Part shown: piece after piece, positions 1 to 64,000 of the stretch | Position numbering within the stretch: position 1 is the stretch's first letter | Layout of the letters: each line of letters begins with the position of its first letter | Assembly: GCA_021806645.1 (NCBI GenBank) | Contig: JAJZQX010000006.1 | Location: 186,001 to 250,000 of the forward strand | Length of the DNA stretch: 64,000 nucleotides | Direction of reading: 5' to 3' | Origin: Myxococcales bacterium | GTDB taxonomy: Bacteria > Myxococcota > Myxococcia > Myxococcales > Anaeromyxobacteraceae | Made by a program: the position numbers and the translations under genes | The notes under the pieces: model-generated | Told to the model about the DNA's origin: nothing | The model's database searches: none | Seen by the model: only the letters and a program-made list of their open reading frames with translations

Positions 1-900
1 GGCTGGACGCTGGCCGCCTGCCACGTCAGCCGGGTCTCGCGCCTCTTCAGGGTGGGCGGCGCGCAGGCGGTGGCGGCGCTGGCCTGGGGCACCGCCACCG
101 TGCCGGCCGTGGACAAGATCTGCGGCCCCGGCAACGCCTACGTGGCCGCGGCCAAGCGGCTGGTCTTCGGCCAGGTGGACATCGACATGATCGCCGGCCC
201 CAGCGAGATCCTGGTGCTGGCCGACGGCAAGGCCGACGCCGCCGAGGTGGCGAGCGACCTGCTGGCGCAGGCCGAGCACGACGTCCGGGCCGTGCCGGTG
301 CTGGTGACGCCGTCGAGGGCGCTGGCCGCCGCCGTGACCGCCGAGGTGGCGCGCCAGCTCGGCGACCTGCCGCGCCGTGAGATCGCCGGCCGCTCCATCG
401 CCGAGCGCGGTGCGGTGGTGGTGACGCGCGACCTGGCCGAGGCGGTACGGCTCGCCGATCAGTTCGCTCCCGAGCACCTCGCCGTCCACGCCGCCAATGC
501 GCGCCGGCTGGTGCCGAGGCTGGGCCGGGCCGGGGCCATCTTCGTCGGCGCCGCGACGCCGGAGGCGGTGGGCGACTACCTGGCCGGTCCCAGCCACGTG
601 CTGCCCACGGCCGGCACCGCCCGCTTCGCCTCGCCGCTGTCGGTGGCCACCTTCCGGCGGCGCCAGAGCGTGCTCGAGTTCACGCCGCGGGCGCTGGCCG
701 CGGTGGCTCCGGCGGTCGAGGCGCTGGCTGGGGCCGAAGGGCTGCTCGGTCACTGGCGCGCGGTCCAGGTGCGGGTCGAGAAGACGAAGGCGCTGGCCAA
801 CCGGGCTGCGGCGAAGCAGGCGGCGCCAGCGAAGCGGTCGCAGCCGGTGAAGCGGTCGAAATCGAAGCAGTCGAGGTCGAAGAGCCGGGGGAGGACCTGA
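1..900 (+). CDS. hisD: Histidinol dehydrogenase, C-terminal part (5' end outside window)
   Basis: The frame is open from base 1, so the gene begins before the window; 299 residues are visible. HisD oxidises L-histidinol to L-histidine in two NAD-dependent steps, the last of the pathway. Visible marks are GPGNAYVAAAKR, GPSEILVLAD, the zinc-ligand stretch LLAQAEHD, the catalytic Glu-His pair in FAPEHLAVH, and GPSHVLPT. The family usually ends shortly after the LLGHWRAV segment (visible residue ~250). Here about 45 extra residues follow, rich in Lys, Arg, Ala and Ser. The stop overlaps the hisB start by one base (TGATG), indicating translational coupling in the his operon. The identity is secure; the role of the basic tail is unknown. 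Confidence 0.97.
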   Translation, partial: GWTLAACHVSRVSRLFRVGGAQAVAALAWGTATVPAVDKICGPGNAYVAAAKRLVFGQVDIDMIAGPSEILVLADGKADAAEVASDLLAQAEHDVRAVPVLVTPSRALAAAVTAEVARQLGDLPRREIAGRSIAERGAVVVTRDLAEAVRLADQFAPEHLAVHAANARRLVPRLGRAGAIFVGAATPEAVGDYLAGPSHVLPTAGTARFASPLSVATFRRRQSVLEFTPRALAAVAPAVEALAGAEGLLGHWRAVQVRVEKTKALANRAAAKQAAPAKRSQPVKRSKSKQSRSKSRGRT

Positions 901-1514
901 TGGCGGCGAAGCAGGCGAAGGGGAAGGCGAAGCCGGGGCGGGGGCGGATCGCGCGCAAGACCCGGGAGACCGACATCGCGGTGGCGCTGGCCCTCGGCGG
1001 CGGCGCCTGCCGCACCGACACCGGCCTGCCCTTCTTCGACCACATGCTGGCGCAGCTCTCCCGTCACGGCGGGCTGGCCCTCGACGTCAAGGCGCGCGGC
1101 GATCTCGAGGTGGACGCCCACCACACCGTCGAGGACGTCGGCATCGCCATCGGCGAGGCGCTGCGCGAGGCGCTGGGCGACAAGGCCGGCCTGGCCCGCT
1201 ACGGCCACGCCGTGGTGCCGCTCGACGAGGCGCTGGTGGAGGCGGTCATCGACCTCTCCGGCCGGCCGCACCTCACCTTCAACGCCAAGCTCCCCAGCGG
1301 CAAGAAGTTCATCGGCGGCTACGACGTGGACCTCACCCAGGACTTCCTGCAGGCGCTCTGCAACCACGCCCGGGTCTGCGTCCACGTCAACGTCCGCTAC
1401 GGGCGCAACCTGCACCACATCGTCGAGGCCACCTTCAAGGCGGTGGCCCGCGCGCTGCGCGCCGCCACGGTGCGCGAGGGGACGGCCCTGCCGTCCACCA
1501 AGGGCGTCCTGTGA
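900..1514 (+). CDS. hisB: Imidazoleglycerol-phosphate dehydratase
   Basis: HisB removes water from imidazole-glycerol phosphate to give imidazole-acetol phosphate in histidine synthesis. The 204-residue product is the stand-alone dehydratase, without the phosphatase domain found in enterobacteria. The manganese-site motifs are visible: FFDHML near residue 43, DAHHTVED near 74 and [12 protein letters not shown] near 172. The first ~18 residues ([16 protein letters not shown]...) are a Lys/Arg-rich extension absent from typical HisB, which starts close to the RKTRET segment. It is opposite the basic tail of HisD across the junction. The stop overlaps hisH by GTGA. Confidence 0.97.
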
Positions 1515-2125
1515 CCGCTGGGCCGACCGTCGCGCTGGTAGACTACGGCGCCGGCAACCTGCGCTCGGTCGAGAACGCGCTGCGCGAGGTGGGCGCGCGG
1601 GTGGTGGTGACCCGCGACCCGGCCGCGGTGCGCGCCGCCGACCGGGTGGTGGTGCCGGGCCAGGGGGCCATGCCGGCCTGCGCCGAGGCGATGCGCGGCA
1701 GCGGCGTCGAGGCGGCGCTGCGCGAGGCGATCGCCCGCGGCACGCCGGTGCTCGGCATCTGCGTCGGCCTGCAGATCCTCTTCACCGACGGCGAGGAGGC
1801 GGGCGGGGCGCATGGGCTCGGGCTGGTGCCGGGGACGGTGCGCAAGCTCCCGGCCGGCGTGCGGCTGCCCCACATCGGCTGGTCGAAGGTGAGCGGCCCG
1901 CCGCCGCTCCACCCGCTCTTCGCGCCGCTCGACGGGCAGTACGTCTACTTCGCCCACAGCTACGCCGCCCCGGCCGACGCCCCCGGCACGCAGCTCACCG
2001 CCACCCACGGGGTGCCCTTCTGCGCCGGGCTGGCCCGCGGCAACCTGTTCGCCGTCCAGTTCCACCCGGAGAAGAGCCAGCAGGTCGGGCTCGACTTCCT
2101 TCGCCGCTTCGTGGGGATTCACTAG
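1511..2125 (+). CDS. hisH: Imidazole glycerol phosphate synthase, glutaminase subunit
   Basis: HisH hydrolyses glutamine and channels the ammonia to HisF, which closes the imidazole ring and releases AICAR. The 204-residue product is a class I glutamine amidotransferase. The nucleophile Cys lies in [10 protein letters not shown] (around residue 80) and the His-Glu pair in FHPEKS near the end. The start is GTG, overlapping the hisB stop by 4 bp (GTGA). hisA begins 30 bp downstream, and hisF follows it directly, so the two synthase subunits are separated only by hisA. Confidence 0.97.
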
Positions 2126-2155
2126 AATGGCCTGCCGCTTCGTCGAGGTCCCCTC

Positions 2156-2878
2156 GTGCTCGTGATCCCGGCCATCGATCTCATGGGCGGCGAGGCGGTC
2201 CGGCTGCAGAAGGGCGACTTCGCCACCAAGCAGGTCTACTCGCGCCACCCGGCCGAGGAGGCGGAGAAGTTCGCCGCCGCCGGCGCCACCCTGCTCCACG
2301 TCGTCGATCTCGACGGGGCCAGGGCCGGCTGGCCGGTCAACCTCTCCACGGTGGCGGAGCTCTGCGCGGTGAAGGGGCTCGAGGTCGAGCTGGGCGGCGG
2401 CCTGCGGACGCTCTCCGACATCGAGAAGGTGCTCCAGCTCGGCGTGGCGGCGGTGGTGCTCGGCACGGCGGCGGTGGAGCGGCTGGATCTCGTCCGGCAG
2501 GCCTGCGAGAAGTTCCCCGGGAAGGTCCGCTGCGGTATCGACGCCCGCAACGGCGAGGTCAAGGTGGCCGGCTGGCTGGAGGGCTCCGGCCTGAAGGCGG
2601 CCGAGGTGGCGCGGCGGGTCAAGGCGGTGGGCGTGACGCTGGTCGAGTACACCGACGTGGCGCGCGACGGCATGTTCACCGGCGTGGACGCGGCCGGCAC
2701 GGCGGCGCTGCAGGCCGAGGCCGGGATCCCGGTGGTGGCTTCGGGCGGCGTGGCCGGCCTCGACGACATCCGGGCCTGCCTGGCGGCCGGCGTGGCCGGC
2801 GTCATCGTCGGCAAGGCGCTCTACGAGGGGCGGTTCCGGCTGGCCGACGCGGTGGCCATCTCCAAGGGGAAGTCCTAG
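2156..2878 (+). CDS. hisA: ProFAR isomerase (HisA)
   Basis: HisA isomerises ProFAR to PRFAR by an Amadori rearrangement in histidine synthesis. The 240-residue product is a beta/alpha barrel starting [12 protein letters not shown], with the first catalytic Asp in PAIDL and the second in [11 protein letters not shown]. The phosphate-binding halves ASGGV and [10 protein letters not shown] lie in the C-terminal half. The start is GTG; the following hisF ATG directly abuts the TAG stop, as expected for an operon. Confidence 0.96.
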
Positions 2879-3646
2879 ATGCCCGCCAAGCGGATCATCC
2901 CCTGCCTCGACGTGAAGGACGGGCGCGTGGTGAAGGGGGTCAAGTTCCAGAACCTGCGCGACGCCGGCGACCCGGTCGAGGCGGCCGCCCGCTACGACGC
3001 GCAGGGGGCCGACGAGATCACCTACCTCGACATCGCCGCCACGCTGGAGAACCGCGGCACGCTGCTCGACCTGGTGAGCCGGACCGCGGCCCGCGTCTTC
3101 GCGCCGCTCACCGTGGGCGGCGGGGTGCGCGGCGAGGCCGACTTCGTGGCGCTGCTGCGGGCCGGGGCCGACAAGGTGAGCGTCAACTCCTCGGCGGTCA
3201 AGGAGCCGGGGCTGGTGGACCGGCTCTCGGCCCTGGCCGGGGCGCAGGCGCTGGTGGTGGCGGTGGACGTGAAGCGCCGGCCGCGGGCCGCCGGGGCCGA
3301 GCCGGAGTGGGAGGTCCACGTGGCCGGCGGCTCCAGGCCGACCGGGCGCGAGGGGCTGGCCTGGATCCGCGAGGTGGCCGATCGCGGCGCCGGCGAGCTG
3401 CTGCTCACCTCGATGGACCGCGACGGCACGCAGGCCGGCTACGATCTCGAGCTGCTGGAGCGGGTGGCCGCGGCGGTCCGGATCCCGGTCATCGCCTCGG
3501 GCGGGGTGGGCACGCTGGCGCACCTGGCCGAGGGGCTGCGCTTCGCCGACGCGGCGCTGGCCGCCTCCATCTTCCACGACGGCACGCACACCGTGGCCGA
3601 GGCGAAGCGGTACCTGCTGGCGCGGGGCATCGAGGTGCGGCCATGA
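2879..3646 (+). CDS. hisF: Imidazole glycerol phosphate synthase, cyclase subunit
   Basis: HisF uses ammonia from HisH to convert PRFAR to imidazole-glycerol phosphate and AICAR. The 255-residue beta/alpha barrel starts [16 protein letters not shown], with the catalytic Asp in CLDVKDG and the second in [10 protein letters not shown]. Phosphate-site glycines are in TVGGGVRG and ASGGVGTL. It abuts hisA upstream and overlaps hisI by ATGA downstream. Confidence 0.97.
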
Positions 3647-4140
3647 GCGGCGTCACGGCGAAGGCGGCGGCGACGCTGCTGGCCGGCGTGAAGTTCGACG
3701 AGCGCGGCCTGGTGCCGGTGGTGGCGCAGGAGGCCGACGGCACGGTCCTGATGCTGGCCTGGGCCAACCGGGAGGCCCTCGCCGAGACCCTGCTCACCGG
3801 CCGCGGCACCTACTGGTCGCGCAGCCGCCGCTCGCTCTGGCGCAAGGGGGAGACCTCCGGCCACCTCCAGGAGGTCCTCTCCGTCTCGGTGGACTGCGAC
3901 GGCGACGCCGTGCTCTACGTGGTCCGGCAGACCGGGCCGGCCTGCCACACCGGAGAGCGGAGCTGCTTCCACACCACCCAGGAGATCACATGGCCGACGA
4001 GCGGTTCCTCGCGACCCTCTGGAAGACCATCGAAGCCCGCCGCGACGACCCGACGGCCGTCGAGAGCTACACCCGCAAGCTCCTCGCCGCCCCGGCCAAG
4101 GCCCGCCGCAAGGTCGTCGAGGAGGCCTACGAGGTCGTAG
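3643..4140 (+). CDS. hisI: Phosphoribosyl-AMP cyclohydrolase, with C-terminus read out of frame through hisE
   Basis: HisI opens the adenine ring of PR-AMP. The conserved core is complete by about residue 110: [30 protein letters not shown], the metal-binding VDCDGDAVL and the final Cys motif [12 protein letters not shown]. The frame has no stop there. It continues for ~55 low-complexity residues to TAG-free sequence ending at 4140, overlapping the first 151 bases of hisE in another frame. The ATG overlaps the hisF stop (ATGA). A free-standing HisI normally stops near the SCF motif, so either the stop was lost, or a frameshift joins HisI to HisE, as in HisIE fusions of other bacteria. Confidence 0.9.
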
Positions 4141-4316
4141 AGGCCCAGCAGGGGCTGCTGGCCGGGCAGGACACTCCCGAGCACCTGGCGCTGGAGGCGG
4201 CCGACCTCGTCTACCACCTGTTCGTGCTGCTGGCCTCCGCCGGGGTCAGCCCCGGGCAGGTCTACGAGGTGCTGGAGCAGCGCCACGGACCGGGCGCGCG
4301 ACCCCGAAGTCCTTGA
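3990..4316 (+). CDS. hisE: Phosphoribosyl-ATP pyrophosphatase
   Basis: HisE hydrolyses PR-ATP to PR-AMP, the second step of histidine synthesis. The 108-residue all-alpha protein shows the MazG-like signature [12 protein letters not shown] and [14 protein letters not shown], with the acidic metal ligands of the family. The start ATG is backed by GGAG at 3981–3984, placed inside the hisI frame, so HisE is probably translated on its own. It is the last gene of the his run; its stop overlaps a TTGACA hexamer that may start the next transcript. Confidence 0.95.
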
Positions 4317-4341
4317 CAAAGTAGCGAATTCTTTCTAAGTC
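4313..4341 (+). promoter_or_regulatory. Candidate promoter for rpsU block
   Basis: A perfect TTGACA lies at 4313–4318, overlapping the hisE stop. It is followed by a locally A/T-rich stretch, unusual in this window. At 17 bp spacing the -10 hexamer is TAAGTC, which matches TATAAT only at its first two positions, so the -10 is weak. The position before rpsU is what one expects for a separate macromolecular-synthesis operon promoter. Confidence 0.4.
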
Positions 4342-4362
4342 CCCCGTTCCAACCGTGCGCTC

Positions 4363-4390
4363 GAGCCGGGTGCCCCAGGGCATCCGGCTT
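4363..4390 (+). terminator. Hairpin between his operon and rpsU
   Basis: Arms 4363–4374 and 4379–4390 pair over about 12 positions (two G·T) around the loop CCAG, followed by a T-containing run (tttgcgctttcg). It may end the his transcript. If the TTGACA just upstream is used, it would instead be in the rpsU leader and could act as an attenuator. Confidence 0.5.
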
Positions 4391-4442
4391 TGCGCTTTCG
4401 TGAGCCCATCACGAAGCCCATCTGAAAGGTTCGAGGCAAAGA

Positions 4443-4637
4443 ATGACCGGAGTGCGTGTCAAGGAAGGCGAGTCCTTCGAGAACGCGATGAAGCGGTTCA
4501 AGAAGCAGTGCGAGAAGGCCGGAATCCTCTCGGAGATCCGCAAGCGCGAGCACTACGAGAAGCCGAGCGTGAAGCGCAAGAAGAAGGCGCTCGCCGCCAA
4601 GAAGCGCGCCATGAAGAAGTCGAGGAAGTCCTACTAG
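4443..4637 (+). CDS. rpsU: 30S ribosomal protein S21
   Basis: S21 is a small basic protein of the 30S platform that helps base pairing between mRNA leaders and the 16S 3' end. The 64-residue product has the family pattern [19 protein letters not shown] and [12 protein letters not shown], then a Lys/Arg-rich tail. It heads the classical rpsU–dnaG–rpoD block, here with yqeY inserted 34 bp downstream. Confidence 0.97.
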
Positions 4638-4671
4638 CACGCGGTGGCCGTCGCTCTTCCCGGGGGACCTC

Positions 4672-5121
4672 ATGGCGCTCAAGGATCAGCTCGACGCCGA
4701 CCTGAAGGCGTCGATGCGAGACAAGGACACGGTGAAGCTCTCCGTGATCCGGATGCTCAAGAGCGCCGTCAAGTACCGCGAGATCGAGGCCATGAAGCCG
4801 CTCGACGAGGCCGGCGTGCTGCAGGTGATCTCGGCCGAGATCAAGCGGCACAAGGACTCGATCGAGCAGTACCGGGCCGGAAAGCGGCCCGAGCTGGCGG
4901 CCAAGGAGGAGGCGGAGGTCGTCATCCTCCTCGGCTACCTGCCGGCGCAGCTCGACGAGGCCGCACTGAAGGCGCTGGTCGAGGCGGCGGTCCAGAAGAC
5001 CGGCGCCACCGGGCCGCGCGACATGGGGACGGTGATGAAGACGCTCCTGCCGGACGTGCAGGGCAAGGCCGACGGCAAGCTGGTCTCCGAGCTGGTGAAG
5101 GCTCGCCTCTCGGGGAAGTAG
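4672..5121 (+). CDS. GatB/YqeY domain protein
   Basis: The 149-residue protein is a YqeY family member, related to the tRNA-binding tail domain of GatB. It has the typical SVIRMLKSAVKYREIE, ISAEIKRHKDSIEQY and GYLPAQLDEA segments and ends with a small alpha domain (VMKTLLPDVQGKADGKLVSE). YqeY commonly lies between rpsU and dnaG in many bacteria, as here. Its cellular role is not established; a link to tRNA-dependent amidation or tRNA binding is inferred from the GatB homology. Confidence 0.95.
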   Translation: MALKDQLDADLKASMRDKDTVKLSVIRMLKSAVKYREIEAMKPLDEAGVLQVISAEIKRHKDSIEQYRAGKRPELAAKEEAEVVILLGYLPAQLDEAALKALVEAAVQKTGATGPRDMGTVMKTLLPDVQGKADGKLVSELVKARLSGK

Positions 5122-5137
5122 CCGCGAGGGGAGACAC

Positions 5138-7057
5138 CTGATCCCCGACGAGGTCATCGAGGAGGTCAAGGCCCGCGTGGACGTGGTGGCGCTGATCGGC
5201 CGCCACGTCGAGCTGAAGCGGGCCGGACGGACGTGGAAGGGCTGCTGCCCCTTCCACGGGGAGCGGACGCCGAGCTTCCACGTCTACACCGAGGACAAGC
5301 ACTACAAGTGCTACGGGTGCGGCGAGCACGGCAACGTCTTCACGTTCTTGCAGAAGCTGCAGGGCAAGGAGTTCCCGGAGGTGGTGCGCGAGCTGGCGGC
5401 CGAGGTGGGGATCGAGATTCCCGAGGCCGACGCGCAGGAGACGGCCGAGGCGCAGCGCCGCCGCAAGGAGCGGAACGAGCTCCAGGCCGCCTGCGAGGCG
5501 GCCGCCCGCTACTGGGCGGCGCGGCTGGGCAGCAGGTGGGGGAAGGACGCCCGGGGCTACCTGGCGTCCCGGGGCGTGGCGGAGGAGCAGGTCAAGGCGT
5601 TCCGCCTGGGGGTGGCGGCGCCGGGATGGGACGACCTGTTGCCGCGGTTGAAGGAGAAGGGGATCGGCGAGGCGGCGGTGGGCAAGGCCGGGCTGCTGGT
5701 GGAGAAGGACGACGGCCGGAGCTACGACCGGTTCCGTGGACGGTTGATGTTCCCGATCGCGGGGCTCGATGGGCAGGTGATCGGGTTCGGCGGGCGGGCC
5801 ATGGGCGAGGAGAAGGGGGCGAAGTACCTCAACACCCCCGAGACCCCGCTCTACAAGAAGAGCCGCGTGCTCTACGGGCTCGACCTGGCGCGCGAGGCGA
5901 TCCGCAAGACGCGGACCGCGGTGCTGGTGGAGGGGTACTTCGACGTGATCGGGCTGCACCAGGCTGGCGTGAAGAACGCCGTGGCGGTCTGCGGCACGGC
6001 GCTGACGCCGGAGCACGTGGAGCTGCTGAAGCGCTGCGACTGCCGCGAGGTCACGGTCCTGTTCGACGGCGACTCGGCCGGCCTGGCCGCGCCCGCCAAG
6101 GCGGCCGCCGCGCTCTTCCCCTCCGGCCTGGCCGGCAAGGTGGCCCTGCTGCCGGCCGGCGACGCCAAGCTGGACCCCGACGACTTCGCCCGCGCCCACG
6201 GCAAGGCCGGCGTCGAGGCGCTGCTGGCGGCGGCGCTGCCGCTCTCGCAGTTCCTCATCGACCGCGCGGTGGAGAGGACCTGCGGCGCCGAGCCGAAGAC
6301 GGCCGCGCTGGAGGCCAAGCTGGCGGCGGTGGCCGAGCTGGCGCCGCTGGTGAAGCTGGCGCCGGAGGGGCTGGCGCGCGGCGTCTTCGAGGAGGCGGTG
6401 GCCCGCAAGCTCGACCTCGACCTCGAGGCGCTGCGGCACGAGCTGGCCGGGGTCCGTCCGGCGCGGGTCGAGGAGCCGCCAACCCAGGCCGATGAACCGC
6501 CGTCCGAGCCGGGCTGGTCGTCGTCGTCGGTATCCGGGGCGGGCGGAGGCTGGCGGCGCGAGCGGCGCCCGGGGCAGGCCACCCAGGCGGCCACGTCGCG
6601 CCAGCGGGTCCAGGCGGTGCTGCCCGGGCCGGCCGTGGACGCGCTCAGCCTGCTGATCGCCTGGGGCGACCTGGCCCCGGTGGCCGCCGACGAGAACCTC
6701 CCGGCGCTGCTCCCGGCCGGGCCGCTGGCCGAGCTGGCGCGCGATCTGATCCGCGAGCCGATGACGCGGGAGGCGGCGCTGGCCCGGCTGGCCGAGGCGG
6801 CCGAGCCGCTGCGCCGTCGCGTCGAGGCGCTGACCGGCCCGGGCGGCGTGGAGCGGGGCGTGGCCGAGCGGCTGCTGCGGCGCGCCGCCATCAAGGCGGC
6901 CATCGGCGCGGTGGTGGCGCAGCAGGAGCGCTGCAACGCCCGCATCGCCAGGGGCGGCTCGCCGGTGGCGGACGACCTGCGCATCGAGGCCGAGGTGGCG
7001 ATGCGGCGCCGGGCCGAGCTGGAGAAGCGGTTGCGGGGGCTGGAAAGCGGCGGCTGA
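5138..7057 (+). CDS. dnaG: DNA primase, apparent CTG start
   Basis: DnaG lays RNA primers at the replication fork. The CHC2 zinc ribbon (CCPFHGERTPSF ... CYGCGEHGN) is near residues 40–65, and the TOPRIM core has VEGYFDVIGLHQAG and the metal-binding LFDGDSAG; a DnaB-binding C-terminal region follows. The first ATG/GTG/TTG in frame is GTG at 5177, but the codons before it already encode the conserved N-terminus (IPDEVIEEVKAR). The codon immediately before that is CTG at 5138, four bases after an AGGGGAG Shine–Dalgarno. I therefore place the start at CTG (639 residues). If only GTG 5177 is used, the conserved N-terminal strand is lost. Confidence 0.9.
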   Translation: MIPDEVIEEVKARVDVVALIGRHVELKRAGRTWKGCCPFHGERTPSFHVYTEDKHYKCYGCGEHGNVFTFLQKLQGKEFPEVVRELAAEVGIEIPEADAQETAEAQRRRKERNELQAACEAAARYWAARLGSRWGKDARGYLASRGVAEEQVKAFRLGVAAPGWDDLLPRLKEKGIGEAAVGKAGLLVEKDDGRSYDRFRGRLMFPIAGLDGQVIGFGGRAMGEEKGAKYLNTPETPLYKKSRVLYGLDLAREAIRKTRTAVLVEGYFDVIGLHQAGVKNAVAVCGTALTPEHVELLKRCDCREVTVLFDGDSAGLAAPAKAAAALFPSGLAGKVALLPAGDAKLDPDDFARAHGKAGVEALLAAALPLSQFLIDRAVERTCGAEPKTAALEAKLAAVAELAPLVKLAPEGLARGVFEEAVARKLDLDLEALRHELAGVRPARVEEPPTQADEPPSEPGWSSSSVSGAGGGWRRERRPGQATQAATSRQRVQAVLPGPAVDALSLLIAWGDLAPVAADENLPALLPAGPLAELARDLIREPMTREAALARLAEAAEPLRRRVEALTGPGGVERGVAERLLRRAAIKAAIGAVVAQQERCNARIARGGSPVADDLRIEAEVAMRRRAELEKRLRGLESGG

Positions 7058-7159
7058 CCGGGGCCCAGGAGCCCCGCGGCGAAGGATGGCCGGGCCAGCC
7101 AGAAGGCCCGCGGTTAGTGATCACGGAAGCAGCACCGAAGTCCAAGGAGTCGAGCGATC

Positions 7160-9421
<2,262 letters not shown>

Positions 9422-9465
9422 AGCACGAGGAAAGTGGTACGACCGGACTGCCGGACGAGCCGCTC

Positions 9466-9537
9466 GGGCCCATAGCTCAACGGCAGAGCCATCGGCTCAT
9501 AACCGACCCGATCCAGGTTCAAATCCTGGTGGGCCCA
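9466..9537 (+). tRNA. tRNA, anticodon CAT (elongator Met or Ile2)
   Basis: A full cloverleaf can be drawn. The acceptor stem is GGGCCCA/TGGGCCC with discriminator A9537. The D arm is GCTC–GAGC, the anticodon loop is CTCATAA (CAT at 9498–9500), the variable loop is 5 nt, and the T arm is CCAGG–TTCAAAT–CCTGG. The anticodon stem has one A·C mismatch at its outer pair. CCA is not encoded. The paired first acceptor position and the lack of three G:C pairs in the anticodon stem argue against the initiator. Whether the C34 is lysidine-modified (Ile) cannot be told from the sequence. Confidence 0.93.
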
Positions 9538-9573
9538 CATCACCGGTTCACTGATCACGCGAGGAGAGTCGCT

Positions 9574-10320
9574 TTGTCGTCGCTGAGAGAGAAGCTGAGG
9601 GTGCTGGAGGAGCTGCAACAGATCGACCTGGACGCCCACGCGGCACGGCAGGGGCTGGACGCCATCCCCGCCGAGCGGGCCACGCTGGAGGCCCGCGTCA
9701 AGGCGGCCCGCAAGGCCTACGACGACCAGAAGGCCAGGCTGGAGTCGAACGAGCGGGAGCGGCGCCAGGTAGACACCCTGCTGGGCATGGACCGCGACAA
9801 GGTGAAGAAGTGGGAGGGGCGGCTCGGCGAGATCAAGACGCCGCGCGAGTACGCCGCCATGTCGCGCGAGATAGACATCGCCAAGAAGTCGAACGAGACG
9901 CAGAACGAGCAGGCCAAGCTGCTGTCGGCCGCCGCCGTCGAGATCAAGGCGGCGCTGGAGGCCAGCGGCGAGGCCCTCGCCGAGGTGGAGGACGCCGCCC
10001 AGGCCGCCGCCGCGAAGCTCGACAAGGCGGTCGCCGAGACCGAGGCCGAGCTGGCCTCGCTGGCGGCGCGGCGGGCCACCGCGGCGACGCTGGTGGACGC
10101 CGGGCTGCTCGCCAAGTACGAGAACATCAGGAAGCGGCGGGCCGGCGTGGCCGTGGCGGCGGTGATCGGCTCGACCTGCCGGGGCTGCCACCGCAACATC
10201 CCGCCGCAGCTCTCCATCGTCCTGCAGCGGGTCAACACCATCGAGACCTGCCCCAACTGCCACCGCATCATCTACTCGCACGACGCCGTCAATCCACCGG
10301 CGCCGCCGCCGGCGGCCTAG
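9574..10320 (+). CDS. Coiled-coil protein with C-terminal C4 zinc ribbon
   Basis: The 248-residue protein is almost all heptad-like coiled coil (residues ~1–185) and ends in a four-Cys zinc ribbon: CRGC (~202) and CPNC (~226) flanking RNIPPQLSIVLQRVNTI. This is the CT398-like zinc-ribbon family, widespread and often next to an RNase H gene, as here. Its function is not firmly known; nucleic-acid or protein tethering is inferred from the fold. I start it at TTG 9574, six bases after GAGGAGA. An ATG further upstream in frame lies inside the tRNA and is unlikely. Confidence 0.88.
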   Translation: MSSLREKLRVLEELQQIDLDAHAARQGLDAIPAERATLEARVKAARKAYDDQKARLESNERERRQVDTLLGMDRDKVKKWEGRLGEIKTPREYAAMSREIDIAKKSNETQNEQAKLLSAAAVEIKAALEASGEALAEVEDAAQAAAAKLDKAVAETEAELASLAARRATAATLVDAGLLAKYENIRKRRAGVAVAAVIGSTCRGCHRNIPPQLSIVLQRVNTIETCPNCHRIIYSHDAVNPPAPPPAA

Positions 10321-10326
10321 CCCACC

Positions 10327-11097
10327 GTGGCCAAGTCCGTCCTCGCCGACCTGCTGCGCTTCATCGCCGCCAACGAGGAGCTTCCGCGCTCGCTGGCCCG
10401 CTACCCCGGCCACACCCGCGACACCCTCGGCAAGGTGCTCGACGCCGCCGCCGACCGGATCGAGGCGCTCGACGCCGACGCCCCGGCGCCGACTCCGTCC
10501 GGGGCCTCGAAGGGGCTCAAGGTCCGCAAGGGGAGCGAGGTGGAGCGGGCCGCCGCGCGGGCCGCCGAGGAGTTGCAGGAGTCGATGGAGCTCTCCAAGG
10601 CCGAGCGCGAGGCGCGCCGCCGCGAGCGGGCCGCCGCCGCCGAGGTGGAGAAGCAGGAGGTGGCCGCCGCCGCGGTGGCCGCCCCGGTCCGCCCGCTGCG
10701 CACCCGGCTCTACTGCGACGGCGCGGCCCGTGGGAACCCCGGCCCGGCCGGCGCGGGCGCGGTCATCGTCAGCCCGGCCGGCCACATCGTGGCCAAGGTC
10801 GGCAAGTTCCTCGGCGACGAGACCAACAACGTGGCGGAGTACACGGGGCTGATCCTGGGGCTGAAGCGGGCCAAGGCCATGGGCATCAAGGAGCTCGAGG
10901 TGCTGGCCGACTCCGAGCTGGTGGTGAGGCAGGTCAACGGAGAGTACGCCGTGAAGGCCGAGCACCTGCAGCCGCTCCACGCCGAGGCGGTGTCGCTGCT
11001 CAAGGCCTTCGACCAGATCGAGCTGCGCCACATCCCGCGCGAGGAGAACGCCCAGGCCGACGCCATGTCGAACCGGGCCATCGACGAGCGGTTGTAG
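10327..11097 (+). CDS. RNase HI-like protein with N-terminal extension
   Basis: RNase HI cuts the RNA of RNA–DNA hybrids. The catalytic domain starts near residue 125 with LYCDGAARGNPGPAG. It carries the acidic set Asp (YCDG), Glu (NNVAEYTGL), Asp (LADSELVV) and Asp (NAQADAMS). The first ~120 residues are a charged helical extension not found in E. coli RnhA. Plant- and Bacillus-type RNase HI-like proteins share the core. The start is GTG, 6 bp after the zinc-ribbon gene, suggesting co-transcription. An RNA-repair or hybrid-removal role is inferred. Confidence 0.88.
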   Translation: MAKSVLADLLRFIAANEELPRSLARYPGHTRDTLGKVLDAAADRIEALDADAPAPTPSGASKGLKVRKGSEVERAAARAAEELQESMELSKAEREARRRERAAAAEVEKQEVAAAAVAAPVRPLRTRLYCDGAARGNPGPAGAGAVIVSPAGHIVAKVGKFLGDETNNVAEYTGLILGLKRAKAMGIKELEVLADSELVVRQVNGEYAVKAEHLQPLHAEAVSLLKAFDQIELRHIPREENAQADAMSNRAIDERL

Positions 11098-11111
11098 GGC
11101 GCGGCGCCCGC

Positions 11112-11768
11112 CTACCCGATCGCCCCGATGGTCCCGGCGATGGCGATGAAGTGGCAGACGGCGGCCACGATCACCAGCACGTGGAAGACCTCGTGGTACC
11201 CGAAGATCCGCGGGTTGGGGTCGGGGATGCGGGTGGCGTAGACCACCGCGCCGACCGTGTAGGCGATGCCGCCGGCGCCGAGCAGCGCCAGCCCGCTCCA
11301 GCCGATGGCGGCCCGCAGGGCCGGGAAGGTCGGGACGATGGCCCAGCCGAGCCCCACGGTGAGGATGACCATGATCCACTTCGGGGCCATGGGCCAGGCC
11401 ACCGAGATGATCATCCCGGCCAGCGCGCCGATCCAGACGAAGGCCAGCAGCGGGCGGCCGGTCTGGGGCGGCAGCAGCAGGCAGAACGGCGTGTAGGTGC
11501 CGGCGATGAGCACGAAGATGGCGGCGTGGTCGAGCCGGCGCATGAGCATCCGGCCCCGCGTGCCCCAGCGCGGCCGGTGGTAGAGGGCCGAGATGGAGAA
11601 CTGGGCGGTGAGGGCCAGGCCGTAGACGGCGGCGGCCAGCGCCCCGCGCATGCCGTTGGCGGCGTTGACCAGGGCGATCCCGCCGGCCAGGGCGAAGGCG
11701 GCGGCGATCTCGTGCGACACGCCGCGGAGCAGCGGCTTCTCGCGAACCGGGTAGACCGTCGTGGCCAT
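11112..11768 (-). CDS. Hemolysin III family (TrhA/YqfA-type) membrane protein
   Basis: The 218-residue product is predicted to span the inner membrane seven times. It shows the hemolysin III pattern: SHEIAAAFALAGG near the N-terminus, LYHRPRW, LDHAAIFVLIAGTYTP, and GYHEVFHVLVIVAAVCHF near the end. These conserved His and acidic residues are those thought to bind a metal in the related PAQR fold. The molecular role is not settled; the haemolysin name is historical. I chose ATG 11768 because conserved sequence begins soon after it; an ATG at 11795 is also possible. It is convergent with the RNase H gene. Confidence 0.87.
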   Translation of the reverse strand: MATTVYPVREKPLLRGVSHEIAAAFALAGGIALVNAANGMRGALAAAVYGLALTAQFSISALYHRPRWGTRGRMLMRRLDHAAIFVLIAGTYTPFCLLLPPQTGRPLLAFVWIGALAGMIISVAWPMAPKWIMVILTVGLGWAIVPTFPALRAAIGWSGLALLGAGGIAYTVGAVVYATRIPDPNPRIFGYHEVFHVLVIVAAVCHFIAIAGTIGAIG

Positions 11769-11860
11769 GAGCCCATGGTGGCCCCGGTGCGTCATGGCGC
11801 TGTCACGGAGGGGCCGGGTGCCCCGGGCGGGGCGGTCCAGGCCGGCGGGTGCGGGGACGG

Positions 11861-12418
11861 CTACAGCGCCGACTCGTGCTTCGAGGCGTGCTTGACCTCG
11901 TCGGCCCGCTCCTCCGCCTGCTCCGCCTTGAGCTTCTTCATCCGGCGGCGGATCACCTCGCGCTTCAGCGAGGAGAGGTGGTCCACGAAGACCGTCCCCT
12001 GCAGGTGGTCGATCTCGTGCTGCACCGCGGTGGCCAGCAGTTCGCCGCACTCCAGCTCGAACGGCTTGCCGTCACGCCCCAGGGCCCGGACCCAGACCTT
12101 GTCGGCCCGCTCGACGTCCTCGGCCTCGCCGGGGATGGAGAGGCAGCCCTCGGTGTAGACGCGGGTCCCCTCGGTCCGGATGATCTCCGGGTTGACGAGG
12201 TGGAGGAGCTTCTGCCCCTCCTGGCGCGGCGAGGCGTCGATGACGATAACCTGCTGCAGGACGCCCACCTGGGGCGCCGCCAGCCCGACGCCGTCGGCGG
12301 CGTACATGGTCTCGGCCATGTCGTCGAGGAGGCGGCGGATGGCGTCGTCCACGCGATCGACCGGCTTGGCGATCTGCTTGAGGACCGGGTCGGGCCAGAT
12401 GATGATGTTGCGAACCAT
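11861..12418 (-). CDS. def: Peptide deformylase
   Basis: Def removes the N-formyl group from new proteins. The three family motifs are present: GVGLAAPQVG (~46), EGCLS (~92, Cys metal ligand) and QHEIDHLQG (~138, two His ligands and the catalytic Glu). The 185-residue length is normal, with a Lys/Glu-rich C-terminal helix. ATG 12418 is preceded by AAGGAAGG, which decides the start over in-frame codons further upstream. Confidence 0.96.
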   Translation of the reverse strand: MVRNIIIWPDPVLKQIAKPVDRVDDAIRRLLDDMAETMYAADGVGLAAPQVGVLQQVIVIDASPRQEGQKLLHLVNPEIIRTEGTRVYTEGCLSIPGEAEDVERADKVWVRALGRDGKPFELECGELLATAVQHEIDHLQGTVFVDHLSSLKREVIRRRMKKLKAEQAEERADEVKHASKHESAL

Positions 12419-12502
12419 TCCGCTTCCTTCCTTCGGGGACCCGGGAGTTCTAACCCGACCCACCCCCCCGCGCACAAGTTCGAGCGTCCCGGCCGGACCG
12501 GC

Positions 12503-14869
12503 TCAAGCCTGCAGGCCGCGCTCGTACTCCTCGCGCAGGAACGGGTCGCCCAGCACCTCGCGGGCGTCGGCCACCACGCGCCGGATCTCCTCAAGCCGCG
12601 CCGGCAACCCCTCCTCCTGGTGACCCCGGTACCGCTCCGCCTGGAACTCGGCGGTGAGCCGCTCGGCGGCGGCCCGCACCTCGTGCGGCGTGGCCACCCG
12701 GCCGAGGCCGAGGATGGTGAAGTAGTCGGCGCGCCGGACCTGCTCCAGCTTCTCCTTGACGCGGGCGAGATCGATGACGGCCGAGACCTGCGCCGCGGGG
12801 CGGCCGGCCTGCACCACCTTGACGCCCAGGGCGCCGATCAGCACCAGGGCCGCGAGCAGCTGGCGGGTCGAGAGGGCGTCGAGCGGGCTGGCGCCCAGCA
12901 CCTCGTCGAGCGTGCGCAGGCCGTCGGCGCTGGCCAGGGCGCGCCGCTCGTCGGGCAGGAGCCCCAGCTCGTCGGCGGTCGGTCCGCCCTGGACCGGCGT
13001 CACCAGCGTGGCCGGGCCGCCCAGGATGGTGTCGAGGCGCGGGGCCAGCCAGCGGCGCCGCACCCCCTCCACCGCCAGCGCCAGGGGCGGGCGGTCGAGC
13101 GAGATCCGCTCGTCGAAGGGGACCGGATCGGAGACCCAGCGGAAACGGGCGTTGACCTCGGCGAAGATGCCGAAGACCACCTCCTCGGTCCGGGCCCGCA
13201 CCAGCGAGGTCAGCTCGCCGGCCTTCAAGTACCCCCGGTCCACCAGCAGGACCGCGGCGCGCCGCGAGGCCAGCCCGGCCGCGGCGCCGGCCACCTGCCG
13301 GTGCTGCTCGCGGGTGAGCAGGCCGAGCCGCAGCGCCACCTCGTCGAGCCGCTCGCCGGCCACGTTGCTGGTGGCGCCGACCACGTGGCCGTCCTCGAAC
13401 CAGAGGCCGCGGGAGGCCTCGCCCACCACGTCGAGCCGGCCGGCGGCGCGGGCCTTGAGGGCGGTCGCCAGCAGGCGGGCCATGGGGAGTTCGTCGAGGT
13501 TGCCGCCGCGCAGCTCGGCGGGCGGGGCCTCGGGGGGAGAGAGCGACCACGGTGGCTCGGCCGGGGCGGTGGCGCCGGGCGGCGCCATGGCGGAGTCGGC
13601 CGAAGCGCGTCGCGAGAGGGCGCGCCGCCGGGCCGCCTGCTGGTTCGGATCGGGCGGCGGGACGTCGGCGAAGAATGGCGGGGGCACCTCGGCCTGGACA
13701 GGCTCACTGGCCTCCGGCCTGCTCGCCTTCTCGGCGCGCGGAGCGGGCCTGCTGGCGGCGCGCCGCTCCGACTCGGCGTTGGCGCTGGCCCGGACCTTCT
13801 CCAGCGCCACGCCGAACCGGGCCTCGGCCGCGGCCACGGCCTTGGTGACGGCCGCCTCGGCGGCGGCGGCCTGGCGCTCCAGCGCGGCCGCTTCGTGAGC
13901 CGTGGCCCGATCGAGGACGGTGTGCAGCTCCTCGTCGTGCTTGCGCCGGTCGGCCTCGAGCTGCTCCCGCAGCCGGCGCAGCTCCTCCCCGAGCGCTCGC
14001 TGCGCCTCCGTCTCCTCGGCCCGGGCGCGCTCCTGGTCGGGTGACGGCGTGGGCTCGGGTGCGGGGAGGTCGTCAACCAGCGGCGGCGGGGGCGCGGGAG
14101 GCTGAGGCTCGTCGAGCTGGAACGGCTCCGGCTCAGCGGCGGCCTGCGGCGGTTGGTAGGGAGGCACCACCACCGTGCGCGGTGCGGCCGGCTCCTCCAT
14201 GGAGAGGTCGAGCGGCGGAACGTCCGTCAGGTCGAAGGGGGTCTCGGTGATCGGCGTGGGAGGGGCGGCCACGTCGGCCGGTGGCTCCAGCTCGAAGAGG
14301 GCGTCGAGTCCGGCCGCGGCCTCGGCGGGGGCCGGCGTGGAAGGCCTGGCGGCCTTGGCGCCGGCCGCTCCACGTGTCGTCGTGCCGCGCAGCTCGCTGG
14401 CCCGGGCCAGCAGCGCCTCGGCGGCCGCCCTCCGTGCCAGTCCCGAGTCGCTCGGACCGCTCCGCCGCTCCGTCGTGCCGGTGAGCTCCGGGGTGGAGAC
14501 GCGCCGCTCGAACGGTGGGGTGGCCGGGGCGGTGGAGAGGAGGTGCTTCACCTGCTCGGCGAGCGCGGCCGGATCGATCGGTCGCGGCAGCTGCACCGCC
14601 CGCGCCGGCGCCTGGGAGGCCTCGCCGAGAATGATGAGCGGGATCTCCCGCGTCGCCTCCTCCTCGTCGAGCTGGCGGACCGCCTCCAGAGCCTGGCCCC
14701 CCTCGCAGGTGGCGCCGAGGATGAGCAGGTCGGGCCGCGCCTGGCCGACCGAGACCAGCGCGTCCGAGCCGTTGGTGGCGAGCAGCGGCGCGTGGCCGGA
14801 ACGGGACAGCACCCGCTTGACCGCGGAGATCTCGGAGATGTCGTCGTCGACGAGGAGGAGGCGTGCCAC
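12503..14869 (-). CDS. Pseudo-receiver / DUF4388 / J-like multidomain protein
   Basis: A 788-residue cytoplasmic signalling protein. Residues ~1–110 have a receiver fold (LLLVDDDISEISAVKRVLS), but the phosphoacceptor Asp position in PDLLILGATCEGG is Gly and the usual Lys-Pro is replaced by PRP. Phosphorylation is therefore unlikely. A long Pro/Ala-rich linker with a coiled coil (~300–400) follows. Next comes a DUF4388 domain (LDVVGEASRGLWFEDGHVVG), common in Myxococcota. The end (DYFTILGLGRVATPHEVRAA ... DPFLREEYERGL) looks like a J-domain without the HPD motif. The start is set at GTG 14869, directly before the receiver strand; the RBS is weak. The pathway is unknown. Confidence 0.8.
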   Translation of the reverse strand: MARLLLVDDDISEISAVKRVLSRSGHAPLLATNGSDALVSVGQARPDLLILGATCEGGQALEAVRQLDEEEATREIPLIILGEASQAPARAVQLPRPIDPAALAEQVKHLLSTAPATPPFERRVSTPELTGTTERRSGPSDSGLARRAAAEALLARASELRGTTTRGAAGAKAARPSTPAPAEAAAGLDALFELEPPADVAAPPTPITETPFDLTDVPPLDLSMEEPAAPRTVVVPPYQPPQAAAEPEPFQLDEPQPPAPPPPLVDDLPAPEPTPSPDQERARAEETEAQRALGEELRRLREQLEADRRKHDEELHTVLDRATAHEAAALERQAAAAEAAVTKAVAAAEARFGVALEKVRASANAESERRAASRPAPRAEKASRPEASEPVQAEVPPPFFADVPPPDPNQQAARRRALSRRASADSAMAPPGATAPAEPPWSLSPPEAPPAELRGGNLDELPMARLLATALKARAAGRLDVVGEASRGLWFEDGHVVGATSNVAGERLDEVALRLGLLTREQHRQVAGAAAGLASRRAAVLLVDRGYLKAGELTSLVRARTEEVVFGIFAEVNARFRWVSDPVPFDERISLDRPPLALAVEGVRRRWLAPRLDTILGGPATLVTPVQGGPTADELGLLPDERRALASADGLRTLDEVLGASPLDALSTRQLLAALVLIGALGVKVVQAGRPAAQVSAVIDLARVKEKLEQVRRADYFTILGLGRVATPHEVRAAAERLTAEFQAERYRGHQEEGLPARLEEIRRVVADAREVLGDPFLREEYERGLQA

Positions 14870-14970
14870 GCTCGGTTGATGATGGATCGGCCCCGATGGG
14901 GGGGCAAGCTCACGCACTCGCTGCCGGCTCCCCGCGGCCTGCGTCGAACGCAGCGCCGCCGATATCGGCG

Positions 14971-17178
14971 CTACATCATCGAGTAGGGATCCATGTCGAA
15001 GCGGATGCTGGCGCCGCCGGGCGGACGGTGGGCGACCTGGGCCAGCGCCCGGTGGATCCTCATGAGCGGCTGGTGGCCGCCGGCACGGAAGAGCAGGTGC
15101 CAGCGGCTCTTCCCGCGGATCCGCTCGATGGCGGCCGGCGCCGGTCCGATCAGCGCCGTCCCCTCGCCGAGTGCGGGGCGGGCCGCCTCGGCGAGCGCCT
15201 CGGCGGTCCGGCGGGCACCCTCATCCGACCCCTCCACGCGCACCGCCATGAGCCGGGCGAAGGGCGGGTAGGCGAGCGCCCGGCGGTGCGCCAGCTCCTC
15301 CTCGGCGAAGCCGAGGTAGTCGTGGAGCACCGAGCGGGCCACGGCCGGGGTGCGCGGGTTGAAGGTCTGGATCAGCACGCGGCCGGCGTCGGCGCCACGC
15401 CCGGCCCGCCCGGCCACCTGGGTCAGGAGCTGGAAGGTCCGCTCGGCGGCGCGGAAGTCGGGCAGCGCCAGCGAGGTGTCGGCCATCACCACGCCGACCA
15501 GGGTGACGCCCGGGAAGTCGTGCCCCTTGGTGACCATCTGCGTCCCGACCAGCACGTCGAGCTCGCGCCGCGCGAAGCGGGCCAGCACCGCGGCGGTGTC
15601 GCCGGCCCCGCTCACGGCGTCGCGGTCGAGCCGCTCCACCCTCGCCCCGGGCAGGAGCCGGCGGCAGGCCTCCTCCACCTGCTCGGTGCCGAAGCCGAGC
15701 CCGAAGCGGACCCCGCCGCAGGCGCCGCAGCGGCCGCTCATGGGCTCGCTCCGGCCGCAGTAGTGGCAGAGCAGCAGGCCGCGCCGGGCGTGGTGGGTGA
15801 GCGAGACCGAGCAGTCGGGGCAGCGGGCCTCGGCCCCGCAGGTCTCGCAGAGCACCAGCGTCTGGTAGCCGCGCCGGTTGAGGAAGAGGATGGCCTGCTG
15901 CCCGGCCGCCAGGGTCTCGGCCAGCGCCGCCTGCAGCTCGGCCGAGAGGAGGGCGGGCGGCTCGCCGCGGCGGGCCCGGGGGCGGCCGGTCAGGTCCACC
16001 AGCTCGACGCGCGGCATGGGGCGGTCGTCCACCCGGACCGGCAGCGAGAGCAGCCGGTAGCGCCCGCGCCGGGCGTTCTCCAGCGTCTCCAGCGACGGCG
16101 TGGCCGAGCCGAGCAGCACCACCGCGTCCTCGAACTTGCCGCGCACCACCGCCAGGTCGCGGGCGTGATAGGGCGGCCCGTCCTCCTGCTTGAAGCTCGG
16201 CTCGTGCTCCTCGTCCACCACGATGACGGCCAGCTCCTCGACCGGCGCGAAGATGGCGCTGCGCACCCCCACGCAGATGCGCGCCTCGCCGCGGCGCAGC
16301 CGCAGCCACTCGGCGTGGCGCTCGGCGTCGGAGAGGCCGGAGTGGAGCAGCGCCACCTCGTCGCCGAAGCGGGCGCGGAAGCGGCCGGAGAGCTGCGGCG
16401 TCAGGGCGATCTCCGGGACCAGCACCAGCGCCCCCTTTCCGGCGGCGCGCGCCGCCGCGATGGCCCGCAGGTAGACCTCGGTCTTGCCCGAGCCGGTGAC
16501 GCCGTGGAGCAGGAAGGTGCCGAAGGTGCCGAAGGCGCCGGTCACCGCGGCCAGCGCGGTGGCCTGGTCGCCGGTCAGCTCGACGGTACGATCGTCGGTG
16601 GGGAGGAGGCCGCGCTCCACCACCGGCGTCTCGGCGTCGATGACGGCCAGGCCGCGCTTGACGAGCAGGTTGAGCGCCGCGCGCCCGGCCGGGAAGGCGG
16701 CCTTCAACTCCTCCACCGTGATCCGGCCGCGGGCCAGCAGGTAGTCGAGCACCGCGCGCTGGGCCCGGGCCCGCGCCAGCGCCGGCAGGGCCTCGGCGGC
16801 GCCTGGCGCCGGGGCGGCGTACTCGACCCGGCGGCGGTCCGGTCCGGCCGCGCCACCGCGGGCGTTGAGGCCGGGCGGCAGCGCGGCCCGGAGCAGCTCG
16901 CCGGGCGGGACCAGGTAGTAGGACTCGGCCCAGCGGAGCAGCTCGACCAGCTTCGGGGTGAACGGGGGGAAGGTGTCGAGCACCGCGGCCACGTCGCGCA
17001 GCTCGAAGCCGGGCGGCGGCGCCGCCGGGAACCCGATCACGTAGCCGGTGGCGCGCGGGCTGCGGCCGAACGGGACGGCCACCCGCTGTCCGAGCGACAC
17101 CTCGCCGGCCAGCGACGCGGGCACCCGGTAGGTGAAGGTGCCGCGCACGGCGGCTGCGACGGCGACCTCGACGAGCAT
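14971..17178 (-). CDS. priA: Primosomal helicase PriA
   Basis: PriA rebinds stalled forks and reloads the replisome. The 735-residue protein has an N-terminal DNA-binding domain (from MLVEVAVAAAVRGTFTY), Walker A GVTGSGKTE, the DEEH box, and the eight-Cys zinc-binding insertion (CETCGAEARCPDC ... CHYCGRSEPMSGRCGAC). Helicase motifs V–VI follow, with GTQMVTKGHDFPGVTLVG and QVAGRAGRG. ATG 17178 is chosen because the conserved domain starts at once; upstream codons in frame encode tandem-repeat sequence. No good Shine–Dalgarno is seen. Confidence 0.96.
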   Translation of the reverse strand: MLVEVAVAAAVRGTFTYRVPASLAGEVSLGQRVAVPFGRSPRATGYVIGFPAAPPPGFELRDVAAVLDTFPPFTPKLVELLRWAESYYLVPPGELLRAALPPGLNARGGAAGPDRRRVEYAAPAPGAAEALPALARARAQRAVLDYLLARGRITVEELKAAFPAGRAALNLLVKRGLAVIDAETPVVERGLLPTDDRTVELTGDQATALAAVTGAFGTFGTFLLHGVTGSGKTEVYLRAIAAARAAGKGALVLVPEIALTPQLSGRFRARFGDEVALLHSGLSDAERHAEWLRLRRGEARICVGVRSAIFAPVEELAVIVVDEEHEPSFKQEDGPPYHARDLAVVRGKFEDAVVLLGSATPSLETLENARRGRYRLLSLPVRVDDRPMPRVELVDLTGRPRARRGEPPALLSAELQAALAETLAAGQQAILFLNRRGYQTLVLCETCGAEARCPDCSVSLTHHARRGLLLCHYCGRSEPMSGRCGACGGVRFGLGFGTEQVEEACRRLLPGARVERLDRDAVSGAGDTAAVLARFARRELDVLVGTQMVTKGHDFPGVTLVGVVMADTSLALPDFRAAERTFQLLTQVAGRAGRGADAGRVLIQTFNPRTPAVARSVLHDYLGFAEEELAHRRALAYPPFARLMAVRVEGSDEGARRTAEALAEAARPALGEGTALIGPAPAAIERIRGKSRWHLLFRAGGHQPLMRIHRALAQVAHRPPGGASIRFDMDPYSMM

Positions 17179-17206
17179 GGGTGCGCCGAGTGTAGCAGCC
17201 GTGCCC

Positions 17207-17271
17207 CACGGCGGTCCGCCACGGCGGTCCGGACATCGGGGCAGGCACGGCGGTCCGGACATCGGGGCAGG
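17207..17271. repeat. 26-bp tandem repeat upstream of priA
   Basis: Two exact 26-bp copies lie at 17220–17245 and 17246–17271, with a partial 12-bp copy at 17207–17218. Each begins cacggcggtccg. The array sits 29 bp before the priA start codon. Confidence 0.95.
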
Positions 17272-17288
17272 TGGCGGCCGCCGGTGGC

Positions 17289-17348
17289 GTACTCGGGGTA
17301 CTCGGGTACTCGGTACTCGGGGGTACTCGGGGTACTCGGGGTACTCGG
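17289..17348. repeat. GTACTCGG short tandem repeat tract
   Basis: Seven copies of GTACTCGG start at 17289, 17298, 17306, 17313, 17323, 17332 and 17341, with spacing of 7 to 10 nt. The last copy is also the first bases of the 150-bp duplication. Read on the minus strand it encodes Tyr-Pro-Glu repeats, an artefact of the repeat. Confidence 0.93.
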
Positions 17349-17640
17349 TGACGGACATCCCTGGCGCGGAGCTTGCTTCTTACGCCTGGGAATGCCCCGG
17401 CTCCCGCGCATCCTCCTCGTCGAAGAAGGCTCCACGAACCACTGCACCTGGCGCAGCCACGGTCATGCCCTGGTCCTCGAATCCGAGGTGGTACTCGGTG
17501 ACGGACATCCCTGGCGCGGAGCTTGCTTCTTACGCCTGGGAATGCCCCGGCTCCCGCGCATCCTCCTCGTCGAAGAAGGCTCCACGAACCACTGCACCTG
17601 GCGCAGCCACGGTCATGCCCTGGTCCTCGAATCCGAGGGG
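17341..17640. repeat. 150-bp tandem duplication
   Basis: 17341–17490 and 17491–17640 are identical except for one base near the end (t 17489 against g 17639). The unit contains a GTACTCGG copy, ~50 bp of leader, the ATG of the transposase gene and its first ~32 codons. Because 150 is a multiple of three, the reading frame runs through both copies. Confidence 0.97.
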
Positions 17641-18207
17641 GCCCAGCACGTCTTCCTGGCACTCCTGCGGAAGTACAAGGAGAAGTTCGGAATCGAGATC
17701 CACTCCTACTGCCTCATGGGCACCCATCCGCACGTCATGTGCCGGGCCACCAAGGGGCAGCAGGCTTTCAGCGCCTTCTGGAAGGTCGTCAACTGGGGCT
17801 TCGCCCGTTGGTACAATCGGCGGACCCAGGGCCGCGGACAGGTCGTCATGGAGCGGCTGCGGTCACCCCGCATCCAGGACGGACGCCACCAGCTCGAGGT
17901 GATGCGCTATGGCGACCTCAACCCCGTTCGGGCCGGGCTGGTGCGGTCCCCTAGCCACTGGCGCTGCTCGAGCTTCCGCCACTACGCGTACGGGGAGCCG
18001 GACGATCTCATCACAGACGCGCCCGAGTACCTGGCGCTTGGCCGCAACCGGCCCAAGAGGCGCTCTGCCTACCTGCACCTCTTCGCCCGACCTCTCGTCG
18101 AGTCGCTGAGCTCGCGGCGACCCGACCTCGTCCACGGCCCGTTCATCGGGGACCGCGAGTGGGTGGCCGTCCGCCTGGAGGCGTGCGGCCTCTCACCGCC
18201 GAGCTGA
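17542..18207 (+). CDS. IS200-like (Y1/RAYT-type) transposase
   Basis: The 221-residue product has the HUH single-strand transposase fold. It starts MPRLPRILLVEEG, has a His-x-His motif in MGTHPHVM (HUH), a candidate catalytic Tyr in FARWYNRR, and the family ending MRYGDLNPVRAGLV. Such REP-associated transposases are usually single-copy and domesticated rather than in IS form. Because of the 150-bp duplication an identical ATG exists at 17392, giving an in-frame 271-residue product with a repeated N-terminus. I choose 17542, which gives the normal domain length. No inverted repeats are evident around it. Confidence 0.85.
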   Translation: MPRLPRILLVEEGSTNHCTWRSHGHALVLESEGAQHVFLALLRKYKEKFGIEIHSYCLMGTHPHVMCRATKGQQAFSAFWKVVNWGFARWYNRRTQGRGQVVMERLRSPRIQDGRHQLEVMRYGDLNPVRAGLVRSPSHWRCSSFRHYAYGEPDDLITDAPEYLALGRNRPKRRSAYLHLFARPLVESLSSRRPDLVHGPFIGDREWVAVRLEACGLSPPS

Positions 18208-18220
18208 TAGCAACTTGTTG

Positions 18221-18243
18221 TCCGGCACTGCTCCCCTGCTCCC
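18221..18243. repeat. 23-bp dispersed repeat, copy 1
   Basis: tccggcactg followed by tcccctg-type sequence, 14 bp after the transposase stop. A second copy with two mismatches is at 19972–19994, in the same orientation, on the other side of the FAD oxidoreductase. Confidence 0.7.
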
Positions 18244-18284
18244 GCTCCCTCGGCTCCCTCGGCGAGGCCTGACCAGGTCCCCGC

Positions 18285-19877
18285 TCACCCTTCCCGCCGC
18301 ACGTCGCGCAGGATCTCGCGGGCCGCGTTGTAGCCGCAGGCCCCCATGACGCCGCCGCCGGGATGGGTGGCCGCGCCGCAGAGGTAGAGCCCCTCGACCG
18401 GCGTCCGGTACCCGGCCCAGCCCGGGAGCGGCCGCATCGAGAAGAGCTGGTTGAGCCCCATCGCGCCCTGGAAGATGTTGCCGCCGGTCAGGCCGAAGCG
18501 GCGCTCCAGGTCGAGCGGCGAGAGGACCTCGCGCCCGATGACGCTCCGCTTGAAGCCGGGGGCGTAGCGGTCCATCAGGTCGACGCAGCGATCGGCGAAG
18601 GACTCCTTCAGGTCGTCCCAGTTCCCGGCGGCCAGCCGGTACGGGGCGTACTGGACGAACATCGACATGACGTGGTGCCCGGGCGGCGCCACCGACGGAT
18701 CGACCACCGAGGGGATGGTGGCCTCGAGGATGGGCTCGGCGGAGGCCCGGCCGGCCACGGAGTCGGCGTAGGCCCGCTCCATGTACTCCAGGCTCGGGCA
18801 GACGTGGATGGTGCCCCGGTGCTGCGGCCCCGGCGAGGCGCCGCGCAGGGCCGTGAAGTCCGGGAGCGCCGAGAGGGCCAGGTTGATCTTGAGCGAGGCC
18901 GAGGAATAGTCGATGGCCCCCACCGCCTCCGCCACCTCGCGGGAGAGGTGGCGCTTCCCCACCAGCCCCAGCAGCGTCACGCTGGCGTCGGCGCAGGAGA
19001 CCACCCGCCGGGCGGCGAACTCGCTCCCGTCCTGCAGCACCACGCCGGTGCTCCGCCCGTCCACCACCGTGATCCGCGCCACCCGGGCGTCGAGCCGGAT
19101 CTCGGCGCCGAGAGCGCGGGCCGAGCCGGCGATGGCCTCGGAGAGCGAACCCATGCCTCCGCGGACGTAGCCCCAGACGCCGCGCGCCCCGTTGCACTCG
19201 CCCATGACGTGGTGGAAGAGCACGTAGGCCGTGCCCGGGGTGGAGGGGGAGGCCATGGCGCCGATGATGGCGTCGGTCGCCAGCGTGGCCTTGAGCGCGT
19301 CCGACTCGAACCAGCGGTCCAGGATGGTGCGGGCCGGGGCCGTCAGGATCTCGACGGCGCGCGGGCCGTCGGCGCCGAGCTTTAGGAAGCGCCAGCCGGT
19401 GCGGGCCAGGCGCCAGAGGTCGGCGGGGCGGCGCGAGAAGGGATCCGGGGGCGTCTCCAGCAGCGTCGGCTCGATGGCCGCGGCGATGCGGAGCAGCATG
19501 GCCTCGTAGTCCGGGAGCCGCTCGGCATCGCGCTCCGAGAACCTGGCCACCTCGCGCCGGTTGAGCGCGGCGTCCGGCCCCATCAGCAGCGAGCGGCCGT
19601 CGGGAAAGGGCGTGAACGACGAGGGCGAGCGCGGCAAGAGCGCGTAGCCGTGTCGCTCCAGTTCGAGGTCGCGGACCACCTCCGGCCGCAGCAGGCTGAC
19701 CACGTAGGCGGCGGTTGAGACCTTGAAGCCGGGCCAGGGCTGGCCGGTGCAGGCGGCCCCACCCACCCTGTCGAGCGCCTCGAGGACCAGCACCTTCTGG
19801 CCGGCGCGGGCCAGGTAGGCGGCGGTGACCAGCCCGTTGTGCCCCGCTCCGACGACGATGGCGTCCCAGGTCGACAT
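18285..19877 (-). CDS. FAD-dependent oxidoreductase, phytoene desaturase/PYROXD2-like
   Basis: The 530-residue flavoprotein has an N-terminal dinucleotide fold (VVGAGHNGLVTAAYLARAG then Glu, VLEALDRVGG) and the C-terminal FAD-closing motif GLYLCGAATHPGGGV. The overall layout is that of the phytoene desaturase/amine oxidase superfamily, closest in my recognition to the PYROXD2-like branch. The substrate is unknown; no carotenoid genes are nearby. ATG 19877 begins MSTWDAIVVG, immediately before the FAD motif. It is flanked on both sides by the 23-bp dispersed repeat. Confidence 0.87.
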   Translation of the reverse strand: MSTWDAIVVGAGHNGLVTAAYLARAGQKVLVLEALDRVGGAACTGQPWPGFKVSTAAYVVSLLRPEVVRDLELERHGYALLPRSPSSFTPFPDGRSLLMGPDAALNRREVARFSERDAERLPDYEAMLLRIAAAIEPTLLETPPDPFSRRPADLWRLARTGWRFLKLGADGPRAVEILTAPARTILDRWFESDALKATLATDAIIGAMASPSTPGTAYVLFHHVMGECNGARGVWGYVRGGMGSLSEAIAGSARALGAEIRLDARVARITVVDGRSTGVVLQDGSEFAARRVVSCADASVTLLGLVGKRHLSREVAEAVGAIDYSSASLKINLALSALPDFTALRGASPGPQHRGTIHVCPSLEYMERAYADSVAGRASAEPILEATIPSVVDPSVAPPGHHVMSMFVQYAPYRLAAGNWDDLKESFADRCVDLMDRYAPGFKRSVIGREVLSPLDLERRFGLTGGNIFQGAMGLNQLFSMRPLPGWAGYRTPVEGLYLCGAATHPGGGVMGACGYNAAREILRDVRREG

Positions 19878-19971
19878 GGCCCCACCGTGACGCGTCCTCG
19901 GTGGAGAGGCAATGGTCCAGTGGAGTTGACCTGGTTCCGTGCCGTCCGATCGGCATCGCGCGCCAGAGCAG

Positions 19972-19994
19972 TCCGGCACTGGTCCCCTGGTCCC
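19972..19994. repeat. 23-bp dispersed repeat, copy 2
   Basis: Matches 18221–18243 at 21 of 23 positions, in direct orientation. It lies in the 159-bp gap between the FAD oxidoreductase start and the exported-protein gene, where no gene is seen. Confidence 0.7.
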
Positions 19995-20036
19995 CCCGGC
20001 CCTCGATCTCCTCGAGCCGGTCCCGTCGGCCGTCGC

Positions 20037-20792
20037 TCAGAACAGCGAGTCCGCCAGCCTGGGGTTGGCCGTGGTCTTCTCGGTGCTGAACCGGAGCAGC
20101 AGCTCGGTACCGCTCCAGACCTCGATGACGCGGGGGAGCCGGTCGGCGCCCACCGCCGAGTTCCAGTCGAGGAAGCGGAGGTCATACGTGGCGCCCCCCT
20201 CGGCGAACAGCAGCCGGAGCGGCATCCAGCTCTCCTTGTCGATGAGCGCGAGCGGCGGCGGCTTCGGGTCGTTGAGCCGGCCGCCCAGCACCCATGCCAG
20301 CCGCCCGTTGAACCGCCCCAGCGAGACCTCGTCGAGCTTCACGCCGCGTCTCGCCAGCGCCTCGCCCAGCGCCTGGCCGTCGGCCCCGGGAGGCCACGCC
20401 AGCAGGGTGACCAGTCCGCGGAGCAGCGCCGCCACCGCCGGCTGCTGCTCCAGCCCGCCCCGGCCGGCCAGCCGGCCTTCCTTCACCATGGCCGCGGGAC
20501 GCTCCTCCTCGGCGGCGTCGGCCACCAGCAGCTCCAGCCGGGCCCGGGCCGGGGTCTTCACCAGCAGCCGTGCCGTGACCGTGGGCGGCGCGCCGGCCGC
20601 AAGGGCAGCGCCGCGCAGCTCGAGCGAGCCGGTCGCCTCCACGGCGGTCAGCTCCAGCCCGGCCCGCGTCTCCGACGCCTTGCGCAGGATGGCCGAGGCG
20701 GGCAGCAGGTAGGCGAGCGCGGGGGCGGCCGTGAGGAGCCCGGCCGCGGCGGCCGCGGCGGCCACGGCGGTGACGGCGCGGCGACGGTTCAC
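20037..20792 (-). CDS. Exported protein of unknown function
   Basis: The 251-residue product starts with a clear signal peptide (VNRRRAVTAVAAAAAAAGLL ... APALA). The mature part is Leu/Ala-rich with alternating strand-like segments (GSLELRGAALAAG, VTARLLVKTPARARLELLVA, MPLRLLFAEGG). The pattern recalls LolA/LolB-type half-barrels but I cannot assign it firmly. The start is GTG 20792, with AGGAG just upstream, overlapping the galU stop by GTGA. It is therefore probably translated with galU. A cell-envelope role is only suggested by this pairing. Confidence 0.72.
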   Translation of the reverse strand: MNRRRAVTAVAAAAAAAGLLTAAPALAYLLPASAILRKASETRAGLELTAVEATGSLELRGAALAAGAPPTVTARLLVKTPARARLELLVADAAEEERPAAMVKEGRLAGRGGLEQQPAVAALLRGLVTLLAWPPGADGQALGEALARRGVKLDEVSLGRFNGRLAWVLGGRLNDPKPPPLALIDKESWMPLRLLFAEGGATYDLRFLDWNSAVGADRLPRVIEVWSGTELLLRFSTEKTTANPRLADSLF

Positions 20793-21652
20793 AGGAGCTC
20801 CTGGAGATACTGGCGCAGCGGGCCGGCCAGCTCGGGCCGCTTCATGGCGTAGGCGAAGTTGGCCTTCAGGTAGCCGAGCCGATCGCCGGCGTCGTAGCGC
20901 TGCCCCTCGAACCGGTAGCCGAGCAGCCCCTCCTCCCTTGCCAGCATGGCCAGCGCGTCGGTGAGCTGGATCTCGCCGCCCACGCCCGGCTTCACCTGCT
21001 CCAGCAGCTCGAAGATGCGCGGCGGCAGCACGTAGCGGCCGATGACCGCGAGGTTGGAGGGCGGGTTCTGCTTGGGCTTCTCGACCAGCCGATCGATGCG
21101 CGTGGTGCGGGCGTCGATGGCCGTGCCGGCGGCGATGCCGTACATCGAGGTCTCCTCGGGCGGCACCTCCATGAGCGCGATGGTGCCCATGCCGTGCTTC
21201 TCCCAGCAGTCGGCCAGCTGCCTGGTGGCCGGCACCCGGGCGTCGATGATGTCGTCGCCCAGCATCACCACGAACGGCTCGTCGCCCACCAGCGCCTTGG
21301 CGCAGAGCACGGCGTGGCCGAGGCCGAGCGGCTCCTGCTGCCGCACCGTCACCACCCGCGCCATCTGGGCGATTCGGCGCATCTCCTGGCGCAGCGCGGT
21401 CTTGCCGGTCCGCTCCAGGTTGGCCTCGAGCTCGGCGGCGATGTCGAAGTGGTCGACGATCGAGTCCTTGCCGCGGGCGCAGATCAGGATCACGTCGCGG
21501 ACGCCCGCCGCCACGGCCTCCTCGACGATGTACTGGATGGTGGGCGTGTCGACGATGGGAAGCAGCTCCTTGGGCACCGCCTTGGTGGCGGGGAGGAAGC
21601 GCGTCCCGAGGCCGGCGGCGGGGATGACCGCCTTTCGGATGGGCTTCGACAT
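20789..21652 (-). CDS. galU: UTP–glucose-1-phosphate uridylyltransferase
   Basis: GalU makes UDP-glucose for polysaccharide and envelope sugars. The 287-residue protein starts MSKPIRKAVIPAAGLGTRFL (nucleotide-binding loop), then ATKAVPKELLPIVD, QEPLGLGHAVLCA, VMLGDDII and VGGEIQLTDAL, all typical of GalU rather than RmlA. Its stop overlaps the downstream exported-protein gene. A 52-bp gap separates it from the divergent barrel gene. Confidence 0.96.
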   Translation of the reverse strand: MSKPIRKAVIPAAGLGTRFLPATKAVPKELLPIVDTPTIQYIVEEAVAAGVRDVILICARGKDSIVDHFDIAAELEANLERTGKTALRQEMRRIAQMARVVTVRQQEPLGLGHAVLCAKALVGDEPFVVMLGDDIIDARVPATRQLADCWEKHGMGTIALMEVPPEETSMYGIAAGTAIDARTTRIDRLVEKPKQNPPSNLAVIGRYVLPPRIFELLEQVKPGVGGEIQLTDALAMLAREEGLLGYRFEGQRYDAGDRLGYLKANFAYAMKRPELAGPLRQYLQELL

Positions 21653-21704
21653 GGCGGGAGTCTAGCATCCTTGCGCCCGGCCCCTCCCGCGCTATCCTCC
21701 GCGC

Positions 21705-22616
21705 GTGCCCCCCCGCCCGATCCGCTCCGCGCTCGCCGCCTTCGCCGCCGCGACGCTCTCCGCCGCCATGCCCGAGGTCGCGCTCGCCGCCGAGCTGCCC
21801 CCGTCCGGTGGCCTCTTCGACCTGGTGGGCGCCCGCGCCATGGGGACCAGCGCCGGCACCGCCGGGACCAGCAGCACCGAGGCGCTCTTCACCAACCCCG
21901 GCGCCATGGGCGCCGGCGGCGGCTACGTCGCCGAGACACTCCTGGTGAACGAGCGGCGCGGCGGCGCCACCACCTCGCGCTACCTCGGCGCCATGGTGGT
22001 CGACGCGGTCAGCTCGCCGGTGGCCACCTCGTTCGCCTACTTCTCGTCGCTGGAGGGCGACAACAAGGGGCACCTCTTCTACCTGGGCTTCAGCGGGCCG
22101 ATCGCCGAGCGGCTCCACGCCGGGGTCCAGGGGCGCTACCTGAAGCTGGGCGGCCTGGAGCCGGTCGACAAGCTGGCGGGCAAGGAGCCCATCAACGCCA
22201 TCACCGCCGACGCCGGCCTGAGCTGGAACGCGTCGGGCCTGATCACGGTCGGCCTGTCGGGCTTCAACCTCGTCCCCACCGGCCACGTCGCCGCGCTCCC
22301 CCAGGCGATGGGGGCGGGGCTGGCGGTCGGCAGCGACACCGGCATCCGGGTGCTGGCCGACTGGCGCGGCACGTTCCTGCCGCGCGGCCGGATCGCCAAC
22401 CGCTACGCCGCCGGCGTGGGGGCGTTCGTGGGTGGGACGGCGGCGCTGCGCATCGGCTGGATGCGCGACGAGCTGCTCCACGCCTCGTGGTGGTCGGCCG
22501 GAGCCGGGCTGATCGGCGGCGACGGCTTCTCCATCGACGCCGGCTACAGGCAGTCGATAGAGGTGGCGGGCGCGAGGGAGATGGCGCTGTCGTTCAGGTA
22601 CTTCCCCCCGCAGTAG
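21705..22616 (+). CDS. Outer-membrane beta-barrel protein (OMPP1/PorV-like)
   Basis: The 303-residue protein has an N-terminal signal peptide (IRSALAAFAAATLSAAMPEV...). The mature start LVGARAMGTSAGTAGTSSTE ... LFTNPGAMG resembles the GARAxGMGGA...NPA motif of FadL/PorV-type barrels. The rest alternates in strands and ends in an aromatic residue pattern (SFRYFPPQ), as outer-membrane barrels do. The specific cargo is unknown. The start is GTG with no clear RBS; an ATG at 21769 would remove the signal peptide and is less likely. Confidence 0.68.
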   Translation: MPPRPIRSALAAFAAATLSAAMPEVALAAELPPSGGLFDLVGARAMGTSAGTAGTSSTEALFTNPGAMGAGGGYVAETLLVNERRGGATTSRYLGAMVVDAVSSPVATSFAYFSSLEGDNKGHLFYLGFSGPIAERLHAGVQGRYLKLGGLEPVDKLAGKEPINAITADAGLSWNASGLITVGLSGFNLVPTGHVAALPQAMGAGLAVGSDTGIRVLADWRGTFLPRGRIANRYAAGVGAFVGGTAALRIGWMRDELLHASWWSAGAGLIGGDGFSIDAGYRQSIEVAGAREMALSFRYFPPQ

Positions 22617-22634
22617 GGGGCGGGGGTCGGCGCG

Positions 22635-23102
22635 CTAGCCGGTCGCGGGTGGCGACGAGCCGTGCCGTCGCACCAGCTCAACCGCCAGCCGCGCGGTGGC
22701 GGTCGGATCGCCCTCGAACTGGACGCCGACGCGCCGCGTCTCCCGGGAGGCGTGGCGGACCACGCACCAGGCGGTGGGACGGTCTGGCAGGTGGGGGAGG
22801 CGCAGCCGGGCCCGGGCGCCGGGCTGGAGCGGATGATCGAGCTCGAGCAGCGCGCCACCCTCGGAGATGTCGCAGACGCGGACCAGGTGCGTGCCCTCGT
22901 CGACGTCGAGCCGCGCCTCGCAGTCCACCGGGTGGCGGAGGAAGCGGCGCTGCCGCTGCTTCAGCCAGCGCCGCTCCTCGCGGAGGGCCGCCTCGACCAC
23001 GGCCGAGTGGGGGACGGCCAGCGCCGCGTCGATCCGGCGGCGATCGTCGGCCAGGGTCCGGGCCTCGGGGAGCCAATCCTGGGCGTCGTCGATCCCGCTC
23101 AT
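22635..23102 (-). CDS. PilZ domain protein
   Basis: The 155-residue cytoplasmic protein has a PilZ fold with the c-di-GMP-binding pair: an RxxxR motif in RRFLRHPV (~residue 53) and the DISEGGALLEL motif (~79), followed by VGVQFEG. An N-terminal helical segment of ~45 residues precedes it. Both nucleotide-binding motifs look complete, so it probably senses c-di-GMP; the output is unknown. It lies directly downstream of the corrinoid operon on the same strand (9-bp gap) and could be co-transcribed. Confidence 0.85.
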   Translation of the reverse strand: MSGIDDAQDWLPEARTLADDRRRIDAALAVPHSAVVEAALREERRWLKQRQRRFLRHPVDCEARLDVDEGTHLVRVCDISEGGALLELDHPLQPGARARLRLPHLPDRPTAWCVVRHASRETRRVGVQFEGDPTATARLAVELVRRHGSSPPATG

Positions 23103-23111
23103 GCCGGTGGA

Positions 23112-23933
23112 TTATGGCACGGGGCGAACGTTCGGCAGCACCACGGTGGCGCCGGTTGCCTGGTTCTGCCCCCGCCAGACCGGGACGCCCCAGACGTCGC
23201 GAACGCGCTCCTCGGTGAGCACGTCGGACGGGCTCCCCTCGGCCACCACCCGGCCGCCAGCCAGCGCCACCAGCCGGTCGCAGGCGGCCGCCGCCAGGTT
23301 GAGGTCATGCAGCACCGCCACCACGCAGAGCCCGCCGCGCGCCGCCACCCGGGCCATCTCCATGGCCGCCACCTGGTGCGCCAGGTCGAGGAAGGCGGTC
23401 GGCTCGTCGAGCAGCAGCACCCGCGGCTCCTGCGCCAGGGCGCGGGCGAAGAAGACCCGGCGCCGCTCGCCACCGGAGAGGGCGTCGACGCGCCGGCCGG
23501 CCAGGTGGAGGAGGTCGCAGGCGGCCAGCGCCCCCTCGACGGCGCCGAGATCCTCGCGGGTGGGGATGGCCAGCAGCCCCTGGTGCGCCGTGCGCCCCAT
23601 CATCACCACGTCACGGACGGTGAATGGCCAGTCGAGCCGCGGCTCCTGCGGGACCAGCGCGCAGACCCGGGCCACCAGCCGCCGCGGCGTGGCGTGCGGG
23701 TCGAAGCCAGCCAGCCGCACCGTGCCGGCCGAAGGCGCCAGCAGCCCGGCCACCAGCCGGATCAGCGTGGACTTGCCGGCGCCGTTGGGGCCGAGCAGCC
23801 CCACGAACTCGCCCTCACGCGCCGTGAACGAGACGCCGTCCACCGAGACCCGCGCGCCGTAGGCGTGGCGGACGCCGCGCACCTCGACGATCGGATCGGG
23901 CCAGGGCGGCCCGGGCAGCCGGAGCGGGCTCAT
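23112..23933 (-). CDS. btuD: Corrinoid/siderophore-type ABC transporter ATP-binding protein
   Basis: The ATPase of an importer, 273 residues. Walker A GPNGAGKST, Q-loop VPQEPRLDW, signature LSGGERRR, Walker B LLLDEPTAFLD and the switch HDLNLAA are all intact. It is closest to the BtuD/HmuV/FecE group. Its ATG abuts the permease stop. Assignment to vitamin B12 rests on the cobalamin riboswitch and TonB receptor at the head of the same overlapping gene run, not on the ATPase sequence itself. Confidence 0.9.
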   Translation of the reverse strand: MSPLRLPGPPWPDPIVEVRGVRHAYGARVSVDGVSFTAREGEFVGLLGPNGAGKSTLIRLVAGLLAPSAGTVRLAGFDPHATPRRLVARVCALVPQEPRLDWPFTVRDVVMMGRTAHQGLLAIPTREDLGAVEGALAACDLLHLAGRRVDALSGGERRRVFFARALAQEPRVLLLDEPTAFLDLAHQVAAMEMARVAARGGLCVVAVLHDLNLAAAACDRLVALAGGRVVAEGSPSDVLTEERVRDVWGVPVWRGQNQATGATVVLPNVRPVP

Positions 23934-24986
23934 CTAGTTCCCCTCCGCCTGCTGGCGCGCCTGGCGCCGGAGCAGCCAGAGGAAGAACGGCCCGCCCAGG
24001 AAGGCGGTCACCGCCCCCACCGGAGGCTCGGTGCCGAGCGGCAGGAAGGCGAGCCGGGCCAGCGCGTCGGCGGCCACCAGGAAGGCGGCGCCGAAGAGGG
24101 CCGAGGCCGGGAGCAGCAGCCGGTGGTCGGGGCCGACCACCCGCCGCACCAGGTGCGGGACGATCAGGCCGACGAAGCCGACCATGCCGGCCAGCGCCAC
24201 GGCGGCGCCGGTGGCGGCCGAGGCGGCGAAGAAGACCAGCGCGCGGGTGCGGCGGACGTCGAGCCCCAGCGAGGCCGCCTCCTCGTCGCCGAGCGTGAGC
24301 AGGTTGAGCCGCGCCGAGAGGAGCGCCAGCGCCCCCACCGAGAGGACCACCAGCACCGTCCCGACCGCCAGCGTGGTGGGGGACTCGTAGCCGATGGCCC
24401 CCATCAGCCAGTAGAGGAGGCGCGCGGCCTGGTCGGGCGGCGCCAGCATCTTGAGCAGCGTGATCACGCCGGCCACGAAGGCGTTGAAGACGATCCCCAC
24501 CAGCAGCGCCGCCTCTGGCACCAGGCGGCCGCCGATCCGGCCGAGGCCGAAGACCAGCAGGGTGGCGAGCATGGCGCCGGCCACCGACCCGACCGCCACC
24601 GGCGGCGCCGACCCGAGCAGCGCCCCGGCCGGCCCGGCCACCGCCGAGAGGCCGGCGGCCGCCAGCAGCACCAGCGTCCCGCCCAGCGCCGCGCCGCCCG
24701 AGACGCCGAGCACGAACGGCTCGGCCAGCGGGTTGCGCAGCAGGGCCTGCAGCGCGGTCCCGGCGGCGGCCAGGGCGAAGCCGACCACCGCCGCCAGCGC
24801 GGCGCGCGGCAGCCGCAGGCCGAAGAGGATGGCCCGGTCGGGCTCGACCCCGTCGAGCGCGGCGCGGAGCGAGATGGGCTGGGGGCCGAGCAGGCAGGAG
24901 ACCGCCACCGCCGCGACGATGGCCAGCAGGCCGAGGCCGAGCGCCAGCACCAGCCGTGTGCGCGGGACGCCGCTAACCGAGGTCAT
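23934..24986 (-). CDS. btuC: FecCD/BtuC family permease
   Basis: The 350-residue inner-membrane permease has about ten hydrophobic segments. It shows the family motifs LRLPRAALAAVVGFALAAAG, LRNPLAEPFVLGVSGGAALG, and near the end GFVGLIVPHLVRR, the coupling region for the ATPase. Start ATG 24986 overlaps the stop of the upstream binding-protein gene (ATGA). Confidence 0.92.
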   Translation of the reverse strand: MTSVSGVPRTRLVLALGLGLLAIVAAVAVSCLLGPQPISLRAALDGVEPDRAILFGLRLPRAALAAVVGFALAAAGTALQALLRNPLAEPFVLGVSGGAALGGTLVLLAAAGLSAVAGPAGALLGSAPPVAVGSVAGAMLATLLVFGLGRIGGRLVPEAALLVGIVFNAFVAGVITLLKMLAPPDQAARLLYWLMGAIGYESPTTLAVGTVLVVLSVGALALLSARLNLLTLGDEEAASLGLDVRRTRALVFFAASAATGAAVALAGMVGFVGLIVPHLVRRVVGPDHRLLLPASALFGAAFLVAADALARLAFLPLGTEPPVGAVTAFLGGPFFLWLLRRQARQQAEGN

Positions 24987-25900
24987 CTTGCCTGGGGTGG
25001 AGCGCCCGGTGGCGCCCCGCGCAGGGCCTGCTCGAGATCGACCAGCGCTTCGACCATGCGTGGGCCGGCGCGCAGCAGATCGTCGCGCGGCAGCCGCGCC
25101 ACCGCCCCGCGCCGCACCGCCGGGATGGCCGCCAGCCGCTGGATGCCGCCGGCCGGCTCGTCGAAGGCGGCGTCGATGACGAGATCGGGGTTGGCCGCCA
25201 CCGCCAGCTCCAGCGGGTAGACCGGCCACGGCCGCACCCCGCCCACGGCGTTCTCGGCGCCGGCCAGCCGCAGCAGCTCGTCGGGGAAGGAGCCGGGCCC
25301 AGCCACCACCAGCGGCTCCCGCCCCACCACGAAGAGCACCCTCGGGCGCGGCCGTCCGGCCGAGCCGGCGCGCAGCCGGTCGAGCGCCCCCTGCAGCCGG
25401 GCCGCCAGCGCCGCACCGGCGGCCGGCTCACCGATCGCCTCGGCCACCAGCCTGGCCGCGGCCGGGACGTCGGCGAGGGTGATCACCGGGATGGCCAGGA
25501 TGGCGAAGGAACCGCCCGAGAGTTCGCCGAGGCGCCGCACCGCCGCGAGCGCGCCGCCGTCGGTCACCCAGAGGACGAGATCGGGCTTTAGCCCCAGCAC
25601 CGCCTCCGGCGACGGGTCGAGGAAGCCGCCCACGCGGGGGCGCCCGGCCACCTCCGGCGCGTGGTCCACCCGGGTCACGCCGACGATCCGATCGGCGGCG
25701 CCGAGCGCGACCAGGTAGTCGGTCATGCTGGGCGCCAGCGTCACGATCCGCCGGGCGCCGCCGGCCGGGGCATGTCCCACCCAGATGGCGCCACCCGCCG
25801 CCGCCCCCTTGGCGGAGACGGGCAGCAGCTCGCCCCCCACCGCCGGCGAGGCGGCGAGGGCGAGCAGCGCCAGCAGGGCGGGGCGGAGGAGCCGGGTCAT
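24983..25900 (-). CDS. btuF: Periplasmic corrinoid-binding protein (BtuF-like)
   Basis: The 305-residue protein starts with a signal peptide (MTRLLRPALLALLALAASPA). It continues with the cluster A-3/BtuF pattern: RRIVTLAPSMTDYLVALGA, VGVTRVDHAPE, VGGFLDPSPEAVLGLKPDLV, then a second lobe with LVVAGPGSFPDELLRLAGAE. It hands the ligand from the periplasm to BtuC. Overlaps of 4 bp link it to the lipoprotein gene upstream and btuC downstream. Confidence 0.9.
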   Translation of the reverse strand: MTRLLRPALLALLALAASPAVGGELLPVSAKGAAAGGAIWVGHAPAGGARRIVTLAPSMTDYLVALGAADRIVGVTRVDHAPEVAGRPRVGGFLDPSPEAVLGLKPDLVLWVTDGGALAAVRRLGELSGGSFAILAIPVITLADVPAAARLVAEAIGEPAAGAALAARLQGALDRLRAGSAGRPRPRVLFVVGREPLVVAGPGSFPDELLRLAGAENAVGGVRPWPVYPLELAVAANPDLVIDAAFDEPAGGIQRLAAIPAVRRGAVARLPRDDLLRAGPRMVEALVDLEQALRGAPPGAPPQAR

Positions 25901-27411
25901 GGGCGCGAGGCGCAGGCGACGTCGGCGGCCCAGGCGTAGCCATAGGGCGGCGCGCTCGAGGGGCAGACCGGGATGGCGGCGGCGGGAGAGGCGGCGAAGT
26001 TCACGGGATCGAACGGGTAGACGTCGCCGCTCCGCTGGTCGGTGACGAAGCCATGGTCGCCACAGAATGCCACGTTCCCGGGGGAGGTGACGGCCGCCGG
26101 GTGGACGGCGACCAGCACCGGCGCCGCGCCGGAGAGGTCCACCTCGGCGAGGCCGCCGGCGCCGCATGCCACCCACAGCGACGTTCCATGAACGGCGAGT
26201 CCGCCCGGGTTGCCGCAGGCGGCACTGAGCGAGAAGAAGCTGACCGAGGTGTCGATCGGGTCGATGACCGCCAGCCTGCCCGGGCCGGCCGGGTCGGTGA
26301 AGTAGCCGTAAGCACCCTTCTTCAGGTTGGCCAGCGCCACGTAGACCTTGCCGCCGACGGTGATCGATCGGCCGGGGAAGGCGAGGCCGGGGGCGTCGGC
26401 GCCACCGGAGACGTCGATGCTGCCGAGCGCGGTGAGACAGTTGGCCGGGCCACCGGGCTGGCCGCAGGTGTAGAGCCCGGCGGCGTTGAGCACCGCCACC
26501 TTCTGGCCGATGGTCGGGTCGCCCGAGACCGAGTCGCCGTACAGGGAGACGAAGGCCAGCTCGATCCCGGGGCCGGTGGCGAAGGCGATGCCCTTGACGT
26601 TCTCCGCGGCCGACTTGCCGACCGGGACCTCGTCGAGCACGGCGCCGGTGGCCGGATCGACCACCACCACCGTGCCGGCGCCGGCGTTGGAGATGAGCAC
26701 GCGGCCGGCGTGCGTGGCGATGTACTCGAAGTCGTTCCCCGCGAGCAGGTACTCGGTAGGCGCCACGGCCAGCTCCACTGGGAGGCGGATGAGCGAGCCG
26801 GAGATGGAGGCGGCGGCCCAGATGTCGGCGCCGAGGGTGGTGAGGGCGATGGGGCCCACGCCCGCGGCGCGCGGGGCGGCGCCGGTGGTCGGCTCGAGCG
26901 GCTCGACCGCCCGGACCTCGTTGACCGAGAAGCAGGCGACCTGGAGCGAGGAGCAGCTCCCGGCCAGGCAGGACTCGCCGGTCACGCAGCCCTTGCCGCA
27001 GGCGCCGCAGTTGAGCCGGTCGGAGGCGAGCGTGACGCAGGCGGCGCCGCAGGCCGAGGTCCCGGCGGGACAGTCTAGGACGCAGGCGGTGGCGCCGCCG
27101 CTGGTGCCGCAGACGGAGCCGCTGGCGCAGGCGTTGGCGCAGGCGCCACAGTGAGCCGGATCGGTGGCGAGGTCCACGCAGGTCGAGCCGCACAGGGACT
27201 GGCCGGTGGGGCAGGCGCAGGCGCCGGCCTTGCAGATGGTCCCGCCGGCGCAGGCGTTGGCGCAGGCGCCGCAGTTGGCCGAGTCGGTGGCGAGGTCGAG
27301 GCAGGCGTTGCCACAGAGGGCCTCGCCGGCTGGGCAGGTGGTCTCCTTCTGGCAGCCGGAGAGGGCGGTGAGCGCGGTCAGGGCCGCGACGACGAGGAGT
27401 GAGCGGTTCAT
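25897..27411 (-). CDS. Cys-rich beta-propeller lipoprotein in corrinoid operon
   Basis: A 504-residue lipoprotein. The signal peptide ends in a lipobox (LTALSGC, Cys near residue 20). Residues ~24–155 hold three ~41-residue Cys-rich repeats of the type CPxGxxxCGxxCxxLxxDxxN followed by CGACxxxC; these are common in myxobacterial surface proteins. From ~165 to the end the chain forms short strand repeats (VLISNAGAGTVVVVDPATGA, KVYVALANLKKG, LAVIDPIDTS, SLWVACGAGGLAEVDLSG), typical of a YncE/NHL-like beta-propeller. It lies between the TonB receptor and BtuF with 4-bp overlaps on both sides. A surface B12-capture role, analogous to BtuG of Bacteroides, is inferred from architecture and position; sequence homology to BtuG is not claimed. 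Confidence 0.82.
   Translation of the reverse strand: MNRSLLVVAALTALTALSGCQKETTCPAGEALCGNACLDLATDSANCGACANACAGGTICKAGACACPTGQSLCGSTCVDLATDPAHCGACANACASGSVCGTSGGATACVLDCPAGTSACGAACVTLASDRLNCGACGKGCVTGESCLAGSCSSLQVACFSVNEVRAVEPLEPTTGAAPRAAGVGPIALTTLGADIWAAASISGSLIRLPVELAVAPTEYLLAGNDFEYIATHAGRVLISNAGAGTVVVVDPATGAVLDEVPVGKSAAENVKGIAFATGPGIELAFVSLYGDSVSGDPTIGQKVAVLNAAGLYTCGQPGGPANCLTALGSIDVSGGADAPGLAFPGRSITVGGKVYVALANLKKGAYGYFTDPAGPGRLAVIDPIDTSVSFFSLSAACGNPGGLAVHGTSLWVACGAGGLAEVDLSGAAPVLVAVHPAAVTSPGNVAFCGDHGFVTDQRSGDVYPFDPVNFAASPAAAIPVCPSSAPPYGYAWAADVACASRP
27124..27270. repeat. Intragenic direct repeats coding for Cys-rich units
   Basis: The 24-bp block at 27124–27147 (ggcgcaggcgttggcgcagg...) recurs exactly at 27247–27270, 123 bp (41 codons) away. 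It is the DNA trace of the duplicated Cys-rich repeats of the lipoprotein. Confidence 0.85.
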
Positions 27412-29336
27412 GGCGTTCCTTCGGTGTGGGGGGTGGTGGGGGAGGAGCCGGCGCGGAGGGTGAGCAGCACCATCCGCGACGGGAGGGGGTTTCCGAGGCC
27501 GTCGGTGAGGGTGCGATCGTCGAGCAGGTTCTTGACCTCGGCGTGGAGGCTCACAGCCAGCGGCCGGTAGAGCGTCACGGCGGCGCCGGCGTTCCAGAGC
27601 AGCGTTGCCGGGATCGGCTCGACGTTCCGCGTGTCGGAGAAGCGCCGGCCGACGTAATGGGCCTCGACGTGCAGCTCGAACCGCCCCGGCGCGGCGGTGG
27701 CCCGGGCGTAGAGCCGCTGCCGCGGCCGGTAGGGGACCTGGTTCCCGACCTCGTCGGTCCGTCCCTTCAGCAGCTCGGTGAAGAGGAAGGTGTACGCGCC
27801 GGAGAAGGTGGCGCGGGCCAGCCCGAGCATGGGGGCGGTGGCCAGCTCGGCCTCGATCCCGGCCACCAGGGCCTGCCCGGAGTTGAAGGGCTGCAAGCGC
27901 CAGCGCCAGGTGGGCTGGTAGAGGATGAGGTCGCGGTAGCGGGTGACGTGGCCGCCCAGCGTGGCCAGCCCGAGCGGCCCGTCGGCCACCAGCGAGGCGT
28001 CGGCCGCCAGGCCGGTCTCCGGCACCAGGTCCGGGTTGGGCGTCACCAGCCCTTGCTGGAAGTAGAGCTCGGCCAGGCTGGGGGCGCGGAAGGAGCGGCC
28101 CGCGCTGGCCCGCACCGACCAGCCGTCGCCGAGCCGCCACGAGCCGCCCAGCTTGCCGGAGAGGCCGGAGAAGGGGCCGACGGCGTCGAACCGGAGCGCG
28201 GGGGCCACCCGCAGCCGGGCGCCGAGGAGCAGCAGGTCGTCGCCGACCGCGAGCCCGGTGGACCAGCGGGTGAGGGCCGACGGGAGGCCACCGGCCTCGA
28301 CGGTCTCGGCCTCGGCGGAGAGCTGCGCGGAGAGCTGGCCGGCGCCGTGGGACCATCCGAGTTCGGCCGCGGCTCCGCCGGCCGCGCCGCGCTGGCGGTA
28401 CGGGACCGGATCGCCGGCGCGGACGTCGAGCCGGTCGAACCGGCCGCTCACCCGGCCGCCGAGCGTGAGGCCGCCGGGTCCGCCTCGGGCGTAGCGCGCC
28501 GCCACCAGGAGCCGGCCGTCGCGCTGCCAGTCGTCGGGAGTCGGGTTCCTGGCGAAGCCGGGCAGGCCGCGCCGCCCCGCCGACGCCTGCACCACCGTGT
28601 CGAGCCACCCGTCGAGCACCGGGACCGAGAGCTTCGCCAGCGCCCCGGCCCGCCTCGCGGCGCCGTTCTCCCGCTCCCGCGCCACCAGCGGATCGCCGGG
28701 CAGCGTCGGCGTCGGGTCGTAGAGGTAGGGGAAACGGCCGTCGGTGGTGTCGCCGCTCCCGGCCAGCAGCAAGGTGCCTCCCAGCGCCGCCACCGCGCCG
28801 TCGGCCGCCAGCGAGGCGCTGCCGAAGGAGCCACCGGTGGCCTCGGCCGACCACTGGTCCGCCGCAGCCCGCCGGGTGACGACGTTGACCACGCCGCCCA
28901 GGGCGCCGGCGCCGTAGAGCGCCCCCTCGGGCCCGCGCAGCACCTCGATCCGCTCGATCCAGCCGCGCGGGATGGAGGAGAGATCGACGGCGCCGCCGAA
29001 GGCCGAGTTGAGCGGCAGGCCGTCGAGCAGCACCAGCACGCCGTCGGCGGTCGAGCCGCGGATGGAGACGGTGGTGAGCTGGCCGAGGCCGCCGTAGTCG
29101 TTGATCGCCACGCCGGGCGCGGTGGCCACCAGCTGGGCCACGTCCTTGGCCTCGCCGGCGAAGCGCGACGCCTCGATGACGGTGGCCGCGCCGGTCGGAT
29201 CTCCCGCCGCCTCGGTGCGCGGCACGCGGACCACCTGCTCGTCCATGACGACGGGAGGCGGCTCCTCGGCGCGAGGGGTCGTTGCGACGGAAAACGAAAG
29301 GGCGAGAACGCCCAGGAACGGGATCTTCGAGCGCAA
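27408..29336 (-). CDS. btuB: TonB-dependent receptor, BtuB-like
   Basis: An outer-membrane gated channel, 642 residues. After a signal peptide (RSKIPFLGVLALSFSVATTP) come the TonB-box region and the plug domain (DVAQLVATAPGVAINDYGG, SIRGSTADGVLVLLDGLPLN, IERIEVLRGPEGALYGAGAL, GGVVNVVTRR). A long beta-barrel follows. The ligand is taken as a corrinoid because a cobalamin riboswitch precedes it. The start is placed at TTG 29336, ten bases after AAGGAG, because the frame is open through the riboswitch but cannot start there. The stop overlaps the lipoprotein start by ATGA. Confidence 0.92.
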   Translation of the reverse strand: MRSKIPFLGVLALSFSVATTPRAEEPPPVVMDEQVVRVPRTEAAGDPTGAATVIEASRFAGEAKDVAQLVATAPGVAINDYGGLGQLTTVSIRGSTADGVLVLLDGLPLNSAFGGAVDLSSIPRGWIERIEVLRGPEGALYGAGALGGVVNVVTRRAAADQWSAEATGGSFGSASLAADGAVAALGGTLLLAGSGDTTDGRFPYLYDPTPTLPGDPLVARERENGAARRAGALAKLSVPVLDGWLDTVVQASAGRRGLPGFARNPTPDDWQRDGRLLVAARYARGGPGGLTLGGRVSGRFDRLDVRAGDPVPYRQRGAAGGAAAELGWSHGAGQLSAQLSAEAETVEAGGLPSALTRWSTGLAVGDDLLLLGARLRVAPALRFDAVGPFSGLSGKLGGSWRLGDGWSVRASAGRSFRAPSLAELYFQQGLVTPNPDLVPETGLAADASLVADGPLGLATLGGHVTRYRDLILYQPTWRWRLQPFNSGQALVAGIEAELATAPMLGLARATFSGAYTFLFTELLKGRTDEVGNQVPYRPRQRLYARATAAPGRFELHVEAHYVGRRFSDTRNVEPIPATLLWNAGAAVTLYRPLAVSLHAEVKNLLDDRTLTDGLGNPLPSRMVLLTLRAGSSPTTPHTEGTP

Positions 29337-29385
29337 AGCCGCGCGTCTCCTTCGGACGCGACAACCGTGGCCACGGCGGCATGCC

Positions 29386-29592
29386 GTGGCCTGCTCGAAG
29401 GGAGGTCTCCTGGCTCCCGGGGCCGCGCACGACGGATGGCCGTCGCCGCTCGCCGCCTTCCACCTTCCCACCGCTAAACGGCCGCGGCAGTGGTGACTGC
29501 ACTGAAGGCGACTTCTCCCCGGCTACAGTGGCGGGACCGCGCCGGCTTCTGACCGGACTTCCCTGATCCTCCGAGCGGGTGCTGCAGGCCAC
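29386..29592 (-). promoter_or_regulatory. Cobalamin riboswitch (AdoCbl-type element)
   Basis: On the minus strand this 207-nt segment holds the hallmark parts in order: GGGAAGTCCGGT, the core CGCGGTCCCGCCACTGT, and the B12 box AGCCAGGAGACCTCCC. Stem P1 closes it perfectly over 9 bp (29584–29592 with 29386–29394). Downstream, 29383–29390 can pair with 29370–29377 (8 bp), overlapping the 3' strand of P1. A 6-bp stem (29342–29347 with 29355–29360) places the AAGGA of the Shine–Dalgarno in its loop. This suggests B12-dependent control of translation of the receptor and, by coupling, of the whole operon. Confidence 0.95.
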
Positions 29593-29633
29593 TCGCTACC
29601 GGAGTCGTGGCGGCCCGTCAAGTCGCGACCCCA

Positions 29634-29694
29634 GGCGGGACGTGCGCCGTGCCGGAGAGGAGGGAGGATCCGGGCACCTGGCGCACGCCCCGCC
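29634..29694. terminator. Inverted repeat between ComEA-like gene and riboswitch
   Basis: Arms 29634–29648 and 29680–29694 pair over 15 positions with one G·T, around a 31-nt loop. It directly follows the stop of the minus-strand gene at 29708, so a terminator is plausible. There is no T-run and the loop is long. Confidence 0.4.
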
Positions 29695-29707
29695 CAGGCG
29701 CGTGAGC

Positions 29708-30049
29708 TCACTTCCGCGAGGCCGTGGTCACCGCCGGGGCCGTCCCCGCGGCCAGCGGCGCGCCGACCACCAGGTGGGCCTTCACCTTGGCGAACCAGGC
29801 CGGGCCGAGCCCCTTCACCGCCACCACGTCCTCGGGCTTCCGGAAGGGCCGTCGGGCGCGCAGCGCCACGATGGCCTGCGCCTTCTTCTGGCCCACGCCG
29901 GGGAGCCGCATCAGCTCCACGGTGCTGGCCCGGTTGAGGTCGATCCGGTCGTTGGGACCGAGCGCCCTCTTGGTGGTGAAGGCGGCGGAGGCGGGGAGAG
30001 CGAGGGCCAGCACGGCCACCGCCACGGCGAGGCGCAGCCGTCGGGTCAC
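29708..30049 (-). CDS. Exported helix-hairpin-helix protein, ComEA-like
   Basis: The 113-residue product has a signal peptide (RLRLAVAVAVLALALPASA). It carries a tandem helix-hairpin-helix domain of the ComEA type: IDLNRASTVELMRLPGVGQK KAQ, then FRKPEDVVAVKGLGPAWFAK. ComEA proteins bind DNA non-specifically in the periplasm during uptake; other members have no known role. The GTG start has GAGGAGG seven bases upstream and overlaps the stop of the preceding gene by GTGA. No other competence genes are in the window. Confidence 0.85.
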   Translation of the reverse strand: MTRRLRLAVAVAVLALALPASAAFTTKRALGPNDRIDLNRASTVELMRLPGVGQKKAQAIVALRARRPFRKPEDVVAVKGLGPAWFAKVKAHLVVGAPLAAGTAPAVTTASRK

Positions 30050-30324
30050 GGCCGCACCTCCTCGCCGCGCCGGGCGCCATTCCCCGCCGCGCCCGCCCCG
30101 TTCGCGCCGGCGTGCGCATCGTCGCGCTGCTCGCGGATCTGCAGCTTGTTGGTGCCGAGGGGCAGCGCGTCGAGGTAGATGGCGATGCTGCCGTCCCGGT
30201 TGGTGAAGGCGATGCCGATCTTCTGCCACCAGGCGGCCCGCTCACCCTCCTTCTCGTTGATGGCGTAGACCGCCAGCCGCTTGCCGTTCGTCTCCTTGCC
30301 GTTCGCTTCCTTCTGGTCGCTCAT
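30046..30324 (-). CDS. Small conserved protein of unknown function
   Basis: 92 residues: a Lys/Asn-rich start, then a compact core (RLAVYAINEKEGE, WWQKIGIAFTNRDGSIAIYL, LPLGTNKLQIRE) and an Ala/Gly/Asn-rich tail. The core looks like a small beta-rich domain found in many proteobacteria, for which I know no function. It is translationally coupled (GTGA) to the downstream ComEA-like gene. Confidence 0.75.
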   Translation of the reverse strand: MSDQKEANGKETNGKRLAVYAINEKEGERAAWWQKIGIAFTNRDGSIAIYLDALPLGTNKLQIREQRDDAHAGANGAGAAGNGARRGEEVRP

Positions 30325-30460
30325 GTTCGCTCCGTGTCCGTGGTTGGTTGCTGCACGGTGGCCAGGAGCAGGCGCCGTGCCGGCGCCAACCGGGCGAGAT
30401 CACGGGAGGCGAGGCCGGGACGGATGTTCAGGTGGCGGACCAGTGGCCGAGGCGCGGACC

Positions 30461-31317
30461 TCAAACCGCGCCGCGCTTGCGCGGCGCAAGCCGTCCTTCG
30501 CCAGGACCAGGTCCCGCGTATCGGGCGATGAGGCGTTCCACGAATACCTGCCGCGCCGCCAGGGCATTGTGGCGGCCTTCAGCACCTGCTCGGTGCTGGC
30601 GCCCGGGATGGAGTGGGAGAGGCCGTCGCGCGCGGCGTCGAGCAGCTTCAGGAACTGGCGGTCCACCGTGATGTGCAGCCGGCGCAGCTCGGCGGTGAGC
30701 GGTTCGACGTCGTCGCGGCGAGCCGCGTCCCGCGCGGGGTGGGTCGGCGTGACTTCTGACGTCAGAAGTGACCCGGAGTCCGTGTCGGCCCGGCTCGATT
30801 CGGACAGCGTGGCCGAGTGTGGCGGCGCCAGCGCGAGCGTCGGGCCCGGCCTCGTCGCGCCTCGGTCCACGCTCGTCACGACCGCGCGGAGCGGCGGAAC
30901 ATCCCGCGGGAGCAACTCGGCGACGACCTCCCTGGCCTCCCGCGCGGAGAGGCCGAAGAAGCGAGAGGCCACCTCGGCCCGGTTCTCCTCGGTCAGCACC
31001 TTGGCCAGCTCCGCGGTCGTCGAGAGGCACAACCGCCCGTCGCCGAGCGGCTCGATGAGGTCCGGGAAGCGCTGCAGCAGCCGAGCCGCGCTCATCCGCC
31101 AGAAGGACGCGCTGTTGGAGAGCCGCAGCTCCACGTGCAGGAACGCGAAGAGTGACGCGTGCCCGAGCGGCTCCCAGCCGCGGCGCCGGTCGAAATCGGC
31201 CAGCGCGACGAGGAAGTCGGCCATGGCGGCCTGCTCCAGGCGAAGGAGGTTGGCTAGCGCGTCGCGAAATGGCCCGCTGACACGCGCAGACGCCCAGCAC
31301 CGTCTCGACCCCGTCAC
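30461..31317 (-). pseudogene. HNH endonuclease-like gene lacking its HNH core
   Basis: The N-terminal ~250 residues follow the helical region of the HNH-endonuclease family common in myxobacteria (LLRLEQAAMADFLVALADFD, LHVELRLSNSASFWRMSAAR, RFPDLIEPLGDGRLCLSTTA, FLKLLDAARDGLSHSIPGAS, TEQVLKAA). The Cys/His-containing HNH segment that should follow is missing. Immediately after, near 30571–30580, another frame encodes HNALAARQVFVERLIARYAG, which looks like the segment that ends such proteins. A deletion that removed the catalytic core and shifted the frame explains both. The N-terminal frame itself continues to 30400 with unrelated sequence. Confidence 0.65.
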
Positions 31318-31816
31318 GCGCGCGGCGCCCCCGCCAGCGAGGCGGCGGCGCTGCCTGGTGGGCCATTACGCAGCGGCTCACTGACCGAACGTGAATGCGG
31401 CCGGAAACGCGTCAAGCAAGAATCGCGGCCATTTGGGTGCCGAAATCGCAGAAAACGCAACGGGGGCAGCGGTATCCGCTCAGCTCCACCTCGGCGGTCG
31501 CCCATCTTGCCCCGCTGCGCGACCGCCCGAGCTACGCAGCGCCGCCAGTCTCCGTGCCACCGCTCCGCTCGCGACGTGTCTCGTTGCCCGAACAGATCCG
31601 CTCGCCCTGCTCGGTCGTGCCCCTGGTACGCTCGTTACGCACGGAACCGACCGCACCCGCGCCGCCCCCGCCGCGCCTTTCGTCGACCGAACGGACTCGC
31701 CCGGCAACGCCATCGCGGTTCGCCCGACCAAGGCGGCACCGATTGGCCCCGCGCCGCGCTTCCCCTTTGGACCGCTCGCGCGAGCGCTTGCGTCCACCCG
31801 ACACGCGCCCCCGCGG
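31318..31816. other. 500-bp region without a recognisable gene
   Basis: Open frames exist on both strands but none has family motifs, an RBS, or the usual third-position bias together. Their translations are Arg/Pro/Ala-rich as expected for antisense or non-coding GC-rich DNA. Nothing is called here. Confidence 0.6.
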
Positions 31817-32005
31817 TCACGACGCGCGCAGCTCGCCGGCCAGCCACCGCGCCGTCTCCAGCAGCGACGGCCCGTCGTGGATGAGGTTCCGTCCCCGATC
31901 GGTGGTGGAGGCGACCAGCCGCGGCGCGAAGGCCCGGTCCCAGCCCCGCTCGGCCACCAGCGCGGCCGGGTCCACCGGGTGCTCCGGCTCGGAGAAGACC
32001 ACCAC
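31817..32005 (-). CDS. Possible small protein of unknown function
   Basis: A frame of about 62 residues after GTG 32005 (VVVFSEPEHPVDPAALVAER, ERGWDRAFAPRLVASTTDRG, LLETARWLAGELRAS) has natural amino-acid composition and strong third-position G/C. The start is uncertain: the frame is open far upstream, no clear RBS is seen, and a CTG overlapping the DUF3467 stop is another option. It follows the DUF3467 gene on the same strand. No family is recognised. Confidence 0.4.
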   Translation of the reverse strand: MVVFSEPEHPVDPAALVAERGWDRAFAPRLVASTTDRGRNLIHDGPSLLETARWLAGELRAS

Positions 32006-32052
32006 CAGCCGCGAGCGCGGGGACGGAGACGTGCACGGTGACCCGGGGAGGA

Positions 32053-32361
32053 TCAGTTCATCACGCCGCCCGGGAAGTGGGGCGTGTCGCCGAGGTCGAT
32101 GGTCCCGAAGCGGGCCTCGTAGCGGGCCAGGTTGTCCTGGATGGCCAGGAGCAGCCGCTTCATGTGCTTCGGAGTGGTGATGGCGCGCGACCGCACCATG
32201 GCCTTGGGCGCCTGCGGCTGCACGTAGGCGAGGTCGAGCGTGAACTCGGTCTCGGTGTGGTTGACCATGGCCAGGTTGATGAAGGCCCCGTTGGCGGTGA
32301 CGGGGTCGATCTCGATCTGGATCTGGATGGCGTGCGGCGGTGAGGTAGGCTTGTCGGACAT
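32053..32361 (-). CDS. DUF3467 family protein
   Basis: The 102-residue protein matches the DUF3467 pattern: IQIEIDPVTANGAFINLAMV, VNHTETEFTLDLAYVQPQAP, KAMVRSRAITTPKHMKRLLL and AIQDNLARYEARFG. The family is small, widespread and of unknown function; its fold is expected to be a short beta-rich domain followed by a helix. ATG 32361 starts MSDKPTSPPHAI. It is divergent from the esterase gene, with 40 bp between the starts. Confidence 0.88.
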   Translation of the reverse strand: MSDKPTSPPHAIQIQIEIDPVTANGAFINLAMVNHTETEFTLDLAYVQPQAPKAMVRSRAITTPKHMKRLLLAIQDNLARYEARFGTIDLGDTPHFPGGVMN

Positions 32362-32401
32362 GCGGATCTCGTAGCACCCCGGGAGCCGCGCCGCGAGACC
32401 C

Positions 32402-33196
32402 GTGAAGACCAACCCGACGCCGACCCCCGACCAGCTGGCCGCCATCGACCAGGGGCGTGAGCTCGACCTCCCCGGCGGGCCGGACGCGGTGCTGCTCCTG
32501 CATGGCCTGACCGGCGCCCCCTTCGAGATGCACCACCTGGCGCTGCGGCTGGCCGCCGAGGGGTACCGCTGCCTCGCCCCGGTGATGGCCGGCCACGGCC
32601 GCACGCCCGAGGACCTGGTCGGCATCCCCTGGACCGAGTGGGTGGCCCACGCCCGTCGCGATCTCGCGCGGCTCTCCGGCGCGCGGCACGTCTACGTGGC
32701 CGGCTGCTCGATGGGGGCGCTGGTGGCCTGCGCGCTGGCCCATGACCTGCCGGAGCGGGTCGAGGGGCTCGTCCTGCTGGCCCCGGCGATGGAGCTGCAG
32801 GCGGCCGGGCGGCTGGCCGGACTGCTGGGACGCAGCGCGCTGCTCTGGCGCAAGGTGGTGCCCAAGGGCTCCGGCTCCGACGTCCGCGATCCCGCCATGA
32901 AGGCGCGCAACCCGTGCCTGGGTGGCGTGCCGCTGGGCGCCGTGGCCGAGCTGCAGGCGCTGGCCGCGCGGGTCGACTCGCTCCTGCCGGGCGTGGCGGC
33001 GCCGGCCCTGGTGGTGTTCGGCGCCCAGGACCACACCGTGACGCTGGCCGGCGCCAAGCGGCTCGCGAAGCGGATCGGCAGCGGCCCGGCCGAGCTGCTG
33101 GTGCTGCCGGAGAGCTACCACCTGGTCGGGGTCGACGTGGAGCGTGATCGCTGCGCCGACGCCGCGGTCCGGTTCCTCGCCTCGCTCGGAAGCTAG
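32402..33196 (+). CDS. Alpha/beta hydrolase, esterase or monoacylglycerol lipase-like
   Basis: A 264-residue serine hydrolase. The oxyanion region is [13 protein letters not shown], the nucleophile elbow is GCSMGALV, the acid is in FGAQDHTV and the catalytic His in ESYHLVG. The short lid and overall length fit the bacterial carboxylesterase/monoacylglycerol lipase group. No signal peptide, so cytoplasmic. The start is GTG. glpK begins 10 bp after the stop, so the pair may release glycerol from acylglycerols and phosphorylate it; the substrate is inferred. Confidence 0.85.
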
Positions 33197-33206
33197 AGGA
33201 GCACGC

Positions 33207-34682
33207 ATGTCGAAGTTCGTGCTGGCCATCGACCAGGGGACGACCGGCACCACCGCGGTGCTGCTCGACCGGAAGCTGGCCGTCCGCGCCGCCGTCAACC
33301 AGGAGTTCCCCCAGCACTTCCCGCGGCCCGGCTGGGTGGAGCACGACCTCGAGGAGATCTGGGCCAGCGTCGGCGCCACCGTCAGGAAGGCGCTGCGCCA
33401 GGCCGGGGGCCGCGGCCGCGACGTGGCGGCCATCGGCATCACAAACCAGCGCGAGACCACCGCCCTCTGGCGGCGCGGCAGCGGCCGGCCGGTGGGCCGC
33501 GCCATCGTCTGGCAGGACCGGCGCACCACCGACGCCTGCGCGGCGCTCAAGGCGGCCGGCAAGGAGCCCTGGGTGCGGCAGCGGACCGGGCTGGTGCTCG
33601 ACCCGTACTTCTCCGCCACCAAGCTCGGCTGGCTGCTCGACCACGTGAAGGAAACGCGGCGCGACGCCGAGGCGGGCCGGCTGGCCTTCGGCACCATCGA
33701 CAGCTTCCTCTGCTGGCGACTCACCGGCGGCGCCCACGTGACCGACGTCTCCAACGCCAGCCGGACGCTGCTCATGAACCTGGAGACCCGACGCTGGGAC
33801 GACGCGCTGCTGCAGCTCTTCGAGGTGCCGCGCGCCGTCCTGCCGGAGATCCGCTCCTCCTCGGAGGTGTACGGCACCACCCTCGGCCTCGACTTCCTGC
33901 CTGACGGCCTCCCGGTCTGCGGCATGGCCGGCGACCAGCAGGCGGCGCTCTTCGGGCAGGCCTGCTTCGCGCCCGGGGACGCCAAGTGCACCTATGGCAC
34001 GGGCGCCTTCCTGCTGCAGAACGTGGGGCCGAGGCCGGTCCACTCCTCGCGGGGCCTGCTGGCCACGGTGGCCTGGGAGGCGGGCGGCGAGGTGGCCTAC
34101 GCGCTGGAGGGCTCCTCCTTCATCGCCGGGGCCGCCGTGCAGTGGCTGCGCGACGGGCTGGGGCTGATCGCGACCTCGGCGGAGATCGAGCCGCTGGCGC
34201 GGAAGGTGAAGGACAGCGGCGGCCTCACCTTCGCACCCGCGCTGGCCGGGCTGGGGGCTCCCCACTGGCGGCCGGAGGCGCGCGGCGTCATCCGCGGCAT
34301 CGACCGGGGCACCACCGCCGCCCACCTGGCCCGGGCCACGCTCGAGGGCATCGCCCTCTCGGTCTTCGACCTGGCCGAGGCCATGCGGGTCGAGTCGGGG
34401 CAGCCCTTCCACGACTTCAAGGTGGACGGGGGGGCGAGCCGAAACAACCTGCTCATGCAGGTGCAGGCCGACCTGCTCGGGGTGCCGGTGGTCCGGCCGA
34501 AGGTGATCGAGACCACCGCGGTGGGCGCCGCGCTCCTGGCCGGGCTGGCGAGCGGCGTCTGGGGATCGCGCGAGGAGGTCAGGCGGGTCTGGCGGCGGGA
34601 CCGGCGCTTCACGCCGCGCATGGAGCCGACCGACCGCGAGGCGATGCTGGTTCGCTGGCGGGCCGCGGTGCGGTCGGCCTGA
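33207..34682 (+). CDS. glpK: Glycerol kinase
   Basis: GlpK phosphorylates glycerol to sn-glycerol 3-phosphate. The 491-residue FGGY kinase starts [20 protein letters not shown] and shows [38 protein letters not shown], the ATP-site [12 protein letters not shown] and [13 protein letters not shown] near the end. A GAGGAG lies just before the ATG. It is convergent with radA, with a 15-bp gap that holds no obvious terminator. Confidence 0.96.
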
Positions 34683-34697
34683 CCCGCCTCCGGCCGC

Positions 34698-36083
34698 TCA
34701 GCCGAGCCGATCGAGCGCCTCGGCCACCGTCTCCACCGGCACCACCTCGAGGCCGCGCGGGACGTCGGCATGGCGCGCGTTGGCGGCCGGCAGGACCGCC
34801 CGCTCGAACCCGAGCCGCGCCGCCTCGGCCAGCCGCAGCTCGGGCTGGGAGACGGCCCGCACCTCGCCGGCCAGCCCCACCTCGCCGAGCAGCAGCGTGC
34901 GGGGCGGGATGGCCCGCTCGCGGAAGGAGGAGGCGAGGGCGGCGATGGTGGCCAGATCTGCGGCCGGATCGTCGAGGGAGAGCCCACCGGCCACGTTGAC
35001 GAAGAGGTCGCAGGCGAGGATCTCCAGCCCCACCTTCTTCTCCAGCACCGCCGCCAGCAGCGCCACCCGGTTCGAGTCGATGCCGAGCGCGGTCCGCCGC
35101 GGCGTGCCGAAGCCGGTCGGGGCCACCAGGGCCTGGATCTCGACCAGCACCGTGCGCGTGCCGTTGAGCACCGCCGCCACCGCGCTGCCGGGAGCCTCGA
35201 GCGGCCGCTCGGCGAGGAAGAGCGCCGAGGGGTTGGGGACCTCGGCCAGCCCGCCCGCCTTCATCTCGAAGACGCCGATCTCGGAGGCCGAGCCGAAGCG
35301 GTTCTTGTGGGCGCGCAGGATCCGGTAGGGGTGGGCGCCGCCGCCCTCGAAGTAGAGGACGGTGTCGACCATGTGCTCGAGCACGCGCGGCCCGGCGATG
35401 GCGCCGTCCTTGGTGACGTGGCCGATGAGGAAGACCGGCGTCTCGGTGGTCTTGGCGAAGGCCATGAAGCGGGCCGTCACCTCGCGGATCTGCGAGACGG
35501 TGCCGGGGGCGCTCGGCAGCTCGGGCAGGTACTGGGTCTGGATCGAGTCGATGACCAGCGCGGCCGGCTCGAGCGCGTCGGCGGCGTGGAGCACGCGGAC
35601 CGCGTCGGTCTCGGCCAGCACGTGCAGGTTGGGGGCGAGCGCCCCGAGCCGATCGGCCCTCAGCTTCACCTGCCGCGCCGACTCCTCCCCGGAGACGTAG
35701 AGCACCGGCCGGTCGGGGCGGGCCCGGGCCAGCCGGTCGAGCACCGCCAGGATCAGCGTGGACTTGCCGATGCCCGGGTCGCCGCCCAGCAGGATCAGGC
35801 TCCCCGGCACCACCCCGCCGCCCAGCACCCGGTCGAGCTCGCCGATGCCGGTCCGCGTCCGCGCCTCCTCGGCCCCCTCCACATCGCGCAGCGGCATGGG
35901 ACGGGCCCCGTTGGCCGGCCCCCAGCCGCGCGGCGTCGCGCCCTTCGGTTCGGGCGCCACCACCTCCTCCTGCAGCGTGTTCCAGGTGCGGCAGGCCGGG
36001 CACTGGCCGAGCCACTTGGGGCTCTGCTGGCCGCACTCGGTGCAGGCGAAGACGGTCTTCTGCTTGGTGGCGGCGCGGGTCAC
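34698..36083 (-). CDS. radA: DNA repair protein RadA
   Basis: RadA drives branch migration in recombination. The 461-residue protein has the N-terminal C4 zinc finger (FACTECGQQSPKWLGQCPAC), Walker A GGDPGIGKST, the RadA-specific KNRFG motif (HKNRFGSASEIGVFEM) and the C-terminal Lon-like domain ending LEVVPVETVAEALDRLG. The likely start is GTG 36083, giving MTRAATKQKTVFAC; no good RBS precedes it. The 210 bp between it and the IS remnant show no gene. Confidence 0.95.
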   Translation of the reverse strand: MTRAATKQKTVFACTECGQQSPKWLGQCPACRTWNTLQEEVVAPEPKGATPRGWGPANGARPMPLRDVEGAEEARTRTGIGELDRVLGGGVVPGSLILLGGDPGIGKSTLILAVLDRLARARPDRPVLYVSGEESARQVKLRADRLGALAPNLHVLAETDAVRVLHAADALEPAALVIDSIQTQYLPELPSAPGTVSQIREVTARFMAFAKTTETPVFLIGHVTKDGAIAGPRVLEHMVDTVLYFEGGGAHPYRILRAHKNRFGSASEIGVFEMKAGGLAEVPNPSALFLAERPLEAPGSAVAAVLNGTRTVLVEIQALVAPTGFGTPRRTALGIDSNRVALLAAVLEKKVGLEILACDLFVNVAGGLSLDDPAADLATIAALASSFRERAIPPRTLLLGEVGLAGEVRAVSQPELRLAEAARLGFERAVLPAANARHADVPRGLEVVPVETVAEALDRLG

Positions 36084-36293
36084 GGTCAAGGAGATAGCCC
36101 GTGCATCTGACGGGCCGGGAGCGGGGAGGGCGACTGCGCCAGGAATGATCGGCCAAGCAGTTCCCGATGTTAGGCCCGCCTCCGAGGGTGGCCGGGGAGC
36201 GGTTCCTGCCGGACCTCGGGGCACGCGGCGGCCACGGCCGGCCGGCGCCGGCCGCGGGCAGCGATTCCCAGGTCCCTTCGATGTCGCCCGCCG

Positions 36294-36891
36294 CGGGTAG
36301 GAGCCCGGCGATTTCAGCGTGTCGCGGCGGCCTGACGCTGGCGGAGGCCAGCAAGCTGGTCTTCGGTGGCGGCGACGAGCAGGTCGCGCACCGACTGGAG
36401 CAGTGATTTCCAGCGGGTGGCGCGCCCCTCGTCCGAGCGGAGCGTCACCGAGCGGTAGAGCGCCAGCACGCTCACCGGCAGCCCCACCGGCGCGAGCGCC
36501 TTGCGCCGCCACGCCGCCTTCACCGCCCGGTGCAACGCCGCCCGCAGCCCGCCGAGCGACAACACCCGGCAGAGCGCGTCCCGCGCCGTGGTGGCGGCCA
36601 GCCGCCGCGGTAGTCCGAGCCGGCGGCGCATCGTCAGCGCCAGCGACGCACTCAGGTCCTCGGACTCCGAGAGGCTCCGGCACCCGGCCATGAGGCCCAG
36701 CAGCGTCGCCTGGAGGATCTGCGCCAGGCTCCAGCGCCCCTCCCGCGCCCTCGGGCCGGGCACCTCCTCCAGCCCCAGCTCCGGCAGCCGCGCCGCCAGG
36801 AGCCCCGCCATCCTCCTCACCGCTCTTCCCCTCATCGATCTCCTCTCGTATGATCCCCGGGTCGTTGGCATCCGCCGGGCTCCTACCCGAC
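36294..36891. mobile_element. Internally deleted insertion sequence with 17-bp terminal inverted repeats
   Basis: 36294–36310 and 36875–36891 are perfect 17-bp inverted repeats, reading cgggtaggagcccggcg inward from each end. They enclose a single minus-strand transposase-like gene with its own RBS. At 598 bp the element is too short for a complete IS of this kind (usually well over 1 kb). No target-site duplication is evident at the borders. It looks like a non-autonomous, MITE-like derivative. Confidence 0.8.
36314..36835 (-). pseudogene. Truncated DDE transposase (IS4/ISAs1-like) with internal deletion
   Basis: 173 residues, with AGAGGAG before ATG 36835. The N-terminal ~125 residues match the DNA-binding start of ISAs1-like transposases (LAQILQATLLGLMAGCRSLS, RRRLGLPRRLAATTARDALC, AVKAAWRRKALAP, GLPVSVLAL). 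The next residues (YRSVTLRSDEGRATRWKSLL, LVAATEDQLAGLRQ) read like the C-terminal end of the same family. The catalytic Asp-Asp-Glu core is absent. The joint is in frame, so a short DNA-binding protein could still be made. Confidence 0.72.
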
Positions 36892-36904
36892 GACAAGCCG
36901 AACC

Positions 36905-36935
36905 GCGGCGGGCGATCACCAGGATCGCCCGCCGC
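36905..36935. other. Perfect 13-bp hairpin
   Basis: Arms 36905–36917 (gcggcgggcgatc) and 36923–36935 pair without mismatch around the loop ACCAG, followed on the plus strand by acctcttt. It lies 13 bp outside the IS right end. It could be a terminator on either strand or a protein-binding site. Confidence 0.6.
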
Positions 36936-37320
36936 ACCTCTTTGGTACCCCGAGTGAGGATGGGCTGGCGAACTTGTGCTCGCGGCTGCGCAGGGTCCGG
37001 CGCCAGTCCAAACGTCTGGACTTCCAAGAGCCCTTCAGTCCGGGCGGCTACCGCCGCCAATCATCCCTGTGGATGGGCTGCGACCATGGTCGAGACCTCA
37101 CCCAGGCAGCCGTCGCAGGTCGCTAGCTCGACGGCGACCATCCCGACTGGAGTCCCCCCTTCGCAACTTCGGGCGCCCAAAGTGGATTTCGGGGGAGTGG
37201 CCGGCTCCTCGAGAAGCAGGCGAGGGCACGGGGGCAGGTCACGACGGCAGCCCGAGGTGACTCCACTCGTCAGGCTGGCCCAAACAGCAGCGGGCGCCCA
37301 GCGATCGGCGAGGAGAACGC
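36936..37320. other. Intergenic region with no convincing gene
   Basis: Several short frames on both strands were inspected; none has motifs or a credible start. The stretch has somewhat less third-position bias than its neighbours. The last bases carry GAGGAG, the RBS of the following lipoprotein gene. Confidence 0.5.
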
Positions 37321-38835
37321 ATGGCCAGGACCGCACCGCGAAGTGGCCGCACCGGAGGGCCCGGCCTGGCAGCCGGCGCGCTGGCGGTTCTGGTCCTCGC
37401 CGCGGCGTCGGCCGGCTGCGTCTCCTCCTCCTCCCCGCACCACGTCGTGCCGACCCGGGACCGGCTCGACCGCGTGAGCTGGGTCGAGGTCGAGGTGCTC
37501 CCCACGGATAACGAGGTGCGCCGGCTCGATGGGACCGAGTTCGGGGCCGGCCCTCCTGCCGGGACCGTGCCTCGCATCCAGGTTAGCCTTCCCAGGCGGG
37601 AGGCCCTCGCCGAGGCCGTGATCGACGCTGGCTCGTGCGGCACCGGCCTCCCCTTCCGGAAGGTGGGACGGGTCCAGGACTGGAGGCGGAGCGCCCGGCT
37701 CACGGTCGAGCTCGAGTCGGTGACGCTGGCCACCGGCGACGGGCCCGATCCGCCGACGGTGCTCTGGATCGAGGTGCGGACCAGGCTGCAGCTTCCAGAC
37801 CACGGGCGCGATCCAGGATCGGCGCGCCACCTCGCCGCCGACCCGAGCCTCCGGCGGCTCTCCGAGTGGGTGGCCGGCGACGGCGCCCGGCTGCGTGAGG
37901 CGGTGTCGGTGCTTGCGGCCGGGCTGGCGCCACGCCTCGTCGCCGACCTGGGCGGAGGGAAGCCGGTGAAACCCTGCGACTGGGACCTGGGGGCGCCGCG
38001 ACCGGACGGCGCCGCCGAATGGACCGACGTGGCGCCGCCGGCGGACGAGGTGCCGCCGAGAGATGCGCCGCCCGCGCCGGTGGCCACCGACGTGGCCACC
38101 ATCCAGCAGTCCTCGCCGGCCGGCGTGAAGGTGCTCGCCGCGCTCGGAGGAGGGGTGGCCGGAGTCTTCGTCGGCGCGGTCTACGGGCTGGGGACGTGCG
38201 CCCAGGCCGTCAAGGGCGGAGGCGGCGGGATCGGGTTGATCGCCTTCGCGGTCTGCAGCGTCGTGGCCGTTCCCGTGGGCGCCGTGGCAGGCAGCGTCGT
38301 CGGCATGGTGAAGGGGGTCTCCTACGTGGGGGACCAGGACGTCGCCGCTAACGCGGCCATGGCCCGGGCCAATACCGGGCTGGCCAGCCAGCTGGCCGCG
38401 GCGGTGCCGCCGGACTGGATGGAAGCGGTCCTGGCCCGGGCCGACCAGGCGCTGGCGGCCGGGGTATCCGGCGAAGGGGCGGCCTCGAGGCTGAGCGTGG
38501 GCGTGGTCCGGCTCGTCGAGGAGCGCGGCGGGCTCCGCATCGCCCAGCTCGAGATGGAGGCGATCCTCCATCCGGCGGGCGACCAGCTGGTCCCCGGGCG
38601 GCATCTCTGCCTGCGCAGCCCCGGGCCGATCCCGACCGAGCTCTGGTTCCGCGACGACGCGATACTGCTCCGCCGCTCGATCGAGGCCAATGTCGCGGCG
38701 GCCGTGGAGAGGGGTGCAGCTAGCCTGTCGCCGCGGCCCGGGGACGGTCCCTGCGTCCTGAGGGGGGCGCGGCCGCCGGTGGCGCAGCCGTCCGAGCCGC
38801 AATCGACGGAGTTTCAGCCGCCCTTGTCGCAGTAG
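37321..38835 (+). CDS. Large lipoprotein with glycine-rich membrane segment, unknown function
   Basis: A 504-residue protein. The signal peptide ends in a lipobox (AAASAGC, Cys ~residue 33), followed by VSSSSPHH. Residues ~45–215 form a mixed domain; a Pro-rich linker is near 225–255. A long Gly/Ala/Val segment with small-residue spacing (~268–325, [27 protein letters not shown]) resembles glycine-zipper membrane segments. The C-terminal domain contains [26 protein letters not shown] precedes the ATG. I do not recognise the family. It stands alone between the IS region and bioB. Confidence 0.75.
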
Positions 38836-38854
38836 CCCCAAACGTCCGCCCCCA

Positions 38855-38889
38855 CTCGTCAACCCAGCCCTCCCAGATGGGTTGACGAG
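38855..38889. promoter_or_regulatory. Candidate BirA operator before bioB
   Basis: A perfect 12-bp inverted repeat (38855–38866, ctcgtcaaccca, and 38878–38889) with an 11-nt centre. Written as TCGTCAACC-N15-GGTTGACGA it fits the spacing and symmetry of BirA sites (TTGTAAACC-N15/16-GGTTTACAA), with two differing bases per half. It ends 31 bp before the bioB ATG, where a biotin repressor would act. Confidence 0.6.
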
Positions 38890-38920
38890 CCCGATCCGGC
38901 CTGACATCCTGCGGCCCCTC

Positions 38921-40003
38921 ATGACCGCCATGACCGCCAAGCTCCCCGCCGGCCCCGAGCCCATCTCCGCCGACGAGGCCCGCCGCCTCATCCACCACAC
39001 GTCCGGCCCCGAGCTGGAGGCCCTGCTGGCCCGCGCCAACGCCGTGCGCGCCGCCGTCCACGGCGACGAGGTCTCGCTCTGCGGCATCGTCAACGCCAAG
39101 AGCGGCCACTGCCCCGAGAACTGCGGCTTCTGCTCGCAGTCGGCCCACTTCAAGGAGGCCACGGCGCCCGAGTACCCGCTCATGACCGCGCGCCAGATCG
39201 CCGAGCAGGCCAGGACCGCCGAGCGGGCCGGCGCGCGCGAGTTCTCCATCGTCACCAGCGGCACGCGGGTGGCCAGGGAGGAGGAGCTCAAGACCATCGA
39301 GGAGGCGGTCAAGCTCATCCGCGCCGAGTCGGGCGTGGAGCCGTGCGCCTCGCTCGGCCTCATGCACGCCCCGGAGCTGGAGCGGCTCAAGGCGGCCGGG
39401 CTGATGCACTACCACCACAACCTGGAGACGGCGCGCAGCCACTTCGACCAGGTCTGCACCACCCACACCTACGACGAGCAGCTCGACACCATCCGCGCCG
39501 CCCGCGACCTCGGCTTCCAGGTCTGCTCGGGCGGCATCCTCGGCATGGGCGAGACCCCGGAGCAGCGGGTCGAGTTCGCCGAGACCATCCGCGACCTGGG
39601 CATCCACTGCGTCCCGGTCAACTTCCTCAACCCGCGCCCCGGCACGCCCATGGCCGGCGTCAAGGCCATCACGCCGGGCGAGTGCCTGGCCGCGCTGGCG
39701 GTCTTCCGGCTCATGATGCCTTCCGCCCACATCTTCGTGATGGGCGGGCGCGAGGTGAACCTCGGCGAGCTGCAGCACCGGATCTTCGAGGCCGGCGCCG
39801 ACGGCACCATGGTGGGCAACTACCTCACCAGCGCCGGCGGCACGCCCGAGCAGGTGATCGGGATGACCAGGGAGCACGGCCTGACGCTGCGCCCGCCAGC
39901 CACCGGCCGCTGGGCCTTCACGGGGCAGGCCGAGGGCGAGATCCACTGGAACGAGCAGGCCACCGCCAGCCGCAAGCCGCGCGGCCTGCCGGTGGTCAGC
40001 TAG
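38921..40003 (+). CDS. bioB: Biotin synthase
   Basis: BioB is a radical SAM enzyme that inserts sulfur into dethiobiotin. The 360-residue protein has the CPENCGFC cluster motif (CxxxCxxC, the 4Fe-4S site). It also has [37 protein letters not shown] and the second-cluster region with [10 protein letters not shown]. The start is set at ATG 38921 (a second ATG is at 38930); an in-frame TTG at 38882 lies inside the operator. bioF follows 29 bp downstream. Confidence 0.97.
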
Positions 40004-40032
40004 CCTCGGCAGCCCCACGGCCCCGTTCCGGT

Positions 40033-41220
40033 ATGGCCCACCCCACCCTCGACTGGATCGACCGGGAGCTCGCCAGGCTCTCCGACGCCGGCCTGCGCCG
40101 CGCCCTGGAGCCGATCGGTCCGCGGCAGGGGGCGGAGGTGGAGGTGCGCGGGCGGCGGCTCGTCAACCTCTGCTCCAACGACTACCTCGGGCTGGCCGGC
40201 GACGAGCGGGTGATGAAGGCCGCCGCCGAGGCGGCGCTGGCGGAGGGGGCCGGGAGCGGCGCCTCGCGGCTGGTGGCGGGCGACCTGCCCATCCACGGGA
40301 GGCTGGAGATCGCGCTGGCCGGGCTGCACCGGGCCGAGGCGGCCCTGCTCTTCAACTCCGGTTACCACGCCAACGCCGGCGTGCCCGCGGTGCTGGTGGG
40401 GCGCGAAGACGCCGTCTTCTCCGACGAGCTGAACCACGCCTCCATAATCGACGGCGGGCTCCTCTCCCGCGCCGACCTCCAGCGCTACCGCCACGGCGAC
40501 GCGGAGGAGCTCTCCGGCCTGCTGGCCAGGAGCACGGCGCGCCGCAAGCTGGTCATCACCGACGCCGTCTTCTCCATGGACGGCGACGCCGCGCCGCTCG
40601 CCGACCTCGCCGACGCCTGCCAGCGCCACGGCGCCATGCTCTACGTGGACGAGGCCCACGCCGTCGGCGTGCTCGGGCCCACCGGCGCCGGGCTGGCCGA
40701 GCAGCTGGGGCTGAAGCACCGGGTGGACGTGGAGATGGGCACGCTGGGCAAGGCGCTGGGCGCCTTCGGCGCCTACGTGGCCGGCCAGGCGCGGCTGCGC
40801 GAGCTCCTGCTGACGCGGGCCCGGACCTTCGTCTTCACCACCGCGCTGCCGCCGGCCGCCTGCGGCGCGGCGCTCCGCGCGCTCGAGATCGTCCGGACCG
40901 AGCCGGCGCGGCGGGAGCGGCTCCACGCGCTCATCGCCCACATGAGGGCCGGGCTGCAGGCGCGCGGCTTCGACGTCTCGCGCGTGGTCTCGCCGATCTT
41001 CCCGGTGGTGCTGGGGAGCGAGGCGCGCGCGCTGGCGACCGCGGCCGGGCTGCGCGAGCGGGGCTTCTACGTGCGCGCCATCCGGCCACCCACCGTGCCG
41101 CGCGGCACCAGCCGGCTGCGCGTGGCGCTCACCGCCGGCCACCAGCCGGCGCAGCTCGACGCCTTCCTGGGGGCGCTCGACGAGGTGCTGGCGGGCCTGC
41201 CGCTCAGCGCCGCGGGCTGA
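40033..41220 (+). CDS. bioF: 8-amino-7-oxononanoate synthase
   Basis: BioF condenses pimeloyl-ACP/CoA with alanine in biotin synthesis. The 395-residue PLP enzyme shows LVNLCSNDYLGLAGDERV, GAGSGASRLVAGDLPIH, LLFNSGYHANAGV, the Asp/His of YVDEAHAVGVLGPTG, and the PLP lysine in GTLGKALGAFGAYVAG. It follows bioB and probably shares its BirA control. Its last 17 bases overlap the convergent minus-strand gene. Confidence 0.95.
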   Translation: MAHPTLDWIDRELARLSDAGLRRALEPIGPRQGAEVEVRGRRLVNLCSNDYLGLAGDERVMKAAAEAALAEGAGSGASRLVAGDLPIHGRLEIALAGLHRAEAALLFNSGYHANAGVPAVLVGREDAVFSDELNHASIIDGGLLSRADLQRYRHGDAEELSGLLARSTARRKLVITDAVFSMDGDAAPLADLADACQRHGAMLYVDEAHAVGVLGPTGAGLAEQLGLKHRVDVEMGTLGKALGAFGAYVAGQARLRELLLTRARTFVFTTALPPAACGAALRALEIVRTEPARRERLHALIAHMRAGLQARGFDVSRVVSPIFPVVLGSEARALATAAGLRERGFYVRAIRPPTVPRGTSRLRVALTAGHQPAQLDAFLGALDEVLAGLPLSAAG

Positions 41221-41662
41221 GCCGTCCCAGCATCGTCTGCCGCTCGAATGGGCTGCCCGAGCCGCCGCCGGCGTCCACGGCGGTGAAGGTGCCGCCGCCG
41301 CCTCGCCCGGCGTAGGCGCCGGTGGCGCCCACCACCTGCCAGCGTCCGAAGATGGGCGGGTAGACGGCCCCGCGCAGCCTGGTGTCGAGCCGCAAGGTGA
41401 GCGTGCCGAGCTTTCCCTCCAGCACCCGCTCCACCCGTCGTTTCGGCCCGATCAGCGATCCGCGATCGCGCGCCACCCCCCGGTCACGCAGGGCGCCGAG
41501 CCGGAGGGTGAAGGTGCCGGTGAACTGCCAGGGCGGGAAGCGGACGTCGAGGACGACCCGTTCGGTGGCGGCCACGGGGCGCGGCGCCGGCGGGACCCGT
41601 GAGGGCGTGCCGGCGCGGAAGGCCTGGAGCAGGAGGATCGTGAGGTGCGCGGCGGCGGTCAC
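41204..41662 (-). CDS. Small beta-rich protein of unknown function, kinase operon
   Basis: 152 residues. A hydrophobic start (AAHLTILLLQAFRAG) may be a weak signal or anchor. The rest alternates in strands (VVLDVRFPPWQFTGTFTLRL, GTLTLRLDTRLRG) and contains GATGAYAGRGGGGTFTAVDA. That last motif recalls the closing strands of small barrels such as the allene-oxide-cyclase/dirigent type, but this is only a resemblance. The GTG start overlaps the kinase stop by GTGA, making it the last gene of the sigma factor–kinase unit. Confidence 0.65.
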   Translation of the reverse strand: MTAAAHLTILLLQAFRAGTPSRVPPAPRPVAATERVVLDVRFPPWQFTGTFTLRLGALRDRGVARDRGSLIGPKRRVERVLEGKLGTLTLRLDTRLRGAVYPPIFGRWQVVGATGAYAGRGGGGTFTAVDAGGGSGSPFERQTMLGRLSPRR

Positions 41663-44600
41663 CGGCGGCTCCCCTGGGCGGGCGGCGCCGTCGCGGGCGG
41701 AACCGTGGACGGAGGCGCGGGCGCGGCCGGTTCGCGGCCGTGGCGGCGCTCGCAGGCGGCGTGGCGCGTGCGGGCCTCCTCCTCGGACTCGCCGAGCAGG
41801 TGGAGCCGCTGGGCGGTGGTCAGGCAGGCCGAGGTGGAGGCGGCCAGCCGCGCGCGCAGCAGTGGCCACTCGATGGAGGCGACGCGCACGGTGCCGTCGG
41901 CCAGGGCGGTGGCCAGCTCCCGGCCGTCGGGGCTGAAGGTGGCCTCGGAGACGGCCACCGGGTGACCGCGCAGGAGCAGCGGCTCGCCGGAGTCGTCGAG
42001 CGACACCACGCTGACCGAGCCGTCGAAGGAGGCCAGCGCCAGGCGCCGCTGGTCCGGGCTCCAGGCCGGTGTCCAGAGCCGCTCCGGCCAGGCGCGCAAC
42101 GGCGGCAGCTCGGAGAGGTCGGCGGCGCGGAAGAGCCGCAAGGGACCGTCCACCTCGGCCACCGCCACCAGGTCCCCGCGTGGCGAGAGGCCGGCGCGAA
42201 AGACCGCCCGGTCGGCGCGCAGCACGCGAGGGGTGCCTCCGTCGAGCGGCCAGAAGCGGACGGTGGCGTCGAGCTGCGAGGCCGAGACCACCTCCCGGCC
42301 ATCGGGCGAGAAGACCACGTGGGTGATGCCGGCCTCGTGCCCCTCCAGCCGGACCACCTCGCCATGGCCGTCGGCGGCGTGGAGCCGGATGACGCCGTCC
42401 AGGCCGGCGGTGGCCACGCGCGCACCGTCGGGGCTCCAGGCGGCGAAGAGGACGGGGGCGCCGGCTGGCGGCAGGGCCACCAGGAGCGAGCCGTCGGTGG
42501 CGCTCCAGATCCGGGCCACGCCGTCCTCCGAACTGGTCAGGATCCGCCGCTCGTCGGGGTCCCAGGCGGCGGAGTGGATGACGCCGGACGGATCGCGCAC
42601 CGCGAGGAGCTCCTTGCCGCTGGCCCGGTCCCAGGTTCGCGCGGTGCCGTCGTGGCTGGCGGTGAGGAGCCGGAGGCCGTCCCGGCTCCAGGTCACGGTG
42701 TCCACGTAGCCCAGGTGACCGGTGAGGAGGCCCCGGGCGCCGGCGTCGCCGATGGGCCAGACCCGCAGCGTCCCCTCGCGGGCCCGGGTCAGCACGCGCC
42801 GGCCGTCGGGGGTGAAGGCGGCCGCCACGACCGACGGCCCTTCCAGCGGCGTGGGGACCGGCTCGCCCGGACCGGACCAGAGCAGCGCCCGGCCGTCGGT
42901 GCCGAAGGTGAGGAGCCGTCCGCCCACCGGCGCCCAGGCGAGCCGGAAGGCCTCCCGGTGCGCGCGGAGGCGCCGCGGCTCGCCGCCCCTCTCCGCCGCG
43001 TGGAGCTGGAGCGTGCCGTCCACCGCCGCGGCGGCCAGCCGGCCGCTGGCCGGATCGAAGGCCAGCGCGGTGATGGCCGGCCCGGCCCGGCCCCGCACGC
43101 CGAGCGGATCGAGCGTGGGGCCCAGCAACCCGATCGTGCCGCCCTCACCCGCCACCGCCAGCCGTGCGCCATCGGGCGAGATCGCCAGCGCGTAGATCGC
43201 CTGGCCGGTGGCGCGCCGCGCCCGCGTCACGCCGCTCGAGGCGTCGAGGAGCTGGACCTCGCCGTCGGCGTCGGCGGTCACCAGCCGGTCGCCGCGTGGC
43301 GTGAAGGCGAGGGCGAAGACCGGCGCGTCGTGGAGCACCGTCGCCACCACGCGCAGCGGGTCGAGCCCCACCAGCACCAGCCGGCCGTCGAGCGTCGCGA
43401 CCGCGGCGCGCCTCCCGTCGGGCGACACCACCAGCCGCACCAGCGGGGAGCCGCCCAGCGAGAGCGACACGGGCGGCGCGCCACCGTCGAGCTGGTGCAC
43501 GTGGAGCGACCCCTCGTGGCCGGCGGCGACGAGGCGGGCACCATCGGGCGTGAAGGCCAGGTCGTCGGCACGCTGCCCGTCGTGGCGGAGCTGCCGTGGC
43601 GCGCCGGTGCCGTCGTTCCGGAAGATCGCCACGGCGCCGTCGCTCAGGGCCGCCGCGGTGGAGCTGCCGTCGGCCGAGACCGCCAGGGCGACGCCGTTGC
43701 GGGCGCCGTCGAGCACCGCCGCGGGGATCGGGCCGCCCAGGGCCCGCTGCGCCACGTCCACGGCGCGCGGCGGCGGGTGGTCGGAGAGCTCGGAGAGCAG
43801 CAGGACCGCCAGCAGCGGATCGCTGGCCGCCTCGGCGCTCGCCAGCAGCTGGCTCTCGCGCAGGGCCAGCTCCGCGTCGGCGCGCGCCCGCAGCGCCATG
43901 CCGGCGATCCCTGCGGCCAGCACCACGGCGATGGCGCCGGCGGTCCAGACGGCGCGGCGCACCCGGCGCCGCCGCCCGGCGCGCGCCTCGACGGCGGCCC
44001 GTACCGCGTAGGCCCGCTCCACCGACAGCAGCCCGGCGAGCCAGGCCCCGGCGTCCTGCGGCCGGCTGGCCGGATCGCGGGCCAGGCCGCTGGCCAGCAG
44101 CGCCACCAGCTCGGGCGGCGCGTCGCCGAGCGGCGGCGGCGGCGGCGGGCCGGGGCCGAGCACCGCCGAGCGGCCGCCGGAGACCGGATAGGGGAGGGCG
44201 CCGGCGAGCGACTCGTAGAGCACGGCCGCGGCGCCGTAGACGTCGGTGCGGGCGTCCTCCGGCTCGGCCCGCAGCTGCTCCGGCGCCATGTAGGCCGGCG
44301 TGCCGGCCGCCAGCGCCGCCCGCCCCATGATCGAGGCCAGCCCGAAGTCGACCAGCTTGACCGCCCCTTGCCCGGTGAGGAAGACGTTGCCTGGCTTGAG
44401 ATCGCGGTGGAGCACGCCGGCGCCGTGCGCCGCCTCGAGCCCGCGGGCCACCTCCAGCGCGACGCGTAGCGCCTCGCCCGGGGGGAGCGGCCCCCGCCGC
44501 AGCCGCGACGCCAGGGTCTCGCCGCGGAGCAGCTCCATGATCAGGTACGGCGTCCCCTCGTGGACCCCGGAGTCGTGGAGCGTGACCACGTTGGGGTGGT

Positions 44601-44895
44601 TGAGCCGCGCCGCGGCCTCGGCCTCTTCCTTGAGCGGCTTGGCCAGCTTCTCCAGGGCCCGGGTCCTCCCCGGCCGGATGGCCTTGAAGGCCACCGCGCG
44701 CGACAGCTCCCGGTCCCTGGCCTCGAAGACCAACCCGAAGCCGCCGCGCCCCAGCTCGCGCACCAGCTCGAAGCGCCCCGCCACCACGTCGCCCGGCCGG
44801 AGCTCGGGCAGCAGCTCCTCCGGTGCGCGGGAGGGCGCCGAGGCCAGCTCGCCAAGGAGCGACGAGATGGACGAGGACGGCTGGTGCGCCGTCAA
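41659..44895 (-). CDS. Ser/Thr protein kinase with WD40 propeller
   Basis: A 1078-residue membrane kinase. Kinase domain ~40–300: glycine loop LGRGGFGLVFEA, Lys in AVAFKAI, HRDLKPGNVFLT, DFGLASIMG, GTPAYMAPEQL. One membrane helix follows near 335–355 (AVWTAGAIAVVLAAGIAGM). The rest (~400–1020) is a long run of WD40 units of the form FTPDGARLVAAGHEGSLHV, enough for about two propellers. A Pro-rich tail closes it. The start is TTG 44895, seven bases after AAGGAGG, overlapping the sigma factor stop (TTGA). Predicted: cytoplasmic kinase with the propeller across the membrane. Confidence 0.9.
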   Translation of the reverse strand: MTAHQPSSSISSLLGELASAPSRAPEELLPELRPGDVVAGRFELVRELGRGGFGLVFEARDRELSRAVAFKAIRPGRTRALEKLAKPLKEEAEAAARLNHPNVVTLHDSGVHEGTPYLIMELLRGETLASRLRRGPLPPGEALRVALEVARGLEAAHGAGVLHRDLKPGNVFLTGQGAVKLVDFGLASIMGRAALAAGTPAYMAPEQLRAEPEDARTDVYGAAAVLYESLAGALPYPVSGGRSAVLGPGPPPPPPLGDAPPELVALLASGLARDPASRPQDAGAWLAGLLSVERAYAVRAAVEARAGRRRRVRRAVWTAGAIAVVLAAGIAGMALRARADAELALRESQLLASAEAASDPLLAVLLLSELSDHPPPRAVDVAQRALGGPIPAAVLDGARNGVALAVSADGSSTAAALSDGAVAIFRNDGTGAPRQLRHDGQRADDLAFTPDGARLVAAGHEGSLHVHQLDGGAPPVSLSLGGSPLVRLVVSPDGRRAAVATLDGRLVLVGLDPLRVVATVLHDAPVFALAFTPRGDRLVTADADGEVQLLDASSGVTRARRATGQAIYALAISPDGARLAVAGEGGTIGLLGPTLDPLGVRGRAGPAITALAFDPASGRLAAAAVDGTLQLHAAERGGEPRRLRAHREAFRLAWAPVGGRLLTFGTDGRALLWSGPGEPVPTPLEGPSVVAAAFTPDGRRVLTRAREGTLRVWPIGDAGARGLLTGHLGYVDTVTWSRDGLRLLTASHDGTARTWDRASGKELLAVRDPSGVIHSAAWDPDERRILTSSEDGVARIWSATDGSLLVALPPAGAPVLFAAWSPDGARVATAGLDGVIRLHAADGHGEVVRLEGHEAGITHVVFSPDGREVVSASQLDATVRFWPLDGGTPRVLRADRAVFRAGLSPRGDLVAVAEVDGPLRLFRAADLSELPPLRAWPERLWTPAWSPDQRRLALASFDGSVSVVSLDDSGEPLLLRGHPVAVSEATFSPDGRELATALADGTVRVASIEWPLLRARLAASTSACLTTAQRLHLLGESEEEARTRHAACERRHGREPAAPAPPSTVPPATAPPAQGSRR

Positions 44896-45479
44896 AGCAG
44901 CCCCTCCTTCCGCGCGCCCTCGGCCAGCTTCTCCTTGAGCCGCTCGAACCGCTTGCGCAGCGCCGGCTCCTCGACCGGGACGCCGCGCTCGTCGCCCAGC
45001 ACCAGCGCCACCTCGCCCCAGGTGAGGCCGCGGTCCACGCGCAGCACCAGCAGCGTCCGCTCGTCGGGGGTGAGCGCCTCGCGCAGCCTGTCCAGCGTGG
45101 CTTGCCGGGCCTGGTCGCGGCCGAGGAAGACAGACGAGCGGACCTCCTCGACGAGGCGGGACAGCCCGGTGGTCTCGAGCCGCTGGCCGCGGCCGCGGTA
45201 GGGGTCTCGCAGGAAGCGGGCGGCGGCGTGCCACGCCAGCCGGTAACACCAGACCCGCACCGGGCACTCGCGCCGGAAGCCGGGCAGGCCACGCCAGAGA
45301 TCCTCGCTGAACATCGAGAAGACCTCGCCGGCGTCGGCCTCGCTCCGCAGCACCGAGCAGAGGTAGCCGAGCAGCTGCGGGCCGTACTCGCCGACCACCA
45401 GCGTGGCGGCGCCGGCGTGGTCGCCCCGGTCGAGCGCCACCAGGCAGCGAGCTTCGACCTCGACCGCGACCTGCGCCAT
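44892..45479 (-). CDS. ECF-like sigma factor coupled to kinase
   Basis: 195 residues with a sigma region 2 (LLGYLCSVLRSEADAGEVFS, SEDLWRGLPGFRRECPVRVW, CYRLAWHAAARFLRD) and a region 4 helix-turn-helix (LREALTPDERTLLVLRVDRG, LTWGEVALVLG, ALRKRFERLKEKL). Region 2.4 and the linker are divergent, as in ECF groups that sit next to Ser/Thr kinases. No anti-sigma gene is present. Control by phosphorylation from the coupled kinase is inferred from the gene order. Confidence 0.85.
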   Translation of the reverse strand: MAQVAVEVEARCLVALDRGDHAGAATLVVGEYGPQLLGYLCSVLRSEADAGEVFSMFSEDLWRGLPGFRRECPVRVWCYRLAWHAAARFLRDPYRGRGQRLETTGLSRLVEEVRSSVFLGRDQARQATLDRLREALTPDERTLLVLRVDRGLTWGEVALVLGDERGVPVEEPALRKRFERLKEKLAEGARKEGLL

Positions 45480-45498
45480 GCGACCTCTCGACTCGGTG

Positions 45499-46710
45499 CT
45501 AGATGCCCAGCTGCTCCACGGTGTAGCCCTCGGCGCGAAGCGCGGCGAGGATCTCGTCCACGTGCTCCGTGCCGCGCGTCTCCAGCGTGAGCTGGAGCGT
45601 GGTGCCGCCGAAGCGCGAGGCGAAGGCGCGAGTGTGGTGGACCTCGATGACGTTGGCGCGGCAGCCGGCGATCAGGGTGGAGACCACCGCCAGCTGGCCC
45701 GGCTTGTCGAGCAGCGCCACGCTGATCCGCACCAGCCGGCCGTCCTTCACCAGGCCGCGCTCGATGATGCGGGCGATCAGGTTCACGTCGATGTTGCCGC
45801 CCGAGATGACGCAGGCCACCCGCCGGCCATCGAGGCCGCGCGCCTTGCGGTTCATCAGCGCCGCCACGCTGACGGCGCCGGCGCCCTCGGCCACCGCCTT
45901 CTCCTTCTCGAGCAGGTAGAGGATGGCGCTGGCGATCTCCTCCTCGGAGACGGTGACGATCTCGTCCACGTACCTCTGGACGTGCTCGAAGGTCAGCTCG
46001 CCGGCCCGCTTCACGGCGATGCCGTCGGCCAGCGTTGAGGACGCCTGCAGCGTGACCAGCTGGCCGGCCTCGACCGCCGCCTTCATGCAGGGGATGGCCT
46101 CGGCCTCGACGCCGATCACCTTGAGGCCCGGGCGCCGCTCCTTGAGCGCCACCGCCACGCCGGAGATGAGCCCGCCGCCGCCCACCGGCACCAGCACGGC
46201 GTCGAGGTCGGGCACCTGGTCGAGCAGCTCCAGCCCGATGGTCCCCTGCCCGGCGATGACCTGCGGGTCGTCGAAGGGGTGGACGAAGGTGAGCCCCTCG
46301 GTCCGCTCCAGCCGCCGCGCCTCGGAGTAGGCCTCGTCGTAGTTGGCGCCGTGCAGCACGATGCGGGCGCCGTGGGCCCGCGTGTTGGCCACCTTCATGA
46401 TCGGGGTGGTCTCGGGCATCACGATGGTGGTGGCCAGGCCGAGCCGGCCGCCGTGATAGGCGACGCCCTGCGCGTGGTTGCCGGCGCTGGCGGCGATGAG
46501 CCCGCGGGCCCGGTCGGCCTCGGAGAGCAGCAGCAGCTTGTTGAGGGCGCCGCGCTCCTTGTAGGCCCCCGTCATCTGGAGGTTCTCCAGCTTCAGGTAG
46601 GCCTCGGCGCCGCTGAGCCGCGAGAGCGTCTCGGAGCGGGCGCACGGCGAGAGGTAGATGCGATCGCGGATGCGGCCGAGCGCGGCCTGCACTTCGGGGA
46701 GCGTGACCAT
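45499..46710 (-). CDS. Threonine ammonia-lyase with C-terminal ACT domain
   Basis: Deaminates threonine to 2-oxobutanoate, feeding isoleucine synthesis or catabolism. The 403-residue fold-type II PLP enzyme has the PLP lysine in TGAYKERGALNKLL, SAGNHAQGVAYHG and the phosphate loop VPVGGGGLISG. A single C-terminal ACT domain (VRISVALLDKPGQLAVVSTL, GTTLQLTLETRG) gives the TdcB-with-ACT layout rather than the two-ACT IlvA. ATG 46710 starts MVTLPEVQ; a further in-frame start lies at 46740. ilvE elsewhere in the window fits the same pathway. Confidence 0.92.
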   Translation of the reverse strand: MVTLPEVQAALGRIRDRIYLSPCARSETLSRLSGAEAYLKLENLQMTGAYKERGALNKLLLLSEADRARGLIAASAGNHAQGVAYHGGRLGLATTIVMPETTPIMKVANTRAHGARIVLHGANYDEAYSEARRLERTEGLTFVHPFDDPQVIAGQGTIGLELLDQVPDLDAVLVPVGGGGLISGVAVALKERRPGLKVIGVEAEAIPCMKAAVEAGQLVTLQASSTLADGIAVKRAGELTFEHVQRYVDEIVTVSEEEIASAILYLLEKEKAVAEGAGAVSVAALMNRKARGLDGRRVACVISGGNIDVNLIARIIERGLVKDGRLVRISVALLDKPGQLAVVSTLIAGCRANVIEVHHTRAFASRFGGTTLQLTLETRGTEHVDEILAALRAEGYTVEQLGI

Positions 46711-46785
46711 GGTCGGGGGCCGGAAGGTACCGCGCGTCACGCGGGGCGCGCAAGCCGAGTCCGCGGCGCCGCGCGGTGCGACGCG

Positions 46786-46807
46786 GCGCGGGACCCGGGT
46801 CCCGCGC
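46786..46807. promoter_or_regulatory. 22-bp perfect palindrome
   Basis: Two perfectly complementary 11-bp halves, gcgcgggaccc and its mirror, meet without spacer. The site lies between the LuxR-type gene stop (46838) and the threonine dehydratase start (46710), both on the minus strand. It could be an operator for the dehydratase or, folded with a CCGG loop, a terminator; there is no T-run. Confidence 0.55.
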
Positions 46808-46837
46808 TGGACGATCCGACGGGTGCTGCCCGAGGCC

Positions 46838-47365
46838 TCAGTGCTGGACGAGTCTCCGCGCCAGCTCGACGCGGTTGCGGACGCCCAGCTTGTCGAAGAT
46901 GGTCTTCAGGTGGCTCTTCACGGTCTGTGAGGCGATGCCGAGCCGCTCGGCCACCTCGCGGGAGCGGAGCCCGTCGGCCACCAGCAGCGCCACCTCGCGC
47001 TCGCGCTGGGTCAGGCCGTCGGCCGAGGGGGGCGGTGGCGCGTCGCCGCTCGACGGGGTCAGCTCCGGGATCGGCTCGCGCCAGAGGTGGAGCTGCGTCT
47101 TCCCCTTGCCGACCGCGGTCACCTCGATCCGGAGCCGCTCGCCGTGCCCCTCCATCACCAGCGTCCGGCGGACGCCGGGCGCGCCGACCTGGGCGCCGTC
47201 GGTGAGCCCCTTCAGCTCCGGCGGCAGCACGTTGCCGTCGGAGGCCTGCGGGAAGAAGACCTTCAGCATCTCCTCGGCCTGGCGGTCGCAGTGAAGCTGG
47301 CCGCCAAGCTCCGCGTGGGCCGCAGCACCTCTCGGTGCCGGGACGCGGATGTTCGCGCGCATCAT
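46838..47365 (-). CDS. LuxR-family transcriptional regulator
   Basis: 175 residues. The C-terminal LuxR-type helix-turn-helix is clear: GLTQREREVALLVADGLRSR, EVAERLGIASQTVKSHLKTI, FDKLGVRNRVELARRL. The N-terminal ~110 residues have no receiver motif; they contain GGQLHCDRQAEEMLKVFFPQ and RRTLVMEGHGERLRIEV, which suggests a small PAS-like sensor, unproven. A Pro-rich linker separates the parts. A strong AAGAAGGGGGG precedes the ATG. The neighbouring genes suggest no specific target apart from the palindrome just downstream. Confidence 0.85.
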   Translation of the reverse strand: MMRANIRVPAPRGAAAHAELGGQLHCDRQAEEMLKVFFPQASDGNVLPPELKGLTDGAQVGAPGVRRTLVMEGHGERLRIEVTAVGKGKTQLHLWREPIPELTPSSGDAPPPPSADGLTQREREVALLVADGLRSREVAERLGIASQTVKSHLKTIFDKLGVRNRVELARRLVQH

Positions 47366-47498
47366 GTGCCCCCCCTTCTTCTGCGTCTCCAGGACGGAGA
47401 CGCCTTCATCTTACCAGCGAGTCAAGGCAAGATCACTCCTTGGGGCTAAGCCCGCGGGAGTACGAAGAAAAGTTCACCTACATGTAGGCGTGATCGGC

Positions 47499-50400
47499 TC
47501 AGCAGCTTGTCGCCGTCGGCTGGGTGCAGGGTAGTTGGACGGAAGGTGGAGCCCTGCTCGCCTCGGTGACGTCGCGAACGAAGACGCAGAACCCGGCTCC
47601 GGCGCTGGTGTCCAGAGGAGTGAGGGAGTACTCCAGCGGAAACACCCCGCCGTCGCCGCGCAAGGCGTGGGCCTCGCCACGCCTGCCGGTGACGCCCGTG
47701 CCGGACGTGATCAGGGCCGAGAACTCGGCGCGCGAGGACTCCGCGATCAGGCTCGAGCAGAAGTCCCCGCCCACGACCTCCCCGCGTGTTCGCCCGAAGA
47801 TGTGCTCGGCGGCGGCGTTCATCCCCTGGACCCGCCCGTCGGAGCCCAGCGACAGGACTCCGTCGATGGCCGCCTCGAGCACGGCGCGGATCCGGGCCTC
47901 CCCCGCGGCGAACAGCTTCATCATCCGAGCCAGGTCGCGGTGGCTCGCCTCGATCTGGTCCGGCATCTCGGCCCTCCCCTGCGCCGCCACCACGCCTCGA
48001 GAGTCGTTGCCGGCCAGCCTGGCGGGGAGGTCCAGGTCCTCGCTTCCGCCGAAGGCTCCCGGCTCCGCCGCCTGGAGGTTCGCATCGCCAGCGCCTTGCT
48101 CGAGAGCTCCTCCGACCGCCGCCAGGAGCTCCGCCGACGTGAAAGGTTTAGCAAGGACCCGTTCTGATTCGAGCCCGAGCGCGCGGTCCGCGTAGCCGGA
48201 CATGAAGAGGACCCGCAGCCCGGGGCGAGACGCACGAACGACCGCAGCCAGGTCCAGGCCAGAGACCAGTGGCATCATGACGTCGCTGAGGACGAGGTCG
48301 AAGGCCTGTTCGCCGAGCCTCTTGAACCCCTCGGTGGCATCGCAGGCCTCCACCACGGCGTGGCCCGCCTCCTCGAGGACCCGCTTCACGGTGCGCCGCA
48401 CGCCGTCCTCGTCCTCGACGACGAGGATGCGCCTCGCCTGCGGCGAGGCGGGCGCCGCTGGAACGGGCGAAGGCGAGGTCGGCTCCGCGGCGTCGCAGGC
48501 CGGGAGGTGGACGGTGACCGTGGTTCCCCGTCCCGGTACCGACGCCACGGATATCAGGCCGCCGGCCTGGCGCACGATCCCGTACACGGTCGAGAGCCCG
48601 AGCCCGGTGCCTTTGCCGAGCTCCTTCGTGGTGAAGAAGGGTTCGAAGACGCGAGTGACGACCTCCGGGGACATGCCGCACCCGCTGTCCGTGACGGCGA
48701 GGACCGCGTAGTGTCCGGGCCCGAGGGCCGGCAGGTCCGGCGGGGCTTGCTCGACCAGCTCGTGCCGGACCTCGATGCGAAGCGCTCCGCCATTCGGCAT
48801 GGCGTCGCGCGCGTTCACGCCCAGGTTGATCAGGACGAGTTCGAGCTGGGTGCGATCGATCCGTGCCCGGCACGCCGCCGGCGCCAACGAGAGTTCGATC
48901 ACGATGTTGGCCCCGAGCGTCCTGCCCAGGAACTTCTCCATGCCCATGACGACGTCGTTGACGTCGAGGATGACCGGGCGAGCCTCGGAGCGCCGGCCGA
49001 TGGCCAGCAACTGGCGGACGAGGCGCGCGGCGCGTTCGCCAGCCTCGTGTATCTCGTGGGCATCCCCCCAGAGCCGGTCACTGGGGTCCAGGGCGTCGAG
49101 GATGAACTGCGAGTAGCTCTCGATCACCACCAGGATGTTGTTGAAGTCGTGCGCGATGCCGCTGGCGAGCGTCCCGATGGCCTCCATCTTGGTGGACTGC
49201 TGCAGTTGGCGCTCGGCGCGCCGCAGGGCGGTGATGTCGGTGAACACCGCCACCTCTCCGGCGGTCCCTCCGTCCTCGGGCTCGATCGGGCTGCGCGAGA
49301 GCAGCACCTGGACCTCGGACGGCGTCCCCGGACGCAGCGTGTACGCGTTCCGGACCGGCTCGCCACGGGCCATGGCCTCGCCGTGCGCGGCGACCGCGGC
49401 CCCTCCCGCCGCCGGTATCAAGTCGACGAGCCGCTTGCCGAGGAGCCCTCCGGCGGGGAGCTGGAACATCTCGAGCAACCGTCGGTTCACCAGCTCCGTC
49501 ACCCCGTCCGGATCGAGGACCCACACGCCCTCGTTGGCGCTCTCGAGGATGGCGCGGAGCCGAGCCTGGGCCTTGCGCGTGGCCGCTTCGGCCCGGCGCG
49601 CGGCGGTCACGTCCCGGAAGACGACCACGTGCCCGGAAGAGCGGCCGTTCTGGTCCCGGAGCGGCACGGTCGTGCTCTCGAGATCGATGGAGGCGCCCTC
49701 CCTCGGGCGAACCCGCGCCGTCGCGGTTTTCGGCTCGTCGAGGACGCCACCGGCGAACCAGGCGATGGAGCCCCCTGCGTCGTCTAGGAGGATCTCAGGC
49801 GCGGGGTGGCCAATCACCTCGTCGCGCGGCCAACCGAAGAGCCGCTCGGCGGAGCGGTTCCAGGCGGTGATGACCTGTCCGGCGTCGAGCGCGACGACCG
49901 CCTCGTGGAGGTTCTCCAGCAGCATCGCCTGATGGTCCACGACGGCCCGGGCGGCCCGCTCCAGCGTCAGGTCACGGATCACGCTCTGCAGCATGGTCCT
50001 CCCCGCGAGATCGATGGGCCGTGTGCTCACCTCCACCGGGAAGGTGGTCCCGTCGCGACGGCGGTGGATCGTCTCGAACCGGAGGCCCCCGTCACGGGCG
50101 GCGAGGCGAAGCTCCGCCTGTGTCGAGGCGCGCGTCTCCGGCGCCCTGAGATCGGTGATGTGCAACGAGGTGATCTCGTCGGCGGAGTAGCCGTAGGAGC
50201 GGAGCGCGCGGTCGTTGGCCTGCGCGATCGCCCCATCCAGCGTCACCAGCAGCAAGATGTCGTTCGAGTACCGCCGCATCGCATCGAGCTGGACGGCCGC
50301 TGACTCGCGAGCGGCCTCCACACGCTTTCGCTCAAGGGTCTCGGCATCGAGGGCCTGGCGGGACAGCTGCTGCTCCGCCGAGTGGCGCTCCGTTTCGGCC

Positions 50401-51491
50401 GCCCGGGCGGCCGAGGTCCATGTGAGCAGACCCAGGAGCAGCGTCCCGGCCAGGCCGAAGGACCCGAGCACGCGCCAGTGACCGCTCCCCGCCGGAGGCG
50501 GGACGCCCTCCGCTCGAACGCAGGCGACTCTCCACTGGTCGTCCGCCACGGCGAACACGGTGTCGACGCGGCGCGCACCGGCCAGTGCGGCCTCGTCGAG
50601 CGGTGGCGCGTCGCGCTTCGAGAGGCGGCCGCGGTGCACGTCCAGGATCCGCCGACCGGCCGCCCCGTCGTCGTCGAGGAGGTAGACGTCGAGGCCGGAC
50701 GGCGCCAGGGATCGCACGGCGTCCTCGACGAGGAGATCCAGCCGCAGCGCCGCGACGACGAAGCCCTCCAGCGGTTCGCTGCCATCGCGCTTGCGCCGGA
50801 CGCGGACGGGAGCCGCGACGAGCACGGGACGGTGACCGCGGCCCCCCTTGTCGAGCGGCAGGGGTGCCGAAGAGACGGCCGGTCCGACCCGTCCAGCGCG
50901 GTCGAGCAGGGACGCGGCCGCTGGATCGGTGCCGAGGTCGAACCCCAGCAGCGCCCGGTCGAACGGCGTGACGAAGTAGACAGGGAAGTACTGGTCGCGC
51001 CGCCGCTCGGGGAGGAGCGCGCCGCCGGGGCCGAGTTCGGTGAAGCCGAACGACCGCAGGCCATCGTGGCGTGCGACATCCTCGTACCGGGCGCGGTCCG
51101 CCGCCGCGACCCGCGGGGCCCAGGCGATGGCCACCTCACCGCGGTGATGTGGCTGCATCTTCCCGGCGAACCGACCGAACTCGTCCCGATCGACGTACTT
51201 CGAGGAATCGAAGAAGGCCGTGGCCGCCAGCAGATCGGCCTGGGCGACCTCGAGCGCCCGGCGGATGGCCTCCGCACGCTCCTGCGCCGCGTGAGCGAAG
51301 CGCTCGGACTCCTCGGTCTCCTCCGCGTGACGGGCGTCGGACACCACGGCGGCGGTGAAGAGCAGTCCGCCGCCGACGACCAGCAGGAGGGTGAGCAGGG
51401 GCCGCCGGAGGACCGCCAGGAAAGGCGTGCGCCGCCCGCTGGCACGGCCGGATGCTTGGCCTAGATGGGAGCCTCCATGACCAACCGTCAT
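47499..51491 (-). CDS. CHASE–PAS hybrid histidine kinase with C-terminal PAS
   Basis: A 1330-residue membrane sensor. TM near 28–50, an extracytoplasmic CHASE domain (~75–270; FFDSSKYVDRDEF, YFPVYFVTPFDRALLGFDLG), TM near 350–370, then three PAS domains (~405–780). The HisKA box is GTLASGIAHDFNNILVVIES. The ATPase has DSGCGMSPEVV and GKGTGLGLSTVYGIVRQAGG. A receiver domain follows, with intact Asp (LVLSDVMMP) and Lys (LAKPFT). Unusually, a fourth PAS domain (LEAAIDGVLSLGSDGRVQGM) comes after the receiver and ends the protein. No cognate response regulator is adjacent. Confidence 0.92.
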   Translation of the reverse strand: MTVGHGGSHLGQASGRASGRRTPFLAVLRRPLLTLLLVVGGGLLFTAAVVSDARHAEETEESERFAHAAQERAEAIRRALEVAQADLLAATAFFDSSKYVDRDEFGRFAGKMQPHHRGEVAIAWAPRVAAADRARYEDVARHDGLRSFGFTELGPGGALLPERRRDQYFPVYFVTPFDRALLGFDLGTDPAAASLLDRAGRVGPAVSSAPLPLDKGGRGHRPVLVAAPVRVRRKRDGSEPLEGFVVAALRLDLLVEDAVRSLAPSGLDVYLLDDDGAAGRRILDVHRGRLSKRDAPPLDEAALAGARRVDTVFAVADDQWRVACVRAEGVPPPAGSGHWRVLGSFGLAGTLLLGLLTWTSAARAAETERHSAEQQLSRQALDAETLERKRVEAARESAAVQLDAMRRYSNDILLLVTLDGAIAQANDRALRSYGYSADEITSLHITDLRAPETRASTQAELRLAARDGGLRFETIHRRRDGTTFPVEVSTRPIDLAGRTMLQSVIRDLTLERAARAVVDHQAMLLENLHEAVVALDAGQVITAWNRSAERLFGWPRDEVIGHPAPEILLDDAGGSIAWFAGGVLDEPKTATARVRPREGASIDLESTTVPLRDQNGRSSGHVVVFRDVTAARRAEAATRKAQARLRAILESANEGVWVLDPDGVTELVNRRLLEMFQLPAGGLLGKRLVDLIPAAGGAAVAAHGEAMARGEPVRNAYTLRPGTPSEVQVLLSRSPIEPEDGGTAGEVAVFTDITALRRAERQLQQSTKMEAIGTLASGIAHDFNNILVVIESYSQFILDALDPSDRLWGDAHEIHEAGERAARLVRQLLAIGRRSEARPVILDVNDVVMGMEKFLGRTLGANIVIELSLAPAACRARIDRTQLELVLINLGVNARDAMPNGGALRIEVRHELVEQAPPDLPALGPGHYAVLAVTDSGCGMSPEVVTRVFEPFFTTKELGKGTGLGLSTVYGIVRQAGGLISVASVPGRGTTVTVHLPACDAAEPTSPSPVPAAPASPQARRILVVEDEDGVRRTVKRVLEEAGHAVVEACDATEGFKRLGEQAFDLVLSDVMMPLVSGLDLAAVVRASRPGLRVLFMSGYADRALGLESERVLAKPFTSAELLAAVGGALEQGAGDANLQAAEPGAFGGSEDLDLPARLAGNDSRGVVAAQGRAEMPDQIEASHRDLARMMKLFAAGEARIRAVLEAAIDGVLSLGSDGRVQGMNAAAEHIFGRTRGEVVGGDFCSSLIAESSRAEFSALITSGTGVTGRRGEAHALRGDGGVFPLEYSLTPLDTSAGAGFCVFVRDVTEASRAPPSVQLPCTQPTATSC

Positions 51492-51786
51492 TCGCGTATA
51501 TCCTCGACCGCTCCGTGAGCCTTGGAGGCGTGACCTGCCAGGGTCTCACGGCATCGCCTTCATCCAAGTGGGCAGTATATGCCGCGCCGGCAACCGCCAC
51601 CCGCACCGAGGTCGGCCGTCCCTGGAACGTGGGACGCGCCGCACCGGCGCGCTTCCCGGGCCCTGGTCCTTCGTCGGCGGCGCGGACGCCAGAGACCGCC
51701 GCCAACCCCTGCGCCGTTCGTGGCCATTCAATGGAAACGCGGGGCGATGTCGCCCTATTCCGGGACTGAAGCGACGGGCTGAAGGT
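51492..51786. other. Intergenic region between dnaE and the histidine kinase
   Basis: 295 bp; short frames without motifs or RBS. The 15 bases before the kinase ATG contain gaggatatac, which could serve as RBS or part of a promoter. Nothing else is seen. Confidence 0.5.
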
Positions 51787-55425
<3,639 letters not shown>

Positions 55426-55549
55426 GGCCCTTCTTCAACGGCGGCGGGAGAGCTGCTACGGCTGCGCGAGTGGCAGGTTCATAGCAGCCCGGTCTGACCC
55501 CACAAGGCCCATCGGCGCGGATTCCTCTCGCGCCCCTTCCGCGAGCCGC

Positions 55550-56047
55550 CTACCTCTTCGAACCCTTCGAGCTCCGCTTCGTCCTGGCCTTCCTGGCGAG
55601 TCCCTTGGGCCCCTTGGCGATCCGCTTCGCGCCGCCCTTCGCTCCCTTGGCACTGCGCCTGGCCGCCGCCTTTTTCTTGGCGGCGCCCGGCGGGTGGTGG
55701 TGGACGACCTCGGTGTTGTGACCGGAGGGATCGAAGACGAACGCGGCGTAGTAGTTGGGGTGGTACTCGGTGCGCACGCCGGGAGGGCCGTTGTCGGCGC
55801 CACCGGCGGCGAGCGCCGCGGCATAGACGGCATCGACGGCGGCGCGGTCGGGGGCCGAGAAGGCCAGGTGCTGCGGCCGGGCCTCGGGATCCTGGATCAG
55901 CCAGAAGTCGAGCTTGCCGCCGGCGCCCAGGCCGGCGCCGTCGGGGAACTCCATGCCCAGGCTGTAGCCGAGCGGGGCGAGGGCCTTGGTGTAGAAGGCC
56001 TTGGCAGCGGCCAGGTCGCGGACACGCAGCGTGATGTGATCGATCAT
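55550..56047 (-). CDS. VOC/glyoxalase-fold protein with basic tail
   Basis: 165 residues. Residues ~1–120 form a vicinal-oxygen-chelate fold: MIDHITLRVRDLAAAKAFYT, KLDFWLIQDPEARPQHLAFS, FVFDPSGHNTEVVHHHPPG. His in DHIT and HLAFS and Glu in TEVV are the usual metal positions. The substrate is unknown. The last ~45 residues are Lys/Arg/Ala/Gly repeats, comparable with the tails on HisD and RpoD. ATG 56047 begins at the conserved strand; a GTG four codons upstream is also possible. Confidence 0.87.
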   Translation of the reverse strand: MIDHITLRVRDLAAAKAFYTKALAPLGYSLGMEFPDGAGLGAGGKLDFWLIQDPEARPQHLAFSAPDRAAVDAVYAAALAAGGADNGPPGVRTEYHPNYYAAFVFDPSGHNTEVVHHHPPGAAKKKAAARRSAKGAKGGAKRIAKGPKGLARKARTKRSSKGSKR

Positions 56048-56240
56048 CGGAAGCCTCACGAGAGGTGCGGGTTGGGGACGCGTGGAACGGTCCCCCGCAT
56101 CCTAGTGACCGGCGAGGCCCGTGGATGGGGTTAACAGGTGACAGGCTCCGATTGGGTCGGGAAAGGGTTTCGGGAAGCGTGGCGTCGCAGTACAACCAGC
56201 CGTCGGGGCGCCTCTCCTCCCAAGCCCCGAAGGAGCCCCC

Positions 56241-56807
56241 ATGCCCGCCATTTTCGTCGTCACCCCGTTCCTGCGCCGAGTCAGCGACGGGAAGTTCTTC
56301 CGCGCCGCCTTCCCGGTCTTCTTCCGGGGCTGCGCCGCGCTCGCCGCGCTCGGCGCGCTCTACGGCTCCTACCTGCTCTGGCGCACCGTCAACCGCGAGA
56401 TGGCCTTCAACGGCTTCCTCGCCCTGGCCCTGACGCAGCTGCTGCTGCTCGCCCTCGGGCTGGTGGCCGTCAACGTGCTCTGGCTGCGCGCGGAGGACGC
56501 CGAGGCCGTGACGCAGGCCGAGGGGATCCTGACGCCCATGGTGGCCATCGCGCTGCGCGCGGCGGGTGAGGTGCTCGGCGCGGCGCAGGTGATCGGGGGC
56601 ATCGCCATCGCCGTGCTCGGCTGGCTCGGCGAAGGGTGGGCCGCGAGGCGGATCTTCGGCCCGTTCTGGCTGGCCCGGCCCACCGACGGGGTGCTGGCTA
56701 TCATCCTGGGGTTCGGCTACGGCTTCGCCGTGCTGGCGCTCTTCTACTTCATCGCCGAACAGGCCAGCGCCCTCTGGGCGGTGGAGCGGAACACGCGGCG
56801 GAAGTGA
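56241..56807 (+). CDS. Four-helix membrane protein of unknown function
   Basis: 188 residues with about four membrane helices: FRGCAALAALGALYGSYLLW, LALALTQLLLLALGLVAVNV, VLGAAQVIGGIAIAVLGWLG and LAIILGFGYGFAVLALFYFI. AAGGAG lies just before the ATG. No conserved catalytic motif is seen and I do not recognise the family. It is flanked by genes on both strands without overlap. Confidence 0.72.
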   Translation: MPAIFVVTPFLRRVSDGKFFRAAFPVFFRGCAALAALGALYGSYLLWRTVNREMAFNGFLALALTQLLLLALGLVAVNVLWLRAEDAEAVTQAEGILTPMVAIALRAAGEVLGAAQVIGGIAIAVLGWLGEGWAARRIFGPFWLARPTDGVLAIILGFGYGFAVLALFYFIAEQASALWAVERNTRRK

Positions 56808-57081
56808 AGGCGGCCGGCGCCGAGCCGGCCCCACCCGCCGCCCGCTACCAGACCCCGACCCGCTCCGCCGCCGGGAGGTGGAGCGCCAGCCCCCTGGCCT
56901 CGATGCCGGCCTCGTCCATGAAGGTGGCGTCGTAGTCGCCCACCTGCTGCTGCTCGGTGCCGGCCGGGGCCGCGGCGCAGGCGGCGCGGTCGAGCCCGGC
57001 CAGGTCGAGGCCGCTCACCCCGTCCCGAACTGCTCTCGGCAGGGAGCGCCGCTGTACGCCGCGCCCTCGGCTCGTTACGCT

Positions 57082-57534
57082 GTGGAGGTGAAGGCCGTGG
57101 CCCAGCTGCTCAACGACCTGCAGTCCAGCGGGCTGGTGCAGGGGTATGCCCTGTTCGGGGCCATGGCCCAGATGCGTTACACCGAGGCAGTGGCCACGCT
57201 CGACGCCGACGTGCTGGTGGCCGTCGCGCAGGCGGACCGGCTCGACGTGCTGGGCGACATCTACGCCTTCTGCGCCGCCCGAGGCCATTCGCCGGAGGGC
57301 GAGGCGATGGAGCAGGCCGAGACCGCCAACTTCGACGGGGTGCCCCTTCGCGTCGTGAGGGCGGCCCACCTTGCCGTCATCGCGTTGAGCGTGGGGCGGG
57401 CCAAGGACTTCGCCCGCGTCCTGGCGCTGCTGGAGTCGGGGAGCGTCACTCGACAGGAGATCGGGCTGCTCGCCACCCGGCACGGCCTGGACGGGGCCTG
57501 GGAGCGGTTCGAGGGGAGGTTTCCCCGTGAGTGA
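57082..57534 (+). CDS. Nucleotidyltransferase-like protein (DUF6036-type)
   Basis: 150 residues. The stretch QGYALFGAMAQMRYTEAVAT and TLDADVLVAV resembles the nucleotidyltransferase fold used by small stand-alone proteins and AbiEii-like factors. In these, Gly-(x)-Ala is followed by an Asp-x-Asp on the next strand; here the acidic pair is LDADV. The C-terminal half has VVRAAHLAVIALSVGRAKDF and LLATRHGLDGAWERF. The start is GTG 57082 (57088 also possible). The stop overlaps the next gene (GTGAGTGA), so the two are coupled. Confidence 0.72.
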   Translation: MEVKAVAQLLNDLQSSGLVQGYALFGAMAQMRYTEAVATLDADVLVAVAQADRLDVLGDIYAFCAARGHSPEGEAMEQAETANFDGVPLRVVRAAHLAVIALSVGRAKDFARVLALLESGSVTRQEIGLLATRHGLDGAWERFEGRFPRE

Positions 57535-57721
57535 CGTCAAGCTGCTGCTGGAGCGCCAGGCCCGCTGGCAGCGGGCGCGCCAGGCCCTCACCTGGCCCGA
57601 GAAGGTCCGGGTGGCGGAGCAGGCGCGCGGGTCGGTCCTTCGGCTGCGTCGCTCCGCTGAAGGCGACCACCAACTCGAACAGGCGGGCCCAGCCGAGAAG
57701 GTGAAGCGGCGACTGACCTGA
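57527..57721 (+). CDS. Small partner protein of the nucleotidyltransferase gene
   Basis: 64 residues; a helical charged protein with ALTWPEKVRVAEQARGSVLR. From memory, similar short proteins with a SWPEKVRMAE-type motif lie after nucleotidyltransferase genes in other proteobacteria. The GTG start overlaps the upstream gene by 8 bp. A toxin–antitoxin or paired accessory role is possible but unproven. Confidence 0.62.
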   Translation: MSDVKLLLERQARWQRARQALTWPEKVRVAEQARGSVLRLRRSAEGDHQLEQAGPAEKVKRRLT

Positions 57722-57765
57722 CCCGTTCCCCTTGCCAGGGTGTCGCGGTCGCCCCCGACTCGCCT

Positions 57766-58908
57766 CTACCCCACCCTCCGCCTCGGCGCCTCCCCGCAGG
57801 CCCACTCGTGGCGCGACCCCTCGTGCAGCGCGGCATAGACCTCGTCGCGGAGCCGGTTGGCCTCGGCGTCGGTGAGCGTCCGCGTCAGCGCCCGGAGCGT
57901 GAGGCGAACCAGCACGTTCTTCTGCCCGGGAGCGAGGCCGAGCCGCGTCCGCGCCGCCTCCGGGAGCGCGGCGTGGGTGGTCTCGGAGAGCACCTCGACC
58001 GCCTCGACGTCGTCGGCCCGGCCACCGAGCGCCTCACGCACCCGGTCGCCCAGCTCCTCGGCCAGCAGCCGCTCGTGGACCGCCAGCGAGAGGTCGCGGC
58101 GGACGGGGGGCTGGTCGGAGACCGGCTTCCACGGAGCCAGGTCGAGGAGCTGCGAGGTGACGCGCGGATCGGTGGCACGGAGCAGCCGCAGGTCGTCCAG
58201 CCCCTTCACGGCCATCAGGATCCGGTCGAGCCCGAGCCCCATGGCCAGGCCCGACCAGGCCTCCGGGAGCCCCGCGTCTCGCAGGATTCGCGGGTGGACC
58301 ACGCCGCACTCGCCCACCTCGACCCATTCGCCGTTCACCTCGACGTGGATCTCCAGCCCACCCGCCGTGTACGGGTGGACGGTGTGGACAGTCTTCACGG
58401 GGCGGCCGGGCAGGAGCGCCCCGACCACCGTCCGGATCATGTCGGCCAGCTCGGTCGAGCCGAGCGGCTCGCCGCGCCGGATCCGCCAGAGGTCGAGCTG
58501 GTGGGGCTCGCCGACGTGGTGCCGGTCGATCCGGTCTCGCCGCCAGACCAGGCCGGGGCATGAGAGGAGCAGGTCCGAAGGCGGCGCGGCGGCCAGCCGG
58601 CGGAGCAGCGGCGGGATCATGGCCGAGGTCTGCGTCCGGAGCAGCCGGTCGTTCGCGACGTAGCGGGTGTAGCGGGCGTCGCGCGCGGCGCCACCGGGCG
58701 GGTAGAGGAGCCGGTCGTAGTTGTCGGTGACGGTGACGATCGGCTCGGTTCGCTCCTCCAGCACCGGGCAGCCCCAGGCGTCGCGCAGCGCCGTGACGGC
58801 GGCGTCGAGGAGGAGCTGCATGGCGTGGCGCCCCTGGGCCGGGTCGGTCAGATCGCGGAGGGTGAGGGCTCGTCGCAGGGCTTCGGGAGAGAGTATGGCG
58901 TGCGGCAT
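57766..58908 (-). CDS. Single-chain PheRS-like class II ligase
   Basis: 380 residues. The N-terminal ~270 form a class II tRNA-synthetase core close to PheS: motif 2 CPGLVWRRDRIDRHHVGEPH followed by QLDLW, and motif 3 GLAMGLGLDRILMAVKGLDD. Residues ~275–380 are an FDX-ACB anticodon-binding domain (PPVRRDLSLAVHERLLAEEL), as in mitochondrial PheRS. The PheS phenylalanine-pocket motif (FFPFTEPS) is replaced by VHPYTAGGLEIHVEV. Bacterial PheRS is normally PheS2PheT2, so this is a paralogue, I believe of the group named SrmL (PheS-related mystery ligase). Substrate and RNA partner are unknown. Confidence 0.85.
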   Translation of the reverse strand: MPHAILSPEALRRALTLRDLTDPAQGRHAMQLLLDAAVTALRDAWGCPVLEERTEPIVTVTDNYDRLLYPPGGAARDARYTRYVANDRLLRTQTSAMIPPLLRRLAAAPPSDLLLSCPGLVWRRDRIDRHHVGEPHQLDLWRIRRGEPLGSTELADMIRTVVGALLPGRPVKTVHTVHPYTAGGLEIHVEVNGEWVEVGECGVVHPRILRDAGLPEAWSGLAMGLGLDRILMAVKGLDDLRLLRATDPRVTSQLLDLAPWKPVSDQPPVRRDLSLAVHERLLAEELGDRVREALGGRADDVEAVEVLSETTHAALPEAARTRLGLAPGQKNVLVRLTLRALTRTLTDAEANRLRDEVYAALHEGSRHEWACGEAPRRRVG

Positions 58909-59126
58909 GTTCGACCTCGGTTGCGGCTGGCCCGTTCGTCACGGGCGTGAGCGGAATGGCGGTGGAGGGAAGAGAACCCCACGCCAGTGCCCGGACCGTT
59001 GACGGTTTGGGAGGAGCGGCTACCGCATCACGCGAGGCGCGGCGCCACCCAGCCCGGGCAGGGGCTGGGGTCGCCAAAATCGAAGGCTCTCGCGGAACAG
59101 GTGGACCACGAGCGACACGATAGTGG

Positions 59127-59159
59127 TCCGGCCCCCGGCGCGCAAGCCCGGGGGCTGGG
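59127..59159. terminator. G/C-rich hairpin downstream of minus-strand gene
   Basis: Arms 59131–59138 and 59148–59155 pair over 8 G/C pairs, extendable to 12 with wobbles, around a 9-nt loop. It follows the stop of the minus-strand gene at 59166 by 7 bp. No T-run follows. A second 7-bp hairpin (59103–59109 with 59123–59129) competes with its base. Confidence 0.4.
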
Positions 59160-59165
59160 CGGCGG

Positions 59166-59558
59166 CTACTGCTTGAGGACCGGGCCGCGGTGTCCGGAGC
59201 CCTCGTCCTCGAAGCCGTGGGCCAGGACGAAGTGGTAGATGGGGTAGGGCTCGTCGCCGCCGCCGATCACCTCGAAGACGTGCTGCCCCTCCTCGGCGGC
59301 GTTCGGGTCGGGCATGCCCTGGACGAAGAGGATGTCCCGCGTGTCGATGGCGATCTCGGCCAGCAGCGCCTTGCCGCGCAGCAGCTGGACGGTCGGCACG
59401 CGGTCCTCGTCCTCGTCGAGGTCCCAGTGCAGGTCGTCCTGGTCGAAGAGGTAGGCGTCGGCCGTCCCGGCGCGCAGGATGCAGTGCGGGTGACGCTTCA
59501 ACCAGCGCCAGAAGCGGTCGAAGGCGAGGGTGGCTCCGGTCTCCACGGTGAGGCTCAT
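59166..59558 (-). CDS. Acidic protein of unknown function
   Basis: 130 residues: FDRFWRWLKRHPHCILRAGT, then a very acidic turn (FDQDDLHWDLDEDED), VQLLRGKALLAEIAIDTRDI, and an ending rich in Gly/Asp/Glu. The composition suggests a small soluble cytoplasmic domain; no family is recognised. ATG 59558 begins MSLTVETG. A TATATT hexamer lies 7 bases upstream, so the message may be nearly leaderless. It is divergent from the small gene before ilvE. Confidence 0.7.
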   Translation of the reverse strand: MSLTVETGATLAFDRFWRWLKRHPHCILRAGTADAYLFDQDDLHWDLDEDEDRVPTVQLLRGKALLAEIAIDTRDILFVQGMPDPNAAEEGQHVFEVIGGGDEPYPIYHFVLAHGFEDEGSGHRGPVLKQ

Positions 59559-59595
59559 GGCGACAATATAGTAGGTAAGGTGGCTCGACGCGCGC

Positions 59596-59778
59596 ATGGC
59601 GATCACGGCGGGCGAGGAGGCGGCCATCCGCGAGGCGCTGCGCGGGACCCGCTCGGTCGACCGGACCTACCGGGTGGAGCTGGTGGACAAGGACGGCGTG
59701 GTCCACGCCGAGGTGGACAAGGTGGTCCACGTCCGGCTGCGCTACAATGCGCCGCCCACGCCGGAGTCACGCACATGA
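59596..59778 (+). CDS. Small protein overlapping ilvE start
   Basis: 60 residues (AITAGEEAAIREALRGTRSV, YRVELVDKDGVVHAEVDKVV, HVRLRYN). The predicted fold is a helix followed by strands; no family is recognised. Its stop overlaps the ilvE ATG (ATGA), which supports a real gene coupled to ilvE. The RBS is poor; TATAGT at 59567–59572 could be the -10 of its promoter, though no -35 match is found. Confidence 0.6.
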   Translation: MAITAGEEAAIREALRGTRSVDRTYRVELVDKDGVVHAEVDKVVHVRLRYNAPPTPESRT

Positions 59779-60866
59779 AGATCCGCTACGACCTGAAGCC
59801 CGCCGCGCAGCGCCGCACCGCGCCCCTCAAGCCCGAGGGGCCGCTCTCCTTCGGCCAGCTGCGCACCGACCACATGTTCCTCATGGACCACGTGGACGGT
59901 AGCTGGCGCGACCCGCGCATCGTCCCCTACGGCCCGTTCTCGCTCGACCCCGGCGCGGTGGTGCTCCACTACAGCCAGGAGATCTTCGAGGGGGCCAAGG
60001 CCTTCAAGCACGCCGACGGCGAGATCCACGCCTTCCGCATCGACAAGAACGCCGAGCGGCTGAACCGCTCCGCGCCCGGCCTGTGCATGCCGACGGTGCT
60101 GGTGGCCGACCAGGTCGAGGCCATCCTGGCGCTGCTCGACGTCGACCGGCTCTGGTTCCCGGAGCAGGACGGCGCCTCGCTCTACATCCGGCCCTTCATG
60201 ATCGGCACGCAGGACTCACTCGGCGTGAAGCCGTCGAACAAGTACCTCTTCTGCGTCTTCCTCTCCCCCAGCGGCCCCTACTACCCGAAGGGCTTCACCG
60301 AGCCGATCAAGCTGCTCATCTCCAGGCGTTTCCACCGCGCCGCGCCGGGCGGCACCGGCGCGCTCAAGACCGGCGGCAACTACGCGGCCTCGCTGCGGGC
60401 CGGCGAGGCGGCGCACGACCTGGGCGCCTCGCAGGTGCTCTTCCTCGACACCACCGACACCTGGATCGAGGAGGCCGGGGCGATGAACCACTACCACGTC
60501 ACCCGCGACGGCAAGCTGGTGATCCCGACCTTCACCGACACCATCCTGCGCTCGGTCACCTCCGAGTCGGTGCTGGCGCTGGGGAAGGCGGCGCTGGGCG
60601 TGGAGACGGTGCAGGAGCGCATCCCGCTGGCCGGGTTCCTCGAGGGGCTGAAGAGCGGCGCCATCACCGAGGCGGGCGGCTTCGGCACCGCCGCGGTGGT
60701 CTCGCCGGTCGGCGCCTACGTCTTCGAGGACAAGACCGAGGTGCTGGTCGGCGGCGGCGCCATCGGGCCGCACACCCGTCGAGTCTACGAGGTGATCTCC
60801 GGCATCCAGCGCGGCACGCGCCCGGCGCCGGCCGGGTGGCTGTTCAAGGCGCCGCGGGTGGTTTGA
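59775..60866 (+). CDS. ilvE: Branched-chain amino acid aminotransferase
   Basis: Transfers amino groups to and from Leu, Ile and Val. The 363-residue fold-type IV PLP enzyme is of the longer, eukaryote-like BCAT type. It shows GPFSLDPGAVVLHYSQEIFE GAKAF, RPFMIGT, the PLP lysine in GALKTGGNYAASL, the Glu of WIEEAGAMN and a cofactor loop near TDTILRSVTSESVL. It is coupled to the small upstream gene and followed at once by a hairpin. Confidence 0.95.
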   Translation: MKIRYDLKPAAQRRTAPLKPEGPLSFGQLRTDHMFLMDHVDGSWRDPRIVPYGPFSLDPGAVVLHYSQEIFEGAKAFKHADGEIHAFRIDKNAERLNRSAPGLCMPTVLVADQVEAILALLDVDRLWFPEQDGASLYIRPFMIGTQDSLGVKPSNKYLFCVFLSPSGPYYPKGFTEPIKLLISRRFHRAAPGGTGALKTGGNYAASLRAGEAAHDLGASQVLFLDTTDTWIEEAGAMNHYHVTRDGKLVIPTFTDTILRSVTSESVLALGKAALGVETVQERIPLAGFLEGLKSGAITEAGGFGTAAVVSPVGAYVFEDKTEVLVGGGAIGPHTRRVYEVISGIQRGTRPAPAGWLFKAPRVV

Positions 60867-60868
60867 TC

Positions 60869-60900
60869 GCGACGGCGACGGCTTCTGGTGTCGCCGTCGC
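60869..60900 (+). terminator. Hairpin after ilvE
   Basis: A perfect 11-bp stem (60869–60879, gcgacggcgac, with 60890–60900) around a 10-nt loop begins two bases after the ilvE stop. It is followed by aagcttcg, without a T-run. Position and strength favour transcription termination. Confidence 0.6.
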
Positions 60901-61199
60901 AAGCTTCGAGGAACGCCTCCTCTACGGGGCTCCTGCCCATGGACACCCGTGGCGGCGTCACGCCGTCCGCGGCGTGCGCCTGTGGAGCCGAACGTGAGTC
61001 TCGCGACGAGGCGCCGCCGGCCCAGGGCCCTCGTCGCGCCTGCGGCGCGCCTTCTCGCCAGCGGCGCTTCCGCTTGGGCGGGCGCGGCCGGGGCTGCGAA
61101 GCTCGGCCCCGTGCCGGCGGCGCCCCGTCGCTCGGTAGCACGGTCGTGTGACTGGAACCGCTCGCCGGGCCCCGGCCGGCGCCGTCAGCGGACCCCAGC
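60901..61199. other. Intergenic region between ilvE and purQ
   Basis: About 300 bp, between two gene ends that point toward each other. Frames are Arg/Pro-rich and show no motifs. No gene or further repeat is supported. Confidence 0.5.
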
Positions 61200-62003
61200 T
61201 CAGTCCGCCGTCACGCCGGCCCGGAAGATGGCCAGCCCGCCCGCTTCCTTCGACTCCAGCTCGGCGCGCCGGCGGGCGTAGTCGGGGTGGTGCCACGGGT
61301 AGAGGAAGGCGTCGGGGTGCGGCATCAGGCCGAGGATGCGGCCGGTCGAGTCGGTGACACCGGCCACGCCGAGCGCCGAGCCGTTCGGGTTCTCCGGCCA
61401 GGCCTCGGTCGGGTGGCCGGCCGCGTCGATCCAGCGGAAGGCGAGCTGGCCGCGCTGGTCGAGCCGGGCGAGCACCTCGGACGACTCGACCACGAACTTG
61501 CCCTCGCCGTGACGGGAGGGGACGTCGAGCGCCGCCACGCCGCGGGTCCAGACCGACCTGGTCTTCGGGTCCACGGCGATGCGGACCCAGGCGTCGCGGT
61601 AGCCGAGCCGGTCGTTGTTGGTGAGCGCGGCGCGCGGCACGAAGTCGGGTGGTCCCGCCTCCGGGCCGGGCAGCAGGCCGAGCCGGGTCAGCGTCTGGAA
61701 GCCGTTGCAGATGCCGAGCACGCGGCCGCCGCCGGCGAGGAAGGCCGCCAGCTCGGCCTGCAGGTGGGCGCGGATGCGGGTCGCCAGCACCAGCCCGCCG
61801 GCGATGTGATCGCCGTAGGAGAACCCGCCGACCATCGCCAGCACCTGGTAGTCGGCGAGGCGACGCGGGGCGCGGTGGGCGAAGAGGTCGGTGAGGTGGA
61901 CCAGCTCCACCTCGGCCCCCACCATGCGGAAGGCGGCGGACGTCTCCTCCTCGCAGTTGAGGCCGAAGCCGACCGGGATGAGGACGCGCACGGGCCGGCT
62001 CAC
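61200..62003 (-). CDS. purQ: Phosphoribosylformylglycinamidine synthase, glutaminase subunit
   Basis: PurQ supplies ammonia to PurL in purine synthesis. The 267-residue class I amidotransferase has VGGFSYGDHIAGG, the nucleophile Cys in GICNGFQTLTRLG, and the His of LMPHPDAF. ATG 62003 overlaps the purL stop by ATGA on the same strand, the expected purL–purQ order. No purS is seen between them. Confidence 0.94.
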   Translation of the reverse strand: MSRPVRVLIPVGFGLNCEEETSAAFRMVGAEVELVHLTDLFAHRAPRRLADYQVLAMVGGFSYGDHIAGGLVLATRIRAHLQAELAAFLAGGGRVLGICNGFQTLTRLGLLPGPEAGPPDFVPRAALTNNDRLGYRDAWVRIAVDPKTRSVWTRGVAALDVPSRHGEGKFVVESSEVLARLDQRGQLAFRWIDAAGHPTEAWPENPNGSALGVAGVTDSTGRILGLMPHPDAFLYPWHHPDYARRRAELESKEAGGLAIFRAGVTAD

Positions 62004-64000
62004 GCCGGCCTCCCTTCTCGCTTCCAGGCGCGGGCCAGCTCGTCCACCGGGGCGTCGACCAGCGGCGCGGCGCCCAGGCCGATCCGGAGCCTGGCGCCGG
62101 CGTCGAAGGCACCGATGACGGCGTGCGGGACGGCGCGCAGCGCGGCGCGCAGCGGGTCGAGCCTGGCCGGCTCGACCGCCAGCAGGAAGCGGCCGGTGGT
62201 CTCGCCGAGCAGCCGCCCCTCCCAGTCGACCGCGCCCTTCACCGGCGACGGGCCGAGATCGGCGGAGAGCCCGAGGCCGCCGGCCCGGGCCAGGAGGAAG
62301 AGCGAGTGGAGCAGGCCGCCGCGGCCGACCGCGTGGGCGGCCTGGACCAGGCCGTCACCGATGGCGCGGGCCACCGCCTGGTAGCCGGGCCAGAGGGCCG
62401 CCGGCGTGGTGCGCGGGACCTCGCCGCCGGCCAGGCCGCGCGCCGCCGCCCACTCGGTGCCGCCCAGCTCCTGCCGCGTCTCGCCGACCAGCACCAGCAG
62501 CTCTCCGGGCTGGGCCGCCTCCAGCGTCACGGCGCGGCGCACGTCGTCCACGATGGCGATGACCGAGGCCAGCAGCGTGGGCGGGATAGAGATCCGCCGG
62601 CCGCCCACCACCGCGTCGTTCTTCATCGAGTCCTTGCCGCTGATCAGCGGCACGCCGTAGGCGATGCAGATCTCGGCGAGCCCCCTGGAGGCGCGGACCA
62701 GCGCGGCCGCCTTCTCTCGCGCGTCGGGGTTCTTCTCGCCCGGGAGCGGGTCGGGCCAGCAGTAGTTGTCGAGCGCGGCGATCCGGTCGGCGCGGGCGCC
62801 GGCGGCGATGACCCGCCGGACCGCGAGGTCCACGCCGGCCTGCGCCATGGCCCAGGCGTCGTGATCGGAGTAGGTGGGGAAGACCCCCTCCGCCAGCGCG
62901 TAGCCGGTCCGATCGCCGTCGTGGGCGATCATGAAGACCGAGGCGTCGGACGGCACGTCGCGATGGAGGCCGATCCACGGCTTCACCACCGTGAGCGCCT
63001 TCACCTCGTGGTCGTAGGCGCGGGAGAGCAGCTCGGAGGAGCGGAGGTTGTCGCGGGCCAGGAACCTCGCCGCCAGCGCGTTGCCCTCGGCGGCGGAGGA
63101 CGGGGCCGCCTGGGCCGGCGCCGGCACGGGCGCGCGGGCCTTCCACTCCGCCTCGATGCGCAGCTCGGGATCGCCGTCGTGGAGGAAGTCGAGCGGCAGC
63201 AGTCCCACCACCTGCCGGCCCCAGCGGACCTCCAGCATGCCGCTCCCGGTGAACTCGCCGAGGTCGGTGGCCTCCACCTCGCGCCGCCGGGCCAGCTCGA
63301 GGAAGCCGGGGAGGTGCGCCGGGGGGACCGCCAGCGTCATCCGCTCCTGCGCCTCGGAGACCAGCACCTCCCAGGGCGCCAGCCCCTGGTACTTGAGCGG
63401 CGCGAGGGAGAGGTCGAGCCAGGCGCCGCCCGGCTGCCTGGCCATCTCGCCGACCGAGGAGGAGAGCCCCCCGGCGCCGTTGTCGGTCACCGACGAGTAG
63501 AGCCCGGCCTGGCGGGCCTCGAGCAGGAAGTCGAACATCATCTTCTGGGTGATGGGGTCGCCGATCTGGACCGCCTGGACCGGGCTCTCCTCGGTCAGCT
63601 CCGCCGAGGAGAAGGTGGCGCCGTGGATGCCGTCCTTGCCGATGCGGCCGCCGACCATGACGATCCGGTCGCCCGGCCTGGCCGCCTTCACCTCGGTCGG
63701 CCGGCCCGCGCTCCTCACCGGCATGCGCCCGACGGTGCCGCAGTAGACCAGCGGCTTGCCGAGGAAGCGGTCGTCGAAGAACTCCCAGCCGCGGCCGTAG
63801 GGGATGCCCGACTGGTTGCCGCCGTCGATGACGCCGTGGTGGACGCCGTCGCGGACGCGGCGCGGGTGGAGCAGGCCGGGCGGGAGCTGGCCGGCCCAGT
63901 CGGGCGGGCCGAAGCAGTAGCCCCAGACGTTGGAGAGCAGGTCGGCGCCGAGCCCGGTGCCGAACGGGTCGCGGTTGACGCCGACGATGCCGGTGATGGC
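62000..64000 (-). CDS. purL: Phosphoribosylformylglycinamidine synthase, synthetase subunit (N-terminus outside window)
   Basis: PurL makes FGAM from FGAR, ATP and ammonia. The frame is open to base 64000, so 666 residues are visible and the N-terminus lies beyond the window. Seen in order are NRDPFGTGLGADLLSNVWGY, GGNQSGIPYGRGWEFFD, GTVGRMP, the ATP-loop VGGRIGKDGIHGATFSSAEL, and DNGAGGLSSSVGEMA. The second half-domain follows, with LISGKDSMKNDAVV. The apparent first ATG at 63724 is internal. It is coupled to purQ. Confidence 0.95.
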   Translation of the reverse strand, partial: AITGIVGVNRDPFGTGLGADLLSNVWGYCFGPPDWAGQLPPGLLHPRRVRDGVHHGVIDGGNQSGIPYGRGWEFFDDRFLGKPLVYCGTVGRMPVRSAGRPTEVKAARPGDRIVMVGGRIGKDGIHGATFSSAELTEESPVQAVQIGDPITQKMMFDFLLEARQAGLYSSVTDNGAGGLSSSVGEMARQPGGAWLDLSLAPLKYQGLAPWEVLVSEAQERMTLAVPPAHLPGFLELARRREVEATDLGEFTGSGMLEVRWGRQVVGLLPLDFLHDGDPELRIEAEWKARAPVPAPAQAAPSSAAEGNALAARFLARDNLRSSELLSRAYDHEVKALTVVKPWIGLHRDVPSDASVFMIAHDGDRTGYALAEGVFPTYSDHDAWAMAQAGVDLAVRRVIAAGARADRIAALDNYCWPDPLPGEKNPDAREKAAALVRASRGLAEICIAYGVPLISGKDSMKNDAVVGGRRISIPPTLLASVIAIVDDVRRAVTLEAAQPGELLVLVGETRQELGGTEWAAARGLAGGEVPRTTPAALWPGYQAVARAIGDGLVQAAHAVGRGGLLHSLFLLARAGGLGLSADLGPSPVKGAVDWEGRLLGETTGRFLLAVEPARLDPLRAALRAVPHAVIGAFDAGARLRIGLGAAPLVDAPVDELARAWKREGRPA

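Follow-up and report, generated by a model that had tools for sequence, protein, structure and literature searches.

A propeller lipoprotein paired with a BtuB-like receptor in Myxococcota, a candidate functional counterpart of BtuG

The closest described system is that of BtuG in Bacteroides, a surface lipoprotein with a seven-bladed propeller that binds B12 (BtuG2 is BT1954; BtuG structures are PDB 3DSM, 8BMY and 8BAI) whose gene adjoins btuB in loci headed by cobalamin riboswitches (PMC6143338, PMC10404256). BtuG homologues have been reported only in Bacteroidetes (PMC6143338), and TonB transporters capped by a lipoprotein are stated to seem exclusive to that phylum (PMC10404256). BtuH and BtuJ/DUF4465 are likewise accessory surface lipoproteins that bind B12 and belong to riboswitch loci, but they have other folds and are not propellers (DUF4465 is a beta jelly-roll). 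DUF4465 occurs in Myxococcota too (PMC13398666), and the survey of that domain is the only place in the literature where we found BtuG and Myxococcota mentioned together.

A probable B12 import operon in an apparent corrinoid scavenger

The window, that is, the whole 64,000-nucleotide stretch of a Myxococcales contig that was analysed, contains an operon on the minus strand that invites comparison with this system. A preliminary description had placed in it, at 25897-27411, a propeller lipoprotein overlapping a TonB receptor and BtuF by 4 bp each, behind a cobalamin riboswitch; the observation is confirmed, and the coordinates proved exact. The riboswitch aptamer (RF00174) lies at the head of the operon at 29403..29564 (minus strand; cmscan 60.2 bits, gathering threshold 31.5; alignment with 25 relatives). 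It is followed by the receptor gene at 27408..29336 (minus strand), which most likely starts with the TTG at 29336, where a Shine-Dalgarno-like GAAGGAG stands just 5' and the product would begin MRSKIPFLGVLALSFSVATTPRA. The receptor has Pfam Plug and barrel domains, and its best NCBIfam match is the TonB-B12 model TIGR01779 (E 3e-48); because the 165 bits of this match fall below the equivalog cut-off of 599.7 bits, we call it BtuB-like, on context. The genome has no other receptor of this kind.

The lipoprotein gene (minus strand, ATG at 27411, stop at 25897, 504 amino acids) shares an ATGA with the receptor's TGA (27411-27408) and, through its own TGA, another with the start of btuF (25900-25897). 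A third ATGA (24986-24983) joins the stop of btuF to the start of btuC. The BtuF-like periplasmic binding protein (24983..25900, minus strand) matches Peripla_BP_2 at 62 bits and the BtuF model NF002894 at 63 bits, the latter below cut-off; the BtuC-like permease (23934..24986, minus strand) matches FecCD at 263 bits, with BtuC as its best NCBIfam matches; and the BtuD-like ATPase (23112..23933, minus strand) finds its best NCBIfam match in the corrinoid ABC transporter ATPase PRK09536. Behind btuD comes a PilZ-domain gene (22635-23102, minus strand), which at least two relatives of the genus (L041, L052) have retained in this position.

The genome, 99% complete, yielded no CbiC in a search that was positive in 7 of 14 control genomes. 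It does contain 14 matches to B12-binding domains, as well as a single other cobalamin riboswitch (L219:5914-6112, equivalent to G000:C23:91914-92112, minus strand), and the genes under the latter read as CobU-, CobT- and CbiB-like salvage genes. Since CbiC is lacking while B12-domain proteins and salvage genes are present, the genome looks, from its gene content, like that of a corrinoid scavenger that would require imported corrinoid.

The lipoprotein itself has three parts. It starts with a signal peptide, MNRSLLVVAALTALTALSG, followed by the lipid-modified Cys20 (27352..27411, minus strand), so that the lipobox seen in the preliminary description, LSGC, is indeed there; a lipobox is nearly universal among the relatives (82 of 95 by a strict rule). 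Residues 25-154 (26950..27339, minus strand) form three Cys-rich repeats, again as described earlier, with eight cysteines in each and exceeding the cut-offs both of the NCBIfam model for MXAN_6577-like Cys-rich proteins (NF041328, 115 bits over residues 9-153, cut-off 100) and of Pfam Stig1 (PF04885, 59 bits, cut-off 24). These two families have only the Cys-rich part in common with our protein and are uninformative on the propeller or its role. The remainder, residues 155-504 (25900..26949, minus strand), is the predicted propeller.

A predicted propeller that does not single out BtuG

At the sequence level, the propeller announces itself only through a single YVTN repeat (TIGR02276). None of the Pfam or NCBIfam models describes the domain: TIGR03866, for YncE-like and PQQ-ABC-associated propellers, scores 11.7 bits where the curated cut-off is 287, and a phmmer search of the single protein against the PDB gave no match. 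Structure prediction is far more telling. With 26 orthologues as input, AlphaFold2 returned a complete seven-bladed propeller by DSSP (pLDDT 92.2, pTM 0.92), bearing out the fold that had been proposed, with the ring predicted to close at blade 7, for which the C-terminus supplies strand A and the N-terminus strands B-D.

Which propellers does it resemble? By Foldseek and VIA-align, the archaeal surface-layer protein 1L0Q comes first (Z 35.5), followed by lactonases (31-32), BtuG structures (27-30) and YncE (27-28). 1L0Q is also the best profile match (E 7e-20), so that propellers of the YVTN/YncE type (1L0Q; E. coli YncE, 3VGZ) provide the nearest relatives by profile and structure alike. To our knowledge, these have no link to B12. 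The myxobacterial family is set apart from them by conserved cysteines and by the motifs NL..Y..PAGxG, CxNPG and ACFxT. The seven-bladed fold is thus a well-supported prediction, yet one that does not single out BtuG among propellers.

The comparison with BtuG itself is mixed. Both are lipobox-bearing lipoproteins with a seven-bladed propeller (here predicted; rmsd 2.6-2.9 at the Z-scores just given), and in both cases the gene adjoins a btuB-like receptor under a cobalamin riboswitch. On the other hand, identity is 10-16%, the host belongs to the Myxococcota, and the myxobacterial protein has a putative Cys-rich stalk, several cysteines within the propeller and, among its orthologues, circular permutants. 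DUF5074, the Pfam family of BtuG, was matched by one of 26 members at E 0.013, short of significance, and had no match in the genome, where control genomes were positive; hhalign against BtuG fragments gave a probability of 8.5%, a weak match. Distant descent from BtuG, which the preliminary description had allowed for, is therefore rejected on the weak profile match and the DUF5074 result, with other propellers fitting the fold at least as well. Nor can rank in the structural comparison confer membership, as many unrelated propellers tie.

Conservation on the surface of the ring offers a more functional comparison. In an alignment of 64 sequences, conservation is higher in the B-C/D-A loops on one face than in the A-B/C-D loops on the other (means of 1.65 versus 1.11 bits, P ~6e-4), and the 45 most conserved positions include 17 on the former face versus 2 on the latter. 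Published B12 contacts of BtuG2 are Trp194, Tyr239, Trp272 and Tyr316 (PMC10404256); placed from BtuG sequences, Trp194 and Tyr239 fall in B-C loops and Trp272 in a D-A loop. The conserved face is therefore the same as the contact face of BtuG2, with residues that are not pairable at 10-16% identity, and we regard this agreement as suggestive only, D-A loops being generically conserved in YVTN propellers.

Pairing with the receptor and rotation of the ring

A peptide-pattern scan of genome contigs reached only two near relatives, and profile searches were adopted for that reason. Using the propeller only, we found a homologue in all 23 other genomes of the family, while the propeller profile matched 145 of 147 genomes at the level of the class. 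At the level of the phylum it matched 169 of 195 genomes, where many of the weak matches may be other propellers. A plasmid search gave no match. We annotated 109 loci, 95 of which had a match strong enough for classification.

In 93 of these 95, other classes of the phylum included, the gene immediately upstream, in the same orientation, encodes a BtuB-like receptor; only L198, at a contig edge, and L113 depart from this. The btuB neighbourhood expected from the preliminary description is thus conserved phylum-wide. BtuF follows the propeller in 71 of 109 loci, and the commonest order puts the propeller gene between btuB and btuF. A riboswitch stands upstream of the receptor in 27/31, 49/60 and 11/18 loci of three locus sets. 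It seems to be absent upstream of the pair at L042, L043, L101, L103, L108, L128, L146 and L152, some of which are second copies (several other misses are contig edges); for such pairs the ligand is less certain, and ligand or control may differ. Because the arrangement recurs throughout the phylum it is far beyond chance, bearing in mind that the loci share descent, so that a count of loci is not a count of independent events. What carries weight is the persistence of the pair in several classes against a changing background of flanking genes. Receptor and propeller occur without btuF, btuC or btuD alongside at about 15 loci (e.g. L042, L043, L101, L102, L146, L147), and in the four genomes with two loci (G006, G019, G109, G119) the two copies separate in the same way in the receptor tree as in the propeller tree. 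As the pair persists without the other transport genes and duplicates as a unit, the propeller tracks BtuB, which points to the receptor as its partner, as in the btuB-btuG pairs of Bacteroides (PMC6143338).

At six loci of other Myxococcota (L196, L199, L201, L202, L204, L206) a more divergent propeller, with VVTSDYxTGS... and GAGTNPQDIAV motifs, follows a BtuB-like receptor, mostly with a cobalamin riboswitch; it may represent a second subfamily in the same slot.

Orthologues in the btuB-btuF slot do not all open the ring at the same place. A doubled profile combined with a rotation scan distinguished four openings: phase 0, the window type, closing in blade 7 (74 loci); phase ~36, closing in blade 1 (5 loci, f11); phase ~156, closing in blade 3 (14 loci from f5, f7 and part of f3); and phase ~216, closing in blade 4 (2 loci, f10). 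The three openings besides the window type are found at L067, L070, L133-L141, L143-L145, L190-L195 and L198. Individual proteins make the rotation easy to see: the C-terminal end of the L190 protein, WAACFATDKV...GDGPVAL, corresponds to the start of the window type, and the L195 protein opens with the CLNAG block, its last block being the counterpart of the window type's NL..PAGPG. Slippage between repeats might mimic such an order. We rejected it since the rotation scan favours the other phase by ~14-55 bits over phase 0, blade motifs are distinct and appear in rotated order, and the phase-156 protein of L067 is predicted to have 28 strands in seven blades closed at blade 3 (AlphaFold2, pLDDT 88.6, pTM 0.88). 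A quick tree of the receptors requires at least four changes of phase, and in it the phase-156 members of f3 fall, with starred support, inside a group of phase-0 relatives.

The permuted forms also speak to the Cys-rich part, which had been read as either a stalk or a redox/metal module. Its motifs are present in 70 of 74 phase-0 proteins versus none of the 21 permuted ones, and copy number differs among relatives. Because all 21 permuted orthologues do without it, the Cys-rich part looks, from sequence comparison, like a dispensable stalk; the redox or metal reading fares badly on the same grounds. That it might be the functional core is rejected, given its loss in permuted forms and its presence elsewhere in the genome without a propeller. 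Two open reading frames of the same genome (L071 ~6494-7135, minus strand; L072 ~6746-7525, plus strand) have more copies of the repeat and no propeller match.

A lid for BtuB?

We consider it likely that the protein is a functional counterpart of BtuG, a capture or lid partner of BtuB. The observations behind this reading are gene order, the lipoprotein signal, the predicted fold, pairing and co-inheritance with BtuB, the riboswitch and the need for B12 import. Imagine the propeller anchored by its lipid at the outer membrane, exposed at the surface and in complex with the BtuB-like receptor, on a stalk of variable length that disulfides would stiffen. Corrinoid would bind on the ring face formed by the B-C and D-A loops and pass to BtuB for TonB-driven import, BtuF-BtuCD would carry it further inward, and plentiful B12 would turn the operon off through the riboswitch. 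The role is weakened by the fact that likeness to BtuG in fold and sequence is no greater than to other YVTN/YncE-type propellers. Of the parallel drawn in the preliminary description, then, what stands as plausible, from the predicted propeller and the phylum-wide neighbourhood, is that the protein probably works like BtuG; that it is a BtuG does not follow, given the DUF5074 result, and we do not call it one.

The weakest step is surface exposure, and it is here that the main rival enters. The lipoprotein might face the periplasm, anchored either in the outer membrane's inner leaflet or at the inner membrane, and ferry corrinoid from the periplasmic side of BtuB to BtuF. A gene between btuB and btuF would suit such a carrier, as would the Lys found at +2 of the lipidated Cys in 8 of 82 relatives, a residue that at this position is commonest among inner-membrane lipoproteins of M. 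xanthus (PMC3222651). Yet at the roughly 15 loci mentioned above BtuB and propeller occur with BtuF not adjacent, BtuF elsewhere functions without such a carrier, and stalks of variable length are commoner on surface proteins, which makes a periplasmic carrier unlikely in our judgement. We know of no established surface-export signal in Myxococcota, a point in the carrier's favour. Pro occupies +2 in 35 of 82 relatives, and in family f4 (L100-L106, L109-L111, L119-L125, L146-L148, L152-L159) a CP[DEP][EST]G-like motif is conserved from the lipidated Cys onwards and might serve these myxobacteria as a signal for lipoprotein sorting or for export to the surface.

Alternatively, the propeller might not capture ligand at all and instead assist assembly or gating of BtuB, or act as an enzyme, perhaps one that processes corrinoids or resembles a lactonase. 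Propellers are versatile, folds of the BamB, YncE and gluconolactonase type match as well as BtuG, and many invariant residues of the propeller are cysteines, structural in appearance; against this, pairing is near-universal with one type of receptor rather than with barrel assembly in general, enzyme family models all stay below cut-off, and conserved positions concentrate on one loop face, so that we find an accessory role decidedly improbable. Barely credible, finally, is an operon that imports cobalt or a cobalt complex with the propeller as metal chaperone: cobalt importers of other bacteria are also under cobalamin riboswitches and Cys-rich repeats could bind metal, but the known route by which cobalt feeds corrin-ring synthesis is closed without CbiC, a B12-transport model is the best match for each of receptor, permease and ATPase, and the permuted orthologues all lack the Cys-rich part.

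Returning to the reading as a capture lid, we tentatively suggest, at somewhat less than an even chance, that Myxococcota evolved a lid of this kind, a lipoprotein over the B12 receptor, independently of Bacteroidota, and that its ring was permuted several times in the same operon slot. If true, the blade at which the membrane tether joins the ring would differ between forms, so that the position of the hinge would vary while the ring face towards BtuB is conserved, and the circular permutants would be natural experiments on how important tether position is for a lid. A phylum-wide BtuB-propeller pair would then make transport through a capture lid a recurrent solution and a test case for convergence.
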